Assembly: GCF_030410485.1 (NCBI RefSeq)
Contig: NZ_JAUHHC010000001.1
Location: 744,001-808,000, forward strand
Direction of reading: 5' to 3'
Source of the DNA: Roseateles violae
GTDB taxonomy: Bacteria; Pseudomonadota; Gammaproteobacteria; Burkholderiales; Burkholderiaceae_C
Length of the DNA: 64,000 nucleotides
The position numbers and the translations under genes were made by a program. Below are positions 1 to 64,000 of the stretch, piece after piece. The stretch's first letter is position 1. Every line of letters begins with the position of its first letter. The notes beneath the pieces were generated by a model. It had not been told where the DNA came from. It saw only the letters and a program-made list of their open reading frames with translations, and did not search any database.

Positions 1-1
1 C

Positions 2-73
2 CCCGAGAAACTGCAGCGTCTGGCCCAGGCCTGGGCCGCGGCCGTCACAAAAGCGGAGGCTGCTTCGTCTTGA
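2..73 (+). CDS. C-terminal end of a probable ECF41-type sigma factor (partial)
   Basis: An open frame enters from the left edge and ends in TGA at 71-73, giving 23 residues that begin PEKLQRL. ECF41 sigma factors carry a C-terminal SnoaL-like extension with a conserved NPDKL-type motif, and they are typically encoded beside carboxymuconolactone-decarboxylase/AhpD-type genes, which is what follows here. The PEKL string and the neighbour are seen. The family name is inferred from both and rests on very few residues. Confidence 0.45.
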   Translation, partial: PEKLQRLAQAWAAAVTKAEAASS

Positions 74-120
74 GTCCTGAGCACCGCAAGTCTCAAGCCA
101 TCAACACGGAGTTCCTCACC

Positions 121-603
121 ATGACGCAGCAACGCCTCAACTACACCCAGCAAGCCCCCGAGCAGTTCAAGAAGTACCTGGACTTCAGCCAGTCGATCAA
201 GAAGGGCTCGCTGGAGACCTCGCTGCAGGACCTGATCACCTTGCGCGCCTCGCAGCTCAATGGCTGCGCCTTCTGCGTGGACATGCATGTCAAGGAAGCG
301 ACGATCCACGGCGAGCGCGCGCTGCGCCTGCATCATGTGGCCGTCTGGCAGGAATCACCGCTGTTCTCGCCGCGCGAGCGCGCCGCCCTGGCCTGGGTCG
401 AGCTGCTGACCCGGCTGCCGGCGCAGGGCGTGTCGGACGAGGCCTTTCAGGCCCTGCGCGAGCATTTCAGCGAGCCGGAGATCGCCGAGCTGAGCTTTGC
501 CATCGTGGGCATCAATGGCTGGAACCGGCTGGCCATCGGCTTCGCCGCCGTGCCCGGCGCGCAGGACAAGCTCTACGGCCTCGACAAGGCCGGCCTGGCC
601 TGA
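121..603 (+). CDS. AhpD-like / carboxymuconolactone decarboxylase-family protein
   Basis: 160 residues from ATG 121, with a GGAG ribosome site about 10 bases upstream; an earlier start at 70 would overlap the preceding gene. The CAFC pair at residues 49-52, followed by H56, is the CxxC-x3-H redox centre of AhpD-type alkylhydroperoxidases. These small helical proteins form oligomers and reduce peroxides through the cysteine pair. The position right after a probable ECF41 sigma-factor tail suggests it is that sigma factor's usual target gene. The true substrate is unknown. Confidence 0.9.
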   Translation: MTQQRLNYTQQAPEQFKKYLDFSQSIKKGSLETSLQDLITLRASQLNGCAFCVDMHVKEATIHGERALRLHHVAVWQESPLFSPRERAALAWVELLTRLPAQGVSDEAFQALREHFSEPEIAELSFAIVGINGWNRLAIGFAAVPGAQDKLYGLDKAGLA

Positions 604-627
604 GCGCCGTCAGCGCTCATCCGGTGG

Positions 628-984
628 TCAATCAGCCTTCGATAGCTTGCCGGCCGTAGCGGGCGTCTCCGCCGGCGTCGAGGCGGCGACCCAGGCCGCA
701 TAGTCGGGCGTCGCCGCCGTCACCGGCAGCGCGAAGATGGCCGGCAGCTCATAGGGATGCAGTTCCAGCAGCAGGCGCTCCAGCGGCGCATACAGCGTCG
801 CGCGGGTCTTGAACAGCAGCCGGAGCTCGGGCTCGTCGATCAGCAGCCGGCCCTGCCAGCGGTAGCTGCTGCCGATGGTCTCGCTCTGCACGCAGGCGGC
901 CAGGCCGCTTTCGAGCGCGGCACGGGCCAGGGCCTGCGCCTGTTCCGTGCTGGCGACGGTGGTGAAGACGGCGATCAGCTTCAT
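628..984 (-). CDS. cutA: Divalent-cation tolerance protein CutA
   Basis: 118 residues, the usual CutA length. The N-terminus MKLIAVFTTVAST, the AACVQ segment, the YRWQG motif and the late ELHPYELPAI segment are all CutA hallmarks. CutA forms a PII-like trimer linked to copper tolerance; its biochemical role is still unsettled. The longer frame reaching to 1434 is antisense read-through, so the ATG at 984 was chosen. The gene is convergent with the AhpD-like gene and 14 bp downstream of the membrane-protein gene, so the two probably share a transcript. Confidence 0.95.
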   Translation of the reverse strand: MKLIAVFTTVASTEQAQALARAALESGLAACVQSETIGSSYRWQGRLLIDEPELRLLFKTRATLYAPLERLLLELHPYELPAIFALPVTAATPDYAAWVAASTPAETPATAGKLSKAD

Positions 985-998
985 CCGAGGGCGATCGG

Positions 999-1544
999 TC
1001 AGGTGGCCGCGGCGGCGCGCCGGGACTGCAGCAGGAGGGCTGCTGCGAATGCCGTCTCGATGGCGGCGCCGGCAAACGCGGCCAGATGCGGCGGCGCCTT
1101 GGCCGCCGCCAGCAGATAGCCGGCCAGGGCCAGCGCCGCGCCGCAGGCCCAGTAGCTGCGCAGGCCGTACAGGGTCTGGAACGAGAAATAGCGGCCGCCG
1201 ATGAGCAGCAGCATTGCCGGAAAGAACCACGGCATATGGTGCTGCGCCACCGCATAGGCGAGCGGCAGGCCGAGGATCAGCCAGGCGGTGCTTTCCAGGG
1301 CCAGCGCGCCGAGCGGGTTCGATTTCGCATGCCGGCCGGGACGCCCCAGCGCCCTGCACAGCAGCACGCCCAGCGGATGGATCAGCATGCCGCCGGCGAA
1401 CAGGGCCAGCACCGCGCCGGCCGGCGAGCCCCATAGCGCGACGGCGCCGGCCACCAGCCAGGCCAGGGCCGAGGCCAGCATACCGGGCGCGCCCGACAGA
1501 TAGGAGCGCCGCATATCGGCTTGCGCGTCGTCGAGACTATTCAT
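999..1544 (-). CDS. Multi-pass membrane protein of unknown function (DUF7010-like)
   Basis: 181 residues with about five or six hydrophobic segments (near residues 22-58, 83-101, 107-117, 131-147 and 152-173). Features such as MRRSYLSGAPG near the N-terminus and YGLRSYWACG around residue 125 resemble the DUF7010 family. That match is from memory and tentative. No catalytic motif is visible. It lies upstream of cutA on the same strand. Confidence 0.8.
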   Translation of the reverse strand: MNSLDDAQADMRRSYLSGAPGMLASALAWLVAGAVALWGSPAGAVLALFAGGMLIHPLGVLLCRALGRPGRHAKSNPLGALALESTAWLILGLPLAYAVAQHHMPWFFPAMLLLIGGRYFSFQTLYGLRSYWACGAALALAGYLLAAAKAPPHLAAFAGAAIETAFAAALLLQSRRAAAAT

Positions 1545-1578
1545 GGAGGTCCGAGATAACGATGGGGTGGGCGCGCGC

Positions 1579-1977
1579 TCAGCGCCACAGGCCGATGATC
1601 AGGCCGTAGAGCGCGAACTGCAGCGTGTGGTAACCGCCGTCGATCAGCCAGAGCGTGGTGCTGCGATTGGCGAATTGGTAGTTGATGCCGAAGCTGGCCG
1701 CGACGATCGCCGCCCCGACGAGCAGGCCCTGGCCGAGCGCGATCGCCGCCGAGGCCGGCGGCGCGATCAGCAGCGCGTAGGCGATCGCGCTGAACAGCGC
1801 AAAGATAAGGCTCAGGCCGAAGACCCGGGCCGGGTGCGCCTTGTCGCCCGGCTTGCGCGTGTCGCCGGCCTCGCGCTGCCAGACGGTGCCGAACAGGGCC
1901 GGCGAGTACCAGAGCCCGCCAATCATGAAGCTGGAGACGGCGGCGACCAGGACGGCGAGGAAATTGATTTGCGACAA
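1579..1977 (-). CDS. DUF1761 family membrane protein (TTG start)
   Basis: 132 residues with four hydrophobic segments. The opening SQINFLAVLVAAVSSFMIGG followed by LWYSP is the DUF1761 signature; the family is found in many bacteria and its function is unknown. No ATG precedes the conserved region, so TTG at 1977 is the likely start, supported by GGAG about 9 bases upstream on the minus strand. The next gene downstream, the DUF7010-like protein, begins 34 bp away on the same strand. Confidence 0.85.
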   Translation of the reverse strand: MSQINFLAVLVAAVSSFMIGGLWYSPALFGTVWQREAGDTRKPGDKAHPARVFGLSLIFALFSAIAYALLIAPPASAAIALGQGLLVGAAIVAASFGINYQFANRSTTLWLIDGGYHTLQFALYGLIIGLWR

Positions 1978-2129
1978 GAAGCGCTCCGGGATTCGAACAA
2001 GAAGCCGCCATTAGGGCCCGAGCCGGGCCGGTGCACAAGCGGGAGAGCCCTGCCGGCACCAAGCAGCTGGCCTGCGGTCTCGTGCTCGGTGGAAAGATGG
2101 CGCGGCTTGCACCAGCGCCGGAGCGCTGA

Positions 2130-2708
2130 TCAGCGCAGCGATGAAGACGACGACGATAGCGATCCGCTCAGCAGCCGCTCCAGTTCCGCCGTCGTCGCGG
2201 GCTCGGCGCCCGCCGCCGACAGCGCGGCATTGACCTCGGCGCGGATCGCTTCGGCGCTGCGGCCCTCGGATGGCCAGGTGCCATGCGCGTCCTGCGCCAG
2301 GCGCACGCGGTAGCCCAGCGCCAGCGCCGCGCGGCTGGTGTTGCTGACGCAGAACTCGCTCTGCAGGCCGCAGATCACCAGCTCGTCGGCGCCCTGCGCC
2401 TTCAGCCGGGCGTCCAGATCGGTGTTCTCGAAGGCGCTGGACGCGTACTTTCGCAGGGAGCTCTCGCGCGGCCCGCCGTCCGGCTGCAGCGTCTCGTGCA
2501 GCCGCCAGTGCTCGGTCGCTTCCTCGAACACTTCGCCGGCGACGTTCTCGCTGTGCTGGACGAAGACGATGGTCCGCCCGCCGGCACGCGCCGCGTCGAG
2601 CAGACGCCGCGCATGGCCGAGCAGGCGTTCGGGCGCATCGATGGCCGGGCAGCGGACGCCGTCGAAGGCGCCGCGCTGCAGGTCGATGACGAGGAGGGCG
2701 GTGTTCAT
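2130..2708 (-). CDS. Isochorismatase-family cysteine hydrolase
   Basis: 192 residues. The family triad is visible: D9 in VIDLQ, K87 in LRKYASSAF and C120 in the GLQSEFCV nucleophile loop. Members hydrolyse isochorismate, nicotinamide, ureidoacrylate or other amides through a cysteine nucleophile; this sequence does not decide the substrate. The C-terminus ends in a run of six serines encoded by a TCG repeat, probably a disordered tail. It stands alone, divergent from nothing obvious, with yigZ 68 bp upstream on the same strand. Confidence 0.9.
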   Translation of the reverse strand: MNTALLVIDLQRGAFDGVRCPAIDAPERLLGHARRLLDAARAGGRTIVFVQHSENVAGEVFEEATEHWRLHETLQPDGGPRESSLRKYASSAFENTDLDARLKAQGADELVICGLQSEFCVSNTSRAALALGYRVRLAQDAHGTWPSEGRSAEAIRAEVNAALSAAGAEPATTAELERLLSGSLSSSSSSLR

Positions 2709-2776
2709 GGTCGCGGCCTTCGGTCGAATGAGCAGCGAGTGTCGGCCAATTCGGGCCGGGCGTGCCGACCAGCCTC

Positions 2777-4573
<1,797 letters not shown>

Positions 4574-4580
4574 GAATGGC

Positions 4581-5105
4581 ATGAAGGCGCCGCTGCGCTG
4601 GCTCTGGTCGCTGCTGCGCGGCGGGCTGCGCCTGCTGCTGGCGCTGATCATCCTGTTCGAGGAATGGGGCTGGGAGCCGCTGGCCCGGCTGATGGCACGC
4701 ATCGGCGCGCTGCCGCCGCTGCGCCGGCTGGGGCCGCTGATCCGTGGCCTGCCGCCCTATGCGGCGCTCTTGCTGTTTCTGCTGCCCGGCCTGCTGCTGC
4801 TGCCGGTCAAGCTGGCGGCGCTGTGGCTGATCGGCATCGGCCGCGCCGGCCTCGGCCTGGCCCTGATCGTGCTGGCCAAGCTGCTGGGCACGGCCGTCGT
4901 CGCGCGCCTGTTCCAGCTGACCCAGCCGGCGCTGCTGCGCCTGGCCTGGTTCGCGCGGCTGTATGCGCGCTGGTCGGCCTGGAAGCAGGGTCTGCTCGAC
5001 TGGCTGCGCGCCAGCGCGGCCTGGCGCGGGGCACGCGCGCTGAAGCTGCGCCTGCGCCGGCTCTGGCGCCGCGAGGCGGTGCGCGAGCAGCCGCATCGCT
5101 ATTGA
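4581..5105 (+). CDS. Hypothetical hydrophobic, arginine-rich membrane protein
   Basis: 174 residues starting 7 bp after tgt, so probably co-transcribed with it. Leucine-rich hydrophobic stretches lie near residues 10-27, 57-78 and 80-101, and the last 60 residues are strongly basic with many Arg and Trp. I recognise no named domain. Related short genes occur beside unrelated housekeeping genes in Burkholderiales, which is recollection rather than evidence here. Function unknown. Confidence 0.75.
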   Translation: MKAPLRWLWSLLRGGLRLLLALIILFEEWGWEPLARLMARIGALPPLRRLGPLIRGLPPYAALLLFLLPGLLLLPVKLAALWLIGIGRAGLGLALIVLAKLLGTAVVARLFQLTQPALLRLAWFARLYARWSAWKQGLLDWLRASAAWRGARALKLRLRRLWRREAVREQPHRY

Positions 5106-5135
5106 ATGATGGGCAAATGGTGTAAGTTGCTGCCG

Positions 5136-5987
5136 ATGCCGACCAGCCCGAAGCCCGCGCGCCGCCTGCCGACTCGAATCGCGGGCCTGCTGCTGGCCGG
5201 CCTGCTGCCCGCGCTGGCGCCGGCCGCTGCGCCGGCCAAATGCTCGCGCGTGCTGGAGGTGCCGGTGGCGCCGATCGGCATGGCCGTCACCGTCGGCGAG
5301 GGCGAGCGCGTCGGCGGCATCTATCCCGATCTGCTGCGCAGCGCGGCGGCCCGGGACGGCTGCTGGATCAACTTCCCGGTGGTGCCGCGTGCGCGGCAGG
5401 AGATGATGTTCGAGACCGGCCAGGCCGATCTGCTGCTGCCGGCGCGGCGCTCGGCGCGGCGCGACAAGCTGGGCCAGTTCGTGCCGATGATCCAGAGCCG
5501 CGCGATGCTGGTCTCGCTGCCCTCCGAGCGGGCCGGCGTGCACAGCCTGGCCGAGCTGCTCAAGCGCAGCGAGCTGCGCGTCGTCGTGGTGCGCGGCTAC
5601 GACTACGACGCGGCCTACCAGGCCGCGCTGAAGACGCTGGAGGTCCAGGGCCGGCTGCTGTGGGCGCCGAATCCGATCTCGCTGGCGCGCATGCTGGAGG
5701 GCGCGATCGCCGATCTGGCCATCATCACGCCGACCGTCCTGAACGGCAGCCTGCGCGGCGATCCCAAGCTGCAGCCGCTGCTGGCCCGGCTGCGCTACGA
5801 GGCCGTCGACGAGCTGGCCTGGGGCGACAGCGGCGTCTACATCTCCTCGCGCGCCGAGCTCGGCGCGGACGATAGGGCGCTGCTGCGCGAGTGGCTGCAG
5901 AAGATGGGCCGCTCGGGTGCGGCCTGGCGCGAATTCCAGCGCCACTACCCGGACGAGCGGCTGAGCGAATCGCTGCGGCCGCGCTGA
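5136..5987 (+). CDS. Periplasmic solute-binding-like protein (SBP_bac_3 type)
   Basis: About 283 residues from ATG 5136; an upstream ATG at 5106 is possible but gives a poorer signal peptide. A twin-basic N-terminus and a leucine/alanine-rich core ending near APAAAPA indicate export. The body shows the two-lobe pattern of family 3 solute-binding proteins, with segments such as GGIYPDLLR and GQADLLLPARRS. No permease or ATPase gene is nearby, so it may be an orphan or sensory binding protein rather than part of an ABC importer. Ligand unknown. Confidence 0.8.
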   Translation: MPTSPKPARRLPTRIAGLLLAGLLPALAPAAAPAKCSRVLEVPVAPIGMAVTVGEGERVGGIYPDLLRSAAARDGCWINFPVVPRARQEMMFETGQADLLLPARRSARRDKLGQFVPMIQSRAMLVSLPSERAGVHSLAELLKRSELRVVVVRGYDYDAAYQAALKTLEVQGRLLWAPNPISLARMLEGAIADLAIITPTVLNGSLRGDPKLQPLLARLRYEAVDELAWGDSGVYISSRAELGADDRALLREWLQKMGRSGAAWREFQRHYPDERLSESLRPR

Positions 5988-6002
5988 GCGCCGGCCGGCG
6001 GC

Positions 6003-7895
6003 TCAGCCGGCCAGCAGCTCCGACACCCGCGTCTGCAGCCGCTCGGGGCTGAGCTCCTGCGGCCCCAGCGGCGCGCCGGCGCGCAGGCCGACGCGGCTGA
6101 ACAGACCGCGGCGGAAAGGCCGCACCATGGCCGTGCCCTGCTCGATGCGCGAGAAGAAGGAGCCCCAGAGATTCAGCAGCGCCAGCGGCACGACCGGCAC
6201 GCCGGGCTGGCCGTCGAGGATCTTCATCACGCCGCCCTTGAAGGGCTGCAGCCGACCGTCGCGGGTGATGCCGCCCTCGGGGAAGATGCACAGCAGCTCG
6301 CCCTCGGCCAGCACGGCGCGGGCCTGGACGAAGGCGGCCTCGTAGGCGGCCGGGTCCTCCTTCTGCGGCGCGATCGGAATCGCCTTGGCCAGGCGGAACA
6401 GCCAGCCCAGCAGCGGCAGCGCGAAGATGCGGTGGTCCATCAGGAAGCGGATCGGCCGCGGGCTGGCCGCCATCAAGAGCACCGCGTCGATGAAGGACAC
6501 ATGGTTGCAGACCAGCAGCGCCGGGCCCTGCAGCGGGATGTGCTGCTCGCCCTCGATGCGGAAACGGTAGATCAGCCGCGAGACGATGAAGGCGACGAAG
6601 CGCAGCAGGTATTCGGGCACGACCAGGAAGATATAGGCCGCCACCGCCGCATTGAGCAGGCCGACGGTGAGGAAGAGCTGCGGGATGCTGAAGCCGGCGC
6701 CCAGCAGCGCGCCGGCCAGCAGCGAGCTGGCGATCATGAACAGCGCGTTGAGGATGTTGTTGGCCGCGATGATGCGGGCGCGGTGGGTCGGCTGCGAGCG
6801 CAGCTGGATCAGCGCATACATCGGCACGCTGTACAGGCCGGCGAACAGCGCCAGCAGGCACAGATCGGCCAGCACGCGCCAATGCGCGGCGACGCCGAGA
6901 AAGGCCGCCAGGCCCACGCTCGGGCCCGCCGGCAGCGCGCGCGAGGCGAAGTACAGATCGATGGCGAACACGCTCATGCCGATCGCGCCCAGCGGCACCA
7001 GGCCGATCTCCACATGGCGCCGCGACAGCAGCTCGCAGGACAGCGAGCCGACGCCGATGCCGATCGAGAACACCACCAGCAGCAGCGAGGCGACCTGCTC
7101 GTCGCCATGCAGCACCTCCTTGGCGAAGGCCGGGAAGCTGGCCAGGAAGACGGCGCCGAAGAACCACATCCAGGAGATGCCCAGCAGCGAGCGGAACACC
7201 GCCAGCTGGGTGTGGGCCAGCTTCAGATTGCGCCAGGTCTCGCTGACCGGGTTCCAGTTGATCTTCAGGCCCGGGTCGGTCGGGGGCGAGGCCGGAATCG
7301 CCTGCGCCGTCAGCCGGCCCAGCAGGGCCACGCCGACGCAGGCCAGCGCCGCATAGCGCGCGCCGACCTCGGGCACGGCGATCAGCAGGCCGCCGGCCAC
7401 ATTGCCCAGCAGGATGGCGACGAAGGTGCCCATTTCCACCATGCCGTTGCCGCCGGTCAGCTCGCTCTCCTTCAGCTGCTGCGGCAGATAGGCGAACTTG
7501 ACCGGGCCGAACAGGGTCGAGTGCAGGCCCATCAGGAACACGCAGGCCAGCAGCAGCGGCACGTTCCGGGCGACGAAGCCCCAGGCCGCCAGCGCCATGA
7601 TGACGATCTCGAGGTTCTTGACCAGGCGCATCAGCCGCGCCTTGTCGTGCTTGTCGGCCAGCTGCCCGCTGGTCGCCGAGAACAGCACGAAGGGCAGGAT
7701 GAACAGCGCGCCGATCACCAGCCCCGCCATCGCCGGCGGCAGCCAGGCCAGTTGCAGCTGGTAGGTGACCAGCACGGTGAAGGCGAACTTGAACAGATTG
7801 TCATTGCCGGCGCCGAGGAACTGCGTCCAGAAGAAGGGCGCGAAGCGGCGTTCGGTCAGCAGCTGGAACTGGCTGCTGGGCTGGGCGTGGGTCAT
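6003..7895 (-). CDS. MFS transporter fused to a PlsC-like acyltransferase (LplT-Aas type)
   Basis: 630 residues. Residues 1 to about 425 form a twelve-helix MFS domain like the lysophospholipid flippase LplT, with GAGNDNLFKFAF near the start. Residues about 440-630 form a 1-acyl-glycerol-phosphate acyltransferase domain with the catalytic NHVSFID box (464-470) and FPEGG (538-542). The fusion fits lysophospholipid import and re-acylation at the inner membrane. E. coli uses separate lplT and aas genes; here there is no acyl-ACP synthetase domain, so an acyl donor must come from elsewhere. Confidence 0.93.
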   Translation of the reverse strand: MTHAQPSSQFQLLTERRFAPFFWTQFLGAGNDNLFKFAFTVLVTYQLQLAWLPPAMAGLVIGALFILPFVLFSATSGQLADKHDKARLMRLVKNLEIVIMALAAWGFVARNVPLLLACVFLMGLHSTLFGPVKFAYLPQQLKESELTGGNGMVEMGTFVAILLGNVAGGLLIAVPEVGARYAALACVGVALLGRLTAQAIPASPPTDPGLKINWNPVSETWRNLKLAHTQLAVFRSLLGISWMWFFGAVFLASFPAFAKEVLHGDEQVASLLLVVFSIGIGVGSLSCELLSRRHVEIGLVPLGAIGMSVFAIDLYFASRALPAGPSVGLAAFLGVAAHWRVLADLCLLALFAGLYSVPMYALIQLRSQPTHRARIIAANNILNALFMIASSLLAGALLGAGFSIPQLFLTVGLLNAAVAAYIFLVVPEYLLRFVAFIVSRLIYRFRIEGEQHIPLQGPALLVCNHVSFIDAVLLMAASPRPIRFLMDHRIFALPLLGWLFRLAKAIPIAPQKEDPAAYEAAFVQARAVLAEGELLCIFPEGGITRDGRLQPFKGGVMKILDGQPGVPVVPLALLNLWGSFFSRIEQGTAMVRPFRRGLFSRVGLRAGAPLGPQELSPERLQTRVSELLAG

Positions 7896-8152
7896 CGGCG
7901 GGCTTTCAAGGCGGCGCGGCTATTGCCGCACGAGTATCGCGCGCTGCCGCAGGCCGGCGCGCGGCATCCAGGCAAACACCGAGTCGACGGTGAGCCGACG
8001 GCCCATGCCTTCAAGGTGGCGGCGCGCGTCAGTGCTAACACCTGCGGGTTCCTCGCTTTCATCTCCTGCTCCTGTCATCGGCCGCGATCGGAGTCGCCGG
8101 GTCCAGCCCGACTCAGTAACTGACGGGCCAAATCCATAGACTCGCGAAGGCG

Positions 8153-8323
8153 ATGGCCACGCTGAATGCGTTGGCGACCAGCACCCACAGCCTGCCCGAC
8201 GAGCAGAAGAAGCCCTATACGCTGGTGATGGGTATGCGTTCCTCGGTGTTCGAAGCCTTCCGCCATCTGCAGCGACCGGCTGCAGCCGCGCCTGCAATCA
8301 CCAGAATTCCCAGCGGCCGGTGA
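8153..8323 (+). CDS. Possible small protein, 56 residues
   Basis: An ATG-to-TGA frame of 57 codons lies mostly in the gap between two minus-strand genes. Composition looks protein-like, with MATLNALATSTHSLPDEQKK followed by a hydrophobic-aromatic middle (VFEAFRHLQ) and a Pro/Ala-rich tail. A GAAGG lies only a few bases before ATG, closer than ideal. The last 26 bases overlap the 3' end of the CPBP gene. I recognise no family. It could be spurious in GC-rich DNA. Confidence 0.4.
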   Translation: MATLNALATSTHSLPDEQKKPYTLVMGMRSSVFEAFRHLQRPAAAAPAITRIPSGR

Positions 8324-8978
8324 CGACGACCCAGATCCCCAGCAGCCCGTTGGTCACCGCATGGGCGATCACGGCGGTCCAGAGGCGGCCGCTGCGGCGG
8401 TAGAGCCAGGCATAGGCGAGGCCGGCGACGATGGCGGCCAGCCACAGCGTGTGGGCCAGCATGAAGATGAAGGTCGACAGCACGATGGCCTTGAGGCCCA
8501 CGCGCTGCGGGTCCACGCGCTCGAAGCTGGCCTGCTCGATCCAGCGCATCAGGAAGCTGCGCCAGAACAGTTCCTCCATCAGCGGCACGATCAGCGCCGC
8601 GCCGATCCAGCGCAGCACGATCAGCGACCAGATCGGCCGCCCCTGTTCGTCCAGCGGCACGAAGCTGGCGGTCGGTTCGGTCAGTTGCATCCAGGGCGCA
8701 TCGAGCAGGATCCAGAGCCCGAACACCGCGGTGCCGACGACGATGCCCAGCAGCAGTTCCTCGCGCTCGGGCCAGTTCTGCCGCGCCAGCTCGCCATAGC
8801 CGCGCCAGTACCAGATCAGCAGGGCGCCGACCAGCACGACGCTGGCGCCGTAGATCCAGCGCGTGTCCAGCTGTGCGCTGTCGGGCATGAAGCCCCGCAG
8901 GGCCAGCAGGGCCATGAAGGCGGCGAAGGGAATGATGCGAGCGAGCGCGGCGGGGCTGAGCGAGGCGGCGACGGTCAT
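8298..8978 (-). CDS. CPBP-family intramembrane protease (CAAX prenyl protease-related)
   Basis: 226 residues, about seven membrane segments. The Abi/CPBP motifs are present: EELFWRS with E135, E136 and R140, H176 in the second motif (LAHTLW) and H206 in the third (IAHAVTN). The overall layout resembles the CAAX-protease-related proteins found with exosortase/PEP-CTERM systems (TIGR03008 type), but no exosortase is in the window. It is probably a metal-dependent or glutamate intramembrane protease; the substrate is unknown. Confidence 0.9.
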   Translation of the reverse strand: MTVAASLSPAALARIIPFAAFMALLALRGFMPDSAQLDTRWIYGASVVLVGALLIWYWRGYGELARQNWPEREELLLGIVVGTAVFGLWILLDAPWMQLTEPTASFVPLDEQGRPIWSLIVLRWIGAALIVPLMEELFWRSFLMRWIEQASFERVDPQRVGLKAIVLSTFIFMLAHTLWLAAIVAGLAYAWLYRRSGRLWTAVIAHAVTNGLLGIWVVVTGRWEFW

Positions 8979-9109
8979 GCGGCGGTGGGCTTGTCTCGAA
9001 GTCTTTGTTCTCGTGGCCGGCGCAGCGCTTGTCCCGCCGGCCCCTCCAGCCTACCAGCCCGCGGCCGCCTGTCCAGGGTCCGCCTTCCCCCGGGCCGGCG
9101 CAAGCACCC

Positions 9110-9742
9110 TCAGGGCGCCTTCAGCAGGCGATAGCGCGCCACGCCCGGCACGCCGGGCTCGAGCACGCTGAACTCGGCGTTCTTCTTGGCATCGATGAGG
9201 ATCCATTCGACGCCGAGGCCGACCTCGCTGGCGATGGTGATGCCGCAGTCCGGCCGCCAGATCCAGCGGCCGCCGCTGATCTGCGGGCGCTGCTGTTGCC
9301 AGGAGTCGAACTCGCCCTGGGGCCCGGCCGAGAACTCCTCGAAGAAACCCGCTTCGCCGGCCCGCGCCCAGTCGCCGACGATGGCCCCCCGCTGGGTCGC
9401 GCACCAGGGCGACAGCGCGCGGCGCAGCGCGGCGATCCGCTGGGCATAGGCTTCGCGCAGGCAGGCGGCGTCGCGGCAGGGCGCCTGGGCCGAGCGGATC
9501 CAGCTCAGCTGCTCGGCCCGCAGCGGCGCCGCCGGGCCGGCCTTGGCGAGGGCGGCGCGATAGAGCTGGTTGAGCAGATCGTCGGCGGCGCGCAGCTCGG
9601 GCTCGGCGCAGATCAGGCGCAGCGTCGGCTCGGTGGCGGCCGCCAGCCTGGCGCAGTCCAGCGCGGCGGCGCCCAGCGGCGCCAGCAGCAGCGCGGCGAT
9701 CCAGCCCGGCGTTCGCGGCGTTCGTGACAGGGGCTTCCGCAT
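9110..9742 (-). CDS. Secreted protein with LprI-like (DUF1311) N-terminal domain
   Basis: 210 residues with a signal peptide (basic start, hydrophobic WIAALLLAPLGAAAL, cleavage after about residue 27). The following region has the cysteine spacing of lysozyme-inhibitor LprI-type domains: C30, C45, C88 and C94, with QLSWIRSAQAPCRDAACL in the middle. The C-terminal 90 residues look beta-rich and have no family I can name. Likely periplasmic or lipid-free envelope protein. It follows the acetyltransferase gene by 3 bp on the same strand. Confidence 0.8.
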   Translation of the reverse strand: MRKPLSRTPRTPGWIAALLLAPLGAAALDCARLAAATEPTLRLICAEPELRAADDLLNQLYRAALAKAGPAAPLRAEQLSWIRSAQAPCRDAACLREAYAQRIAALRRALSPWCATQRGAIVGDWARAGEAGFFEEFSAGPQGEFDSWQQQRPQISGGRWIWRPDCGITIASEVGLGVEWILIDAKKNAEFSVLEPGVPGVARYRLLKAP

Positions 9743-9745
9743 CGC

Positions 9746-10330
9746 TCAGTCGCGCAGCAGCTGCAGGCGCACGATGGGACGGTCGGCGCGGCGGCGCGCC
9801 ACTTCCTCGAAGCCGGCCTCGTCGAACATGCGCTTGGAGCCGAACCAGGAGGCCTCGGCGGCGCCGGGCGCCTGCTTGTCGACCGGATAGGCCTCGAGCA
9901 GCTCGACGCCGCGCGAGCGCGCATAGTCGACGGCGCCGGCGAGCAGCTCGCGCGCGACGCCGTGGCGTCGATAGGCGGCCGGCACGACGAAGCAGACGAT
10001 GGACCAGACCGGCCGCGCGTCGACGGGCTTCATCACCGGCGAGCGGGCCAGCTTGGCGAAGTCCTGCCGCGGGCCCAGCGCGATCCAGCCGATCGGCAGG
10101 CCGGCGCGATAGCCGAGCAGGCCCGGCGGCGGGTCCTGCTCGGCCAGCGCGCGCAGCGCCCGCTTTGCGCCGGCACGCTGCTCCTCGCCGGGCCGCGTCA
10201 GCGCGCCCTTGCCGCTGACGCGGTAGTACATGCACCAGCAGCCGCGCGCGACGCTGCAGCCGCGCGCCTCGAAGATCGCCTCCAGATCGGGCCAGCGCGC
10301 CGGCGTCAGCGGATGGATCTGCAGCGACAT
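9746..10330 (-). CDS. GNAT-family N-acetyltransferase
   Basis: 194 residues. The acetyl-CoA binding motif is the VCFVVPAAYRRHGVARELL segment around residue 115 (pattern R-x-x-G-x-A/G). An unusual N-terminal GCWCMYYR cysteine-containing segment resembles a subgroup of uncharacterised acetyltransferases. The ATG at 10330 was preferred over TTG at 10336. Substrate unknown. The stop lies 3 bp before the LprI-like gene, suggesting a short operon, with rlmJ upstream at 33 bp. Confidence 0.88.
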   Translation of the reverse strand: MSLQIHPLTPARWPDLEAIFEARGCSVARGCWCMYYRVSGKGALTRPGEEQRAGAKRALRALAEQDPPPGLLGYRAGLPIGWIALGPRQDFAKLARSPVMKPVDARPVWSIVCFVVPAAYRRHGVARELLAGAVDYARSRGVELLEAYPVDKQAPGAAEASWFGSKRMFDEAGFEEVARRRADRPIVRLQLLRD

Positions 10331-10363
10331 GGCCAACTCCGCCGGGGCATCGCGGGCCTGGCC

Positions 10364-11224
10364 CTAGACCGCCTTCTGTTCCAGCACGAAGTTCGCGCCG
10401 TCGTACTGGCCCAGCTTGTCGACCAGCAGCGGCAGGCATTCCTGCAGCTCGTCGTGCAGGGTGAAGGGCGGATTGGCGACGAACATGCCGCTGCCCAGCA
10501 TGCCGACGCCGCGCTCGTTGTCCTGCTGGCGCACCGTCAGCCGCACGTGCAGCCACCCCTTCTTGGCGGCCGTGTCGGCGGCCGCCTTCAGGCGGTTGGC
10601 CAGCTGGGCCGATTCGAGCAGCTGCAATTGCGGATACCAGACGATGAAGACCGTCTCGGCCATGCGCTGCAGGCCCTCGCGCAGGGCGGCCAGCACCTTG
10701 GCGTAGTCGGTCTTCAGTTCATAGCTCGGGTCCATCAGCACGACGGCGCGGCGCGAGGCCGGCGGCGGCAGCTCGGCGCGCAGGCTGGCGAAGCCGTCGC
10801 TGTCGGCCACCTGGGTGTTGGGCCGGGTCTCCAGATAGCTGGCCAGGATGCGCTGGTCGGTCGGGTGCAGCTCGTAGACGCGCAGCCGGTCCTCCTCGCG
10901 CATCAGCATATTGGCCAGCGCCGGCGAGCCCGGGTACTGGCGCAGCTGGCCGTCCGGGTTGAAGGCCTTGACCAGGCTCATGTACTCGGCCAGCGCCGCC
11001 GGCAGCTCGCGCTCGTCCCACAGCCGCGCGACGCCCAGCGAGTACTCGCCCTTCTTCTGCGCATAGCGGCCCTCGATCGAATAGCCGCCGGCGCCGGCGT
11101 GGGTGTCGATCAAGGTGTAGGGCTTGTCCTTCTCCGCCATATAGCGAAGCACCTGGGTCAGCACCAGATGCTTGAGGACATCGGCATGGTTGCCGGCGTG
11201 GAAGGCGTGTCGGTAGGCGAGCAT
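10364..11224 (-). CDS. rlmJ: 23S rRNA (adenine2030-N6)-methyltransferase RlmJ
   Basis: 286 residues. The start MLAYRHAFHAGNHADVLKH is the RlmJ signature, followed by the SAM-binding DTHAGAGGY (residues 40-48) and the catalytic DPSYE motif (about 164-168; family DPPYE or DPPFE). It methylates A2030 of 23S rRNA during ribosome assembly. The Pro-to-Ser change in DPPYE is tolerated in several homologues. It is the first gene of the rlmJ-GNAT-lprI-like minus-strand run. Confidence 0.97.
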   Translation of the reverse strand: MLAYRHAFHAGNHADVLKHLVLTQVLRYMAEKDKPYTLIDTHAGAGGYSIEGRYAQKKGEYSLGVARLWDERELPAALAEYMSLVKAFNPDGQLRQYPGSPALANMLMREEDRLRVYELHPTDQRILASYLETRPNTQVADSDGFASLRAELPPPASRRAVVLMDPSYELKTDYAKVLAALREGLQRMAETVFIVWYPQLQLLESAQLANRLKAAADTAAKKGWLHVRLTVRQQDNERGVGMLGSGMFVANPPFTLHDELQECLPLLVDKLGQYDGANFVLEQKAV

Positions 11225-11253
11225 GGCGCGATTGTCGCCTGTCGCCGCCGCCT

Positions 11254-12447
11254 TCAGGGCTGCTGGAAGGCGCCCGGATGCCGCGCCGGCCCGCTCAGCG
11301 CCAGCGTGCCGCAGGGGTGCTTGTACTGGCGGCTGGGCAGCAGCGCCAGCTCGCCGCTGCGGCCCGGGTCGATCGCCTTGCCGCGCAGCGGCGAGTCGGG
11401 CCGCAGGCTGTAGTCGTCGCGCGCGGCCAGCACGAAGGCGTCCCAGTCGACGATGAAGTTGTTGCGCTGCTCCCAGTAGCCATTGCTGGCGAAATACGGA
11501 TTGCCGGCCAGCACATTGTTGAGCACCCGCACCTGGGCCGGCCCGGGCGCGACGCGCAGATAGATGCCGCCGCTGGGCAGGCGGTCGACCAGGGTGTTGT
11601 TGATCAGTTGCAGTTCCTGGCGCGGCCAGGTGTAGCCCTCGGAGCCGAAGGAGATCAGCTGCGGGTTCTGCGTGGTCGAGCTCTGCTGGATCAGATTGCC
11701 GACCACCAGGGCCTGGCCGCCGTTCGGGAACTCGAGCTCGTAGCTGGCCTCGCCGCCGATCTCGTCGCTGAGCCGGTTGTAGAAGATGTGGTTGACCGCC
11801 GCCCGGCTCTTCAGCAGATGGCCCAGCTGGCCATGGTGGAAATAGCTGCCGCTGACCTTCAGCTGGGCGATCTCGCCGACATAGAGATTGTGCGTCTGGC
11901 CCTCGCGCCGCACGATGGCGCCGAAATCGCAGTTCTCGATCTCCAGCCGGGCGTTCTTGTCATTGCTGGTCAGGAGGCCGGTCTCGTTGTCGCGGAATAC
12001 GCAGTCGACCAGGCGCAGCGAGCCGGACTCGAGCCTGACGCCGGCGCCATTGCGGTCGCGCGTCTTGGCGCCGACAAACTCGAAGCCCTCGATGCGCATG
12101 CGCTCGCCGCTGCAGACGAAGATCGCCTTGCCCTGGGCCAGCGGGCCATTGGCCACCATGCGCACGCGGCCGACCGCCCGCAGGGTCAGGTCGCTCTGCG
12201 TCCAGACGGCGACATCGGATACATAGTCGCCGGTCTCCACCTCGATCACCATGCCGTCGCGGGCCTGGCGGGCCGCGCCGGCCAGGGTCTTGATCGGCAG
12301 CGTGCGGCCGACGCGCAGCGTCGCCGGCGCCTCGGCCGCCGCGGCCGTCGGCAGGGCCAGGCCGGCGGCCAGCGCGGCGCCCCATTGCAGGCCCTGGCGC
12401 CGCGTGCAGCCGTGCGGCGCCGGGTCGCCATAACGGTTTTCGTCCAT
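11254..12447 (-). CDS. Exported right-handed beta-helix protein with a Tat-like signal
   Basis: 397 residues from ATG 12447. The N-terminus has TRRQGLQ followed by a hydrophobic alanine/leucine stretch and an AAA-type cleavage region near residue 39, resembling a twin-arginine signal. Residues about 60-350 contain irregular repeats rich in Asn and Gly with beta-helix spacing (LEIENCDFG, LKVSGSYFHHG, LQLINNTLV, VRVLNNVLAG). That fold is used by carbohydrate-active lyases and esterases, but no catalytic set is recognised. Divergent from the Old Yellow Enzyme gene over a palindrome. Confidence 0.82.
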   Translation of the reverse strand: MDENRYGDPAPHGCTRRQGLQWGAALAAGLALPTAAAAEAPATLRVGRTLPIKTLAGAARQARDGMVIEVETGDYVSDVAVWTQSDLTLRAVGRVRMVANGPLAQGKAIFVCSGERMRIEGFEFVGAKTRDRNGAGVRLESGSLRLVDCVFRDNETGLLTSNDKNARLEIENCDFGAIVRREGQTHNLYVGEIAQLKVSGSYFHHGQLGHLLKSRAAVNHIFYNRLSDEIGGEASYELEFPNGGQALVVGNLIQQSSTTQNPQLISFGSEGYTWPRQELQLINNTLVDRLPSGGIYLRVAPGPAQVRVLNNVLAGNPYFASNGYWEQRNNFIVDWDAFVLAARDDYSLRPDSPLRGKAIDPGRSGELALLPSRQYKHPCGTLALSGPARHPGAFQQP

Positions 12448-12487
12448 CTGTGCTTGAACTCCCGCCCAAGTTGTATCGGTCGTGGGG

Positions 12488-12505
12488 CTGTCCGCCAGCG
12501 GACAG
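12488..12505. promoter_or_regulatory. Perfect 8+8 bp palindrome in a divergent promoter
   Basis: CTGTCCGC, two bases, GCGGACAG. It sits 58 bp before the OYE start and 41 bp from the beta-helix gene start, just upstream of a TTTAGGCT-like -10 at about 12526. The spacing and symmetry suggest an operator for a dimeric repressor. In other bacteria OYE genes are often under a TetR-family regulator such as NemR; no such gene is in this window. Confidence 0.5.
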
Positions 12506-12563
12506 CAGCTTAGCGGCGCAGCGTTTAGGCTCGCATCCCTGCTTCCACCAACAAGAAAGAACC

Positions 12564-13643
12564 ATGCCAAGCCTGTTCGACCCTCTCCAGATCGGCGCAC
12601 TGCAGCTCGCCAACCGCATCGTCATGGCGCCGCTGACGCGCAGCCGCTCGCGCGGCCTTCTGCCCGGCCCCTTGGCCGTCGAGTACTACCGCCAGCGCGC
12701 CAGCGCCGGCCTGATCATCAGCGAGGGCGCGCAGATCAGCCGCGAGGGTCAGGGCTATCTGGACACGCCGGGCATCCACACGCCCGAGCAGATCGCCGCC
12801 TGGAAGAAGGTCACCGACGCCGTCCATGCCGAGGGCGGCAAGATCGCCGTGCAGCTCTGGCATGTGGGCCGCATCTCGCACACCCAGTTCCAGCCCGAGG
12901 GCCGCGCGCCGCTGTCCTCGACCGACCGGGCGGCCAAGGGCAAGACCTTCACCGCGGACGGATTTGTTGACATCTCGGCGCCGCGCGCGCTGGCGCTGGA
13001 GGAGATTCCCAGCGTCGTCGCCGCCTTCGCCCATGCCGCGCGCTGCGCGGTCGAGGCCGGCTTCGATGCGGTCGAGGTCCATGGCGCCAACGGCTATCTG
13101 ATCGACCAGTTCCTGCGCGACAGCATCAACGACCGGACCGACGCCTACGGCGGCGCCATCGAGAACCGGGCCCGCCTCTTGATCGAGGTGATGACGGCCA
13201 TCGCCGCCGAGATCGGCGCCGATCGCACGGGCCTGCGGCTCTCGCCGGTGACGCCGGTCAACGATGCCGGCCAGGACAGCGACGCCCAGGCCCTGTTCAA
13301 CCATGTGGCCGAGCGCCTGGCGCCGCTGAAGCTGGCCTTTCTGCATGTGATCGAGGGCCAGACCGGCGGCGCGCGCGATATCGCGCCCTTCGACTACGCG
13401 GCAATGCGCGCGCGCTTCCAGGGCGCCTGGATCGCCAACAACGGCTACACCCGCGAGATGGCGCTGCAGGCGGTGGCCGAGGGCCGCGCCGACCTGGTCG
13501 CCTTCGGCCGCGACTTCATCTCCAACCCGGACCTGGTGCGCCGTCTGCGGCTGAACGCGCCGCTGCAGCCGCTGGACAAGGCGACGCTGTACGGCGGCGA
13601 GGCCAAGGGCTATACCGACTATCCCGCGCTGGCCACGGCGTGA
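12564..13643 (+). CDS. nemA: Old Yellow Enzyme-family ene-reductase (NemA-like)
   Basis: 359 residues, typical OYE length. It binds FMN and reduces activated C=C or nitro/electrophilic compounds with NAD(P)H. The substrate-binding pair is H173 and N176 in EVHGANGYLIDQF; other family strings are MAPLTRSRS near 21-30, LWHVGRISH and FGRDFISNPDL near the end. The ATG at 12564 lies after AAGAAAG and gives the canonical short N-terminus. Likely induced by electrophile stress through the upstream palindrome. The stop is 4 bp from the convergent MOSC gene. Confidence 0.96.
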   Translation: MPSLFDPLQIGALQLANRIVMAPLTRSRSRGLLPGPLAVEYYRQRASAGLIISEGAQISREGQGYLDTPGIHTPEQIAAWKKVTDAVHAEGGKIAVQLWHVGRISHTQFQPEGRAPLSSTDRAAKGKTFTADGFVDISAPRALALEEIPSVVAAFAHAARCAVEAGFDAVEVHGANGYLIDQFLRDSINDRTDAYGGAIENRARLLIEVMTAIAAEIGADRTGLRLSPVTPVNDAGQDSDAQALFNHVAERLAPLKLAFLHVIEGQTGGARDIAPFDYAAMRARFQGAWIANNGYTREMALQAVAEGRADLVAFGRDFISNPDLVRRLRLNAPLQPLDKATLYGGEAKGYTDYPALATA

Positions 13644-13647
13644 GGGC

Positions 13648-14223
13648 TCAGCCCTTGCCGGCCATCCGCGCGCGGAACAGCTCGGCAATGCCGACCTCGC
13701 GCGGGCCCGGCAGCAGCTCGAAGTCCTGGCCGGCGGCCAGGCTGCCGGGCCGCAGCACCGACAGGTAGAAGCCGCACCAGCCGCTCTGCACCATCAGCTT
13801 GGCGGCCTGCTTGAAGCCCATCACCGCATTGAACTTGAAGCAGGGGAAGCGCGGCTCGCTGACGATCAGTTCGCAGTCGGGAAAGCGCAGGCGGTCGCCG
13901 ACCCAGGCCTGCTTCTCCAGCAGGCCCGCGATCGTCAGGTTCTCGCCCAGGCTGCCGGGCGGCAAGGCCTCGTCCCAGCCGGCCGCGCGCGCCTGCGCGC
14001 GCACCGTCTGCCAGAAGGCGTAATGCTCGCTGGGATAGGCATAGACGGCCTTGGCCGGGCCGCCGTGCACGCTGAGGTCGGCCTGCTCGTCGCCGGCCAG
14101 GCCCAGCGGGCCGACGGTGATGGCGCCGTCGCGGGCGCGCTTGCGGATGCCGCTTGGCACCGGGCCCTGCTCGGTCTGCAGCGGGGCGGCGGCGGCGGTA
14201 TTGAGGCTGATCAGATGAGGCAT
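13648..14223 (-). CDS. MOSC domain-containing protein (YiiM-like)
   Basis: 191 residues. The MOSC core shows GDEQADLSVHGGPAKAVYAY, GSLGENLT and the conserved cysteine in EPRFPCFKF. MOSC proteins handle activated sulfur or molybdenum-cofactor substrates; YiiM-type members reduce N-hydroxylated purines with molybdopterin. The gene starts 3 bp after the sensor gene stops, so both are probably on one mRNA although their functions are not obviously related. Confidence 0.92.
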   Translation of the reverse strand: MPHLISLNTAAAAPLQTEQGPVPSGIRKRARDGAITVGPLGLAGDEQADLSVHGGPAKAVYAYPSEHYAFWQTVRAQARAAGWDEALPPGSLGENLTIAGLLEKQAWVGDRLRFPDCELIVSEPRFPCFKFNAVMGFKQAAKLMVQSGWCGFYLSVLRPGSLAAGQDFELLPGPREVGIAELFRARMAGKG

Positions 14224-14226
14224 GGG

Positions 14227-15813
14227 TCAGGCCCTGGGCATGCTGCTGATGTCGATGCTGCTCGACAGCACGCAGACCTCGCCGCGGTAGTCGATCACAT
14301 CGGCATTGACTAGCGAGCGCAGCGGCTCGCCGGCACGGTTGCGGATCTCGGTCTCGAAGTTGCGGACCCGGCCCTCGGTCTGCAGCAGCTGGTAGAAGCG
14401 CTCGCGCGCCAGCTTGCCCAGCCCGACACGGAGCTCGCCGAAGCGCCGGCCGAGCAGTTCCTCGCGGCTGTAGCCATAGCGCTGGCACAAGGTCTCGTTG
14501 ACCTCGACCACGCGGCCCTCGGCCAGGGTCGTCAGCGCGCAGGAGACCGCCGCGGCATTGAACAGCAGCTGGAACAGCGCGCGCCCGTCCTCGGCCTCAC
14601 GCAGCGCCTGGCGGCGCGCCTGTTCGCGGTCGAGGTTGTCGAGCGCGAAGGAGACGTCGTCGACCATCTCGTCGAGCAGGGCGGTCATCTCGGCGTCGAA
14701 GAAATCGCGTTCGCCGGCCAGCAGGGTCAGCGCGCCCATCACGCGCCCGCCGCGGCGCAGCGGGAAGGCCGCCATCGCCTCGACGCCGGGCGGGATCACA
14801 CCGGCCCGCCATTGCGAGAGCTTGGCGTCGTCCATCACCCGGTTGCTCAGCGCATGGCGGCCGCTGCGCACCGCCTCGGTGCTCAGCGAGGCCTGGGCGA
14901 AGGCCGAGTCCAGCTGCCAGCGCGTCGGCACGCCGGGCATCAGCCGCTCGACCGGGCCATGAACGGCGACGCGCTCGAACTGCTCGCCGTCGGACTGCAC
15001 CACTGCCGCCAGCAGCGCGCCGCCGCTGTCCACGCAGATGCGACACAGGCCCTCATAGAGCAGCTGCGCCGATGCGGGGGCACGCACCATCAGCTGGCTG
15101 GTCTGCGACAGCGCCACATAAAAGCGCTGCAGCCGCGCGCGGGCCGCCTCGGCGCTGCCCTGCTCGCGCCGGTGCAGCATCGCCACCGAGGCGGCCAAGC
15201 CCAGCGCCAGCGCCAGGGTCGCCAGCAGCAGGCCCAGGACCAGCCACAGCGCCAGCTCGAAGGCCTCGCGCGCGGCGCTGGCCTCGCGCCGGCCGACGTC
15301 CAGCTGCACCTCGATCAGCTCGCCGATCACGTTTGCGATCGCCTCGGCGGCCGGCTGCAGCTGCAGCGCCGGGAAGCGCCGCAGCGCCTCGGTGTCGCCG
15401 CGCTCGCTGAGCTCGCGCAGCTGGGCCAGGCGCTGCAGGCCGGTGGCCAGCAGCGGCTCGGCGCGTGCGATCAGGCGCTGCTCGGCCTCGACCAGAAAGG
15501 TGGCCTTGTAGGCCGCCCATTGCGCGCGCACCTGGCGCTCGATGGCGTCCAGCTCGCTGCGCGCCGGCACGGCGGAAAGCCGGCCGTCGGCCAGGCGCTG
15601 CGCGCTGGACTGCAGATCGACGCTGAAGGACTTCGACACCAGGCGCAACTGCTGCATCGGTCGCAGCCGGTCCTGGTACAGCGAGTCGACCGAGCGCGAC
15701 AGGCCGTGCAGCTGCAGCAGGGTCAGCAGCCCGGTCGCCGCCATCAGCAGCAGCACCAGGCCGACCAGCAGCGCCAGACGCGTCTTCAGCGTGAAACTCT
15801 TCGGCAGATCCAT
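14227..15813 (-). CDS. Membrane sensor with four-helix periplasmic, GAF and PAS domains, no output domain
   Basis: 528 residues. TM1 spans about 12-33, a helical periplasmic region 36-185 resembles a four-helix-bundle sensor, and TM2 is 187-212. A GAF domain (about 225-395) and a C-terminal PAS fold (about 405-520, with YGYSREELLGRRF) follow, then the protein stops. No histidine kinase, GGDEF, EAL or methyl-accepting domain is present. It may signal by protein contact, or be a shortened relative of a GGDEF sensor. No frameshift is visible at its 3' end. Confidence 0.88.
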   Translation of the reverse strand: MDLPKSFTLKTRLALLVGLVLLLMAATGLLTLLQLHGLSRSVDSLYQDRLRPMQQLRLVSKSFSVDLQSSAQRLADGRLSAVPARSELDAIERQVRAQWAAYKATFLVEAEQRLIARAEPLLATGLQRLAQLRELSERGDTEALRRFPALQLQPAAEAIANVIGELIEVQLDVGRREASAAREAFELALWLVLGLLLATLALALGLAASVAMLHRREQGSAEAARARLQRFYVALSQTSQLMVRAPASAQLLYEGLCRICVDSGGALLAAVVQSDGEQFERVAVHGPVERLMPGVPTRWQLDSAFAQASLSTEAVRSGRHALSNRVMDDAKLSQWRAGVIPPGVEAMAAFPLRRGGRVMGALTLLAGERDFFDAEMTALLDEMVDDVSFALDNLDREQARRQALREAEDGRALFQLLFNAAAVSCALTTLAEGRVVEVNETLCQRYGYSREELLGRRFGELRVGLGKLARERFYQLLQTEGRVRNFETEIRNRAGEPLRSLVNADVIDYRGEVCVLSSSIDISSMPRA

Positions 15814-15877
15814 CCAGTCGCGGGCGGCAATCGAGCCCTGGCTAGGGCAATGTCGCGATTGTGTCGCAGGCGCGGAC

Positions 15878-17020
15878 TCATTCCGGGGGCTGCAGCGGCG
15901 CCGGCGGCAGCTCGGTCACCACCTCCAGATCCGGGTTCGAGTCGACCCACCAGATCAGCACCTGGTAGCCCAGCGCCAGCAGCACTGCGCCGACGAACAT
16001 GCCGAGGATGCCGGCGCCGGCCAGCCCGCCGATCGCGCCGAGCAGGATGACCGGCATCGGCGCATCGACGCCGCGGCCCAGCAGCAGCGGCTTCAGCACA
16101 TTGTCGATCACGCCCACCAGCAGCAGCAGCGCCGTGTAGACGACGGCCAGCGCCGTGCCATGCATGCCGGACCACCAGATATAGGCGATCGCCGGCAGGG
16201 TGATCAGCAGCGCCGGCAGCTGCGCGATCGCCAGCACCAGCACCAGCGCGGCCAGCACGCCGGCGAAGGGCACGCCGGCGACCAGCAGCACCAGGCCGGC
16301 GACGATGGCCTGGATCAGCGCAACGCCGACGACGCCCAGCGCCACCGCGCGTATCGTCGCCGAGCACAGCTGGGCGAATTCGTCGCCGCGCCGGCCGCCG
16401 ACGATGCGGTTGAAGATCGAGCGGCCGCGCCGCTCGCCGGCATCGCCATAGGCCATGAAGACGCCGGCGATGATGACCGAGGCCAGGAAGGACAGCACGG
16501 CGCCGGCCACGCCGGCGACCAGGGCCAGTGCCGTCTTGGCCAGATTGCCGATCTTGGGTTGCAGGCTGGCGATCGCCGCCGGGAGGTCGTTGTGCGCCAG
16601 CTCCCACAGCGCGTAGAGCTTGTCGCCGACCAGCGGCCAGCCGGCGACGCTGGCATGGGGCGGCGGGATCTGCAGGGTGTTCTGCTGCAGCTCGGCCAGC
16701 AGCAGATGGACCGAATCGGCCACCGAGGACATTAGCACCGCGGTCGGCAGCACCAGCACGACGACGATCAGCAGCACCAGCAGCGTCGAGGACAGGCCGG
16801 AACGCCCGCCCAGCCGCCGGGCCAGCCATTGCTGCGCCGGATACAGGGTGACGGCCAGCACCAGGGCCCAGGACATCAGGGCGATGAAGGGCGAGAAGAT
16901 CCGGTAGCACAGCGTGACCAGCACGACCAGCAGGCCCGCGCGGATCAGCACGTCGAGCAGGCGCTTGGACAGGCGCGTCTCCAGCTCGAGATTGGGTCGG
17001 TAAGCGCTGTGCTCGTTCAT
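15878..17020 (-). CDS. AI-2E family transporter (PerM/YdiK-like)
   Basis: 380 residues with about eight membrane segments in the family's 3+5 arrangement, including LMSWALVLAVTLYP near residue 55 and the late GAIGGLAGAGILGMFVGAVLLA block. Members export autoinducer-2, ions or other small molecules. The ATG at 17020, preceded by AGAGGGG, was preferred to an upstream start that would add unlike sequence. It is divergent from pckG across a 418-bp gap. Confidence 0.92.
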   Translation of the reverse strand: MNEHSAYRPNLELETRLSKRLLDVLIRAGLLVVLVTLCYRIFSPFIALMSWALVLAVTLYPAQQWLARRLGGRSGLSSTLLVLLIVVVLVLPTAVLMSSVADSVHLLLAELQQNTLQIPPPHASVAGWPLVGDKLYALWELAHNDLPAAIASLQPKIGNLAKTALALVAGVAGAVLSFLASVIIAGVFMAYGDAGERRGRSIFNRIVGGRRGDEFAQLCSATIRAVALGVVGVALIQAIVAGLVLLVAGVPFAGVLAALVLVLAIAQLPALLITLPAIAYIWWSGMHGTALAVVYTALLLLVGVIDNVLKPLLLGRGVDAPMPVILLGAIGGLAGAGILGMFVGAVLLALGYQVLIWWVDSNPDLEVVTELPPAPLQPPE

Positions 17021-17438
17021 CGGCAGCCCCTCTGGATGAACCGGCCCCAAGCTTGTTCGGAACTGCGCGCCCGGCCGGACTTTCGCAGTGTGCCTGCGAA
17101 CCGGCCGGATCCATGTCGGAATCACGCAAATGCCGCCGCGTTCATGCAGCGCCCGGCCCGGCCGTTTGCCGCATGACTTTATTCATGTTTTGCATAGTGT
17201 TGGCTCCAGGCCGGGTTACGGCGTGGTTACATTGGATCGACAATCAATCCCCCTGGCCCCATCGGGCCGTTCCTGGGGGCCATGCCGACCGCGGCATGGC
17301 GAGTGCTCGATCAAGCCGACCGGCAAGCCCCGGCGGCGGCAACGAGCGGCATTGGGCCAGCCCCGGCCCGCGCGCGCAGTCCCGGCGCCCGCTCTCGAGG
17401 CTTGCCCAATTCCGCTTTTTATATTGAATGGGACCGCC
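17021..17438. promoter_or_regulatory. 418-bp divergent control region between the AI-2E gene and pckG
   Basis: No convincing gene is visible. The part nearer pckG holds AT-rich patches (around 17172-17195 and 17411-17427), GGTTAC repeats near 17213 and 17225, a CCCCCTGG/CCTGGGGG pairing and a perfect stem CCATGCCG-ACCG-CGGCATGG. The long leader suggests carbon- or growth-phase control of pckG. Confidence 0.45.
17280..17299. repeat. Perfect 8-bp inverted repeat in the pckG upstream region
   Basis: Arms CCATGCCG and CGGCATGG with a 4-base loop, 140 bp before the pckG start. It could be a protein-binding site or, if transcribed, an RNA hairpin. No U-tract follows, so it is not an intrinsic terminator. 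Confidence 0.45.
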
Positions 17439-19307
<1,869 letters not shown>

Positions 19308-19324
19308 GGTCCGGTTGCCCAAAC

Positions 19325-19350
19325 AAAAGCCCGCTTGCAGCGGGCTTTTT
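19325..19350. terminator. Intrinsic terminator after pckG, likely bidirectional
   Basis: AAAAGCCCGC, loop TTGCA, GCGGGCTTTT plus one T. The ten-base stem is flanked by A's on one side and T's on the other, so it can serve pckG and the convergent small gene ending at 19399. Confidence 0.93.
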
Positions 19351-19398
19351 CATTGCCGTCGGCGCGGCGCTCGAAGCGCCGTATGCGCCTGACGGTTA

Positions 19399-19635
19399 TC
19401 AGCGGCGGCAGTTCGCGGCGCGCAGCTCGGCGGCGAAGGAGGGCATGCTCTGGTCGTACTGGGCGGCCAGCTCGAGCAGTTCGCGCTCGGCGCGGCGCTC
19501 GGCGGCGGCGGCCATGCGGGCCTTGATCGAGGCGATCAGCAGCGACCAGACGCGGGCGCCGGTGACGGAGAAGTAGCTGCCCTTGGAGCCTCGACGGCTC
19601 AGCGGCAGACCGAAGGTTTGGGTGGCAACGCTCAT
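19399..19635 (-). CDS. Hypothetical basic protein, 78 residues
   Basis: Starts at ATG 19635, after an AAGGAAAAAA-like purine-rich stretch. The sequence is rich in Arg and Ala with a predicted long helix (residues about 28-62, RMAAAAERRAERELLELAAQ). No domain is recognised. Divergent from the adjacent LysR gene across 129 AT-rich bp, so it may be that regulator's target. Confidence 0.7.
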   Translation of the reverse strand: MSVATQTFGLPLSRRGSKGSYFSVTGARVWSLLIASIKARMAAAAERRAERELLELAAQYDQSMPSFAAELRAANCRR

Positions 19636-19764
19636 GGCTTTTTTCCTTGTGCAGACACTCTTGTGGAGTCGATGACGAGAGTATCGGGTAAACCCTAGAA
19701 ATGATGCCAATGAATTGATTGAATCTGTTGTATAAACAAAGAGAATATCTTTGCGGCCACGAGG

Positions 19765-20736
19765 ATGAACTTCCGCCATATCGACCTGAATCTGCTGAAG
19801 GTGTTCGACGCGGTGATGGCCGAGCGCAATCTGACCCGCGCGGCCGAGCGCCTGGCGATGACGCAGCCGGCCGTCAGCCATGCGCTGAAGCGCCTGCGCG
19901 AGGCGCTGGGCGAGGAGCTGTTCCAGCGCCAGGCCTTCGGCATGAAGCCCAGCCCGCGCGCCGAAAGCCTGTGGCCCGAGGTGCGAACCATCCTGGCGCG
20001 GCTGCAGAGCCTGCTCGACCCCGGCGACTACCGGCCCGAGGTACAGGAACACACCTTCCGCGTCGCGATGGCCGACGCCACGGCGGCGCTGCTGCTGCCG
20101 GCCCTGGTGGCGCAACTGGAGGAGCAGCGGGCGCTGGCCAATGTTCATGTGCTGCCGCTGACCACGCGCGACCCCCGCGCGCTGCTGGAGCAGGGCGAGG
20201 CCGATCTCGCCGTCGGCTACTTTCCCGGCGCGGTCGCGGCGCTGCAGGCACAGGGCAGCCTGTCCTCGATCCGCCAGCACCGGCTCTACGACAGCGAATA
20301 TGTCTGCGTGATGCGGCGCGGCCATCCGCTGGCCGAGCTCGAGCTGGACCTGGACAGCTACTGCGCGGCCCACCATCTGCTGGTCAGCTTCTCGGGCCGG
20401 CCGCATGGCTTCGTCGACGAGGCGCTCAGCGCGCTGAAGCGCAGCCGACGCATCATGCTGACCGTCAACCAGTTCTTCACCGCCGGCCGCATCGTGGCGC
20501 AGTCCGACCTGCTGACGGTGCTGCCGGCGACCTTTGTCGAGGCGACCGGCTACAAATCGCAGCTGCTCGAGCGGCCGCTGCCGATGCCGCTGTCCACGGT
20601 GCATGTGGACATGCTCTGGCATCTGCGCAGCGAGGGCCGCAGCGCCGACGCCTGGATGCGCGAGCGCCTGATCGAGGCCGCCAGAAGGGCCAAGGCTGGC
20701 GTGGCCCGCGCAACAGCGGCGACAATCGCGCCATGA
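19765..20736 (+). CDS. LysR-family regulator (NodD/LinR-like subgroup)
   Basis: 323 residues. The N-terminal helix-turn-helix (residues 5-64) starts [20 protein letters not shown] and includes [20 protein letters not shown]. The effector domain runs to about 300 and contains [13 protein letters not shown]. The start fits the family. The upstream region is AT-rich with a TATAAA at 19731. Its TGA at 20734-20736 overlaps the ATG of the next gene, so the two are translationally coupled. Effector unknown. Confidence 0.93.
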
Positions 20737-21503
20737 GCACCCCCCATGATTTGACAGACGCCGAGTTCGCCGAACTCGACGAATTGCTGGCGACGACGCC
20801 GGCGCCGCTGCAAGCGCTCGATGCCTCCATGCTGGACGGCTATCTGTGCGGCGTGCTGGTCCAGCCGCGCCTGATCGACAGCGACGAGTGGCTGCCGAAT
20901 ATCTTCGACTACGACGGCGGCGTGCTGCCCGACGATGTCGACGCCGCCTGGCTGGCCCGCATCCGCGAGCTGGTCGAGCGCCGTCATGCGGCGCTGAACC
21001 GCTCGCTGGTCGAGGACGGCTGGTTCGATCCGGTCGTGCTCGATCTGGACGAGCCCTCGGCCGAGCCCGAGGAGCCGCCGCCGGCGGACGAGGACGCCGA
21101 GGCGGCGCAGGCGCGCCAGACCTATGCGGCGATGAGCCCGATCTCGCGCACCCTGATGCCCTGGGTGGCCGGTTTCCAGCATGCCTGCCTGTGCTTCCCG
21201 GAGCTGTCCGAGATCGACGACCAGGCCGTGATGGCGGCGCTGGCACGGCTGTACCGCCACCTGCCGGCCGAGACGGACGAGGAGAAGGAAGTCGTCGCGA
21301 CCCTGGATCGCGAACATCCGCTGAAGGATCTGGACGACGCGATCGAGGAGCTGATCGTCAGCGTCGCCGATCTGGCCGACCTGACCCAGGAGCGGCGCTA
21401 CGCGGTCGAGACCATCCGGCGCGAGGGTCCGAAGCTGGGCCGCAACGATCCCTGCCACTGCGGCTCGGGCCGCAAGTACAAGCAGTGCCACGGCGCCAAC
21501 TGA
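20733..21503 (+). CDS. UPF0149/YecA-family protein with C-terminal SEC-C zinc motif
   Basis: 256 residues. The UPF0149 region has [18 protein letters not shown] near residue 30 and the conserved [10 protein letters not shown] segment. The last 20 residues carry the SEC-C zinc finger [19 protein letters not shown], also found at the end of SecA. It may bind ribosomes or SecB-type partners; the exact function is unknown. The start overlaps the lysR stop by 4 bp. A paralogue without the zinc finger is encoded at 29436-30191. Confidence 0.93.
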
Positions 21504-21507
21504 AGGC

Positions 21508-22302
21508 GTGAAGCTGCAACTGCTCTCGGATCTCCATCTGGAGACCGAGGCCTTCGATCCCGAACCGGCGCGGGGTGCCGAGCTGCTGATCCTGGCCGGC
21601 GACGTCGACAGCCGCTGGGACGGCCTGGCGCGCTTTCGCGACTGGCCGGTGCCGGTCGTCTTCGTGCCCGGCAACCACGAATACGACGGCCGCGACATCG
21701 ACGAGGCGCGTGCCGGCCTGCATGCGTGGGCGGCCGAGCTCGGCTTCACCATGCTGGACGATGCGGCCTGCGTGCGCAGCGATGCGGCGGGCCGCCGGGT
21801 GCGCCTGCTGGGCAGCACGCGCTGGAGCGACTTCGATCTGTTCGGCGAGAAGGAGCGCGAGCGCGCGATGCGCGCGGCCGGCTATTTCCAGCGCGTGATG
21901 AATGCCAGCCGCCATGGCCGGCCCTTCGATGCGGCCGCCGTGCGCGAGGAGGGGCTGCGCTGCCGGGAATGGCTGGCGCAAGCCCTGACCCTGGGCGAGA
22001 GCGGCGAGGACTGGGACGCCACCGTCGTCATCACCCATTTCGCGCCCAGCCTCCGCAGTGCCGATCCGCGCTACGGCCGCCAGCCGGGCACGGCCAGCTT
22101 CTGCAACGACGACGAGGCCCTGCTGGGTGGCGCGCGGCTGTGGCTGCACGGCCATCTGCATTGCCAGCACGACTACCGCGTCGCCCAGGCCGACGGTCGC
22201 AGCACCCGCGTGGTCTGCAATGCGCGCGGCCATGCACGCAAGGGCGAGCCGGCCGGCTTCCAGCCAAGCTCGCTGATCGAGGTCTTTGATCAGGCGCAGT
22301 GA
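21508..22302 (+). CDS. Calcineurin-like metallophosphoesterase (GTG start)
   Basis: 264 residues. The five-block metal site is complete: SDLHLE (D8, H10), GDVDS, GNHEY, the TVVITHFAPS block and GHLHCQHDY near the end. Such enzymes hydrolyse phosphomonoesters or diesters with two metal ions; the substrate cannot be read from sequence. GTG at 21508 directly follows AAGG and the previous stop by 4 bp, supporting an operon with the UPF0149 gene. Confidence 0.92.
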   Translation: MKLQLLSDLHLETEAFDPEPARGAELLILAGDVDSRWDGLARFRDWPVPVVFVPGNHEYDGRDIDEARAGLHAWAAELGFTMLDDAACVRSDAAGRRVRLLGSTRWSDFDLFGEKERERAMRAAGYFQRVMNASRHGRPFDAAAVREEGLRCREWLAQALTLGESGEDWDATVVITHFAPSLRSADPRYGRQPGTASFCNDDEALLGGARLWLHGHLHCQHDYRVAQADGRSTRVVCNARGHARKGEPAGFQPSSLIEVFDQAQ

Positions 22303-22363
22303 GCGGGCCGGGGCCTGTGTCAGACTCCGGACATCGGTATCGAACACCGCCGCGGAGCCCGCC

Positions 22364-22789
22364 ATGAAGATACTCGTCGCCATTGACGGCAGCGTCTACA
22401 GCCAGCGCCTGCTGGACTATCTGGCCGCCAACCGCGAGGCCTGGCTGGGCAGTAGCAATCGCTGCACCCTGCTGCATGCGGTGCTGCCGGTGCCGCCGCA
22501 CGCGGCTTCGATGCTCGACCGGAACCTGCTGAAGGACTACTACCGCGAAGAGGGCGAGAAGGTCTTGCAGCCGGCGCGCGAGTTTTTCGCCAAGCATGGC
22601 TTCGAGGCCGAGTTCGTCTGCAAGGTCGGTTCACCGGCCAGCGTTATCTCGTCGACGGCCGAGGCGGAGCACTATGACCTGCTGATGCTGGGCTCGCATG
22701 GCCACAGCTCATTGGGCAATCTGGTGATGGGTTCGGTCGCCACCAAGGTGATGGCACATTGCGGCGTGCCGGTGCTGTTGGTGCGCTGA
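22364..22789 (+). CDS. Universal stress protein, ATP-binding (UspA family)
   Basis: 141 residues, a single Usp domain. The opening MKILVAIDGS and the motif GSHGHSSLGNLVMGSVA near residue 108 match G-2x-G-9x-G-S of ATP-binding Usps. These cytoplasmic dimers are induced in stasis, low oxygen or other stress. The ATG at 22364 is chosen because the frame above it lacks Usp similarity. It is a separate unit after the phosphoesterase, 61 bp apart. Confidence 0.95.
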   Translation: MKILVAIDGSVYSQRLLDYLAANREAWLGSSNRCTLLHAVLPVPPHAASMLDRNLLKDYYREEGEKVLQPAREFFAKHGFEAEFVCKVGSPASVISSTAEAEHYDLLMLGSHGHSSLGNLVMGSVATKVMAHCGVPVLLVR

Positions 22790-22823
22790 GGGTCGACGGC
22801 GGGGCGCCGTCCGGGGCTTGCTG

Positions 22824-23039
22824 TCAGCTGCTGCGCCGGGACAGCCAGGCCAGCGGGGACTCCTGCGTCGCCTGCGTGCGCTGCGACTCCAGCTCGGTCT
22901 GCGGCACGCTGGCGCGGTAGAAGTCGCTGTCGTCGAGGCTGGCCTCCATGCCGAAGGCGGTGCCCAGATCGGCCGGATCTTGCGGATGGGCGGCGGCGGG
23001 GTCGCGGCGGAAGAAGCGCAGTGCGGGAGCGAATCGCAT
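22824..23039 (-). CDS. Hypothetical protein, 71 residues
   Basis: Starts at ATG 23039. It is polar and probably disordered, with an Arg-rich N-terminus (MRFAPALRFFRRD), an acidic middle (ASLDDSDFYRASVPQ) and a Gln/Ser-rich tail. No domain is recognised. Convergent with the stress-protein gene. The 255 bp upstream, between it and the next divergent gene, has a run of AT-rich sequence near 23188-23203 and no further gene. Confidence 0.6.
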   Translation of the reverse strand: MRFAPALRFFRRDPAAAHPQDPADLGTAFGMEASLDDSDFYRASVPQTELESQRTQATQESPLAWLSRRSS

Positions 23040-23294
23040 ATCAGACCTCGAGCAGGACCGCCTGTTGCGTAGCGGTATGAGCCAAGTGTGCGCGATCAAG
23101 GTACAGGGTGGATCCCCGAACTAAGTGGAAATACGGGGCCAGTTGCAAGAAACGCACGCATTGGCCACCTTTGGCAACAACCGTTACGTCTAGTAATAAC
23201 CCTAGGCCCAACTTAAGGTGGATAGAGACTTTTTGACGCCCTCGCTATGCTCCGGCCTTCCTTAACAGCCCCGCCCTGCCGGCCCGGCTTTCCC

Positions 23295-23525
23295 ATGAAC
23301 GAAGCAGTCCTGAAGACCTCCACCGTCGGCGTCATCGCGCTGGCAGTCTCCAGCGCCGTCTGGCTGGCCGGTTCGCTGCAGACGAGCCGCCCGTCCGCGC
23401 CGCGCCTGGTGGCGGCACCCACCGCCGTGCCGCAGAAGAGCGGCAAGCCGATGCTGCTGGTCGCAGCCCTGCCGGCCGAGCGCGCCGCCTCGGCTTCCCT
23501 TGTTCGCACCGTAGGCGTGCGCTAA
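23295..23525 (+). CDS. Small single-pass membrane or exported protein, 76 residues
   Basis: Starts MNEAVLKTSTVGVIALAVSS; residues 9-27 form one hydrophobic segment ending near a possible AGS cleavage or anchor. The rest is Pro/Ala/Ser-rich and basic. Its TAA overlaps the convergent argP stop by 4 bp. Function unknown. Confidence 0.6.
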   Translation: MNEAVLKTSTVGVIALAVSSAVWLAGSLQTSRPSAPRLVAAPTAVPQKSGKPMLLVAALPAERAASASLVRTVGVR

Positions 23526-24451
23526 CTTTCCAGCGCTGCGCTGGCACCCGCTGCCAGAGCCTGGCCGATCTGGTCAAGCAAGGCGACCCGCGCCGGTGCC
23601 CCGCTCAGTTCAGACACCAGCTTCCACTGATGCCAGTACAGCGCCACGTCCACGCTGAGCTCGGGCCGCAGTGCCACGAGCGCGCCGCTGGCGATCAGCG
23701 GCCGAACCTGTAGCTCCGGCGCCACACCGACGCCCCAGCCGCTGCAGACCGCGCGCACATAGGCTTCGCTCGACGGCACATAGCGTTCCTGCAGCCGCGG
23801 CGCGCGCACGCCGAAGGCCTTGGACACCCATTGCGCCTGGCTGTCGTCCTTGCGGTTGAAGACCAGGAAGGGCGTCGTGGAGAAATTGCCGCCGTTCAGC
23901 CCCTCGGGCAGCACCTTGGCCATGAAGGCGGGGCTGGCCACCGCCACATAGCGCATCACGCCCAGCGGCCGCACCAGGCAGCCGCGCAAGGCCTGCTTCA
24001 CCGTGCTGACGCAGCCCAGCACCTCGCCCTGGCGCAGCCAATCGTGGGTGAAATCCTGGTCGTCGACGACCAGTTCCAGGCCGAAACCGTCCTTCAGACC
24101 GGCCTGCACGACCGGATCGAGCGCCGGCAGCACCCAGGTCGCCAGGCTGTCGGCATTGACGGCGATCGCGATCCGCTCATTCGGCGCGACCTGGGCGCCC
24201 AGTTCGCGCGCGACATCGGTGCGCAGCGCCTGCAGCTGGCGGGCGAAGCGCAGCAGTACCTTGCCCGCCTCGGTCAGCCGCAAGGGCCGCGAGCGCACGA
24301 CCAGCAGCTGCCCGACCTGCGCCTCCAGGCTGCGCAGGCGTTGCGAGACGGCGCTCTGCGTGATCGCCAGCCGCTGGGCGGCGCGCTCGAAGCCGCGCTC
24401 GTCGGCCAGGGCGGCCAGGCAGTCTAGGCCGGCGGGATCCAGGTCTTTCAT
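23522..24451 (-). CDS. argP: LysR-family regulator of amino-acid export, ArgP/LysG type
   Basis: 309 residues. ArgP-type features include LDPAGLDCLAALADERGFERA at the N-terminus, ITQSAVSQRLRSLE in the HTH, and a late AVCSGWGVGVAPELQ segment. ArgP senses lysine and arginine and activates the divergent exporter argO, exactly the arrangement here across 76 bp. The frame extends above the ATG into the intergenic region; ATG 24451 gives the normal family start. Confidence 0.94.
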   Translation of the reverse strand: MKDLDPAGLDCLAALADERGFERAAQRLAITQSAVSQRLRSLEAQVGQLLVVRSRPLRLTEAGKVLLRFARQLQALRTDVARELGAQVAPNERIAIAVNADSLATWVLPALDPVVQAGLKDGFGLELVVDDQDFTHDWLRQGEVLGCVSTVKQALRGCLVRPLGVMRYVAVASPAFMAKVLPEGLNGGNFSTTPFLVFNRKDDSQAQWVSKAFGVRAPRLQERYVPSSEAYVRAVCSGWGVGVAPELQVRPLIASGALVALRPELSVDVALYWHQWKLVSELSGAPARVALLDQIGQALAAGASAALES

Positions 24452-24527
24452 AAGAAACACTAATGTACGACGAGAAATATGAATTGCCCTTCTTGTTTGC
24501 CGCGCTGCTGCCGACAATCCGGCGCCC

Positions 24528-25160
24528 ATGCTCGCGTCGCCCCTCACCCTCAGCACCATGACCGAAGGCTGGCTCAGCGGAGCCAGCCTGATCATGGCCA
24601 TCGGCGCGCAGAACGCGCTGGTGCTGCGCCAGGGCTTGCTGCGCGGCCATCTGGCGCCGGTGGTGCTGGTCTGCACCGTCTCCGACGTGCTGCTGATCTG
24701 CCTGGGCGTGTTCGGCCTGGGACATGCGATTGCCGCCAGCCCGCTGCTGATGGAAGCCTTCCGCTGGGGCGGCGCGCTGTTCCTGCTGCTTTACGGCCTG
24801 CGCGCCGCGCAGCGGGCCTGGACCGGCAGCGCCGGCCTGCAGCCCGAAGCCGCTTCGGCCGGCCTGGCCGCCACGCTGCTGGCGGCGCTGGCAATGACCT
24901 ATCTGAATCCGCATGTCTATCTGGACACCGTCGTGCTGCTGGGCACCCTGGGCGCCCAGCACCCGGCCGAGCAGCGCTGGGCCTTTGCGGCCGGCGCCTC
25001 GCTGGCCTCGACGATGTGGTTCTCGCTGCTGGGCTTTGGCGCGGCGGCGGTGGCGGGGCCGCTGCGCCGGCCGCAGATCTGGCGTGCGATCGATGCGGCC
25101 ATCGCTTTGCTGATGTTCGCGCTGGGGTTCAAACTGTTGACGGGTCCGCTGGCGGCCTGA
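24528..25160 (+). CDS. argO: LysE/ArgO-family amino-acid exporter
   Basis: 210 residues with six membrane segments. The family strings GASLIMAIGAQNALVLRQGL (residues 18-37) and the central LAMTYLNPHVYLDTVVLLG are present. It exports arginine or lysine across the inner membrane. The start at 24528 is uncertain; ATG 24558 is also reasonable. Divergent from argP and 13 bp ahead of dadA. Confidence 0.94.
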   Translation: MLASPLTLSTMTEGWLSGASLIMAIGAQNALVLRQGLLRGHLAPVVLVCTVSDVLLICLGVFGLGHAIAASPLLMEAFRWGGALFLLLYGLRAAQRAWTGSAGLQPEAASAGLAATLLAALAMTYLNPHVYLDTVVLLGTLGAQHPAEQRWAFAAGASLASTMWFSLLGFGAAAVAGPLRRPQIWRAIDAAIALLMFALGFKLLTGPLAA

Positions 25161-25173
25161 TGGAGCAAGAAGA

Positions 25174-26463
25174 ATGAAAGTCGTCGTCCTCGGAGCCGGC
25201 ATCATCGGCATCAGCACCGCCTGGTATCTGCTCGAGCAGGGCCATGAGGTCATCGTTGTCGACCGCCAGGCCGACGCGGCGCTGGAGACCAGTTTCGCCA
25301 ACGGCGCCCAGATCTCGGTCTGCTTCTGCGAGCCCTGGGCCAATGCCGGCGCGCCCTTCAAGGTGGCCAAATGGCTGTTGCGCGACGACTCGCCGCTGCT
25401 GTTCCGCCCGCGCCTGGAATTGGCCCAATGGCGCTACGGCCTGAGCTTCCTGACGCAGTGCACGACGGCCGCCTTCGAGCGCAATGTCGAGGAGCTGGTG
25501 CAGCTGGGCCGCTACAGCCATGCGGCGCTGAAGGCGCTGGTCGCGCAGACCGGCATCGAATACGACCGGCTCGAGAAGGGCATCCTGCATTTCTTCTCCA
25601 GCCAGCAGGACTTCGACAACGGCGTCGTCGCCGCCGAGATCATGCGCCGCCACGGCGTCGACCGCCGCATCCTCAACCACGACGAGGTGCTGCAGATCGA
25701 GCCGGCGCTGGCCAACTTCGGCGGCCGCGTCTATGGCGGCACCTACACGCCCAGCGACGAGAGCGGCGATGCGCGCGTGTTCACGCAGAAGCTGGCGCAG
25801 CGCTGCGCCGAGCGCGGCGCTACCTTCCTCTACGGCCACGACGTGCTGGCGCTGTCCCGGAGCGGCCAGGCGATCGACGGCGTGCAAGTCGCCTCGCGCG
25901 CGACTGGCCAGAAGCAGACATTGAAGGCCGACGCCTTCGTCGTCGCGATGGGTTCCTACACGCCGGCGCTGATGAAGCAGGTCGGCGAGTTCTTCAATAT
26001 CTATCCGGCCAAGGGCTACTCGGCCACCTTGCGGCTGAAAAAGCCCGAGGCGGCCAGCGTCGTCAGCCTGCTCGACGACACCCGCAAGATCGCCATTTCC
26101 CGGCTGGGCGACCACATCCGGATCGCCGGCACGGCCGAGCTGAGCGGCTTTGACCTGAGCCTGGACACGCCGACCGCCAAGGTGCGCTGCGATGCGCTGG
26201 TCAAGCGCTACGAGGAACTATTCCCCGGCGTTGCGGACCTGTCCGAGCGCAATTACTGGACCGGCCTGCGGCCCAGCACGCCCAGCAACATCCCCTATAT
26301 CGGGCGCAGCAAGAAGGCCGCCAATCTCTGGGTCAATGCCGGCCACGGCACGCTGGGCTGGACCCATGGCGCCGGCTCGGGTCTGGCGCTGGCCGAGCTG
26401 ATGGCCGGCCGCCGCCCGCGCATCGACTTCGATTTCTACGGCGAGGTCGCCGCGGCGGCCTGA
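25174..26463 (+). CDS. dadA: D-amino-acid dehydrogenase small subunit
   Basis: 429 residues. The FAD site is MKVVVLGAGIIGISTAWYLL with G-x-G-x-x-G at 7-12; later motifs are ANGAQIS near 44, EYDRLEKGIL, and GLRPSTPSNIPYIGRS with WVNAGHGTLGWTHGAGSG near the C-terminus. DadA oxidises D-alanine and other D-amino acids to keto acids, feeding electrons to the respiratory chain. It follows argO by 13 bp with an AAGAAGA ribosome site, an uncommon pairing that suggests a joint role in amino-acid overflow. Confidence 0.97.
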   Translation: MKVVVLGAGIIGISTAWYLLEQGHEVIVVDRQADAALETSFANGAQISVCFCEPWANAGAPFKVAKWLLRDDSPLLFRPRLELAQWRYGLSFLTQCTTAAFERNVEELVQLGRYSHAALKALVAQTGIEYDRLEKGILHFFSSQQDFDNGVVAAEIMRRHGVDRRILNHDEVLQIEPALANFGGRVYGGTYTPSDESGDARVFTQKLAQRCAERGATFLYGHDVLALSRSGQAIDGVQVASRATGQKQTLKADAFVVAMGSYTPALMKQVGEFFNIYPAKGYSATLRLKKPEAASVVSLLDDTRKIAISRLGDHIRIAGTAELSGFDLSLDTPTAKVRCDALVKRYEELFPGVADLSERNYWTGLRPSTPSNIPYIGRSKKAANLWVNAGHGTLGWTHGAGSGLALAELMAGRRPRIDFDFYGEVAAAA

Positions 26464-26609
26464 GCCGCTCCGGGCCCTTCTCCGCTCCTCCTCAATCGAG
26501 AGGACGACGTGCCGCCGCCCTGGCCGCCGCGCACCCGCCCCGCCATTGTTTGCACCGGACCCCGGTGCTAGCTTGGGGCGCAGCCATGGTGGCTGCAAAG
26601 GAGAACGGT

Positions 26610-27050
26610 ATGAAGAAGGCGCTGATGAGCGGACTGCTGTCGATGGCCGCGCTTTTGTCCGCATCGCCGGCCTGGTCCAGCGACTGGCCGATGAGCCCGG
26701 GCGACTACTGGGAGATGACCGGCGTCCGCCTGAAGGACGGCGGCGCGCTGGGCTACGCGAAGTTCCTGGCCGGCGAGTGGAAGGCCAACCAGGAGTTCGC
26801 CAAGTCCAAGGGCTGGATCAAGGGCTATGCGGTGCTCAGCAACGTCTACAACCGCAAGGGCGAGCCCGATCTCTATCTGGTCACCATCACCGACCGGCTG
26901 GTGACCGGCGCCGAGTCCGAGAAGCGCGACGACGAGTACATGGCCTGGAAAAAAAAGAGCACGGCCCAGATGCAGAAGGAGTCCGGCGACCGGCTCGAGA
27001 TCCGCGAGATCGAGGGTAGCCAGCTGCTGCAGGAGCTGAAGTTCAAGTAG
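26610..27050 (+). CDS. Exported small protein of unknown function
   Basis: 146 residues. MKKALMSGLLSMAALLSASP followed by AWS makes a clear signal peptide cut near residue 23. The mature part begins SDWPMSPGDYWEMTG and is charged, with no cysteines and no recognised domain, though it resembles uncharacterised periplasmic proteins. An AAAGGAGAACGG ribosome site precedes ATG 26610. A strong terminator follows at 27076. Confidence 0.82.
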   Translation: MKKALMSGLLSMAALLSASPAWSSDWPMSPGDYWEMTGVRLKDGGALGYAKFLAGEWKANQEFAKSKGWIKGYAVLSNVYNRKGEPDLYLVTITDRLVTGAESEKRDDEYMAWKKKSTAQMQKESGDRLEIREIEGSQLLQELKFK

Positions 27051-27075
27051 ATCGCGATGCCGCTGCGCTGTGGTC

Positions 27076-27108
27076 ATCGGCGGGCCCGGGCGCCCGCCGA
27101 TTCGTTTT
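27076..27108 (+). terminator. Intrinsic terminator after the exported protein
   Basis: ATCGGCGGGC, a six-base loop, GCCCGCCGAT, then TCGTTTT. The ten-base stem is perfect. It lies between two convergent genes and directly abuts the pbpG stop. Confidence 0.85.
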
Positions 27109-27983
27109 CAGAGCGGAAGATTGGTCAGCGACTGCCGGATCCGCAGCGCATCGCGCAGGCGCTGGGCCGAACCGTCGGCGTCGAGCATCACGACGGTGAA
27201 GCCGCGGCCGCGGCTTTCCATGCGCATCGTCAGGCAGCGGCCGGCCTCCTCGGTGTAGCCGGTCTTGGAGAGCTGGATGTCCCAGCCCTTGGCGCCGACC
27301 AGGCGGTTGGTGTTGTGCAGCTCGCGCGGTCGCCCGCTGATCGGCACCTTGGTCGTCTTGTCGCTGGTGATGCGGACGATCTCCGGATAGCGAGCCGCTG
27401 CGGCCGTGATCTTGGCCACCTCGGTGGCGGTCGACAGATTGGCCGGCGACAGGCCGGTCGGGTCGGCCAGCGTCGTGCGGCTCAGGCCGAGACTGCGGAT
27501 CTTGGCCTGCATCGCCAGCGCGAAGGCGGCGCTGCCGCCCGGGAAGGTGCGCGCCAGCGCCGCCGCCGCGCGGTTCTCCGAGGCCATCAGCGCCAGCTTC
27601 AGGGCGTCGAGCCGCGACATCTCGGCGCCGACGCGCAGGCGCGAGGCGCTGTGCTTGAGCGTGTCGACGTCATCGCGTTCGATGGTCAGCTTCTCCAGCG
27701 GATCGAGCTTGGCATCGAGCACGACCATCGCCGTCATCAGCTTGGTCAGCGAGGCGATCGGCACGACCGCGTCGGCATCCTTGGCCAGCACCACGCGGCC
27801 GCTGCCGTCCTCCAGCACCAGCACATGGCGGGCATTCAGCGCCGGCAGGCGGGGGCCGGCGGCCGTGCCGGCACCGGTGGCGGACGAGGGGGGGGCCGCC
27901 TGCGCGAACAGGCTGGCGGCGGCCAACGACAGCGCCAGCAGCGGCTGACGGGCGGCTCTTTCGATGCGATGGAACGAGAACAA
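27108..27983 (-). CDS. pbpG: D-alanyl-D-alanine endopeptidase, PBP7 type (TTG start)
   Basis: 291 residues, exported by a signal peptide ending near FAQA (residue 29). The penicillin-binding triad is S78-LT-K81, SEN 135-137 and KTG 240-242. PBP7 cleaves DAP-DAP or D-Ala-DAP crosslinks in the periplasm during wall remodelling. No ATG precedes the signal peptide; the start appears to be TTG at 27983, with GGGGGA about 6 bases upstream. Confidence 0.93.
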   Translation of the reverse strand: MFSFHRIERAARQPLLALSLAAASLFAQAAPPSSATGAGTAAGPRLPALNARHVLVLEDGSGRVVLAKDADAVVPIASLTKLMTAMVVLDAKLDPLEKLTIERDDVDTLKHSASRLRVGAEMSRLDALKLALMASENRAAAALARTFPGGSAAFALAMQAKIRSLGLSRTTLADPTGLSPANLSTATEVAKITAAAARYPEIVRITSDKTTKVPISGRPRELHNTNRLVGAKGWDIQLSKTGYTEEAGRCLTMRMESRGRGFTVVMLDADGSAQRLRDALRIRQSLTNLPL

Positions 27984-28062
27984 ACAATCCCCCGATGGAC
28001 AGGACGGGTGGCTCGCCGCGGTGGCGGCCCCCGTCGTTTTTGGCGGCCGCGAGCATAGAGGC

Positions 28063-28093
28063 TTGCCGGCGCTTTTGCAAAACTAAATAAAAT
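28063..28093 (+). promoter_or_regulatory. Candidate sigma-70 promoter of the Hsp70-like gene
   Basis: TTGCCG at 28063 and TAAAAT at 28088, spaced 19 bp. The -10 is good and the spacing is slightly long. It lies 27 bp before the gene. Confidence 0.4.
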
Positions 28094-28119
28094 CCGCGCC
28101 CCTTCGAGCCTGTGCCGCC

Positions 28120-29430
28120 ATGACCGCCTCTTTCCCTGCCTCCTTCTGCGCCATCGACTTCGGCACCTCGAATTCGGCCATCGCCATCCCCGCCGGGGCC
28201 GGCCGCATGCGCCTGGTCGAGCTGGAGCCCGGCCAGCTGACCATGCCGACCGCGGTGTTCTATTTCGCCGAGGGCCGCCATGATGCCGACGGCCCGCCGC
28301 GTGCCTTCGGCCGCGCCGCGATCGCCGCCTATGTCGAGGGCACCGACGGGCGGCTGATGCGCTCGATGAAGAGCATCCTCGGCTCCGGCCTGATCGAGCA
28401 GACCACCGATGTCGGCGGCGGCCGCGGCGCCAAGTATTTCGACATCCTGGCCGGCTATCTGAAGCGGCTGCGCCAGTCGGCCCTGGCCGCCGGCGCGGCC
28501 GCGCCGCTGAACAAGGCGGTGCTGGGCCGGCCGGTCTTCTTCGTCGACGGCGAGCCGGAGCGCGACGCGGCCGCGCAGCGCTCGCTGGAGGCGGCCGCGC
28601 GCGCGGTCGGCTTCGAGGAGGTGCATTTCCAGTTCGAGCCGATCGCCGCCGCCTTCGACTACGAGAGCCAGATCGACAGCGAGCGCATCGTGCTGGTCGC
28701 CGATATCGGTGGCGGCACCTCGGACTTCTCGGTAGTGCGCGTCGGCCCCGAGCGCATGCAGCGCCTGGACCGCCGCGACGACATCCTGGCCAACCATGGC
28801 GTGCACATCGCCGGCACCGACTTCGACCGCCATATCGAGCTGGCCGGCATCCTGCGCGAGTTCGGCTACCGCAGCTTCGGCCCCGAGCGGGCCGGCGCGC
28901 CGGCGCGCGAGGTGCCCAGCGGCATCTACTTCGACCTGGCCACCTGGCATCTGATCAACACCGTCTACAGCCCGGCGCGCGTTGCCGAGCTGCGCCAGAT
29001 GAAGAGCTTCTACGGCAATCCGCTGCACCACCAGCGGCTGATGACGGTGCTGGAAGAGCGCCTGGGCCATGAGCTGGCCGGGCGCGCCGAGGCCGCCAAG
29101 ATCGCCGTCTCGGGCGGCGGCGACACCGTCATCGATCTGGCTGCCGTTGAGACCGGCCTGCAGATCGCGCTGGGCGAGCGGGTCGCCGTCGAGGCGCTGG
29201 ACGGCGATATCGGCCGCATCGTCGCCGCCGGCCGCGAGACGGTGGCCCAGGCGGGCCTGCGGCCCGAGCAGATCGACGCGCTCTATTTCACCGGCGGCTC
29301 GACCGGCCTGCGCCTGCTGGCCGAGCGCATCGCGGCCGACTACCCGCGTGCCGCCCAGGTGCGCGGCGACCGCTTCGCCTCGGTGGCGACCGGCCTGGGC
29401 CTGCATGCGGCGCGGCTGTTCGCGCGCTAG
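28120..29430 (+). CDS. yegD: Hsp70-family ATPase, YegD-like
   Basis: 436 residues, about the size of the actin-like ATPase domain with only a short tail; it lacks the DnaK peptide-binding domain. Phosphate 1 is CAIDFGTSNSAIAI (10-23), phosphate 2 is VADIGGGTSDFSVV near residue 194, and the adenosine motif is YFTGGSTGLR near 390. YegD proteins are chaperone relatives of unknown client. Single-gene unit, convergent with the UPF0149 paralogue 5 bp downstream. Confidence 0.93.
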   Translation: MTASFPASFCAIDFGTSNSAIAIPAGAGRMRLVELEPGQLTMPTAVFYFAEGRHDADGPPRAFGRAAIAAYVEGTDGRLMRSMKSILGSGLIEQTTDVGGGRGAKYFDILAGYLKRLRQSALAAGAAAPLNKAVLGRPVFFVDGEPERDAAAQRSLEAAARAVGFEEVHFQFEPIAAAFDYESQIDSERIVLVADIGGGTSDFSVVRVGPERMQRLDRRDDILANHGVHIAGTDFDRHIELAGILREFGYRSFGPERAGAPAREVPSGIYFDLATWHLINTVYSPARVAELRQMKSFYGNPLHHQRLMTVLEERLGHELAGRAEAAKIAVSGGGDTVIDLAAVETGLQIALGERVAVEALDGDIGRIVAAGRETVAQAGLRPEQIDALYFTGGSTGLRLLAERIAADYPRAAQVRGDRFASVATGLGLHAARLFAR

Positions 29431-29435
29431 CCGGT

Positions 29436-30191
29436 TCAGTAGCGCTTGCGCTGCGGCGGGCCGCGGCGCGCCGGCGGCGCCGCATGCCGGGCCGGCTGCG
29501 GCCGCGTGATGTCGGCCAGCAGCAGGGTCGAGCGCACCAGGCTCTCGACCGCCTCGGCCACGTCGGCCGGCGGCTCCAGCGTCTCGATCTCCTCGAGCAA
29601 CTCGTCGGCGTCTTCCAGATCGTCCGGGTCCAGATGCATGTACAGCGAGGCCAGCGGCTCCAGCAACTCGGCGGCCTTTTGCTGCATCAGCTCGGGGAAC
29701 AGCTCGGCCGCCAGCGCGAAGCCGGCCACCCAGGGCAGCACCACCTCGGACGGGCTGTCGGCATCGTCGAGCTCGAACACCAGCGGATCGAACCATTGGC
29801 GCTCGACGATGGCCTGGTTCAGCTCGCTGTAGCGGCGCTTGACCAGGGCCAGCAGCGGCCGCGTGTCGAATCCCTCGGGCGGGCTGCGGCCCTCCTCGGC
29901 ATCGAGCACATGCGGTGTCCAGCGAAAGGCCGGCACCTGCTTGGGCTGCAGCAGCACGCCGACCAGATAGCCGTCCAGCATGCTCAGGTCCAGCGGTTCC
30001 AGCGGCGCGGGCAGCGCATCCAGCAGCGCTTCGAGCTCGCCCAGCTCCTGCTCGTTCAGCGGCTCGGCCGGTTTGGGCTGGGGCTGGGGCTTGGGCTGGG
30101 AAGCCGCGGTGGGCCGCGTCGTCCTGGCGGACGAGGGGCCCGACCGGGCGGGGTGTTTCTTGGCGGGACTGCGGCGCGGGTCATGGCTCAT
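29436..30191 (-). CDS. UPF0149/YecA-family protein, paralogue without zinc finger
   Basis: 251 residues. A disordered N-terminus rich in Lys, Pro and Gln (a PKPQPQPKP run near residue 33) precedes the UPF0149 domain, which has LDLSMLDGYLVGVLLQPKQ near 67 and LPWVAGFALAAELFPEL near 150. The C-terminus is Arg/Pro-rich and ends KRY, where the paralogue at 20733 has a SEC-C zinc motif. The two probably arose by duplication and diverged at both ends. Function unknown. Confidence 0.9.
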   Translation of the reverse strand: MSHDPRRSPAKKHPARSGPSSARTTRPTAASQPKPQPQPKPAEPLNEQELGELEALLDALPAPLEPLDLSMLDGYLVGVLLQPKQVPAFRWTPHVLDAEEGRSPPEGFDTRPLLALVKRRYSELNQAIVERQWFDPLVFELDDADSPSEVVLPWVAGFALAAELFPELMQQKAAELLEPLASLYMHLDPDDLEDADELLEEIETLEPPADVAEAVESLVRSTLLLADITRPQPARHAAPPARRGPPQRKRY

Positions 30192-30228
30192 GCCGCGATT
30201 GTCCCGCCATTCGGGGCGGGCTTAAAGC

Positions 30229-30570
30229 TCAGAGCCAGGCCACGCCGTAGTAGTCATAGACCTTGCGGCCATAGTCCTCGCCGTACTCGGGACGCTCGTC
30301 CTCGGCATAGCGCGGCGCCTTCTCGAGCTGGCTCTCGGTCAGCGGCACGACATAGCCGTCCAGATTGGTGTCGTACTTCAGCATGCTCCAGGGGATCGGA
30401 TAGCGATCGGTGCCCATGCCCAGGAACCCGCCGAACTCCAGCGCCGCATAGCGGACCTGGCCCGAGCGCTTGTCGATGACGAGGTTGTCGATCGAGCCGA
30501 GCTTGTCGCCGTTGCCGTTGTAGACATTGGTGCCTTCGACCTTGTCGGAGGAGATGCAGGGGTTGCTCAT
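30229..30570 (-). CDS. PRC-barrel domain protein
   Basis: 113 residues with the PRC-barrel strings NGDKLGSIDNLVIDKRSGQV (21-40) and LGMGTDRYPIPWSMLKYD (50-67). Free-standing PRC-barrel proteins of this type are common stress-related cytoplasmic proteins in proteobacteria. The tail is rich in Tyr, Glu and Asp. A clear AAGGAG lies before ATG 30570. The upstream gap contains an unrelated strong terminator. Confidence 0.93.
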   Translation of the reverse strand: MSNPCISSDKVEGTNVYNGNGDKLGSIDNLVIDKRSGQVRYAALEFGGFLGMGTDRYPIPWSMLKYDTNLDGYVVPLTESQLEKAPRYAEDERPEYGEDYGRKVYDYYGVAWL

Positions 30571-30649
30571 CGTGAAACTCCTTGAGATGTGCTGCGGCTG
30601 GCGATATGCCGGCCGGCCTGGACTTCTTTATCGGTCTTCGCGGCGGCGG

Positions 30650-30828
30650 CGAATATCAGCCCAGGCAGGACCGCGCTGTAGGACCTGCCCTACGGTTGCC
30701 GCCCGCGCGCTGGCGATCCCTCTTCCTGGGGATATCCCGTAGCCCTTCGAGTCCCTAGAGTCCAAAGTCCCAACGACGTCCTTCCGAGGACTTTCGACGC
30801 TCACCCGCTCCGGGTGGGCGTTTTTTTT
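30650..30828 (+). ncRNA. Candidate small RNA ending in an orphan terminator
   Basis: No convincing gene lies on this strand between the PRC-barrel start and 30828, yet the stretch ends in a strong intrinsic terminator. Several short self-pairing runs precede it, for example GTCC-TTCCGA-GGAC at about 30778-30791, and TAGGACC with a nearby CCCTA around 30677. The 5' end given is arbitrary. It could equally be only the terminator of read-through transcription. Confidence 0.35.
30798..30828 (+). terminator. Strong intrinsic terminator with no upstream gene
   Basis: CGCTCACCCG, CTC loop, CGGGTGGGCG, then eight T. One G-T pair interrupts an otherwise complete ten-base stem. No plus-strand gene precedes it, and on the minus strand it is downstream of the LysR gene, whose stop at 30851 is 23 bp away; the A-run on that side is present, so it could also act for that gene. 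Confidence 0.88.
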
Positions 30829-30850
30829 GGTTCGCGCGGCCGATAGGGCC

Positions 30851-31774
30851 CTAGAAGCCGCCGGCCAGGTGCTCGCGCAGGTGCTCGATCAAGAGCCGCA
30901 GCGGCCGCGGCGTCGTCGTGCTCCAGCGGTGGATCGCATAGACCGCGTCGCCGAAGAAGCCGACCGGCCGCCAGTCGGGCAGCACCTCGATCAGGCGGCC
31001 CTCGCGCAAGGCGGTGGCGGCGCTGAAGTCGGGCAGCAGGGCCAGGCCCAGGCCGGCCAGCGCCGCGTCGCGCAGCACCTCGCTATTGCCCGCGCGCAGC
31101 GGCCCCTGTACCGGGATGCGCAGGCGCTGGCGCGCCTTCTCGAACAGCCAGACCGCCGGCCCCGGCCGCAGATAGGGCAGGCAGGCATGGCGGGCCAGCT
31201 CGTCCGGATGGCGCGGCCCGCCCTGGGCCGCCAGATAGGCCGGGCTGGCGACCAGCAGGGTCCGGGACGCGCACAGCCGGGTCGCGACCTGGTTGTCGGG
31301 CGGCGCGCTGGTGTGGCGGATCGCCAGATCGAAACCCTCCGGCGCCAGCGAGACCAGGCGGTCGCTGAGGTCCAGCTCGATGCGGATCTCCGGATAGGCA
31401 AGAAAGAAGCCGCTCAGCAGCGGCGCCAGGTGCTGGCGGCCCAGCGCCACCGGCGCGGTGACGCGCAAGAGCCCGCGCGGCTGGCCGGCCGCGTCGCGGG
31501 CGGCACCGAGCGCCTCGGTGATGTGGGCAAAGCTGGCCTCGGTCTCCTCGACCAGACGGCGGCCGGCCTCGGACAGGCGCACCGAGCGCGTCGTGCGCAG
31601 GACCAGGGTGGTGCCCATCGCCCGCTCGAGCTCGGCGATGCGCTGGCTGACCGCGGCCTTGGACAGCGAAAGCCGCTGCGCCGCCTTGGTGAAGCTGCCC
31701 AGCTGGGCGATCACGGTCAGCGCATGCAGCTGCCCCCAGAGCAGCTCGTGGCGGAGTTCGGGTGTCGTGGCCAT
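30851..31774 (-). CDS. LysR-family regulator divergent from mmsA
   Basis: 307 residues. The HTH covers residues about 15-70 ([20 protein letters not shown]), followed by a substrate-binding-like domain of the CrgA/TTG-type group. The ATG at 31774 lies inside a perfect inverted repeat, so the protein probably represses itself and controls the divergent dehydrogenase gene. Effector unknown, perhaps a branched-chain or beta-alanine degradation intermediate given the neighbour. Confidence 0.93.
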
Positions 31775-31794
31775 TGTTCATATTAACGAACAAT
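31773..31794. promoter_or_regulatory. Probable LysR operator between lysR and mmsA
   Basis: ATTGTTC, eight bases, GAACAAT, a perfect 7-bp inverted repeat containing a T-N11-A arrangement. It covers the lysR start codon and is 70 bp before the mmsA ATG. Confidence 0.6.
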
Positions 31795-31863
31795 CAAATC
31801 GTCGAAAGCCGATTGGCAGCGCGAGCAGCGATGCCTAGACTGAGCGGATCACAGGAGAGCACG

Positions 31864-33384
<1,521 letters not shown>

Positions 33385-33387
33385 GTC

Positions 33388-33411
33388 GCGCGGGCGCAGG
33401 GGCGCCCGCGC
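33388..33411 (+). terminator. GC-rich hairpin after mmsA
   Basis: GCGCGGGCGC, AGGG loop, GCGCCCGCGC; no T-run follows. It may slow transcription or stabilise the mRNA end rather than terminate on its own. Confidence 0.5.
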
Positions 33412-33496
33412 AACACCCGCATCCAAGTGCTCGCCGCCCCGGGGCGGATGGGCTAATCTTGCGCTCCCCGTTCTGTTCGCGCCCTTGGCGAAACCG

Positions 33497-35125
33497 ATGC
33501 TAGACACCCAGCCCAGCGAAGCTGCGAGCGGCGAGACGACCCTCGCCGCGGCGCTGGACGCCGCGCGAGCCGAGCGCCATGGCAATCTGCCGCTGGGGCT
33601 GGCGGCCGCGCGCCAGGTCTGGGACGCGGCCATCGCCCAGGGCTTTCTGAGCGAGCAGCTGGAGGCCGGGCGGTTGCTGACCTTCTTCCATCTGCGCCGC
33701 GGCGAATTCGCCGAGATGCTGGCCATCGGCCAGCAGCTGCTGCCGCTGCTGCGCGGCCAGGGCAGTCATGCGGCGCTGTGCGAGCTGCTGCGCGGCATGG
33801 GCCTCGCGGCGGCCGAGCTGAGCGATTTCGAGACCGCGCTGGCCTGCGTCAACGAGGGCCTGGCGCGTGCCCGCGAGCTGGACGACCTGCGCCTGACCAG
33901 CGTCGCGCTGAATGCGGTCGGCGCCTGCTTCGACCGCATGGGCGATCCCTGGCAGGCCGAGCGCTTGATGAACGAGGCGGCCGCGCTGATCGGCCAGCAG
34001 GCGACCGATTACGAGCGCGTCGTCAATTCGAACAATCTGGCCACCGTCGCGCTGGACACCTTCCATCTGCTGCGCCACAGCGGCCACGAGCGCGAATGTG
34101 CGGAGGCGCTGCAGCGCGCGCTGCAGCATGCGCTGCAGACGCGGCCGCATGCGCTGGCGCTGCGCGACCCGTTCGCGCTGGCGCTGACCGACGGCAACCG
34201 CGGCGAGATCCTGCTGCATCTGGAGCGGCTGGACGAGGCCGAGGCGGTGCTGCACGAGGCGCTGGCGCTGGACCGGCGCGCGGGCTTCGTGATGCTGGGC
34301 TGGCGCGTGCGCTGCTCGCTGGCCGAGCTGTGGCTGGCGCGCGGCCAGGCGCAGGACGCGCTGGCCGAGCTGAACGCCTTGCTGGCCGAGACGGCCGGCC
34401 GCAATCTGGGCGCCACCGGCCTGCGCCTGCGCCATGCCGCCTACCGGGCCGGCAAGGCGCTGGGCGACCCCGCGCTGGCGCTGGCCCATCTGGAGCAGTA
34501 CCAGGCGCTGGAGCGCGCGCGCAGCGTCGCCCAGCTGATGGCGCAGGCGCGCTTCTTCGTCAGCCGGCTGGAGGCCGAGCAGCGCGTCGCGCCGGCGCCC
34601 GGTGGCGGCCTGGCGCGCGCCGATTGCGGCAGCGAGGAGCAGGCGCGCCGCGACCCGCTGACCGGCCTGGGCAACCGCCGCTGCATGGAGGCGCGCATGC
34701 CGGCGCTGATGCAGGCGGCGCAGCGCAGCGGCGCCGCGCTGACCGTGGCCCTGATCGATATCGACCGCCTGCAGGCGATCAACGACGAGCATGGCCAGGC
34801 GGTCGGCGACCGCGTGCTGCAGGTGCTGGCGCAGATGCTGCTCGACAACACCCGCGCCAGCGATCTGCTGATGCGCTGGGGCGGCGAGGAGATCCTCGTC
34901 GTGCTGCCCGACACCGTCGCCGACCGCGCCTTCGAAGTCTGCGAACGGCTGCGCCAGGCGGTCGAGCTGTTCCGCTGGGACGAGCTGGCGCCGGGCCTGG
35001 ACGTGACGCTGAGCATAGGCCTGGCGAACGCGCCGCCCTATTCGACCGATCTGCTGGTCGCGCGCGCGGAGAGCGCGATGTACCGCGCCAAACATCTGGG
35101 CCGCAACCGCGTCGCACTCGCCTAG
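33497..35125 (+). CDS. Soluble TPR-like protein with GGDEF diguanylate cyclase domain
   Basis: 542 residues from ATG 33497 (a TTG at 33485 is also possible). Residues about 20-360 are helical repeats with TPR character; no membrane segment is seen. The GGDEF domain begins with RRDPLTGLGNRR (384-395). The active-site loop is GGEEI (462-466) and the inhibitory site RASD (453-456) lies five residues before it. It should make c-di-GMP from GTP and feel product inhibition. The N-terminal domain probably senses a partner protein. Confidence 0.92.
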   Translation: MLDTQPSEAASGETTLAAALDAARAERHGNLPLGLAAARQVWDAAIAQGFLSEQLEAGRLLTFFHLRRGEFAEMLAIGQQLLPLLRGQGSHAALCELLRGMGLAAAELSDFETALACVNEGLARARELDDLRLTSVALNAVGACFDRMGDPWQAERLMNEAAALIGQQATDYERVVNSNNLATVALDTFHLLRHSGHERECAEALQRALQHALQTRPHALALRDPFALALTDGNRGEILLHLERLDEAEAVLHEALALDRRAGFVMLGWRVRCSLAELWLARGQAQDALAELNALLAETAGRNLGATGLRLRHAAYRAGKALGDPALALAHLEQYQALERARSVAQLMAQARFFVSRLEAEQRVAPAPGGGLARADCGSEEQARRDPLTGLGNRRCMEARMPALMQAAQRSGAALTVALIDIDRLQAINDEHGQAVGDRVLQVLAQMLLDNTRASDLLMRWGGEEILVVLPDTVADRAFEVCERLRQAVELFRWDELAPGLDVTLSIGLANAPPYSTDLLVARAESAMYRAKHLGRNRVALA

Positions 35126-35129
35126 CCGG

Positions 35130-36329
35130 CTAGGGCAGGGCCAGGCGCTCCGCCTGAGCCTGCACCCGGTTGCGGCCGAGCTCCTTGGCCCGGTACATGG
35201 CCGCGTCGGCGCGGGCCAGCACCGCATCGGCGCTGGCGTCGTCCGGCCGGGCCTCGGCGACGCCGAAGCTGGCGGTCAGCGGCCAGCGCTCGCCGTCCCA
35301 GTCGAATTCGCAGCCCTCCAGGCTGGCGCGCATCCGTTCCGCGACGACGCCGGCGCCGGCCAGATCGGTCAGCGGCAGCAGCGCGCAGAACTCCTCGCCG
35401 CCGAGGCGGCCGAGCCGGTCGATCTCGCGCACGCAGGGCCGCAGCACCTCGATCAGGCGCAGCAGCGCCGCGTCGCCGGCCGCATGGCCCAGCGTGTCGT
35501 TCAGCTGCTTGAAGCGGTCCATATCGATCATCACCAGCGCATAGGGCTTGCCGCGCTGCCGCCGCGCATGCTCCAGCTCGATGGCCGCGCAAAGTGCGCC
35601 ATGGTTCAGGACATCGGTCAGCGGATCCTGCCGCGTCAGCCGCTGGATGCGCAGGATCAGCTTCATTAGCACCAGCAGGCCCATGGTCGCGTTCAGCAGC
35701 AGGCACAGCAGCATCGCCGACCACAGCCAGACGATGTTGAAGTCGCTGGCCTGGCTGAGCCGATTGGCGTTCGACGGCGCCAGCAGCGACTCGATCAATC
35801 GCGTCAGCAGCAGCGCCGCGATCGCGAACAGCGGGCTCACCAGGAGGGCGGCGACGGCTGGCCGCAGCGTGCGTTCGCGCAGCTGCCGCCAGCCGTCGCC
35901 GGCGGCCAGCAGCACCAGCAGGCTCAGGCACAAGTAGACGCAGCGCACATGCCAGCGCGTGTCGCCGCCATAGGGCATGGCGGCCAGCAGCAGCAGGGCC
36001 GGCACGGCGATGGCCGCCGCCGAGCGCCAGGCCAGCGGTCGGTCGGCGATCGCCGGCACCGCCGCGCGCAGCAGCGCGAAGGCGGTGATCGCCATCGCGT
36101 CCGAACCCCAGAAGGCCAGCAGCGGCAGCATCTGGCCGCGCAAGGCATCGGCGGCCAGCGAGCCGCCCAGCAGCGCATTGCCCAGGGCCAGACAGTGCGA
36201 GGCGCGCCGCGTCAGCCGCGCGCCGACGGCCAGCGCCCACCAGACCTGGGCGGCGGCGAAGAACATCAGGGTGATCGCCAGCATCAGCGTCGGCACGTCG
36301 GTCTGCTGCAGCAGCGTCGTGGTCAGCAT
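35130..36329 (-). CDS. Membrane diguanylate cyclase
   Basis: 399 residues. Six or so hydrophobic segments cover residues about 10-220, then a GGDEF domain starts at TRQDPLTDVLNHG. GGEEF is at 310-314 and the I-site REID at 301-304. It starts 5 bp after the preceding cyclase gene on the same strand ends, and the two share both membrane layout and long identical runs around GRLGGEEFCALLP, so they look like a tandem duplication. No periplasmic sensor domain is obvious. Confidence 0.93.
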   Translation of the reverse strand: MLTTTLLQQTDVPTLMLAITLMFFAAAQVWWALAVGARLTRRASHCLALGNALLGGSLAADALRGQMLPLLAFWGSDAMAITAFALLRAAVPAIADRPLAWRSAAAIAVPALLLLAAMPYGGDTRWHVRCVYLCLSLLVLLAAGDGWRQLRERTLRPAVAALLVSPLFAIAALLLTRLIESLLAPSNANRLSQASDFNIVWLWSAMLLCLLLNATMGLLVLMKLILRIQRLTRQDPLTDVLNHGALCAAIELEHARRQRGKPYALVMIDMDRFKQLNDTLGHAAGDAALLRLIEVLRPCVREIDRLGRLGGEEFCALLPLTDLAGAGVVAERMRASLEGCEFDWDGERWPLTASFGVAEARPDDASADAVLARADAAMYRAKELGRNRVQAQAERLALP

Positions 36330-36334
36330 TGCCG

Positions 36335-37552
36335 TCAGACCGCCGGGCGGGCGGAAGAAGAGGAGGCGGAAAACGAGGGCGCCGCGGCGGCCGGCACCGG
36401 CGCTGCGTCGGCCACGCAGACGCGGTTGCGGCCCTCGGCCTTGGCGCGGTAGACCAGGCGGTCGGCCAGGGCCAGGCCGGCCGTGCCGAGCGGGTCGTCA
36501 CCCTGCGCCGGCGCGACGCCGAAGCTGGCCGTCAGCGCGATCGTCTCGCTGCCCCGCCAGGCCAGCGGCCGCTGCTCCAGCGCGGCGCGCATCCGTTCGG
36601 CGACCTGGGCCGCCGGCGCCAGCGGCGTGTGCGGCAGCAGCGCGCAGAACTCCTCGCCGCCGAGGCGGCCCAGCAGGTCCAGATCGCGCAGGCAGCCGCG
36701 CAGCACTTTCACCGCATGGATCAGCGCCGCATCGCCGGCGGCGTGGCCGAGCCGGTCGTTGATGCGCTTGAAATGGTCGATATCGATCAGCACGATCGCA
36801 TGCTCGTGGCCGCGCCGCCGCAGCGCCTGCAGCTTGCGCAGCTCGGCATCGAAGGCGCGGCGGTTGAGGCTGCCGGTCATCGAATCGTGGTGCGACAGAT
36901 GCTGGATGCGCGCGATCAGCCGCCACAGCAGCAGGGCCATCAGGCTGATCGCGATCGCGCCGCTGAGCGCCAGCCACAGCCCGGCCAGCAGGCCGCTGGC
37001 CGCACCGTCGACCTGGAACAGGCCGGTCCATTGCGGCGCGAACAGCAGCACCGCGGCGCGCGCGCCGGTCGCCAGGCCCAGCAGCAGGTGCGGCAGCGCG
37101 ATCAGCACCGTCACCGGGCGCGCAAGACCCGGCCCCGCGCCGGAGACGACGTCGCGCGTTGCGCGCAGCGCCAGCAGGCTCATGCAGGCCGAGGTGGCGA
37201 TCAGCGGCGCCGAGCGGCCCGGCAGCGGCCACAGCACGGCCAGCGCGCCGGCGCCGCCGATCAGCGCGATGTCCAGCCAGTGCTGGCGCAGCCGCAGCAT
37301 GCGGCGCAGGGCCAGCGCCAGCAGGGCGACTGTCGCCAGCGCCGCCAGATCGGCGAAGCCCTCGATCGGCAGCGGCGCGCAGTCCTCGCAGCGCAGCGCC
37401 GCCGCCATGCAGCACAGATGGGCGCCCGCCATCAGCCAGCTGGCACGCGGCGCGATGCGGAACAGGCCGGCCAGCAGCACCCAGCAAAAGCTCGCGAAGC
37501 CGTTGAAGATGGCGTTCGCGATCAGCAGGGTCGGGGCGTCGAGGGCGTTCAT
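36335..37552 (-). CDS. Membrane diguanylate cyclase, tandem paralogue
   Basis: 405 residues from ATG 37552 with CCTCCAT-type ribosome site on the minus strand. Several hydrophobic segments precede HDSMTGSLNRRAFD, the start of the GGDEF domain; GGEEF is at 298-302 and the I-site RDLD at 289-292. The last 20 residues are Ala/Ser/Pro-rich. It is the first gene of a two-cyclase operon. The longer frame above it runs antisense through the SDR gene and was rejected. Confidence 0.93.
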   Translation of the reverse strand: MNALDAPTLLIANAIFNGFASFCWVLLAGLFRIAPRASWLMAGAHLCCMAAALRCEDCAPLPIEGFADLAALATVALLALALRRMLRLRQHWLDIALIGGAGALAVLWPLPGRSAPLIATSACMSLLALRATRDVVSGAGPGLARPVTVLIALPHLLLGLATGARAAVLLFAPQWTGLFQVDGAASGLLAGLWLALSGAIAISLMALLLWRLIARIQHLSHHDSMTGSLNRRAFDAELRKLQALRRRGHEHAIVLIDIDHFKRINDRLGHAAGDAALIHAVKVLRGCLRDLDLLGRLGGEEFCALLPHTPLAPAAQVAERMRAALEQRPLAWRGSETIALTASFGVAPAQGDDPLGTAGLALADRLVYRAKAEGRNRVCVADAAPVPAAAAPSFSASSSSARPAV

Positions 37553-37609
37553 GGAGGACGAGGCGGCGGACCCATCATCCCCGAGCACCGGGGCTGACAC
37601 AATGGGCCG

Positions 37610-38359
37610 ATGCACCACATTGCCCTGATCACCGGCGCCGGCCGCGGCATCGGCGCCGCCATCGCCGAAGACTGCGCGCGCGCCGGTTACGACCTGGCCC
37701 TGAACTATGCGCGCGACGCCGGCGCCGCCGAGGCGCTGGCCGGGCGCCTGCGCCGCGAGACCGGCCGGCGCGTGATCGCCATGCAGGCCGATGTGGCCGA
37801 CGAGGCCCAGGTGCTGGCGATGTTCGCGCGCATCGATGCCGAGCTGGGGCCGCTGACGGCCCTGGTCAACAACGCCGGCATCGTCGCGCCGGCCGCGCGG
37901 CTGGAGGATATGGACCTCGCGCGCTGGCATCGCCTGTTCGACGTCAATGTGATGGGCACGCTCTTGTGCAGCCGCGAGGCGGCCCGGCGGATGAGCCGTC
38001 GCCACGGCGGCGCCGGCGGCGCCATCGTCAACCTGTCGTCCCGCGCGGCCCAGCTCGGCTCGCCGGGCCTCTATGTCGACTATGCGGCCAGCAAGGGCGC
38101 GATCGATACGCTGACCGTCGGCCTGGCGCGCGAGCTGATCGAGGAGGGCATCCGCGTCAACGGCGTGCGGCCCGGCATCATCGACACCGAGATCCATGCT
38201 TCGGGCGGCATGGGCGACATGCTGCCCGCCGCCGTCAGGACGATCCCGATCGGGCGCCTGGGCCGCGCCGACGAGGTTGCCGCGGCCGTGCTGTGGCTGC
38301 TGTCCGATGCCGCCAGCTACACGGTCGGCGCGATGCTGGACGTGGCCGGCGGGCGCTGA
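37610..38359 (+). CDS. SDR-family oxidoreductase, probable YgfF-like
   Basis: 249 residues. NAD(P) motif TGAGRGIG (8-15), VNNAGIV (86-92), and catalytic Y-x3-K in VDYAASKGA (about 156-162). An Arg-rich strand end after the second beta strand (ALNYARDAG) suggests NADP. The LVNNAGIVAPAARLEDM and NVMGTLLCSREAARRM segments resemble glucose-1-dehydrogenase-like SDRs such as YgfF. Substrate unknown. Divergent from the cyclase pair over 57 bp. Confidence 0.93.
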   Translation: MHHIALITGAGRGIGAAIAEDCARAGYDLALNYARDAGAAEALAGRLRRETGRRVIAMQADVADEAQVLAMFARIDAELGPLTALVNNAGIVAPAARLEDMDLARWHRLFDVNVMGTLLCSREAARRMSRRHGGAGGAIVNLSSRAAQLGSPGLYVDYAASKGAIDTLTVGLARELIEEGIRVNGVRPGIIDTEIHASGGMGDMLPAAVRTIPIGRLGRADEVAAAVLWLLSDAASYTVGAMLDVAGGR

Positions 38360-38369
38360 GTCGCGGCGT

Positions 38370-39287
38370 TTACTTGCGCTCGACGACCACGGCGTTCATC
38401 CCCACCGCCTGCTGCACCCGCGTCGCCGCCTGGCGCGCCTCCTCGCGCGAGCGGTAGGGGCCGGCCTGCAGCCGGTGCATGCGGCTGTCCTTGAAGATCG
38501 CCATCATCGGCGCCAGCCAGTCCAGCTCGCGCACCAGGCGCGCGCGCATCTGCTCGGCGCCGTCGAGCCGGCTGAAGGCGCCCAGCTGGACCCAGAAGCC
38601 CGCCGCGGCATAGGGCGGCGGTGGCGTGTCCGGCACCGGCGTGGCGGCGATCTGCGCCGTCGTCAGCGGCGGCGGCGCGCCGACGGCGGGCGCGGCGGCG
38701 TAGACCGGCGGATCGCCGTTGCGCTGCCAGGCCCCGCTGCGGATCTCCTCGTAGGTGATGCGCTCGACCTCGACCGTCGAGACGCCGCGCAGCACGTCGA
38801 GCTTCAACGCCGCCGTGTAGCTGAGGTCGATGATGCGGCCCGAATGAAAGGGCCCGCGGTCGTTGATGCGCACGATCACCTCGCGGCCATTGGCCGGGTT
38901 GCGCACCCGCGCATAGCTGGGAATGGGCATGGTCGCGTGCGCGGCCGTCATCGCGTACATGTTGTAGACCTCGCCGCTGGAGGTCGGCCGGCCGTGGAAT
39001 TTCTTGCCGTACCAGGAGGCCAGGCCGCGCTCGGCCAGCGGCCGGTCCTCGGTCAGCGGCTCGTAGCGCTGGCCCAGCACCTCGTAGGGCTTGTTCGGCC
39101 CGCCCTTGCGTATCGGTTCCAGCTTCGGCTCGGCATTCGGGGTCAGGTGCAGATCGGGCGGCACCTGCAGCTCGGGGCCGTCGCGCTCGCTGCCGCCGGC
39201 CGGTTCCGCCGGGCGGCTGGCGCAGCCGGCCAGCAGGGCCAGGCCGGCGAGAAAAAGGGCGGCGAGCAGGGATCGGTTCGGCGGCAT
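38370..39287 (-). CDS. rlpA: Septal ring lytic transglycosylase RlpA (lipoprotein)
   Basis: 305 residues. A lipobox LALLAGC puts the lipid-modified cysteine at residue 22. The double-psi beta-barrel region has GLASWYGKKFHGRPTSSGE and VRINDRGPFHSGRIIDLS; a C-terminal SPOR domain (about 230-303, with WVQLGAFSRLDGAEQMR) binds denuded glycan at the septum. RlpA cleaves stem-peptide-free strands during daughter-cell separation. ATG 39287 gives a proper signal peptide. It is convergent with the SDR gene by 10 bp. Confidence 0.96.
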   Translation of the reverse strand: MPPNRSLLAALFLAGLALLAGCASRPAEPAGGSERDGPELQVPPDLHLTPNAEPKLEPIRKGGPNKPYEVLGQRYEPLTEDRPLAERGLASWYGKKFHGRPTSSGEVYNMYAMTAAHATMPIPSYARVRNPANGREVIVRINDRGPFHSGRIIDLSYTAALKLDVLRGVSTVEVERITYEEIRSGAWQRNGDPPVYAAAPAVGAPPPLTTAQIAATPVPDTPPPPYAAAGFWVQLGAFSRLDGAEQMRARLVRELDWLAPMMAIFKDSRMHRLQAGPYRSREEARQAATRVQQAVGMNAVVVERK

Positions 39288-39405
39288 GGCCGCCACCCTA
39301 AACGATTCGCGCGGCCGCCGCAAAACGCCCCGATCCGCAATGCCCACAACATCACGGCCGGCGCGTGGTCGTATGCTGGGCGCTCACATCCCAGCCTTGG
39401 ACGCC

Positions 39406-40107
39406 ATGAGCAGCAGCTATATCTTCCCGCCCGCCGAGATCCCCAGCGTCGCCGTGCGCGGCAGCAGCGCGCGCTACGCGGTCGCGCGCATCTTCTGCGT
39501 CGGCCGCAACTACGCGGCCCATGCGCGCGAGATGGGCGGCAACCCCGATCGCGAGCTGCCCTTCTACTTCACCAAGCCGCCCAGCGCCCTGGTGCCCTCG
39601 GGCTCGACGGTGCCCTATCCGCCCGGCACCAAGAACTACCACTACGAGATGGAGCTGGTGATCGCGATCGGCGCGCCGGTGTTCAAGGCGACGCCCGAGG
39701 CGGCGCGCGCCGCCATCTGGGGCTATGCGGCGGGCCTGGACATGACGCGCCGCGATCTGCAGGCCGAGGCCAAGGCGGCCGGCCGGCCCTGGGACACGGC
39801 CAAGGGCTTCGAGCAGTCGGCCGTCATCACCGAGCTGGCGCGCGTCGCCGATATCGGCCTGCTGGAGGCTGGCGCGATCACCCTGGCCGTCAACGGCGTC
39901 GAGAAGCAGCGCGGCGATCTGTCGGACATGATCTGGAGCCAGGCCGAGATCGTCGCCAATCTCTCGCAGTACTACCACCTGCAGCCCGGCGATCTGATCT
40001 ACACCGGCACGCCCGAGGGCGTCGGCGCGGTCCAGCCCGGCGACCTGCTGAGCGGCCGGATCGAGGGCCTGGGCGACTTGAGCCTGACAATCGGGGCCCC
40101 GGAATAG
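39406..40107 (+). CDS. Fumarylacetoacetase-family hydrolase, fumarylpyruvate hydrolase-like
   Basis: 233 residues. FAH-domain strings are FCVGRNYAAHAREMGGNP, metal-binding HYEMELVIAIG (E and E of the ExE site) and LIYTGTPEGVGAV. The pattern resembles NagK-type fumarylpyruvate hydrolase of gentisate breakdown, but no gentisate dioxygenase is nearby, so oxaloacetate decarboxylase-like activity is an alternative. Start at 39406. nadC follows 13 bp later and probably shares its mRNA. Confidence 0.9.
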   Translation: MSSSYIFPPAEIPSVAVRGSSARYAVARIFCVGRNYAAHAREMGGNPDRELPFYFTKPPSALVPSGSTVPYPPGTKNYHYEMELVIAIGAPVFKATPEAARAAIWGYAAGLDMTRRDLQAEAKAAGRPWDTAKGFEQSAVITELARVADIGLLEAGAITLAVNGVEKQRGDLSDMIWSQAEIVANLSQYYHLQPGDLIYTGTPEGVGAVQPGDLLSGRIEGLGDLSLTIGAPE

Positions 40108-40120
40108 TTTTCCCCCGACC

Positions 40121-40987
40121 ATGTTCGAGCACAACGAGACCCTAGACCAGGCGCGCCAGCGCAATATCCGCGACGCGCTGAGCGAGGACATCGGCGTCGC
40201 CGACTGGACCGCGCGGCTGGTGCCGGCCGGCCGGCGCGTGCGTGCCCAGGTCCGCGTGCGCGAGGACGCGGTGCTCTGCGGCCGGCATTGGTTCGACGGC
40301 GTCTTTGCCGCGCTCGACGCCACGGCGACCATCGCCTGGCGCTACGAGGAGGGCGCAGCCATGGCCGCCGACAGCATCGTCTGCGACATCGAGGGCGATG
40401 GCCGGGCGCTGCTCTCGGCCGAGCGGCCGGCGCTGAACTTTTTGCAGCTGCTGTCGGCGACGGCGACGGTCACCTACCGCCATGTGCAGGCGATCGCCGG
40501 CGCCAGCCCCAATCCGCGCGGCTGCGCGGTGCTGGACACGCGCAAGACCCTCCCGGGTCTGCGCCTGGCGCAGAAATACGCGGTGCGCGTCGGCGGCGGC
40601 GCCAACCAGCGCCTGGCCCTCTACGCCGGCATCCTGATCAAGGAAAACCATATCGCCGCGGCCGGCGGCGTCGCCGCGGCGCTGCGCGCGGCGCAGGCGC
40701 TGAACGCCGGCGTCGACATCCAGATCGAGGTCGAGTCGATTGCCGAGTTGCGCGAGGCGCTGGACGCCGGCGCCGGCAGCGTGCTGCTCGACAACTTCAG
40801 CGAGGCGATGATGGTCGAGGCGGTGGCGCTGAACGCCGGCCGTGCGCTGCTGGAGGTGTCCGGCGGCGTCGAACTGGAGCAATTGCGATGGATCGCCGCC
40901 ACCGGCGTCGACCGCATCTCGATCGGCCGCCTGACCAAGGACGTCAAGGCGGTCGACTACTCGATGCGGGTGCTGGGCCCGGTCTGA
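40121..40987 (+). CDS. nadC: Nicotinate-nucleotide pyrophosphorylase (carboxylating)
   Basis: 288 residues. It makes nicotinate mononucleotide from quinolinate and PRPP. Signature segments are LNFLQLLSATAT (105-116), LDTRKTLPGLRLAQKYAVR near 140, IKENHI and the PRPP region with EVES, LDNFS and EVSGGV. Here it is not with nadA or nadB but 13 bp after an FAH-family gene, an unusual partner. The start is the only ATG in frame before the conserved region. Confidence 0.97.
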   Translation: MFEHNETLDQARQRNIRDALSEDIGVADWTARLVPAGRRVRAQVRVREDAVLCGRHWFDGVFAALDATATIAWRYEEGAAMAADSIVCDIEGDGRALLSAERPALNFLQLLSATATVTYRHVQAIAGASPNPRGCAVLDTRKTLPGLRLAQKYAVRVGGGANQRLALYAGILIKENHIAAAGGVAAALRAAQALNAGVDIQIEVESIAELREALDAGAGSVLLDNFSEAMMVEAVALNAGRALLEVSGGVELEQLRWIAATGVDRISIGRLTKDVKAVDYSMRVLGPV

Positions 40988-41042
40988 GGCGCGGCGGGCA
41001 TCGCGCTTGCCCGCCCCCGGGTCCCGTCCACCGGAGACCCGC

Positions 41043-41366
41043 ATGCCTCAGTCATGGAGCGCCAAGCGCGAACGCCAGTACCAGCACATCAAATCGGGCC
41101 TGAAGAAAAGCGGCAAGTCGGAGCAGCTGGCCGAGGAGATCGCCGCCCGCACCGTCAACAAGGAGCGCGCCCAGCACGGCGAGGCCAAGGAGGCCAGCCG
41201 CAGCTCGGTCGAGGACATGCCGGCCGGCCGCCGCGGCGGCCTGCATGCGCATCGGGGGCCCGGCGGCCGCACGCTGGCCCAGCTGAGGAACGAGGCGCGC
41301 CAGCGCGGCATCAAGGGCCGCTCGACGATGAACAAGGCCCAGCTGGAGGCGGCCCTGAAGCGCTGA
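41043..41366 (+). CDS. Small basic protein with Rho-N/SAP-like C-terminus
   Basis: 107 residues, very polar and basic. The N-terminal half has MPQSWSAKRERQYQHIKSG and AEEIAARTVNKERA, seen in proteins labelled plasmid stabilisation protein; the last 40 residues (LAQLRNEARQRGIKGRSTMN) match the Rho termination factor N-terminal fold that binds nucleic acid. The plasmid label is historical and no plasmid genes are nearby. Role unknown. Confidence 0.85.
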   Translation: MPQSWSAKRERQYQHIKSGLKKSGKSEQLAEEIAARTVNKERAQHGEAKEASRSSVEDMPAGRRGGLHAHRGPGGRTLAQLRNEARQRGIKGRSTMNKAQLEAALKR

Positions 41367-41472
41367 GCGCAGCGGCAAGTCCTGGCCCCCGGCCGGCGCT
41401 CAGATGTCCGCAAACGTCCAGCGGCCGGCCCCGGTCCGTGGCAGGATGGCCGGCCGCAACAAGGAGACGACG

Positions 41473-42273
41473 ATGCGTGACCAGGACTTTCATGCGCTGC
41501 ACCGGGGCACCGACCGCCTATTGCTGCTGCTGAACTGCTGGGACGCCGGCAGCGCGCTGATGATGCAGAGCCTGGGCGCGCCGGCCGTCGCGACCAGCAG
41601 CGCCGCCGTCGCCTGGGCGCAGGGCTATGGCGATGGCGACCAGCTGCCGGTGGCACGCCTGCTCGACTGCGTGCGCGCCATCGCGCGCCGGCTGACGGCG
41701 CCGCTGAGCGTGGACATCGAGGGCGGCTACTCGGACGACCCGGCGGCCGTCGGCGAGACGGTCGCCGCCCTCATCGGCGCCGGCGCGGTCGGCATCAATA
41801 TCGAGGACGGTCGCGCCGAGCCGGCGCTGCTGTGCCGCAAGATCGAGCAGGCGCGGGCGGCGGCCGAGCGCGCCGGCGTGCGACTCTTCATCAATGCGCG
41901 CTGCGACGTCTATCTGAAGGGTCTGGCGCCGCCCGAGCAGCGCGTGGCCGAATCGCTGCGCCGTGCCGCGCTGTACCGCGCGGCCGGCGCCGACGGCTTC
42001 TTTGCCGCCGGCGCGCGGGCGCCGGACGAGATCGCCGCCCTGGTCGCCGGCACGCCGCTGCCGCTGAATGTGCTGGCCCTGGCCGGCGTGCCGCCGGCGG
42101 CCGAGCTGGCGCGGCTGGGCGTGCGGCGGCTCAGCGCCGGCTCGGGCATCGCCGAGTCGGTCTATGCGCGCATCGCCGAGCTGGGCTGCGATTTCCTGCG
42201 CGAGGGCGATGGCGCGGCGCTGTCCCGCCAGGCGCTGCCCTATGGCGAGCTGAACGCCCTGATGTCGGGCTGA
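41473..42273 (+). CDS. Isocitrate lyase/PEP mutase-family protein
   Basis: 266 residues. The start FHALHRG followed by LNCWDAGSALMMQSLGAPAV and AVAWAQGYGDGD, metal-binding DIEGGYSDDP, and NIEDGR are family marks of the PEP-mutase/isocitrate-lyase fold. The KxxCGH loop of true isocitrate lyases is not found, so oxaloacetate hydrolase- or phosphonopyruvate-type chemistry is possible. An AAGGAGACGACG ribosome site supports ATG 41473. Substrate unknown. Confidence 0.9.
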   Translation: MRDQDFHALHRGTDRLLLLLNCWDAGSALMMQSLGAPAVATSSAAVAWAQGYGDGDQLPVARLLDCVRAIARRLTAPLSVDIEGGYSDDPAAVGETVAALIGAGAVGINIEDGRAEPALLCRKIEQARAAAERAGVRLFINARCDVYLKGLAPPEQRVAESLRRAALYRAAGADGFFAAGARAPDEIAALVAGTPLPLNVLALAGVPPAAELARLGVRRLSAGSGIAESVYARIAELGCDFLREGDGAALSRQALPYGELNALMSG

Positions 42274-42369
42274 GCCGCCGTCCCCATTGTTGAGGGACAG
42301 CGGCTTGCCGGCCGCGGGGGCGCGGCGCATCATCGGGCCGCCCGACCGCAAGCCCGATGGAGGCCGCTC

Positions 42370-43815
42370 ATGGACATCACCGAAGTCGCCCCCGCCACCG
42401 CGCTGCGCCGCTGGGAGGATCTGCCCGGCCCGCGCGGCCTGCCGCTGCTGGGCAATGCGCTGCAGGTCCGGGCGCTGCGCTTTCACCAGCAGCTCGAGCA
42501 GTGGGCGCGGGACTTCGGCCCGCTGTACAAGCTGCGGCTGAACGAGCGCCGCCTGCTGGTCGTCGGCGACCATGAACAGGTCGCGGCGGTGCTGCGCGAC
42601 CGGCCCGAGGGCTTTCGCCGCACCAGCAAGATGGAGCGCATCTGGGTCGAGATGGGACTGCCGATCGGCGTCTTCGGCGCCCATGGCGAAACCTGGGCGC
42701 GCCAGCGCCGCATGGTGATGGCCGGCTTCGACCCGGCCCATGTGCGGCGCTACTACCCGGCCATGCAGCGCGTCGCGGCCAATCTCGGCGCGCGCTGGCA
42801 GGCGGCCGCGCGCGCCGGCCGGGCGATCGATCTGCAGGCCGATCTGATGCGCTACACGGTCGACACGATCGCCGGCCTGGCCTTCGGCGAGCAGGTCAAC
42901 ACCCTGCAGTCGGACGAGGACGTGATCCAGCGCCATCTGGACAAGATCTTTCCGGCCCTGTTCCGCCGCATCCTGTCGCCGATCCCGCTGTGGCGCTGGC
43001 ATCGATCGGCCGCCGACCGCGAGCTGGAGGCCGCGATCGTCGAGGTCAAGGCCGCCGTGGCCGGCTTCATCGCCCAGGCGCGCGCTCGCATGCAGGCCCA
43101 GCCGCAGCGCCGCGAGCATCCGGAGAACCTGCTGGAGGCGATGATCGCCGCCGCCGATGCCGAGGGCAGCGGCATCGACGACGAGGGCGTGGCCGGCAAT
43201 GTGCTGACCATGCTGCTGGCCGGCGAGGACACGACGGCCAACACCCTGGCCTGGATGACGGCCCTGCTGTGGCGTCATCCGGAAACGCTGGCCCGCGCGG
43301 CCGCCGAGGTGCGCGGCCTGATCGTCGAGGGCGCGCCGATCACGCAGGAGCAGCTGGGCCGGCTCGACTATCTGGAGGCCTGCGCGCACGAGACCATGCG
43401 GCTGAAGCCGGTCGCGCCGGTGCTGCCGCTGCAGTCGCTCCACGAGATCACCGTCGGCGATGTGCGCATCCCGGCCGACACGGTCGTGATCTGCCTGCTG
43501 CGCCGCGACAGCGTCAGCGACGCGCATATGGGCGCGCACGCGGGCAGGTTCGAGCCGCAGCGCTGGCTGCTCGGCGAAGAGAGCGTGGCCGCCCGCGCCC
43601 ATGCGGCCAAGCGCATCGCGATGCCCTTCGGCGCCGGCCCGCGCATCTGCCCGGGCCGCTATCTGGCCCTGCTGGAGATCAAGCTGGCGATGGCGACCCT
43701 GCTGAGCCGCTTCGAGATCGCGGCGGTCGACACGCCCGACGGTGCCGAGCCGCAGGAGCGCCTGGCCTTCACCATGGCGCCGCTGGGGCTGACGATGAGG
43801 CTGCGGGAGCGCTGA
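42370..43815 (+). CDS. Cytochrome P450
   Basis: 481 residues. A proline-rich LPGPRGLPLLG hinge (18-28) suggests a form like membrane P450s, though no anchor helix precedes it. The I-helix AGEDTTANT, K-helix ETMRLKP (ExxR), and heme-binding FGAGPRICPG with ligand C427 are all intact. It uses an external redox partner, none of which is encoded nearby. Substrate unknown; the family type resembles CYP102-clan or CYP4-like bacterial fatty-acid hydroxylases, but I cannot decide. Confidence 0.94.
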   Translation: MDITEVAPATALRRWEDLPGPRGLPLLGNALQVRALRFHQQLEQWARDFGPLYKLRLNERRLLVVGDHEQVAAVLRDRPEGFRRTSKMERIWVEMGLPIGVFGAHGETWARQRRMVMAGFDPAHVRRYYPAMQRVAANLGARWQAAARAGRAIDLQADLMRYTVDTIAGLAFGEQVNTLQSDEDVIQRHLDKIFPALFRRILSPIPLWRWHRSAADRELEAAIVEVKAAVAGFIAQARARMQAQPQRREHPENLLEAMIAAADAEGSGIDDEGVAGNVLTMLLAGEDTTANTLAWMTALLWRHPETLARAAAEVRGLIVEGAPITQEQLGRLDYLEACAHETMRLKPVAPVLPLQSLHEITVGDVRIPADTVVICLLRRDSVSDAHMGAHAGRFEPQRWLLGEESVAARAHAAKRIAMPFGAGPRICPGRYLALLEIKLAMATLLSRFEIAAVDTPDGAEPQERLAFTMAPLGLTMRLRER

Positions 43816-43845
43816 GCCGCCGCGGGTTTTGAGGCCCTCGCGGCG

Positions 43846-44259
43846 CTACTTGGCCTTGGGCTTCTTCGCCTTCGCGCCGTTGAGGGCGACCGCGGCGCGG
43901 ATCAGCGCCTTGAAGGCCTCGGCATCGAGCTGCTCGCCCTCGCGGATGTCGATCGCGCGCCGGGTGTTGCCGTCCAGGCTCGCGTTGAAGAGCCGGCTCG
44001 GGTCGCTCAGCGAGGCGCCCTTGGCGAAGGTCAGCTTGACCACCGCCTTGTAGGACTCGCCGGTGCAGACGATGCCCTCGTGCGACCAGACCGGCGTGCC
44101 CATCCACTTGAGCTCCTCGACGATGCCGGGATCGGCCTCGTGGATCAGCGCGCGCATGCGGCTCAGCGTCGAGCCGCGCCAGTCGCCCAGCTCGGCGATC
44201 CTGCGGTCGATCTGCGCCGTGGCCGTGGTCGGGTCCTTCGATTCCGTCGTCCTGCTCAT
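43846..44259 (-). CDS. DUF1801-family protein
   Basis: 137 residues. The region RMRALIHEADPGIVEELKW followed by PVWSHEGIVC, the TFAKGASLSDPSRLFNASL segment and the C-terminal basic tail (KAKKPKAK) fit DUF1801/YdhG-like proteins. The fold is iron-chaperone-like (frataxin-like) in some members; the function is not settled. It is divergent from the small membrane-protein gene at 44389. Confidence 0.9.
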   Translation of the reverse strand: MSRTTESKDPTTATAQIDRRIAELGDWRGSTLSRMRALIHEADPGIVEELKWMGTPVWSHEGIVCTGESYKAVVKLTFAKGASLSDPSRLFNASLDGNTRRAIDIREGEQLDAEAFKALIRAAVALNGAKAKKPKAK

Positions 44260-44388
44260 CCGTCGTCCTCCAGGGCCAGCGCCTCGTCCTACGCGGCAAC
44301 GCGCGCTCGGCCCGCAGCCGGGCCCGGCTCGCCTGCCTAAGCTTGTCGCGTGACCGTTAGCTTCGATAGCTTGTTAACCGGAGGCATT

Positions 44389-44466
44389 ATGGGCAAGTAC
44401 CTGTTCGCCTGGATCCTCGGCGTTCCCGCCGGCCTGCTGATCCTGGCCTATCTGATCTTCCACTGA
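44389..44466 (+). CDS. Very small membrane protein, 25 residues
   Basis: MGKYLFAWILGVPAGLLILA and then YLIFH: one hydrophobic helix with a central Pro, ended by His. A perfect GGAGG lies four bases before ATG. The short frame, the strong ribosome site and the all-membrane composition argue that it is real. I recall close look-alikes in other Burkholderiales and Pseudomonas, but cannot verify them here. It is convergent with ligD, 18 bp apart. Confidence 0.7.
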   Translation: MGKYLFAWILGVPAGLLILAYLIFH

Positions 44467-44484
44467 GGGCGTTCCTTCGCCCGT

Positions 44485-47004
44485 TCAGCGAGCGCTCGGC
44501 ACGAAGTCCAGCACCCGCATCGCCGTCGCCAGGCCTTGCCGCCCGGCGACGGCCTTCATTTCGGCCCAGGGATCGCTCTTCAGCGCCAGGCGCTCGCCGA
44601 TATTGCGCAGATGCCAGTGGGCGCCGCTCGTCAGGGCGTCGAGCTCGTCCCAGGCCACCGGCACCGAGATGCCGATGCCGGGTCTTGCCCGCGCCGACCA
44701 GGCGCAGGCCGTCGTCGCGCCGCGGCCATTGCGCAGATAGTCGATGAAGATCTTGCCGACGCGGTTGCGCGGCCCGCTCTTGACGACGAAGCGCTGCGGC
44801 AGGGTGGCGGCCAGGTGCGCGACGATCGCGCGCGACAGGCCCTTGACCTCGGCCCAGCCGGGCCCGCGGCGCAGCGGCACCAGCAGGTGCAGGCCCTTGC
44901 CGCCGCTGGTCTTCAGAAAGGCCTGCAGCTGCAGCTCCTGCAGCAGCGCGCGCAAGAGCGAGGCCGCCTCCTGGATCTGCGGCCAGGCGACGCCCTCGCC
45001 GGGGTCGAGGTCGAAGAACATGCGGTCCGGCTGCTCGATCGCGTCGCTGCGGCCGTTCCAGGTGTGCAACTCCAGCACATTCATCTGCACCGCGCCGAGC
45101 AGGGCCCGGGCGCTGTCTATCTCCAGCAGCGGCGCGTGGCCGGGGTCGAGCTTGGGGTCGAGCTGCTTCAGGCCCGGGATCTTCAGCGTGTCGCCATGCT
45201 TCTGGAAGAACAGCTCGCCACCGACGCCATCGGGCCCGCGCACCAGCGAGACCGGCCGCTGCTTCAGATGCGGCAGCATGCGCGCGGCGGCCGCCGCGTA
45301 GTACTCGGCCAGCTCCAGCTTGCTGATGCCGCTGGACGCGTCGATGACCCGCGTCGGATGGCTCAGGCGCAGGCCGGCCGGCAGCGCGGCCCTGGCCGGC
45401 GCCGCGGCGGCGGCGCGTTTGCCTGCCGGCGCCGGCTGCTGCGGCCGCTCGCGCGTGATCGCGGCGGCCGGCTTGTCGCCGCGCAGGCCGTGGAAGACCG
45501 CATGCCGCACCCGGCCCTCGCGCGTCCATTCCGAGAACGAGATCTCGGCCACCAGCTTGGGCCGCACCCAGTGCACGCCGCGCTGGTCGGGTGGCGGCGG
45601 GTTCAGGGTCGGCTTGGCCTGGGCCAGCTCCTGCAGCCGCTGCGCCAGCTCGCGCAGTGCGGTGTTGCCGAAGCCGCTGCCGACATTGCCGGCATAGCGC
45701 AGCGCGCCGGCCTCGTCGTGCACGGCCAGCAGCAGGGCGCCCAGGCCCTGGCGGCTGCCCTTGGGGTCGGTGTAGCCGACGATGACGAATTCCTGCCGCT
45801 GGGTGCACTTCAGCTTGATCCAGTCGCTGCTGCGGCGCGACTGGTAGCGCCCATCGGCGCGCTTGCCGATCAGGCCCTCCATGCGCAGCTGGCAGGCGGT
45901 GTGCAGAAGATGCTCGGGCGCGACCGCGAAGTCCTCGCTGAAGCGCAGCGGCGGCGCGGCCTCGCGGAGCAGTTCGCGCAGCGCCGCGCGGCGCTCGGCG
46001 AGCGGCGTCTCGCGCAGGTCGCGGCCGGCATGGAACATCAGGTCGAACAGGTAGTAGAGGATGTCGCCGCTGCGCGCCGCCTCCAGGCTGTTCTGCAGCG
46101 CCTGGAAGTCCGGCGCGCCCTCCTTGTCCTGCACGACGATCTCGCCGTCCAGCCAGGCCGTGCCCAGCTGCAGCCGCGTGATCGCGCGTGCCAGCGGCTT
46201 CAGCTTGGCCGTCCAGTCATGGCCGTTGCGGGTGAACAGGCGCACATCCTCGCCCTCGACGCGGGCCAGCAGGCGGTAGCCGTCGAACTTCAGCTCCCAC
46301 TGCCAGCCGGCCTCGCGCGGCGCCGCCTCGACCAGGGTGGCCAGCTGCGGCGCCAGGCTCAGCGGCAGCGCGTCCTGCTTGGCCTTTTTCGCTGTCTTCT
46401 TCCGCTTCACTGCTGGGGTGGCGGCCTTGCCCAGCACGCTGTCGGGCAGCGCCTCGACGATCGAGTAGTCGGCGGCCGGCCGCGCGTCGTCGTCGCGTTC
46501 CTTGATCAGCAGCCAGGGCGGCTGGCGCTCGCTGGCGCGCCCGTGCATGCGCACCAGGGTCCAATGGCCCTGCAGCTTCTCGCCGCGCAGCTCGAACTTG
46601 AGCTTGCCGGCCGCGTAGGCGGCGCGCGGATCGCCCTGCGGCAGCCAGACGCCGCGGTCCCAGACGATCACCGTGCCGGCGCCGTACTGGCCCGGCGGGA
46701 TCACGCCCTCGAAGCCGGCGTAGGCGAGCGGATGATCCTCGACCTGCACCGCCATGCGCTTGTCCTGCGGATCGAGGCTGGGCCCCTTGGGCACGGCCCA
46801 GCTCTTCAGCGTGCCGTCCAGCTCGAGCCGGAAGTCGTAGTGCAGCGCGCGCGCCGCATGCTTCTGCACGACGAAGCTCAGTGCCTGGCCGGCCTGGCCG
46901 CGCGGCGCCTTGGCCGGCGGCCCGCCGGCCGGCTCGCGGGTCTGCGCGAAGTCGCGCTTGCGGCGGTATTCCTGCAGGCCATCGGAGCGCTTCTCGGCCG
47001 CCAT
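44485..47004 (-). CDS. ligD: Multifunctional DNA ligase D
   Basis: 839 residues with three domains in the order phosphoesterase, ligase, polymerase. The 3'-phosphoesterase domain (about 20-195) has ALHYDFRLE with H55 and D57. The ATP-dependent ligase domain (about 215-525) has nucleophile K239 in KFDGYR. The primase-polymerase domain (about 555-839) has metal ligands D665 and D667 in FFDLDPG. It repairs double-strand breaks with Ku by end joining. It begins 3 bp after ku, so the two are translated together. Confidence 0.98.
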   Translation of the reverse strand: MAAEKRSDGLQEYRRKRDFAQTREPAGGPPAKAPRGQAGQALSFVVQKHAARALHYDFRLELDGTLKSWAVPKGPSLDPQDKRMAVQVEDHPLAYAGFEGVIPPGQYGAGTVIVWDRGVWLPQGDPRAAYAAGKLKFELRGEKLQGHWTLVRMHGRASERQPPWLLIKERDDDARPAADYSIVEALPDSVLGKAATPAVKRKKTAKKAKQDALPLSLAPQLATLVEAAPREAGWQWELKFDGYRLLARVEGEDVRLFTRNGHDWTAKLKPLARAITRLQLGTAWLDGEIVVQDKEGAPDFQALQNSLEAARSGDILYYLFDLMFHAGRDLRETPLAERRAALRELLREAAPPLRFSEDFAVAPEHLLHTACQLRMEGLIGKRADGRYQSRRSSDWIKLKCTQRQEFVIVGYTDPKGSRQGLGALLLAVHDEAGALRYAGNVGSGFGNTALRELAQRLQELAQAKPTLNPPPPDQRGVHWVRPKLVAEISFSEWTREGRVRHAVFHGLRGDKPAAAITRERPQQPAPAGKRAAAAAPARAALPAGLRLSHPTRVIDASSGISKLELAEYYAAAAARMLPHLKQRPVSLVRGPDGVGGELFFQKHGDTLKIPGLKQLDPKLDPGHAPLLEIDSARALLGAVQMNVLELHTWNGRSDAIEQPDRMFFDLDPGEGVAWPQIQEAASLLRALLQELQLQAFLKTSGGKGLHLLVPLRRGPGWAEVKGLSRAIVAHLAATLPQRFVVKSGPRNRVGKIFIDYLRNGRGATTACAWSARARPGIGISVPVAWDELDALTSGAHWHLRNIGERLALKSDPWAEMKAVAGRQGLATAMRVLDFVPSAR

Positions 47005-47007
47005 CGC

Positions 47008-47850
47008 TCAGGCCTTCTTGCGCTTGCTGCCGCCCGCGCCCCCTGAACCGCTCTTGCCGGCCGCCAGGCTGCGCTTGAGCAGATCGGTCAGGTCGACGAC
47101 ATTGGAGCCGCTCTCCTCGCCGGGCGTGGCCTCCAGCGGCGTCACCCGCTTGGTTTGGCCGGCCTCGGCCTTGGCGGCGATCAGCGTGCCGATCGCGGCC
47201 TTGAACTCGTCGTGGTAATCGTCGGCCTGCCACTGCGTCTTCATCTCCTCGATCAGCTGGCGCGCCATCTTCAGCTCGGCGTCCTTGATGCCGGCGGCGC
47301 TCTTGCCTTCGGCCGGAAACTTCAGCTCGTCCCAGGGCCGGATCTCGTCCGGCCAGCGCAAGGTGTTCAGCAGCAGCGCCGGGCCGCTGGGGATCAGGGC
47401 GGCCAGGTGCTGCTTGTTGTGCATGACGACGCGCGCGATGCCGATGCTGCCGTCGGCCAGCATCGCCTCGCGCAAGAGCGCATAGACCTTGGCCGCCTTG
47501 CCCAGCGGCTCCAGATAGAAGGGCCGCTCGAGGAAGAGGAAGGGAATCTCGGCGGCGGTCACGAAGGCCTCGATCTCTATCGTCTGCGTCGTTTGCGGAT
47601 AGGCGGCCTTGATCTCCTCGTCGCTGATCAGCACATAGTCGCCGTCATCCTGCTTGACGCCCTTGACGATGTCCTCCTTCTTGATCGCGCGGCCGGTGCG
47701 CTTGTTGATGCGCTGGTAGCCGACCGGGTCCATCGAGCGCTTGTCCAGCCAGTCGAAGTCGATATCGTCCTCGCGCGTGGCGGGGTACAGCGCCACCGGG
47801 ACGTGAACGAGGCCGAAGCTGATCGCGCCCTTCCAGATGATGCGTGCCAT
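47008..47850 (-). CDS. ku: Non-homologous end-joining protein Ku
   Basis: 280 residues, the usual bacterial Ku size. The start ARIIWKGAISFGLVHVPVAL is diagnostic, with YQRINKRTGR near 45 and the core beta-barrel bridge region after. The C-terminus is Lys/Gly/Ser-rich (GGAGGSKRKKA), fitting DNA binding and LigD recruitment. It binds broken DNA ends as a dimer. The middle gene of an SDR-ku-ligD operon, 14 bp after the SDR. Confidence 0.98.
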   Translation of the reverse strand: MARIIWKGAISFGLVHVPVALYPATREDDIDFDWLDKRSMDPVGYQRINKRTGRAIKKEDIVKGVKQDDGDYVLISDEEIKAAYPQTTQTIEIEAFVTAAEIPFLFLERPFYLEPLGKAAKVYALLREAMLADGSIGIARVVMHNKQHLAALIPSGPALLLNTLRWPDEIRPWDELKFPAEGKSAAGIKDAELKMARQLIEEMKTQWQADDYHDEFKAAIGTLIAAKAEAGQTKRVTPLEATPGEESGSNVVDLTDLLKRSLAAGKSGSGGAGGSKRKKA

Positions 47851-47864
47851 GGCCGCGCTCCGGC

Positions 47865-48857
47865 TCAGATCTCGCCGACGCTGCCGGTCACCGGCAGCAC
47901 GATGCCGCTGATATAGCCGGAGCAGACCGGCGCGGCCAGGAAGACATAGGCCGGCGACAGCTCCTCCGGCTGGGCCGGCCGGCCCATATCGGTCTTGCTG
48001 CCGAACTCGGCGACCTTCTCGGCCGGCGCGTCGGCCGGATTCAGCGGCGTCCAGACCGGACCCGGCGCGACCGCGTTGACGCGTATGCCCTTGGGCAAGA
48101 GGTTCTGCGCCAGCGCCTTGGTGAACGCATGGATCGCGCCCTTGGTGGTCGAATAGTCCAGCAGCTGCGCGCTGCCCTTGAGTCCGGTCGTCGAGCCGGT
48201 GTTGATGATGGAGGCGCCCCGGCCCAGATGCGGCAGCGCCGCCTTGGCCATATGGAAATAGCCGTAGACATTGGTGCGCAGGGTCTCGTCGAAGCGCTCC
48301 TCGCTGATGTCCTCAAGCGACTTCGCATGCTCCTGGAAGGCCGCGTTGTTGACCAGCACGTCGAGCTTGCCGAAGGCCTCGACGGTCTGCTCCACCGCCT
48401 GCCGGCAGAAGTCCGGATCCTTGACGTCGCCGGCGATGCACAGGCCGCGCCGGCCCTCGGCCTCGATGCAGCGCCGCGTCTCCTCGGCGTCCTCGTGCTC
48501 GTTCAGATAGGCGATCGCCACGTCGGCGCCCTCGCGCGCGAACAGCACCGCCACCGCGCGGCCGATGCCCGAGTCGCCGCCGGTGATCAGCGCCGCCATG
48601 TCCTGCAGCTTGCCGCTGCCCTGGTAGCCGGGAGCCAGGAATTGCGGCCGCGGCCGCAGCTGCGCCTCGCTGCCCGGCTTGGCGATGTGCTGCGGCGGCA
48701 GCCGGTCCGGATGCGGACGGTCGCCGGCCTGCACGGCCGGCTTGCCCTCGTCCTCCTTCTCGCCCTGCTTCGGCGCGGCTTCGTCGCGCTGGTCCTGCCG
48801 GCTCTGGATCGCCCTTTGCTGCTCGGCCGTGGCCTCGGAATCTTGCGCTTTGCTCAT
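47865..48857 (-). CDS. SDR-family oxidoreductase with long N-terminal extension (YhdF/YghA-like)
   Basis: 330 residues. The first 85 are charged and Gln/Glu/Asp-rich and include PPQHIAKPGSEAQLRP, typical of stress-linked SDRs such as YghA and GSP39. The Rossmann domain has TGGDSGIGRAVAVLFAREGA, VNNAAFQEH and catalytic Y-x3-K in LDYSTTKGAIH. The co-operon with ku and ligD is consistent with stationary-phase or stress expression. Substrate unknown. Confidence 0.94.
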   Translation of the reverse strand: MSKAQDSEATAEQQRAIQSRQDQRDEAAPKQGEKEDEGKPAVQAGDRPHPDRLPPQHIAKPGSEAQLRPRPQFLAPGYQGSGKLQDMAALITGGDSGIGRAVAVLFAREGADVAIAYLNEHEDAEETRRCIEAEGRRGLCIAGDVKDPDFCRQAVEQTVEAFGKLDVLVNNAAFQEHAKSLEDISEERFDETLRTNVYGYFHMAKAALPHLGRGASIINTGSTTGLKGSAQLLDYSTTKGAIHAFTKALAQNLLPKGIRVNAVAPGPVWTPLNPADAPAEKVAEFGSKTDMGRPAQPEELSPAYVFLAAPVCSGYISGIVLPVTGSVGEI

Positions 48858-49122
48858 GGCTGTCCCGTCCTTTCGACCATTCGTGGGGCAAGCCGCATGC
48901 CGGTCGGACGAGCGGCCGGGCCGCTGTCAGACGAGGCCGGCGCAGCGCAGGGTCAGGGCTTGCGCCGCGCGCAGGGCGCCCGCAGGCCGCGCCGGCGGGC
49001 CTTAGAGCCGGCCGGTGCGATCCGCTGACATCGCCAGCGCCCACGCCGCGCCCTCTGTACGAGCCCGCCGGAAAACTCCATGCGCCGGCATGAGGCTGCG
49101 AAAGCTTGAGGAAAGGGGGTCT

Positions 49123-50673
49123 ATGCGGCGCCGCATCCGTATCGTTGCCCTGGGCATCATGCTGGCGATCGGCAGTACGCTGCTCGCCCGGCTGGTGCTG
49201 CTCTATGCCTCCTGGCAGATCGCCCTGCAGGGCGAGATGGAAGTGCTGACGCAGACGGCCGGCCATCTGCTGCGCCGCGCCAGCCGCTCGGTCGAGGCCT
49301 CCGAGGCGGCCTTGCGCGAGATCGACGTCGCGGGCTTCACCCCCTGCTCGAGCGAGCACATCGCGCGCATGCGGCTGCTGACGATGAACGTCCGTACGAT
49401 CGAAGAAATCGGTTACTTCGACGCACAGGGCCTGCTGCGCTGCACCTCCTGGTGGCCGACGGATCGGCGGATAGCGCGCACGCCGGTCGACTTCGAGCGC
49501 GCGGACGGCATCGGCGTCAAGGTGACGGCGCGGCCCAGGGTCTCGGGCGGCAATTCGATGATGGAGCTGCGCTGGGGCCATCACAACGCCCTGTTCGATC
49601 CGGAGCGCCTGGTCGACCTGATCGTCGGCCGCCGCGACCTGAGCCTGGTCGTCGCCAACGAGCAGGGGCGGGTGATCCAGGCCTCGAAGGAGGCGGCGCC
49701 GGCGCTGCTGAGCGGCATCCCGCAGCGCCCCGAGCGCGGCATCGACGGCGACCTGATGTATGCGGTGGCGCGCGGCGACGGCTGGATCGCGCTGGTCGGC
49801 GCCTCGCGCGCGGCGGCGGTCGAGCGGCTGCGGGCGCAGCAGGCGCTGCTGCTGCCGGTCGGGGCGGCGCTGGCGATAGGCATGAGCTGGCTGGCGGTCT
49901 GGCTGTCGCGTCGCCAGCTGTCGGAGCTGGCGCAGCTGCGCCGCGCGGTGCAGGCGCGGGCCTTCGTCGTCGAGTACCAGCCGCTGATCGATCTGGCCAG
50001 CCGGTGCTGCGTCGGCGCCGAGGCGCTGGTGCGCTGGCGGCGCTCCGACGGCAGCCTGACGCGGCCCGATCTCTTCATCCCGCTGGCCGAGGAGCATGGG
50101 CTGATCCAGGCCATCACCGACCAGGTGATGGCGGCCGTCGTCGCCGAGCTGGGCGAGCTGCTGCGCAGCGATCCGAACGTGCATATCGCGATCAATCTGG
50201 GGGCCGACGACATCCGCAGCGGCCGCTTCCTGCCGGTGCTGGACCGGCTGCTGCAAGACAGCGGCATCGCGCCGCAGCAGGTCTGGCTGGAGGCGACCGA
50301 GCGCGGCTTCGTCGACGTCAGCTCCGCCAGCAGCGTGATCGAGCAGGCCCGGCGACGCGGGCACAAGGTGGCGATCGACGATTTCGGCACCGGCTTCTCC
50401 AGCCTGCAATACCTGCAGGGCCTGCCGCTGGACGCGCTGAAGATCGACAAGTCCTTCGTCGACGTGCTGGGCCGCGAAACGGTGACCAGCTCGGTCGTCC
50501 CGCACATCATCAGCATGGCCAAGACCCTGGGCCTGGCCATCATTGCCGAGGGCGTGGAGACGCAGGCGCAGCTCGACTATCTGCGCGCGCAGGGCGTCGA
50601 CGGCGGCCAGGGCTGGCTGTTCGCCAAGGCGATGCCGGCGCCGCAGTTCATTGCCTATCTGCGCCGGGGCTAG
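49123..50673 (+). CDS. CSS-motif c-di-GMP phosphodiesterase (PdeC-like)
   Basis: 516 residues. TM1 (8-30) and TM2 (about 242-262) flank a periplasmic CSS domain with C75-SS and C107, a cysteine pair known in E. coli PdeC to control activity through disulfide state. The EAL domain has E300-A-L-VRW, NLGADDI, EATERG, IDDFGTGFSSL and EGVETQAQ, all catalytically complete. It hydrolyses c-di-GMP, opposing the three cyclases encoded 12-15 kb away. ATG 49123 is preferred because AAAGGGGG precedes it. Confidence 0.94.
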   Translation: MRRRIRIVALGIMLAIGSTLLARLVLLYASWQIALQGEMEVLTQTAGHLLRRASRSVEASEAALREIDVAGFTPCSSEHIARMRLLTMNVRTIEEIGYFDAQGLLRCTSWWPTDRRIARTPVDFERADGIGVKVTARPRVSGGNSMMELRWGHHNALFDPERLVDLIVGRRDLSLVVANEQGRVIQASKEAAPALLSGIPQRPERGIDGDLMYAVARGDGWIALVGASRAAAVERLRAQQALLLPVGAALAIGMSWLAVWLSRRQLSELAQLRRAVQARAFVVEYQPLIDLASRCCVGAEALVRWRRSDGSLTRPDLFIPLAEEHGLIQAITDQVMAAVVAELGELLRSDPNVHIAINLGADDIRSGRFLPVLDRLLQDSGIAPQQVWLEATERGFVDVSSASSVIEQARRRGHKVAIDDFGTGFSSLQYLQGLPLDALKIDKSFVDVLGRETVTSSVVPHIISMAKTLGLAIIAEGVETQAQLDYLRAQGVDGGQGWLFAKAMPAPQFIAYLRRG

Positions 50674-51122
50674 GCCGGCCCCGGGGCGGCGGCGAGGTGC
50701 AGGGGTAAAACAAAAAGCCACCGTGAAAGTTCCGGCATGTCCTGACCGGAAGTAAGGCAGTTGCTGGCGAAACTTGGCCGGATCCTTCACCCCTTCCGCG
50801 ACGATTTCACCCAATAAGTGGCACCGCTTGAAGCCTGTGCAGTAGTAAGTGGCGAATTTTGGAGCACCGAGCGTTTCTCCAATGAGGTCGGTGTCAAGTT
50901 CGCGGCAGCCATTTAATCGGTTCTCGACCCCAGCCTCTACGGGCTAGCAAGTCCCGCCAAGTATCCCTACCAGCGCGCGTTCGGGACTGACGGATCGAAC
51001 TTCTGAGCCGCTCCCAGCTGTCGAGAGATTGAATTCGCTCCAGGCCGCGGCTGATCGCGCTGGCTCACTTCGTGAGCGAGCGCGATGCGACCATCTTCTC
51101 GGTGGGCTGTGGCGGCATTGCT
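50674..51122. other. 449-bp non-coding junction at the left edge of the accessory island
   Basis: No gene with protein-like composition spans this stretch; stops break all frames. GC is visibly lower than in the flanking core genes. A GCTCAC-TTC-GTGAGC stem lies at 51063-51077, near the 3' end of the XRE gene. On the minus strand a few fragments look like decayed protein (around 50740-50920, near GETLGAPKFATYYC), but I cannot assign them. No tRNA or clear integrase site is seen. Confidence 0.5.
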
Positions 51123-51410
51123 TCAGCCGCTCCTCTTCGACTTGGCTAGTTCCAGCTGGCGCGTGGTGCTTCTGCTGAGATTCAAAGCCGTCTCTATCGG
51201 ATCGGCTGGATCAATGCCGGCCAACTGTGCAGCTATCGCACTTAGGCAGTGGTTGATCACCTTGGTAGGTGCGCCGAGCTTCTCGTTTTCGTAGCGCGAC
51301 AGGCATGAGCGGCTGATCTTCAAAGCCTCAGCGAAATCCGCCTGCGCCCTGGTGCCGCGGGCCCGCTTGATCAACTCACCTTGCCGGGTTGGAAAGGTCG
51401 AACTATTCAT
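51123..51410 (-). CDS. XRE-family (helix-turn-helix) repressor
   Basis: 95 residues from ATG 51410; longer starts to 51521 would run into the operator and the divergent gene. The HTH is residues about 8-45: QGELIKRARGTRAQADFAEA and then LKISRSCLSRYENEK. The rest is a short helical tail ending KSKRSG. Small solitary XRE proteins beside toxin-antitoxin or defence genes usually repress them. It is divergent from ietA over 88 bp with a repeat-rich control region. Confidence 0.88.
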   Translation of the reverse strand: MNSSTFPTRQGELIKRARGTRAQADFAEALKISRSCLSRYENEKLGAPTKVINHCLSAIAAQLAGIDPADPIETALNLSRSTTRQLELAKSKRSG

Positions 51411-51416
51411 CGAATC

Positions 51417-51451
51417 ATTGTTGCTACTATCGAACAATAGTGCAACAATAG
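51417..51451. promoter_or_regulatory. Operator-like repeats between the XRE gene and ietA
   Basis: An imperfect palindrome pairs ATTGTTGCTACTAT (51417) with ATAGTGCAACAAT (51437), one base missing in the right arm. In addition AACAATAG occurs at 51433 and 51444, spaced 11 bp, about one helical turn. This is a typical site for an XRE dimer. Confidence 0.65.
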
Positions 51452-51498
51452 CACATATGTCCCAGGGCTCGGCCCTAACATGCGCGACGGGAGAGAAC

Positions 51499-52482
51499 AT
51501 GGCACGAGCCGAACAGATCAAGGCGCTCTTTAGGGCCTACGCCGGCAATGAAGATGCGCAGTTCATCTCGGTCGCACTGCAGGTTGCCGCCGAGGAGGCG
51601 CGACGTGGACACTCAAAGCTTGCAGCCGAACTTCGCGAACTGATCGAAACAGCTCGCGCGCCTGCAGCACCCCGCGCCAGAGCCAGGACGTTGCCGCTTG
51701 TTCAGCCTCGGGGCGAACTTGCCGAGTTACTGACGGCGCATTACCCGCAGCAGCATCTGAAGCAAATGGTGCTGTCGGCTGAGGTCGAGCAAAAGCTCCA
51801 GCGCGTCCTGCGGGAGCAACGTCAGCACGAACGCCTCATTGGCCATGGACTGTCCGCGCGGCGGAAGTTGCTTCTGGTTGGGCCGCCAGGTACTGGCAAG
51901 ACGCTGACGGCCGCCGTTCTGGCGACCGAGCTGAAGCTTCCGCTCTTCACGGCGCGTTTTGACAGCCTCATCACAAAGTTCATGGGTGAGAGCGCTTCGA
52001 AGCTCCGCCTGGTGTTCGAGGCGCTGAAGTCCACCCGCGGCGTCTACCTCTTCGACGAGTTCGACTCGCTAGGCCTGCAGCGAGGCAGCCAGCATGACGT
52101 GGCCGAGATGCGGCGTACGCTGAACATGTTCCTCCAGCTCATTGAGCAGGACGCTTCCGACAGCGTGATCGTGGCGGCGACGAACCACGGCGCGTCGCTC
52201 GACTCGGCCCTGTTCCGCCGCTTCGACGACGTCATTCGATATACCGCCCCCGATGATCTGCAGATCGAGGAACTACTCCGCAATCGCCTGACGCTGATGG
52301 CGCCGCCGAACATGTCCTACGCTGGCTTGGTCGCGCATGCTCGTGGCCTGGCGCACTCCGACATCGTGCGCGCGTGCGAGGACGCCATCAAGGACTCCGT
52401 CCTTGAGGAGCAGGACCAGGTCAGCGAGCAAAGCGTCGTACTGCATCTGAAGGAACGGGCGGCGAGTCAGTTGCACCAATAA
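51499..52482 (+). CDS. ietA: AAA+ ATPase, IetA-like subunit of an IetAS (Gao_Iet) system
   Basis: 327 residues from ATG 51499, with GGGAG upstream. The first 100 residues are helical and may bind the partner. The AAA core has Walker A GPPGTGKT (128-135), Walker B VYLFDEFD (182-189), sensor-1 N229 in VAATNH and an arginine-finger-like RRF (about 241). It lies 51 bp ahead of a subtilisin-like protease gene. That pair matches IetA/IetS, first described on an Agrobacterium Ti plasmid as affecting stability and incompatibility, and later found in anti-phage screens. The assignment rests on domain pairing, not a search. Confidence 0.8.
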   Translation: MARAEQIKALFRAYAGNEDAQFISVALQVAAEEARRGHSKLAAELRELIETARAPAAPRARARTLPLVQPRGELAELLTAHYPQQHLKQMVLSAEVEQKLQRVLREQRQHERLIGHGLSARRKLLLVGPPGTGKTLTAAVLATELKLPLFTARFDSLITKFMGESASKLRLVFEALKSTRGVYLFDEFDSLGLQRGSQHDVAEMRRTLNMFLQLIEQDASDSVIVAATNHGASLDSALFRRFDDVIRYTAPDDLQIEELLRNRLTLMAPPNMSYAGLVAHARGLAHSDIVRACEDAIKDSVLEEQDQVSEQSVVLHLKERAASQLHQ

Positions 52483-52504
52483 GGGGCAGGTCTTGCGTTA
52501 CATT

Positions 52505-52530
52505 GGGTTAACGACATAACGCGTTAACCC
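52505..52530. promoter_or_regulatory. Perfect 9-bp inverted repeat directly before the ietS start
   Basis: GGGTTAACG, eight bases, CGTTAACCC, ending 3 bases before ATG 52534. A TAACGCGTTA palindrome (52518-52527) overlaps its right arm. No Shine-Dalgarno is seen between this repeat and the ATG. As RNA the stem would cover the start region; as DNA it could be an operator. Confidence 0.55.
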
Positions 52531-52533
52531 GAC

Positions 52534-55068
52534 ATGGCAGACCTCGACCATTTGCTCGTCTCTGGTTTCACCCAGGACCGACCGTTCAGGTCGAATCTGT
52601 CAGGGCGCAGCGGTGCATCGCCGCAGCGAAACCGTGGTCCGCATGGGAACGCACTGCTGCGCCAGCTCGAATTGATGCGCCTGAATTCCGAGCAACTGTC
52701 TCGAGAGCGCAGAGAGCGGGGCTTCGATGAAGCCGCAGGGATGACGATCGCGATCCAGTTCTCGCCAGCCGCCGACTACGACTACATGTTGTTGGAGTGG
52801 AAGCGTGATGGCGTGGAGGTGCTCAGCGTCGTCGACTCGGGGGCCGGCCCCGTTGTCGCCGTTTATGTGCCCGATGGCAAGCTGACCGCACTAGAGAAGC
52901 GTGTTCGGGAATACCTCAACGAGGACACCAAGACGGGCAAGCCGAAGAATGCCAAGTTGGTGAACTCGATCGATGGGATTCGCCGGGCCGCCTTCGAGCA
53001 GCTTTGGACTGAAGACGAGCCAGCACCGGTGCAGCTTGACGAGGTGCGCTGGTATCAGCTCTGGATCCGCCATGGAGGTCGGATCGCCCGCGACGTCGCC
53101 ATGGACTTTGCGGCCGCGGCCGAGCCGTTGCAGATCGAGGTCGAGCCTGGATACGTGAACTTCCCCGGCCGCGTTGTGCTGGCGGTTCGCAGCACGCGGC
53201 GTGCACTGGAGCAGGCGATGACGCTTCTCGACGTGATCGCGGAGATACGATCAGTTCAGCCCAGCGCCGAGTTCTTCCTCTCCAATCTGGCACCGCGTGA
53301 ACAGGCGAACTGGACGCAGGACTTGCACGGCCGCTGCACGTTCGAGGTGCCCGATGCAGGCCCCTATGTCACCTTGTTGGACACGGGCGTGAATCACGGC
53401 CACCTGCTGCTGCGCGATGCACTTTCCGCTGCGGATGTTCATGCCGTCATGCCTGCATGGGGCGGCGCCGATCACGACGGGCATGGGACCGAGATGGCCG
53501 GCCTTGTTTGCCACGGCAATTTGATGGACGCCTTGGCTGCCACCGGCGGAATCGCGATTCCCCACCGACTGGAGTCGGTCAACATCTTCCCGCCTCAAGG
53601 TGTGAACCCGCCGCACCTGTACGGCTGGGTCCTCGCGCAGGCGGTTGACATCGTAGAGACGCACCGCCCGCAGAGGCAGCGCGTATTCGCAACTATGACG
53701 ACCGCGATTGGTCCGGGAGCGGGCAAGCCCAGCGAATGGTCGGCCGCGATTGATCAGATGGCGTTCGGTCTCAACGGTCTGGTGCCGTATGCCAACGGCG
53801 TCGACTGGTCGCCTGGTGGCCTGCGTCCGCGGCTGTTCGTCCTGTCGACAGGCAACGTGCCGTGGGTGGGCTGGAACGCCTATCCGACCATTAACCAACG
53901 GACTTCGGTCGAAGATCCAGGGCAATCGTGGAATGCGCTGACCGTCGGCGCTTGCACCCACTTCACCGACGTGGATCGTGTCAAATGGCCGACTGCGGTG
54001 CCGATTGCCCAAGAAGGCGGACTAAGCCCCGCATCGACCACCTCACTGCTATGGGCGAACTCGTGGCCGATCAAGCCGGATGTGGTGGCCGAGGGCGGGA
54101 ACGGTTCACTCGATCCGCTGCCCCATGTCACCGTCGGGCCGGAGAGTCTGCGCGTGCTGACGACATCCCATCAGCAGCATGACTCACCGTTCGCTGAAAG
54201 CGGCGACACGAGCGCCGCAGCTGCCGAGGTCGGACGCATCTGCGGCCACCTGCGCGCCCAGTACCCGACGTATTCGGAGTCGACCATCAGGGCGCTGGTT
54301 GTCCACGGCGCCAGGCACACCCCTCTGATGCGGGCGCAGTTGCCGCTCAATCACGACAAGGCGGATATCAAGAATCTGCTGAGGACCTTCGGGTTCGGCA
54401 AGGTCTCGTTACCCAACTCTTTGTACTCCAGCGAGCACGCGCCTACGTTGGTGATTCAGGACACCATCGTCCCGTACAAGGCCGTGGGCAGCGCCATTCA
54501 GCTGAACGAACTCAAGCTGCATGAATTGCCCTGGCCGGCGGATGTGCTGCGGGCGCTGGGTGGTACGACCGTCGAGATGCGTATCACGCTCTCGTACTTC
54601 ATCGAGCCGAACCCGAGTCGGCGCGGTTGGCAGAGCAAATTCCGTTACCAGTCGCATGGGCTGCGATTTGCCGTTAAGGGCGCGACCGAGACTGAGGCTC
54701 GATTCAATCAGCGGATCAACAAGGTAGATCGCGAGGAGGCGGAACTCGACGGTGACGAATCAATGCCAGACCCGGATCGCACGGCCTGGGAGGTCGGAGC
54801 GCAGTTGCGGTCTCGCGGATCGCTGCATTCCGACGTCTGGACCGGCACAGCCGCGGCCCTGGCGGAGAAGTCCCACGTCGCGGTGTTCCCAGTCGGTGGG
54901 TGGTGGAAGGACTGGAGCGGAAGCAATCGCGCCGGCGTCCCCGTCGGGTACTCGCTGATCGTTTCGATACGCCCCGTGGATGCCATCGCGGCCGAGATCG
55001 ATCTGTACACCCCGATACGGACGGCGATCGCTGTAGCCAACGAAATCGAGATCGATACGCAGCCCTAA
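52534..55068 (+). CDS. ietS: Subtilisin-like (S8) serine protease, IetS-like subunit
   Basis: 844 residues. The catalytic triad is complete: D283 in TLLDTGVNHGH, H317 in HDGHGTEMAG and S560 in ESGDTSAAAAE; oxyanion N441 is in LSTGN. Residues 1-270 are an extra N-terminal region with no signal peptide, so it acts in the cytoplasm. Residues about 640-844 are a C-terminal extension of beta-rich type. In IetAS the ATPase is thought to partner the protease in defence. No clear ribosome site is present (see the inverted repeat upstream). Codon use is more mixed than in the core genes. Confidence 0.85.
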   Translation: MADLDHLLVSGFTQDRPFRSNLSGRSGASPQRNRGPHGNALLRQLELMRLNSEQLSRERRERGFDEAAGMTIAIQFSPAADYDYMLLEWKRDGVEVLSVVDSGAGPVVAVYVPDGKLTALEKRVREYLNEDTKTGKPKNAKLVNSIDGIRRAAFEQLWTEDEPAPVQLDEVRWYQLWIRHGGRIARDVAMDFAAAAEPLQIEVEPGYVNFPGRVVLAVRSTRRALEQAMTLLDVIAEIRSVQPSAEFFLSNLAPREQANWTQDLHGRCTFEVPDAGPYVTLLDTGVNHGHLLLRDALSAADVHAVMPAWGGADHDGHGTEMAGLVCHGNLMDALAATGGIAIPHRLESVNIFPPQGVNPPHLYGWVLAQAVDIVETHRPQRQRVFATMTTAIGPGAGKPSEWSAAIDQMAFGLNGLVPYANGVDWSPGGLRPRLFVLSTGNVPWVGWNAYPTINQRTSVEDPGQSWNALTVGACTHFTDVDRVKWPTAVPIAQEGGLSPASTTSLLWANSWPIKPDVVAEGGNGSLDPLPHVTVGPESLRVLTTSHQQHDSPFAESGDTSAAAAEVGRICGHLRAQYPTYSESTIRALVVHGARHTPLMRAQLPLNHDKADIKNLLRTFGFGKVSLPNSLYSSEHAPTLVIQDTIVPYKAVGSAIQLNELKLHELPWPADVLRALGGTTVEMRITLSYFIEPNPSRRGWQSKFRYQSHGLRFAVKGATETEARFNQRINKVDREEAELDGDESMPDPDRTAWEVGAQLRSRGSLHSDVWTGTAAALAEKSHVAVFPVGGWWKDWSGSNRAGVPVGYSLIVSIRPVDAIAAEIDLYTPIRTAIAVANEIEIDTQP

Positions 55069-55131
55069 GACAGTCGCTCATGGAGCATCGTCATCTGGTT
55101 CTCCCCAGTATGACTGGTCGAGCGGTACACA

Positions 55132-55365
55132 TCATCGCGACTCCGCCTCGATGCGTGCGCTGGTGGCGGCCACCTGCCGCCGCAGGATTTCGTCATATTC
55201 GCTGGCGATCTGCAGCAACTCTTCGATCCTGCGAATCGTCGTACCGAGCACCGAGTACTCCGCCTTGTCAGCGATGCTCGGGTTCGATGCGCGGAGTTCC
55301 AACGCGGCCCTCAACTCCGTGGCTCGGCGGATGGAATCGAGGATCTGGGCGGGCGATCGGCTCAT
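55132..55365 (-). CDS. Small helical protein of unknown function
   Basis: 77 residues, mostly charged and helical with coiled-coil-like spacing (DSIRRATELRAALELR; IRRIEELLQIASEYDEIL). No known domain. It is convergent with ietS and divergent from umuD across 78 bp, so its promoter lies close to the LexA box. It could be a further component of the island or an unrelated passenger gene. Confidence 0.6.
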   Translation of the reverse strand: MSRSPAQILDSIRRATELRAALELRASNPSIADKAEYSVLGTTIRRIEELLQIASEYDEILRRQVAATSARIEAESR

Positions 55366-55435
55366 AGGGCGTCTCCATCCGAAAGGCTCGGGGCACAGCC
55401 ATCTGATCCTAGAACCAATTCGTCAATGCACTAAA

Positions 55436-55451
55436 CTGTATATATGTACAG
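55436..55451. promoter_or_regulatory. LexA (SOS) box upstream of umuD
   Basis: CTGTATATATGTACAG matches the CTGT-N8-ACAG consensus exactly, with the TA-rich core. It overlaps the first ATG of umuD, so the annotated start may be downstream (TTG 55456). SOS induction of umuD is therefore very likely. Confidence 0.92.
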
Positions 55452-55887
55452 TGTATTGCCGTCGAGCGCACCGACGCCGATCTTGAATCTGGCACCGGCG
55501 CTGGTGTTCGCGCTGCCCAACGGAGTGTCGGCCGGCTTCCCCTCGCCGGCGGAGGACCTGGGGGCGAAGCGCATCGACCTGAACGAGATCCTGATCAAGC
55601 ACCCGCTGGCCACCTACACCCTGCGCGTCAGCGGCCAGTCGATGCGAGACGCTGGCATCGATGACGGCGACGTCGTGCTCGTCGACCGCGCCGTGAAGGC
55701 TGCCCACGGGCACATCGTGGTGGCCGTCGTCGACGGCGAGTTCACCATCAAGCGCCTGTTCCAGCGGCATGGCCGGATCAAGCTGCAGGCCGCCAACCCG
55801 ACCTACCCGGACATCGTGCCCGGCGACGGCCAGACGATCGAGATCTGGGGTGTCGTGCGCCACTGCATCAAGCCCATGCCGGTCTGA
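55444..55887 (+). CDS. umuD: DNA polymerase V subunit UmuD
   Basis: 147 residues if ATG 55444 is used; TTG 55456 is more plausible because the ATG is inside the LexA box. The S24 core is intact: the cleavage site is A30-G31 in VSAGFPSPA, the nucleophile is S66 in SGQSM and the general base is K103 in FTIKRLF. RecA-filament-stimulated self-cleavage would give UmuD'. It is followed 9 bp later by umuC, which is truncated, so the protein may lack its polymerase partner. Confidence 0.93.
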   Translation: MYSVLPSSAPTPILNLAPALVFALPNGVSAGFPSPAEDLGAKRIDLNEILIKHPLATYTLRVSGQSMRDAGIDDGDVVLVDRAVKAAHGHIVVAVVDGEFTIKRLFQRHGRIKLQAANPTYPDIVPGDGQTIEIWGVVRHCIKPMPV

Positions 55888-55896
55888 GGCGATGCC

Positions 55897-56214
55897 GTGT
55901 ACGCGCTGGTCGATGGGAACAATTTCTATGTGAGCTGCGAGCGGGTGTTCCGCCCGTCCTTGAACGGCCGGCCGGTGATCGTGCTGAGCAACAACGACGG
56001 CTGCGCCATCGCGCGCAGCAACGAGGCCAAGGCCATGGGCGTCAAGATGGGCGAGCCCTGGTTCCAATGCAAGGGGCTGGAGGCCAAGGGCCTGGTGGCT
56101 CTGTCGGCGAACTTCGAGCTGTACGGCGACCTCAGCGACCGCATGATGAGTGCGGATTCAATCGGTCGACGCAACAGAGAGGCTGAACATTTCAGCCGGT
56201 GTTCGGTAGCCTAG
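55897..56214 (+). pseudogene. umuC: umuC, truncated after about 85 codons
   Basis: The first 85 or so codons are a good UmuC N-terminus: MYALVDGNNFYVSCERVFRP with catalytic D6, then GCAIARSNEAKAMGVKMGEP and a segment ending NFELYGDLSDRMMS. From about codon 86 the frame enters an IS30-type fragment, reads 20 unrelated residues and stops at 56214. A whole UmuC has about 420 residues with the palm, thumb and little-finger parts, all missing here. I find no downstream remainder. The product should be inactive as a polymerase. Confidence 0.9.
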
Positions 56215-56222
56215 CGTCTTCC
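56150..56222 (-). mobile_element. IS30-type transposase C-terminal remnant
   Basis: On the minus strand the frame reads RKTLGYRTPAEMFSLSVAS, then TD and a stop at 56158. This is the characteristic end of IS30-family transposases (pattern RPRKTLG-TPAE-F-VA-TG). The short stretch beyond, towards 56150, GGATTCAATCGGTCGACGC, is probably the element's terminal repeat at the point where it entered umuC. The rest of the element is missing. Exact edges are uncertain. Confidence 0.7.
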
Positions 56223-56600
56223 TCGAGCTCCGCGCGCGTCCAGTGGCCGCCACCGGCCCCACCCATGCGGGCCCGGGCTTCATCCCGTAGCTTTCGGCGG
56301 CACTCTTCCAATTTCGCGTTCGGCACGCGTGTCCGCTGCTTACAAGGCCACCCATTCAAGGTTGGCGCAGCGCCTGATACAGCCGGATGTATGCCGCGAC
56401 TTCGCGCGCCGGGAGGCAAGGTGGTGCGGAGGCCGTGAGTGACGCCACTGGCTCAACGGCGTCCCCGCGCATTGATGACCGCTTCCTGCCGACAGGAACT
56501 CACGCAGCCGACCCACTGCTGACCTTCAGTTCGCGGGACTCGCGTCCGGAAAGCAGTCGTTCAACTTCCAAGTTCAGCGGGCCCCTCGACGGGGCCGCGA
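56223..56600. other. 378-bp non-coding or decayed region after the IS remnant
   Basis: No intact gene is seen. Short frames occur on both strands but none matches a family I know. The right end carries the hairpin noted at 56580-56596. It may be leftover island DNA joined by deletion. Confidence 0.45.
56580..56596. terminator. GC hairpin at the MFS gene 3' end
   Basis: GGCCCC, TCGAC, GGGGCC. A second stem, GGCGGGC-TATAG-GCCCGCC at 56605-56623, lies inside the last codons of the MFS gene. Neither has a long T-run, so termination strength is uncertain. Confidence 0.45.
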
Positions 56601-57983
56601 TCACGGCGGGCTATAGGCCCGCCGGCCGCCCAGCGCCCTAAATGGGCGTAGCAGCCAGCAATAGATTAGGGCGGAGGCCGCGGCCAGTGCGCCGCTGGCG
56701 ATGAAGGTGTGCTCATAGGACTGCCCCGTCAGGTCCAGCCAGCCTCCCATCAGCGGCGGCACCAGCGTGTAGCCGAGCGCCGAGAGAAGGTTCGCTGCCG
56801 ATTGGAACTGCGCGAAGCGATCACGCGGGAACAGGTATTGGCCGATTGCGGCCACGCCTGTGACATACAAGCCGGAAAGCACGCCGTGCGCGACGAAGGC
56901 CACAGCAAACTGCGACGCATCGCGGACCAAAAATCCGGCCGGAATCATGGTGGCGGCATACAGGGCAATGCTGCCCAAACCGACGTTCAGCGGATGCCAG
57001 CGGTCCGCCAACCAGCCAACCGGCAAGGCCAACACCAGCGAGCAAGTAAAGGTGAGCGCCAAGGCCTTGCCATAGCCATCGAGCCCCAGCCCGATCTTCT
57101 GTGCATAGAAGACGCCGAAGTTGTTGACCGGGCTGAACGAGATCAGTCCCAGCATCATCGCAAGGAACAGTCCGACGTAGAAGCGGTGGCTGAAGCATTC
57201 GCGCATATAGCGCTTGATCTCCGCGGATCCCTCGGTGGTAGCTGGCGGGGGCGGCGGGTAGCTGCCCTCGCGCACGCGCCAGCACATCAACAGGAATCCG
57301 AGCCCGTAGATCACGGCGACTCCGATGAAGATCGCCGCGAAATACTGCGCGGCCTTGCCGACAATGCCGTAGGTGAAGGCGATTCCGGCCAGCAGACTGA
57401 TGACCCGGAACATGCCGTAGAAGCGGCCTGTCAGGCTGTCGGGGACGACGTCGGCGATCAGGCCGGTGAACACGGCGTTCGCCGTCACCGAGGCGAGTTC
57501 GAAAAGGCACCACATGATGGCGAACCATCCCAGCGTGCACCAACGTTGGCCCGGCGATGTGGTGCCCAGCAATGCGTGCAGTAGCTCACCGGCCTGAGGC
57601 GTGAAGGCCATGCCGAGCAAGCCCAGCACCAGCACCGGCGTCGGCAGCAGCAGGAAGGGAATTCGTCGTCCCCACCGGCCGCGATGGCGATCGGAGCGCA
57701 CGCTGATGATGGGCCCCAGCAGCATGCTCAGCGCCCATGGAAGCGAGCCAACGACCAGGGCAACGAAGAAGTTGCTCGCCTCCTGTTGTTTGAGGAAGAC
57801 CTGCGCCACTGGCATGACTGCTCTTTCCTTGACGCTCCAGGCGAAGTCGCCGATCAGCAGAAATATGAACAGCGTGAACAGGCCACCGGCGCTGTAGATG
57901 AGAGTGCCCCGCTTCCACCGGCGTCCACCGAGACTGGCCTCGATGAGGACCGGAGACTCACGAGGGATTTCAGTCGTTGTCAT
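56601..57983 (-). CDS. MFS sugar/oligosaccharide transporter
   Basis: 460 residues with about twelve membrane segments. The loop after helix 2 has RSDRHRGRWGRRIPFLL (D-R-x-G-R-R type), like GPH/MelB-related or SLC45-type sugar carriers; another is the LADRWHP motif in the second half. Divergent from lacI over 214 bp with a LacI-type operator between them. With KduD, GH88 and the TonB receptor it likely imports the unsaturated uronate-containing product made outside or in the periplasm. Confidence 0.9.
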   Translation of the reverse strand: MTTTEIPRESPVLIEASLGGRRWKRGTLIYSAGGLFTLFIFLLIGDFAWSVKERAVMPVAQVFLKQQEASNFFVALVVGSLPWALSMLLGPIISVRSDRHRGRWGRRIPFLLLPTPVLVLGLLGMAFTPQAGELLHALLGTTSPGQRWCTLGWFAIMWCLFELASVTANAVFTGLIADVVPDSLTGRFYGMFRVISLLAGIAFTYGIVGKAAQYFAAIFIGVAVIYGLGFLLMCWRVREGSYPPPPPATTEGSAEIKRYMRECFSHRFYVGLFLAMMLGLISFSPVNNFGVFYAQKIGLGLDGYGKALALTFTCSLVLALPVGWLADRWHPLNVGLGSIALYAATMIPAGFLVRDASQFAVAFVAHGVLSGLYVTGVAAIGQYLFPRDRFAQFQSAANLLSALGYTLVPPLMGGWLDLTGQSYEHTFIASGALAAASALIYCWLLRPFRALGGRRAYSPP

Positions 57984-58069
57984 GTCTGTGGTGCCCCACC
58001 TTTAATGTCCGCTTGAGCGCCATCAAGGATTGATCGGAGTTGTCAGGGTTGATTGTGGTCGCGATTGAT

Positions 58070-58081
58070 GGTAACGTTTCC
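58070..58081. promoter_or_regulatory. LacI-type operator between the MFS gene and lacI
   Basis: GGTAACGTTTCC, a near palindrome around AACGTT. It overlaps a possible promoter: TTGATT at 58049, 17 bases, TAACGT at 58072, reading toward lacI. The position fits repression of both divergent genes and autoregulation. Confidence 0.7.
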
Positions 58082-58197
58082 CTATCACTTGTCAAACAGA
58101 GGTTTCACCGTAGTCGTTTGCATCCCGGGCGGGGTCGGACCCGACTTTGGATTGCAGACAAAATCTCGGGCTCCAACGAACCTCTAGAGGAACACGC

Positions 58198-59241
58198 ATG
58201 CCAAAAAGCTCTGTCACCCTGGTCGACGTCGCAAAGAAGGCAGGCGTTGCGCTGGTGACCACCTCGCGCGCATTGAACGGCACGGGGTTCGTTTCCGACG
58301 AGACGCGCAATAAGGTTGTCGCCGCTGCGAAGGCCTTGGGCTATTCGCCCAATCTGACCGCGAAGATCCTGAAGGGCGGCCGCACCAATTTGCTGGGGCT
58401 CGTGGTCAGCAACCTGCATTCAGCCCCGATCATCGAGGTCATTGCCGCTGTCAGCCTGGCGGTGAAACAGGCTGGCTTAGACCTGATCATCTACAACGCC
58501 AGCACCGAGCTCGGCGTGACCAAGCAGCAGGACATTCACCGGGTGCTCGGCAGCCTATGCGAGGGCATTCTGTTGGCGCTGCCAACGGCACAAGAGGGGC
58601 AACTCGCTGAGTTCGAGTCGAGCAAGGTGCCCGTCGTGCTGCTCAACTACTGGCGCAATCAGACGGGGCTGCCCACGGTGCGGGCCGACAACTATCACGG
58701 CGCGCGTGCTGCGGTCGAGCATCTGATCGGTCTGGGCCACAACCGAATCGCCTTCATCACCGGCTCCAGCTACACAGGGCAAAGCCACGAGCGCCAACGC
58801 GGCTATCAGGACGCACTGAAGCAGGCTGGTATCCGACCGGTCAAGGGGCTCATCGTGCAGGGCGACTTCTCGCAGTCGAGCGGGTTCAACGCCGCGCAGC
58901 AATTGATGGCATTGCCCAAGCCGCCGACGGCCATCTTTGCCGCCAATGATTCGATGTCCTTTGGCGTGATGGATGCCCTGAAGGAAAGGGGTTTGCAGAT
59001 CCCTGGCCACGTATCAGTCATCGGCTTTGACGATATTCCGGCGTCCAACCATGTCTATCCGCGCCTGTCGACAGTGCGGCAGCCGCTGGCGGAGATCAGC
59101 ACGCAGGCAGTTCGCCTGATCATGCGCCGCATCCGTCCAGAGGCTGCGCAGCCGGTCGCCGACGATTCTCTGATCGAGTTGCCCAGCGCGCTCGTGATTC
59201 GTGACTCCTGCGGCCCTGCCCCGACGGCCGGGCTCGCTTGA
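58198..59241 (+). CDS. LacI-family transcriptional regulator
   Basis: 347 residues. The HTH is VTLVDVAKKAGVALVTTSRA (residues 6-25) followed by LNGTGFVSDETR; the hinge helix reads GYSPNLTAKILKGG. The sugar-binding domain is complete (FAANDSMSFGVMDALKERG, VIGFDDIPASNHVYPRLSTV). The usual VSR in recognition helix is TSR. ATG 58198 is chosen because the frame upstream is not conserved. The matching operators nearby make it the local repressor; the inducer is probably an unsaturated uronate or its keto product. Confidence 0.94.
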   Translation: MPKSSVTLVDVAKKAGVALVTTSRALNGTGFVSDETRNKVVAAAKALGYSPNLTAKILKGGRTNLLGLVVSNLHSAPIIEVIAAVSLAVKQAGLDLIIYNASTELGVTKQQDIHRVLGSLCEGILLALPTAQEGQLAEFESSKVPVVLLNYWRNQTGLPTVRADNYHGARAAVEHLIGLGHNRIAFITGSSYTGQSHERQRGYQDALKQAGIRPVKGLIVQGDFSQSSGFNAAQQLMALPKPPTAIFAANDSMSFGVMDALKERGLQIPGHVSVIGFDDIPASNHVYPRLSTVRQPLAEISTQAVRLIMRRIRPEAAQPVADDSLIELPSALVIRDSCGPAPTAGLA

Positions 59242-59279
59242 AGTCGATCGTGGTTCCTTGACAGTGAGGCATTGATTCC

Positions 59280-60041
59280 ATGACAGCTCAACTCTTTTCC
59301 TTGGAAGGACGCTCCGCGCTGGTGACCGGCGGGGCAACCGGCATCGGGCAGGCGATTGCTGTGGCCCTTGCTCAGGCTGGGGCGAATGTGGCCATCACCT
59401 TCAATAGCCAGCCAGCCAATAGCACGCTGGCTGCCGTTGAGGACGCAGGCGGTCGCTGCATTGCTGTCCAAGGCAATCTGACGGAGCCCGGTGCGGCCGC
59501 ATCCGTCATCGGCGAGACGATCGAAGCACTTGGCGGGCTGGACATTCTTGTCAACAATGCCGGCGTGATCCGGCGCGCCGAGGCCGATGCACACCGCACA
59601 AGCGACTGGGACGAGGTCCTGAACGTCAATCTGGACGCGGTCTGGCAGTTGTCGCAGCAGGCCGGGCGCCACATGCTGCGGCACGGGCGTGGAAAGATCA
59701 TCAACATTGCATCGCTGCTGAGCTTCCAGGGTGGCGTCCGGGTGCCGTCGTATACAGCGGCCAAGCATGCGGTGCTGGGCCTGACCCGCGCGCTCGCGAA
59801 CGAATGGGCTTGCCGGGGCGTCAACGTCAACGCCATCGCGCCGGGTTATATCGAAACAGCCAACACGGCCCCGCTGCGCGCCGATGCGACCAGGCAGCGA
59901 CAAATCATGGATCGCATTCCGGCCGGCCGATGGGGGCAAGCAAGCGACCTCGGCGGCGCTGCCGTCTTCCTGGCGTCGGAAGCGGCCGCCTATGTGCACG
60001 GCCATGTCCTGGCGGTCGATGGCGGCTGGTTGGCCCGCTGA
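59280..60041 (+). CDS. kduD: 2-dehydro-3-deoxy-D-gluconate 5-dehydrogenase
   Basis: 253 residues. The SDR cofactor motif TGGATGIG (17-24), NNAGVIRR, the IASLLSFQGGVRVPSYTAAK segment with Y-x3-K, and the C-terminal IPAGRWGQ and DGGWLAR are strongly conserved in KduD. It interconverts the unsaturated uronate's keto form (2,5-diketo-3-deoxygluconate) and KDG using NADH. It follows lacI by 38 bp and precedes the hydrolase gene; together they form the intracellular part of the pathway. KduI and KDG kinase are not in the window. Confidence 0.93.
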   Translation: MTAQLFSLEGRSALVTGGATGIGQAIAVALAQAGANVAITFNSQPANSTLAAVEDAGGRCIAVQGNLTEPGAAASVIGETIEALGGLDILVNNAGVIRRAEADAHRTSDWDEVLNVNLDAVWQLSQQAGRHMLRHGRGKIINIASLLSFQGGVRVPSYTAAKHAVLGLTRALANEWACRGVNVNAIAPGYIETANTAPLRADATRQRQIMDRIPAGRWGQASDLGGAAVFLASEAAAYVHGHVLAVDGGWLAR

Positions 60042-60065
60042 TGAGATCCTTTTTTTGGCTCCAAT

Positions 60066-61253
60066 ATGGAAACGTTATCCTACATGAAATCTCCAGCAAT
60101 CGCCCCTTCCGTCGCCGCGCGGTTCGAAGCACCGCTGGCGCAAGCACTGGGCCAGGTTCGCCGCCTACGCGACGAATTCCCCGAAGTCTTTCCCCATGGC
60201 TGGACCCAGAGCAATCGCTACCTGACGCGAGACCTGGACGGATTCGCGCCCGGCTCCAATGTTGGCTGGACCACCGGCTTCTGGACCGGACTCCTGTGGC
60301 TGGCCTTCGAGCTTGACGGCGATGTCGAATGCCGGATGTCGGCGGCTCGGCACGTCGGCAGCTTCGCCCAGCGCATTCGCGACCGGATCCAGGTCGATCA
60401 CCACGATATGGGTTTCCTCTACACCCCGTCGTGCGTGGCGGCATGGCGGCTGACGGCGGATGGGGCAGCGCAAGATGCTGCTCTGGCCGCGGCCGACTTG
60501 CTGATGCAGCGCTACCTGCCGCAGGCCGGCATCATCCAGGCCTGGGGCGACCTGCAGGACCTCGCACAGCGTGGTCGCATCATCATCGATTGCCTGCTTA
60601 ACCTGCCCCTGCTGTCCTGGGCCTGCGAGGTGAGCGGCGATTCCGCGTACCGCAATGTCGCACGCAGCCATCTGCTGAAGTCCCGCGACCATCTGGTCCG
60701 CCCGGATGCGTCCAGCTTTCATACGTTTCACTTCGACGTCGAAACCGGAGAGCCGCTGCGCGGCAGCACGGCCCAGGGCGCGGCCGACGACTCCTGCTGG
60801 GCGCGGGGCCAGGCCTGGGGCATTTACGGCTTCGCGCTGAATCATCGCTTTGCACCTGACCTCGGGCTGCTGGCTGTCTCGCGCCGCCAGGCCGACTACT
60901 TCCTCGCCCGACTGCCAAAGAACGGCATCGCCTACTGGGACCTGGCCTACGTGGAAGGCAGCGGCGAGCCCTGGGACAGCTCAGCATCAGCGATCGCCGT
61001 GTGCGGTCTGCTCGAACTGGCGTCCCATCTGCCGGCCGGCGAAGGTGCGCACTACCGCCACGAGGCGCTACGCATCCTGGAAGGGTTGGTCCTGCATTGC
61101 CAGGGCGCGGGCACAACGTCCAATGCGCTGTTGCTGCATGGCGTCTACAGCAAGCCCTGTGGCAAGGGCGTCGACGAAGCGTCGCTGTGGGGCGACTACT
61201 TCTATCTCGAGGCGCTGGCCCGCGTGGCACGCGGTTGGCACGGGCATTGGTAA
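60066..61253 (+). CDS. GH88 unsaturated glucuronyl hydrolase
   Basis: 395 residues from ATG 60066; ATG 60084 is an equal candidate and would leave the operator outside the gene. No signal peptide, so cytoplasmic. Family marks are the SNVGWTTGFWTGLLWLAFE segment, DHHDMGFLYTPS and GRIIIDCLLNLPLL; the two catalytic aspartates, numbered from 60084, are D108 and D169. GH88 hydrolyses the 4,5-unsaturated uronic acid at the non-reducing end of oligosaccharides made by polysaccharide lyases. No lyase is visible in the window. Confidence 0.93.
   Translation: METLSYMKSPAIAPSVAARFEAPLAQALGQVRRLRDEFPEVFPHGWTQSNRYLTRDLDGFAPGSNVGWTTGFWTGLLWLAFELDGDVECRMSAARHVGSFAQRIRDRIQVDHHDMGFLYTPSCVAAWRLTADGAAQDAALAAADLLMQRYLPQAGIIQAWGDLQDLAQRGRIIIDCLLNLPLLSWACEVSGDSAYRNVARSHLLKSRDHLVRPDASSFHTFHFDVETGEPLRGSTAQGAADDSCWARGQAWGIYGFALNHRFAPDLGLLAVSRRQADYFLARLPKNGIAYWDLAYVEGSGEPWDSSASAIAVCGLLELASHLPAGEGAHYRHEALRILEGLVLHCQGAGTTSNALLLHGVYSKPCGKGVDEASLWGDYFYLEALARVARGWHGHW
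60068..60080. promoter_or_regulatory. LacI-type operator at the start of the GH88 gene
   Basis: GGAAACGTTATCC. It shares AACGTT with the other sites but has one extra base in the right half. It covers the ATG at 60066, so it implies either a roadblock site or use of the next ATG, 60084. Confidence 0.55.
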
Positions 61254-61339
61254 GTCGCTGAACGCCGGCCGACCTAGGGTTTAAACCCAGCTGCTTGGCT
61301 CATAAACACCTTTACGCCAATCGCAGCGATCACTATTAT

Positions 61340-61365
61340 GGAAACGTATCCATGGTAACGTTTCC
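61340..61365. promoter_or_regulatory. Two tandem LacI-type operators before the TonB receptor gene
   Basis: GGAAACGTATCC at 61340 and GGTAACGTTTCC at 61354, centres 14 bp apart. They lie just downstream of a promoter-like TTTACG (61311), 17 bases, TATTAT (61334). Binding would block transcription of the receptor gene at 61439. Confidence 0.7.
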
Positions 61366-61438
61366 TCAAAACGACTGATGAGCCTCCCGGGGCGCTGCAA
61401 GACCGAAGAACTTTGATTCAATCCAGACTGGAGACAAG

Positions 61439-63937
61439 ATGAGGGCTTTTCAATTCGCACAAATTCATCGGCTCAGCCCCCTGGCCTCGGCCATCGCGCT
61501 GGCGCTGCCGGCCACCTGCTTGGCGCAGGAGCAAGCGCAACGGGGGCAGCAGCAGGCTCCAGCCCCTGAGGTCGAGCAAGCCCCGCAGGCGTCCCAGGCT
61601 CAGAAGGCAGAGCCGGCCAAGCTTGAAGCCGTTGTGGTGACGGCCAACAAGCGCAAGGAAAAGCTGATGGAGGTGCCGGCCGCCATCTCGGTGCTGGACG
61701 AGGCCACGCTGGAGCGGGCCAACGTCAAGGAAATGGACGATCTGCCCAACCTGTCGCCCGCACTGACCATCTCGTACAGCACCCAGCCCGGCAACTTCAG
61801 CATCAATATGCGCGGCATCGGCACCTTCTCGCTGGGCATCGGCGTTGAGGCCGATGTGTCCGTCATCATCGACGACATCCCGCTAGCGCTGCAGGCCAAT
61901 GCCTTCAAGGACCTGGCGGACGTGGCCCGCATCGAAGTGCTGAAGGGCCCGCAGAGCACGCTGTTTGGCAAGAGTGCCATCGCCGGCGCCCTCAACATCA
62001 CGACCCGTCCGATCACGGACGAGGCCAAGGCCAGCCTGCTGCTCACCAGCGACGGCGAGACGCGGCTTGGCGCCTCCTACGGAGCCGTGGTGAACGACCA
62101 ATTCAGGATGCGCATCTCCGCCAGCACCACCGACTACCCCGGCGTTGTCAGGAACTTGAGCGATGGCGGGAATCTCAACGGCAGCAAGGGCCAGACGGTG
62201 ATGGCCAAGCTCGAGTGGGCGCCCGCGGACGACGTAACGCTTACGCTGGCTCCGCGCTACAACCGTCAGGAGAAGAACTGCTGCGTGCAGCCCCTGTCGC
62301 TGCTGTCCCCCACCAATGCCGCCGCCGGCACGCCCCTGTATTACAGCAACTCCCAGTTCAACATTCCCGCCAACACGAACCCGGCGCTCTCGAACAACAA
62401 CCTGCTGGGCGGCATCCCGATCGGTCCGCGCAACGTCTCCGTGCGCAACAACTATGCCGCGGGTGCCGAATCGACCGATTACGGCGTCGGCTTCCGCGTC
62501 GACTATGCGCCCGAGAGTGGTCCGCTGGCCAAGCACCTGTTCAGTTCGATCACGTCCTACAGCAAGTACGAGGCGAACGACTTCCAGGATGGCGACGCCT
62601 TCGACTACAACATCCTGCAGCACTCCAACACGGCCAGCGTGCGCAACTATGCGAATGGCCCGATCCAGTACGGCAGCTTCGGCGTGAAGTCCGTCACTCA
62701 GGAGTTCCGCCTGGTCTCTCCGGAAAGTCAGGCCCTGCGTTACGTGGCAGGCTTCTGGTACGCCAAGAACGATCTGAGCCGCAGCCTGGTCCGCGAGCCC
62801 TTCGGCATCCCTTACGCGACCAACTACGCGACCACCTCCTACAACCAGTCCTATGCCCTGTTCGGCCAGGCCACGTACGACCTCACGGCAAGCACCAGCC
62901 TGGTCGCCGGACTGCGCTTGAATCGGGAGAACACCGGCTACGACTACGCGCGGACCGAGACCAACAACGGTGTCGGCACGCTGGTGTCCAGCCGCGACGA
63001 CTCGGAGAGCAGCCACACCGGCAAGCTGGGCCTCGAGCATCGCTTCAACAAGGACGTGATGGCCTACGGCCTCTACTCGACCGGCCATAAGGGCGTGGCC
63101 TATGACCTGGTCAGCGGCCTCACGGCCCAGCAGGCCGCCACCTTCCCGATCCCCAGCGAAAGCGCCAAGAACTTCGAGATCGGCGCCAAGGCGATGCTGC
63201 TGGACAACCGTGCGTCGATCAGCGTGGCGCTGTTCAAGACCGACTTCGAGGACTTCCAGCAATCGGCCAGCTATATCGACTCTGCCACCGGCCGCTTCGT
63301 CACCTTCCTGTCCAGCATCCCTGCCATGCAGACCAAGGGCGTCGAGGTGGACGGCAGCTTCCGCGTCAGCCGTGAATTCCAGCTTAACGGCAGCTTCGCA
63401 TACACCAAGGCCATTTACACGGACTTCGCTAACGGCCCCTGCTACAACACGCTGAACGCCGCCGGCACCGGGCAGGTCCTCGGCCCAGGCTGCGTCACTG
63501 TGACCGCCCCCGGCGGCGGCACCGCCAGCGTCCGCGACATGAAGGGCCTGCCACTGCCGAATGCACCGAAGTACAAATTCAATGTCGGCGGCAACTACGA
63601 CATCGCCCTGGCCGAGCAGAGCTTCGATCTCTTCGTCAACGGCGCCTACCGCTGGCAGGACGACGTCCTGTTCCGTCACAACCAGGATCCGATCGGGGTC
63701 ACGCAGAAAGCCTATGGCATCCTCGACGCCGGCTTCGGCTTGAAGGACAAGAAGCGCCACTACACCTTCACGATCTTCGCGAAGAATCTGCTCGACAAGC
63801 TCTACGCGGCGGACCTGCAGTACGCGCCGCGCAACGGCCAATGGAGCAGCAGCACGGTGAACGTGGCCTCGCAGAACTGGACCCCGCCGCGTGACTACGC
63901 CCGCTACTTCGGCGCGCGCCTCGACCTGAGCTTCTGA
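61439..63937 (+). CDS. TonB-dependent outer-membrane receptor
   Basis: 832 residues. Signal peptide (to about residue 29), then a Gln/Ala/Pro-rich linker with repeated AP/QA. A TonB box-like region VVVTANKRKEKLMEVPAAIS (65-84) begins the plug domain, which ends in a GPQSTLFGKSAIAGALNI segment. The rest is a 22-strand barrel closing with RYFGARLDLSF. The plug style resembles receptors in sphingomonad and Caulobacter carbohydrate loci. Under two LacI operators, it likely brings in the oligosaccharide. Confidence 0.95.
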   Translation: MRAFQFAQIHRLSPLASAIALALPATCLAQEQAQRGQQQAPAPEVEQAPQASQAQKAEPAKLEAVVVTANKRKEKLMEVPAAISVLDEATLERANVKEMDDLPNLSPALTISYSTQPGNFSINMRGIGTFSLGIGVEADVSVIIDDIPLALQANAFKDLADVARIEVLKGPQSTLFGKSAIAGALNITTRPITDEAKASLLLTSDGETRLGASYGAVVNDQFRMRISASTTDYPGVVRNLSDGGNLNGSKGQTVMAKLEWAPADDVTLTLAPRYNRQEKNCCVQPLSLLSPTNAAAGTPLYYSNSQFNIPANTNPALSNNNLLGGIPIGPRNVSVRNNYAAGAESTDYGVGFRVDYAPESGPLAKHLFSSITSYSKYEANDFQDGDAFDYNILQHSNTASVRNYANGPIQYGSFGVKSVTQEFRLVSPESQALRYVAGFWYAKNDLSRSLVREPFGIPYATNYATTSYNQSYALFGQATYDLTASTSLVAGLRLNRENTGYDYARTETNNGVGTLVSSRDDSESSHTGKLGLEHRFNKDVMAYGLYSTGHKGVAYDLVSGLTAQQAATFPIPSESAKNFEIGAKAMLLDNRASISVALFKTDFEDFQQSASYIDSATGRFVTFLSSIPAMQTKGVEVDGSFRVSREFQLNGSFAYTKAIYTDFANGPCYNTLNAAGTGQVLGPGCVTVTAPGGGTASVRDMKGLPLPNAPKYKFNVGGNYDIALAEQSFDLFVNGAYRWQDDVLFRHNQDPIGVTQKAYGILDAGFGLKDKKRHYTFTIFAKNLLDKLYAADLQYAPRNGQWSSSTVNVASQNWTPPRDYARYFGARLDLSF

Positions 63938-63948
63938 GCGGGGCAGGC

Positions 63949-64000
63949 ATGGGACGGCCAATCTTCGACTGGACACGGGCTGCAGCCGGGGCTCTCGCGC
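63949..64000 (+). CDS. Start of a further gene (partial)
   Basis: ATG 63949 with GGGGCAGG upstream, 12 bp after the receptor gene. The visible N-terminus is MGRPIFDWTRAAAGALA, which is too short to classify. It continues past the window edge and probably belongs to the same operon. Confidence 0.45.
   Translation, partial: MGRPIFDWTRAAAGALA

Follow-up and report, generated by a model that had tools for sequence, protein, structure and literature searches.

At this locus in Roseateles violae, within a window of 64 kb (the whole stretch of DNA that was analysed), a small gene for an XRE-type regulator lies divergent from a gene pair encoding an AAA+ ATPase and a subtilisin-like protease, with the following features:

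51123-51410, minus strand: xre, encoding a 95-residue XRE-type helix-turn-helix protein (from ATG), the predicted repressor of xre and ietAS
51421-51435, no strand: predicted operator site 1, TTGCTACTATCGAAC, the second-best match in the 64 kb (9.8 bits, window-free matrix)
51440-51454, no strand: predicted operator site 2, GTGCAACAATAGCAC, the best match in the 64 kb (17.7 bits), 19 bp from site 1
51499-52482, plus strand: ietA, encoding a 327-residue classical AAA+ ATPase (from ATG), the predicted antitoxin
52488-52544, plus strand: predicted RNA structure of the ietA-ietS spacer, an 11-bp stem (52503-52513/52522-52532) with an outer stem enclosing the ietS start codon
52534-55068, plus strand: ietS, encoding an 844-residue S8 subtilisin-like protease without a signal peptide, the predicted toxin

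The divergent XRE gene and the AAA+ ATPase with its Walker A (GPPGTGKT, residues 128-135) and Walker B (VYLFDEFD, 182-189) motifs, both described in an earlier note on this DNA, are confirmed by the translation and by alignment. The translation also contains ATN (227-229) and FRRFD (239-243), and the Walker motifs, the ATN sensor, FRR and an aromatic pore-loop residue (F or Y at 161) are kept in 26/26 aligned IetA sequences. M1 of IetA is likewise invariant in this alignment, which leaves a longer GTG-initiated ORF from 51352 unsupported as the ietA start; for xre, a 132-residue ORF relies on a far-upstream TTG, and the 95 residues from the ATG were taken instead. The description of the protease as an S8 enzyme of 844 residues with intact D283, H317 and S560 and no signal peptide also holds, in that the three residues occupy invariant columns among 70 aligned sequences and a hydrophobic N terminus is absent from IetS, the best 19-residue Kyte-Doolittle mean being -0.25 for segments starting at residues 1-45. 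Pfam matches identify IetA as AAA and IetS as Peptidase_S8, while HTH_31 and HTH_3 match the XRE protein below cut-off; an invariant core, QxxL...RG...SRYE, is present in the 16 aligned XRE sequences. Since all three proteins have family-model matches and homologues, the module is more than a chance arrangement.

From sequence comparison, the pair is a genuine but divergent IetAS, within the family at large and outside the narrow NCBIfam equivalog group. IetA matches the PADLOC IetA model PDLC02196 at 7.9e-70 across residues 4-322, with three more IetA models matching, and IetS matches the PADLOC IetS model PDLC02198 at 9.6e-33 across residues 274-834, its N-terminal 270 residues lying outside the match. 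The NCBIfam IteA/IteS anti-phage equivalogs (NF042959, NF042956) are matched significantly, with E-values of 6.5e-59 and 4.3e-12, but at scores far under the curated cut-offs (199.9 against 510 bits for IteA, 45.1 against 900 bits for IteS), and the best IteS stretch covers only IetS residues 434-647. Because the PADLOC and Pfam models are matched and the NCBIfam cut-offs are far off, the pair is placed in the broad family and not in the narrow tested group. Among the 120 listed of 1089 matches with precomputed domains, PF27160 appears alongside PF00082.

A genome scan for related loci returned 40, in 35 of which ietA lies immediately 5' of ietS. An ietA fragment is present in L032, and no ietA was found in L010, L030, L038 and L040, of which L010 and L030 begin ~170 bp or less from the match; in the family genome locus L047, ietS has no ietA match within 1.5 kb upstream. 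The earlier note had tied its IetAS assignment to model membership and to adjacency of the two genes elsewhere, and both are found; its chromosomal IetAS copy stands at the level of the PADLOC models, but not as an NCBIfam equivalog.

Characterised IetAS-type pairs have IetS as toxin and IetA as antitoxin (PMC5006074, PMC8562856), roles that were missing from the earlier account of ietA-ietS. Both with S025/S026 (sgiAT) of Salmonella genomic island 1 (SGI1; PMC5006074) and with the mycoplasma AAA-ATPase/subtilisin-like pair T133/A132 (TA132/3; PMC8562856), the protease is reported to be toxic alone and to be neutralised by the ATPase. An ATPase-neutralised S8 protease toxin is also our reading of the window pair, for which toxin and antitoxin roles are likely by homology to the SGI1 and mycoplasma pairs; unlike at the window, an XRE-operator cassette is unmentioned in the published passages on sgiAT and TA132/3, which are set beside the window by description only. 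IetAS has been tied to phage resistance in Pseudomonas Pf prophages (PMC11878078), where its mechanism is described as remaining unknown, and a phage link comes also from PMC10286901. Given that the relatives are toxin-antitoxin pairs and that IetAS is linked to phage resistance, IetA would restrain a cytoplasmic subtilase.

Agrobacterium Ti-plasmid IetAS has the same gene order and the same kinds of protein as the window. The pair on pTiCFBP1935 (L062), which is read as ietAS and whose record names are ATP-binding protein and S8 family peptidase, matches the window proteins at 50.2% (IetA) and 35.4% (IetS) over nearly full length. By contrast with the window, this Ti pair is without an XRE gene and its genes are 4 bp apart by frame, compared with 51 bp and a hairpin.

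IetS is predicted to be a KP-43-like subtilase in which two small folded units precede the catalytic domain, followed by a beta domain; structure searches covered mostly IetS 244-640 and IetA 69-327, and none of the PDB chains matches IetS by sequence at 0.01. The earlier note had left residues 1-270 of IetS as an unknown region, which stands as to role; the region itself is no longer blank, since it is predicted to comprise two beta-alpha-beta-beta-alpha-beta units, with this strand order predicted for residues 172-240. An I9 pro-domain is undetectable there by sequence, with zero Pfam matches to Inhibitor_I9 in the N terminus at E <= 10 and probabilities of 0.1 and 1.2 in a profile comparison with nine I9 domains; set against this is the strand order predicted for residues 172-240. 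IetA is predicted to form a PAN/FtsH-like ring, and it is conceivable, if rather unlikely, that it is a sensor and motor threading phage proteins into IetS in the manner of PAN or FtsH, IetS being harmless alone. In the relatives, however, the protease is the toxic partner when alone and the ATPase neutralises it (S025/S026, PMC5006074; T133/A132, PMC8562856); furthermore, no degradation-chamber partner is visible, since IetS is a subtilase of a single chain, folded also in its N- and C-terminal parts.

The 51-nt spacer between ietA and ietS contains an 11-bp stem that stops one base short of the ietS ATG. When the first ietS codons are included, a second stem closes a loop that contains the start; this fold (-25.5 kcal/mol, z -4.32) is equalled in stability by 0/200 shuffles. 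Across the spacers of 16 loci, a survey that omitted L039 (9-nt spacer) and L043, the mean z is -1.82 and 13/16 lie at z <= -1, compared with +0.60, +0.25 and -0.11 for three coding stretches nearby that served as controls; an unusual hairpin was not seen in the other three spacers (L006, L009, L015). The stem is at the ietA stop, not over the ietS start, in several Xanthomonadales (Lysobacter-type) loci. At most loci without XRE the ietA and ietS frames touch or overlap, so the long structured spacer goes with the XRE clade. The hairpin is predicted to hide the ietS start codon, such that less protease than ATPase would be made.

XRE homologues divergent from ietA are present at 16 more loci (L002-L009, L011-L013, L015, L034, L037, L039, L043). 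In an IetS tree built from 58 of 99 usable sequences (11 viral rows plus every non-viral one), the 17 XRE-bearing IetAS sit inside one 19-row fork (SH-aLRT 100), the two other members of which are L001, with no XRE in its upstream DNA, and L010, where the contig begins within the gene. At no other IetAS locus, 56 viral ones included, is there an XRE match above 60 bits, and XRE is confirmed in none of the viral contigs. Because L001, with an IetS at 55%, lacks an XRE match upstream of ietA, xre appears dispensable for some members of the clade.

An unsupervised search of 15 xre-ietA gaps, the window excluded, yielded a palindromic 15-mer, TTGCTATAATAGCAA, with a total of 366.6 bits over 15 loci, four of which (L007, L012, L013, L034) are close relatives, compared with 170.7-193.5 bits in 8 shuffled sets. 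The two top matches of the whole 64-kb window both fall in its xre-ietA gap, the matrix alone being window-free, as motif width and palindromic form were picked after viewing all gaps, including that of the window. With leave-one-out matrices, for which site positions were still learnt from all 15 loci, the gap holds the best match of the locus in 14/15 cases, and in L008 its second best. Once the beginning of xre is searched as well, the best second site lies 18-20 bp away in 17/17 XRE-IetAS loci and scores at least 8.5 bits in 16/17; by score it is missing in L006 (-0.7). By comparison, a neighbour of at least 5 bits at 15-45 bp occurs for 21/3000 random window positions. The xre-less loci are without the motif, with 5-8 mismatches at best in 19 control upstream regions compared with 0-4 in 16 gaps. 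In the organism's own genome, exact matches to a pattern made from the two sites are these sites alone; with one mismatch allowed the pattern occurs about as often as its reversed control (10 and 11 matches, respectively).

A sigma-70 scan of 51300-51600 found no promoter. The layout nonetheless points to a repressor covering divergent promoters, with XRE predicted to repress xre and ietAS via the two palindromes before ietA. Two sites that differ in strength and lie 18-20 bp from each other between the divergent genes would also suit an XRE protein that activates, or that works as a timed switch like a controller protein, and the Xre-family regulator VpxR of a Vibrio CRISPR transposon is CI-like in its autoregulation and represses other promoters (PMC12150760). 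The stronger site in several relatives, however, holds a TATAAT-like core (TTGCTATAATAGCAA), occupation of which would block RNA polymerase; judged from sequence, a role other than plain repression is improbable. A DNA-binding regulator beside defence genes is also found with the BrxR/WYL regulators of phage-defence islands (PMC9122601), as in the window, though the protein family differs.

The earlier note proposed a dedicated XRE regulator. The regulator is indeed linked to IetAS, in 17 loci with a common motif, but it is not IetAS's own: homologues, with the motif, precede tniQ in four genomes of the same family, which rules out strict IetAS specificity. With the own genome included each time, XRE was found in 9/299 genomes of the family, 5/399 of the order, 1/274 of the class and 1/398 of the phylum, counts in which misses are possible since at most 12-18 candidates were scored per genome. 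In the 9 family genomes its neighbours are IetAS in 2, tniQ in 4 and neither in 3. At the four tniQ loci (L139-L142) the XRE gene precedes, and is co-directional with, a TniQ-domain gene, and a TnsD-family gene is also present in L139, L140 and L142. The IetAS-trained motif has its top match in each of these four stretches just 5' of XRE (17.8, 17.8, 16.0 and 19.6 bits), with a second palindrome 19, 19 and 20 bp away in L139, L140 and L142, respectively, and none clear in L141.

Weaker XRE matches (L143-L145, L147-L150) belong to a different group, L143-L145 splitting off at 100/97; among them the best motif match lies just 5' of xre only in L143 (10.2) and L144 (12.2). The gene downstream of xre in L143 and L147-L150 is one that we take to be phage Gp37/Gp68-like.

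Tn7-type genes also occur beside IetAS itself. In L006 the XRE-IetAS set is 1.1 kb from TnsD/TniQ, TniB (TnsC), TnsB-like and TnsA genes, the TnsB-like protein being a Mu-type transposase C terminus slightly below the Pfam cut-off; TniB recurs in L015, there with a TnsB-like piece, and in L039. Judged by Tn7-type genes nearby, L006 thus qualifies as Tn7-like cargo, L015 and L039 do so in part and the window does not: tblastn of the 64 kb found no match at 1e-3 to TniQ/TnsD proteins from L139-L142 and none at 1e-4 to the tnsABCD-like proteins from L006. That the XRE family serves tniQ too, that Tn7-type genes lie near IetAS in these three loci and that the window has no match to the Tn7-type proteins used would all suit an xre that is a Tn7-like leftover no longer acting on ietAS. 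This seems very unlikely, because 17 IetAS loci, with XRE identity down to ~39-55%, keep both the divergent gene order and the palindrome pair, a persistence which argues that xre has not been neglected.

The best reading of these comparisons is of a repressor-operator cassette common to the IetAS clade and Tn7-like transposons. In an XRE tree (87 rows, 98 columns) the iet rows need 4 changes and the tniQ rows 3, so the tree yields no direction of exchange. Type I-F3 CRISPR transposons have Xre regulators (RtaC/RtbC, VpxR) for which repression and zygotic induction are described (PMC11406308, PMC12150760). As small Xre-family regulators linked to a tniQ-bearing Tn7-like element these offer a precedent for the logic, the likeness being one of description only. 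We advance tentatively, as a possibility that has more against it than for it, that XRE and paired 15-bp palindromes 19-20 bp apart form a portable set traded between Tn7-like transposons, where it would gate TniQ, which selects the target, and IetAS, where it would gate immunity; entry into a repressor-free cell would then cause a burst of jumping and of defence or addiction, later settled by the repressor. What is new here is the predicted XRE repressor-operator cassette on IetAS, common to tniQ loci, the IetAS pair being known already; in the open-licence PMC literature no description was found of an XRE repressor of IetAS or of its sharing with tniQ.

The accessory island of the earlier note is supported in part. 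IetS occurs, at E <= 1e-50, in 13/299 genomes of the same family, and the GC content of the module region is 0.62, compared with 0.70 for window positions 1-45000; GC is, however, also low (0.635) in the 9 kb on the right-hand side, there is no tRNA within the window and no direct repeat in 50650-57000 with a copy left of 51123, which leaves the island without demonstrated borders. IetAS relatives are found on 56 IMG/VR contigs, 479 plasmid records and 2 phage records, a distribution consistent with a mobile trait. Near 16 loci (131 called proteins) PADLOC matches include Drt2 and PtuA (2 members each) and ThsA and a type I methyltransferase (1 each), from among 25 listed of 271 families and as counts without a background control.

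Overall, the account that we favour, with somewhat better than even confidence, is that this divergent IetAS is an antitoxin/toxin pair with an anti-phage role, predicted to be held down by the divergently encoded XRE protein through the palindrome pair; for the window module, the repression, the toxicity of IetS and the defence against phages are all inferred from its sequence. In a settled host, XRE dimers at the two sites would keep both genes silent, and expression would burst once XRE is lost or when the module has just entered a cell. IetA would keep IetS in check, and the toxin would be braked twice, by XRE at the level of transcription and by the hairpin when ietS is translated. Infection, by upsetting IetA or the balance, may then allow IetS to cleave cytoplasmic proteins and so bring cell or phage to a halt.

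Defence-finding tools list IetAS widely. In this clade, the predicted repressor that comes with the module, its mapped predicted operator and the predicted hairpin at the toxin start offer ways to turn the system on or off and to measure the ratio of toxin to antitoxin. The repressor-operator set would explain a defence island that is silent in its resident host, and the same set at tniQ would tie control of a protease-based defence to control of Tn7-like transposition. If the proposed trading is correct, the IetAS of this clade would be defence cargo wired to the arrival signal of a transposon. With the repressor and its palindromes present at both IetAS and tniQ, a single type of switch may be in use for phage defence and for transposition alike.

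Beyond the two predicted operator sites, the motif scan with the 15-bp palindrome predicted as the XRE operator returned a third, weaker match lying within the xre gene itself (51227-51241, GTGCAGCTATCGCAC); it scores 7.1 bits and ranks fourth across the 64 kb. In other genomes, XRE genes occur in different settings. At L141, a locus at which XRE precedes the Tn7-type targeting gene tniQ, genes for an N6-methylase and a type I restriction R-like protein are divergent from the XRE and tniQ genes (93-4579). The more distant XRE genes of L143 and L147-L150 are followed directly by a 246-251-aa gene, starting M..QS.IEWTEQTWNPTTGC, which we take to be phage Gp37/Gp68-like; the same scan did not find the palindrome in front of XRE in L147-L150, and gave a weak match in L143. 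With respect to the protease, no ietA match was present in the DNA upstream of ietS (1471-3864) in the L047 stretch (G255).

Around the module, GC content drops from about 0.70 to 0.62 at window position ~50500 and remains low as far as the right end of the window. To the left, at a distance of 3-4 kb from the EAL-type gene adjoining the module, are two neighbouring genes (44485-47850, minus strand), presumably encoding the end-joining proteins LigD and Ku. To the right of ietS are the following:

55132-55365, minus strand: 77-aa ORF flanked by ietS and the UmuD-like gene
55444-55887, plus strand: UmuD-like S24 peptidase gene, the first gene of the 55444-56214 stretch

Pfam returned nothing for the 77-aa ORF. 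Behind the UmuD-like gene, within the 55444-56214 stretch (plus strand), a 105-aa ORF covers only positions 1-81 of the 148 in the Pfam IMS (UmuC-type polymerase) domain, so that, as judged from sequence, the umuC just right of ietS looks truncated.
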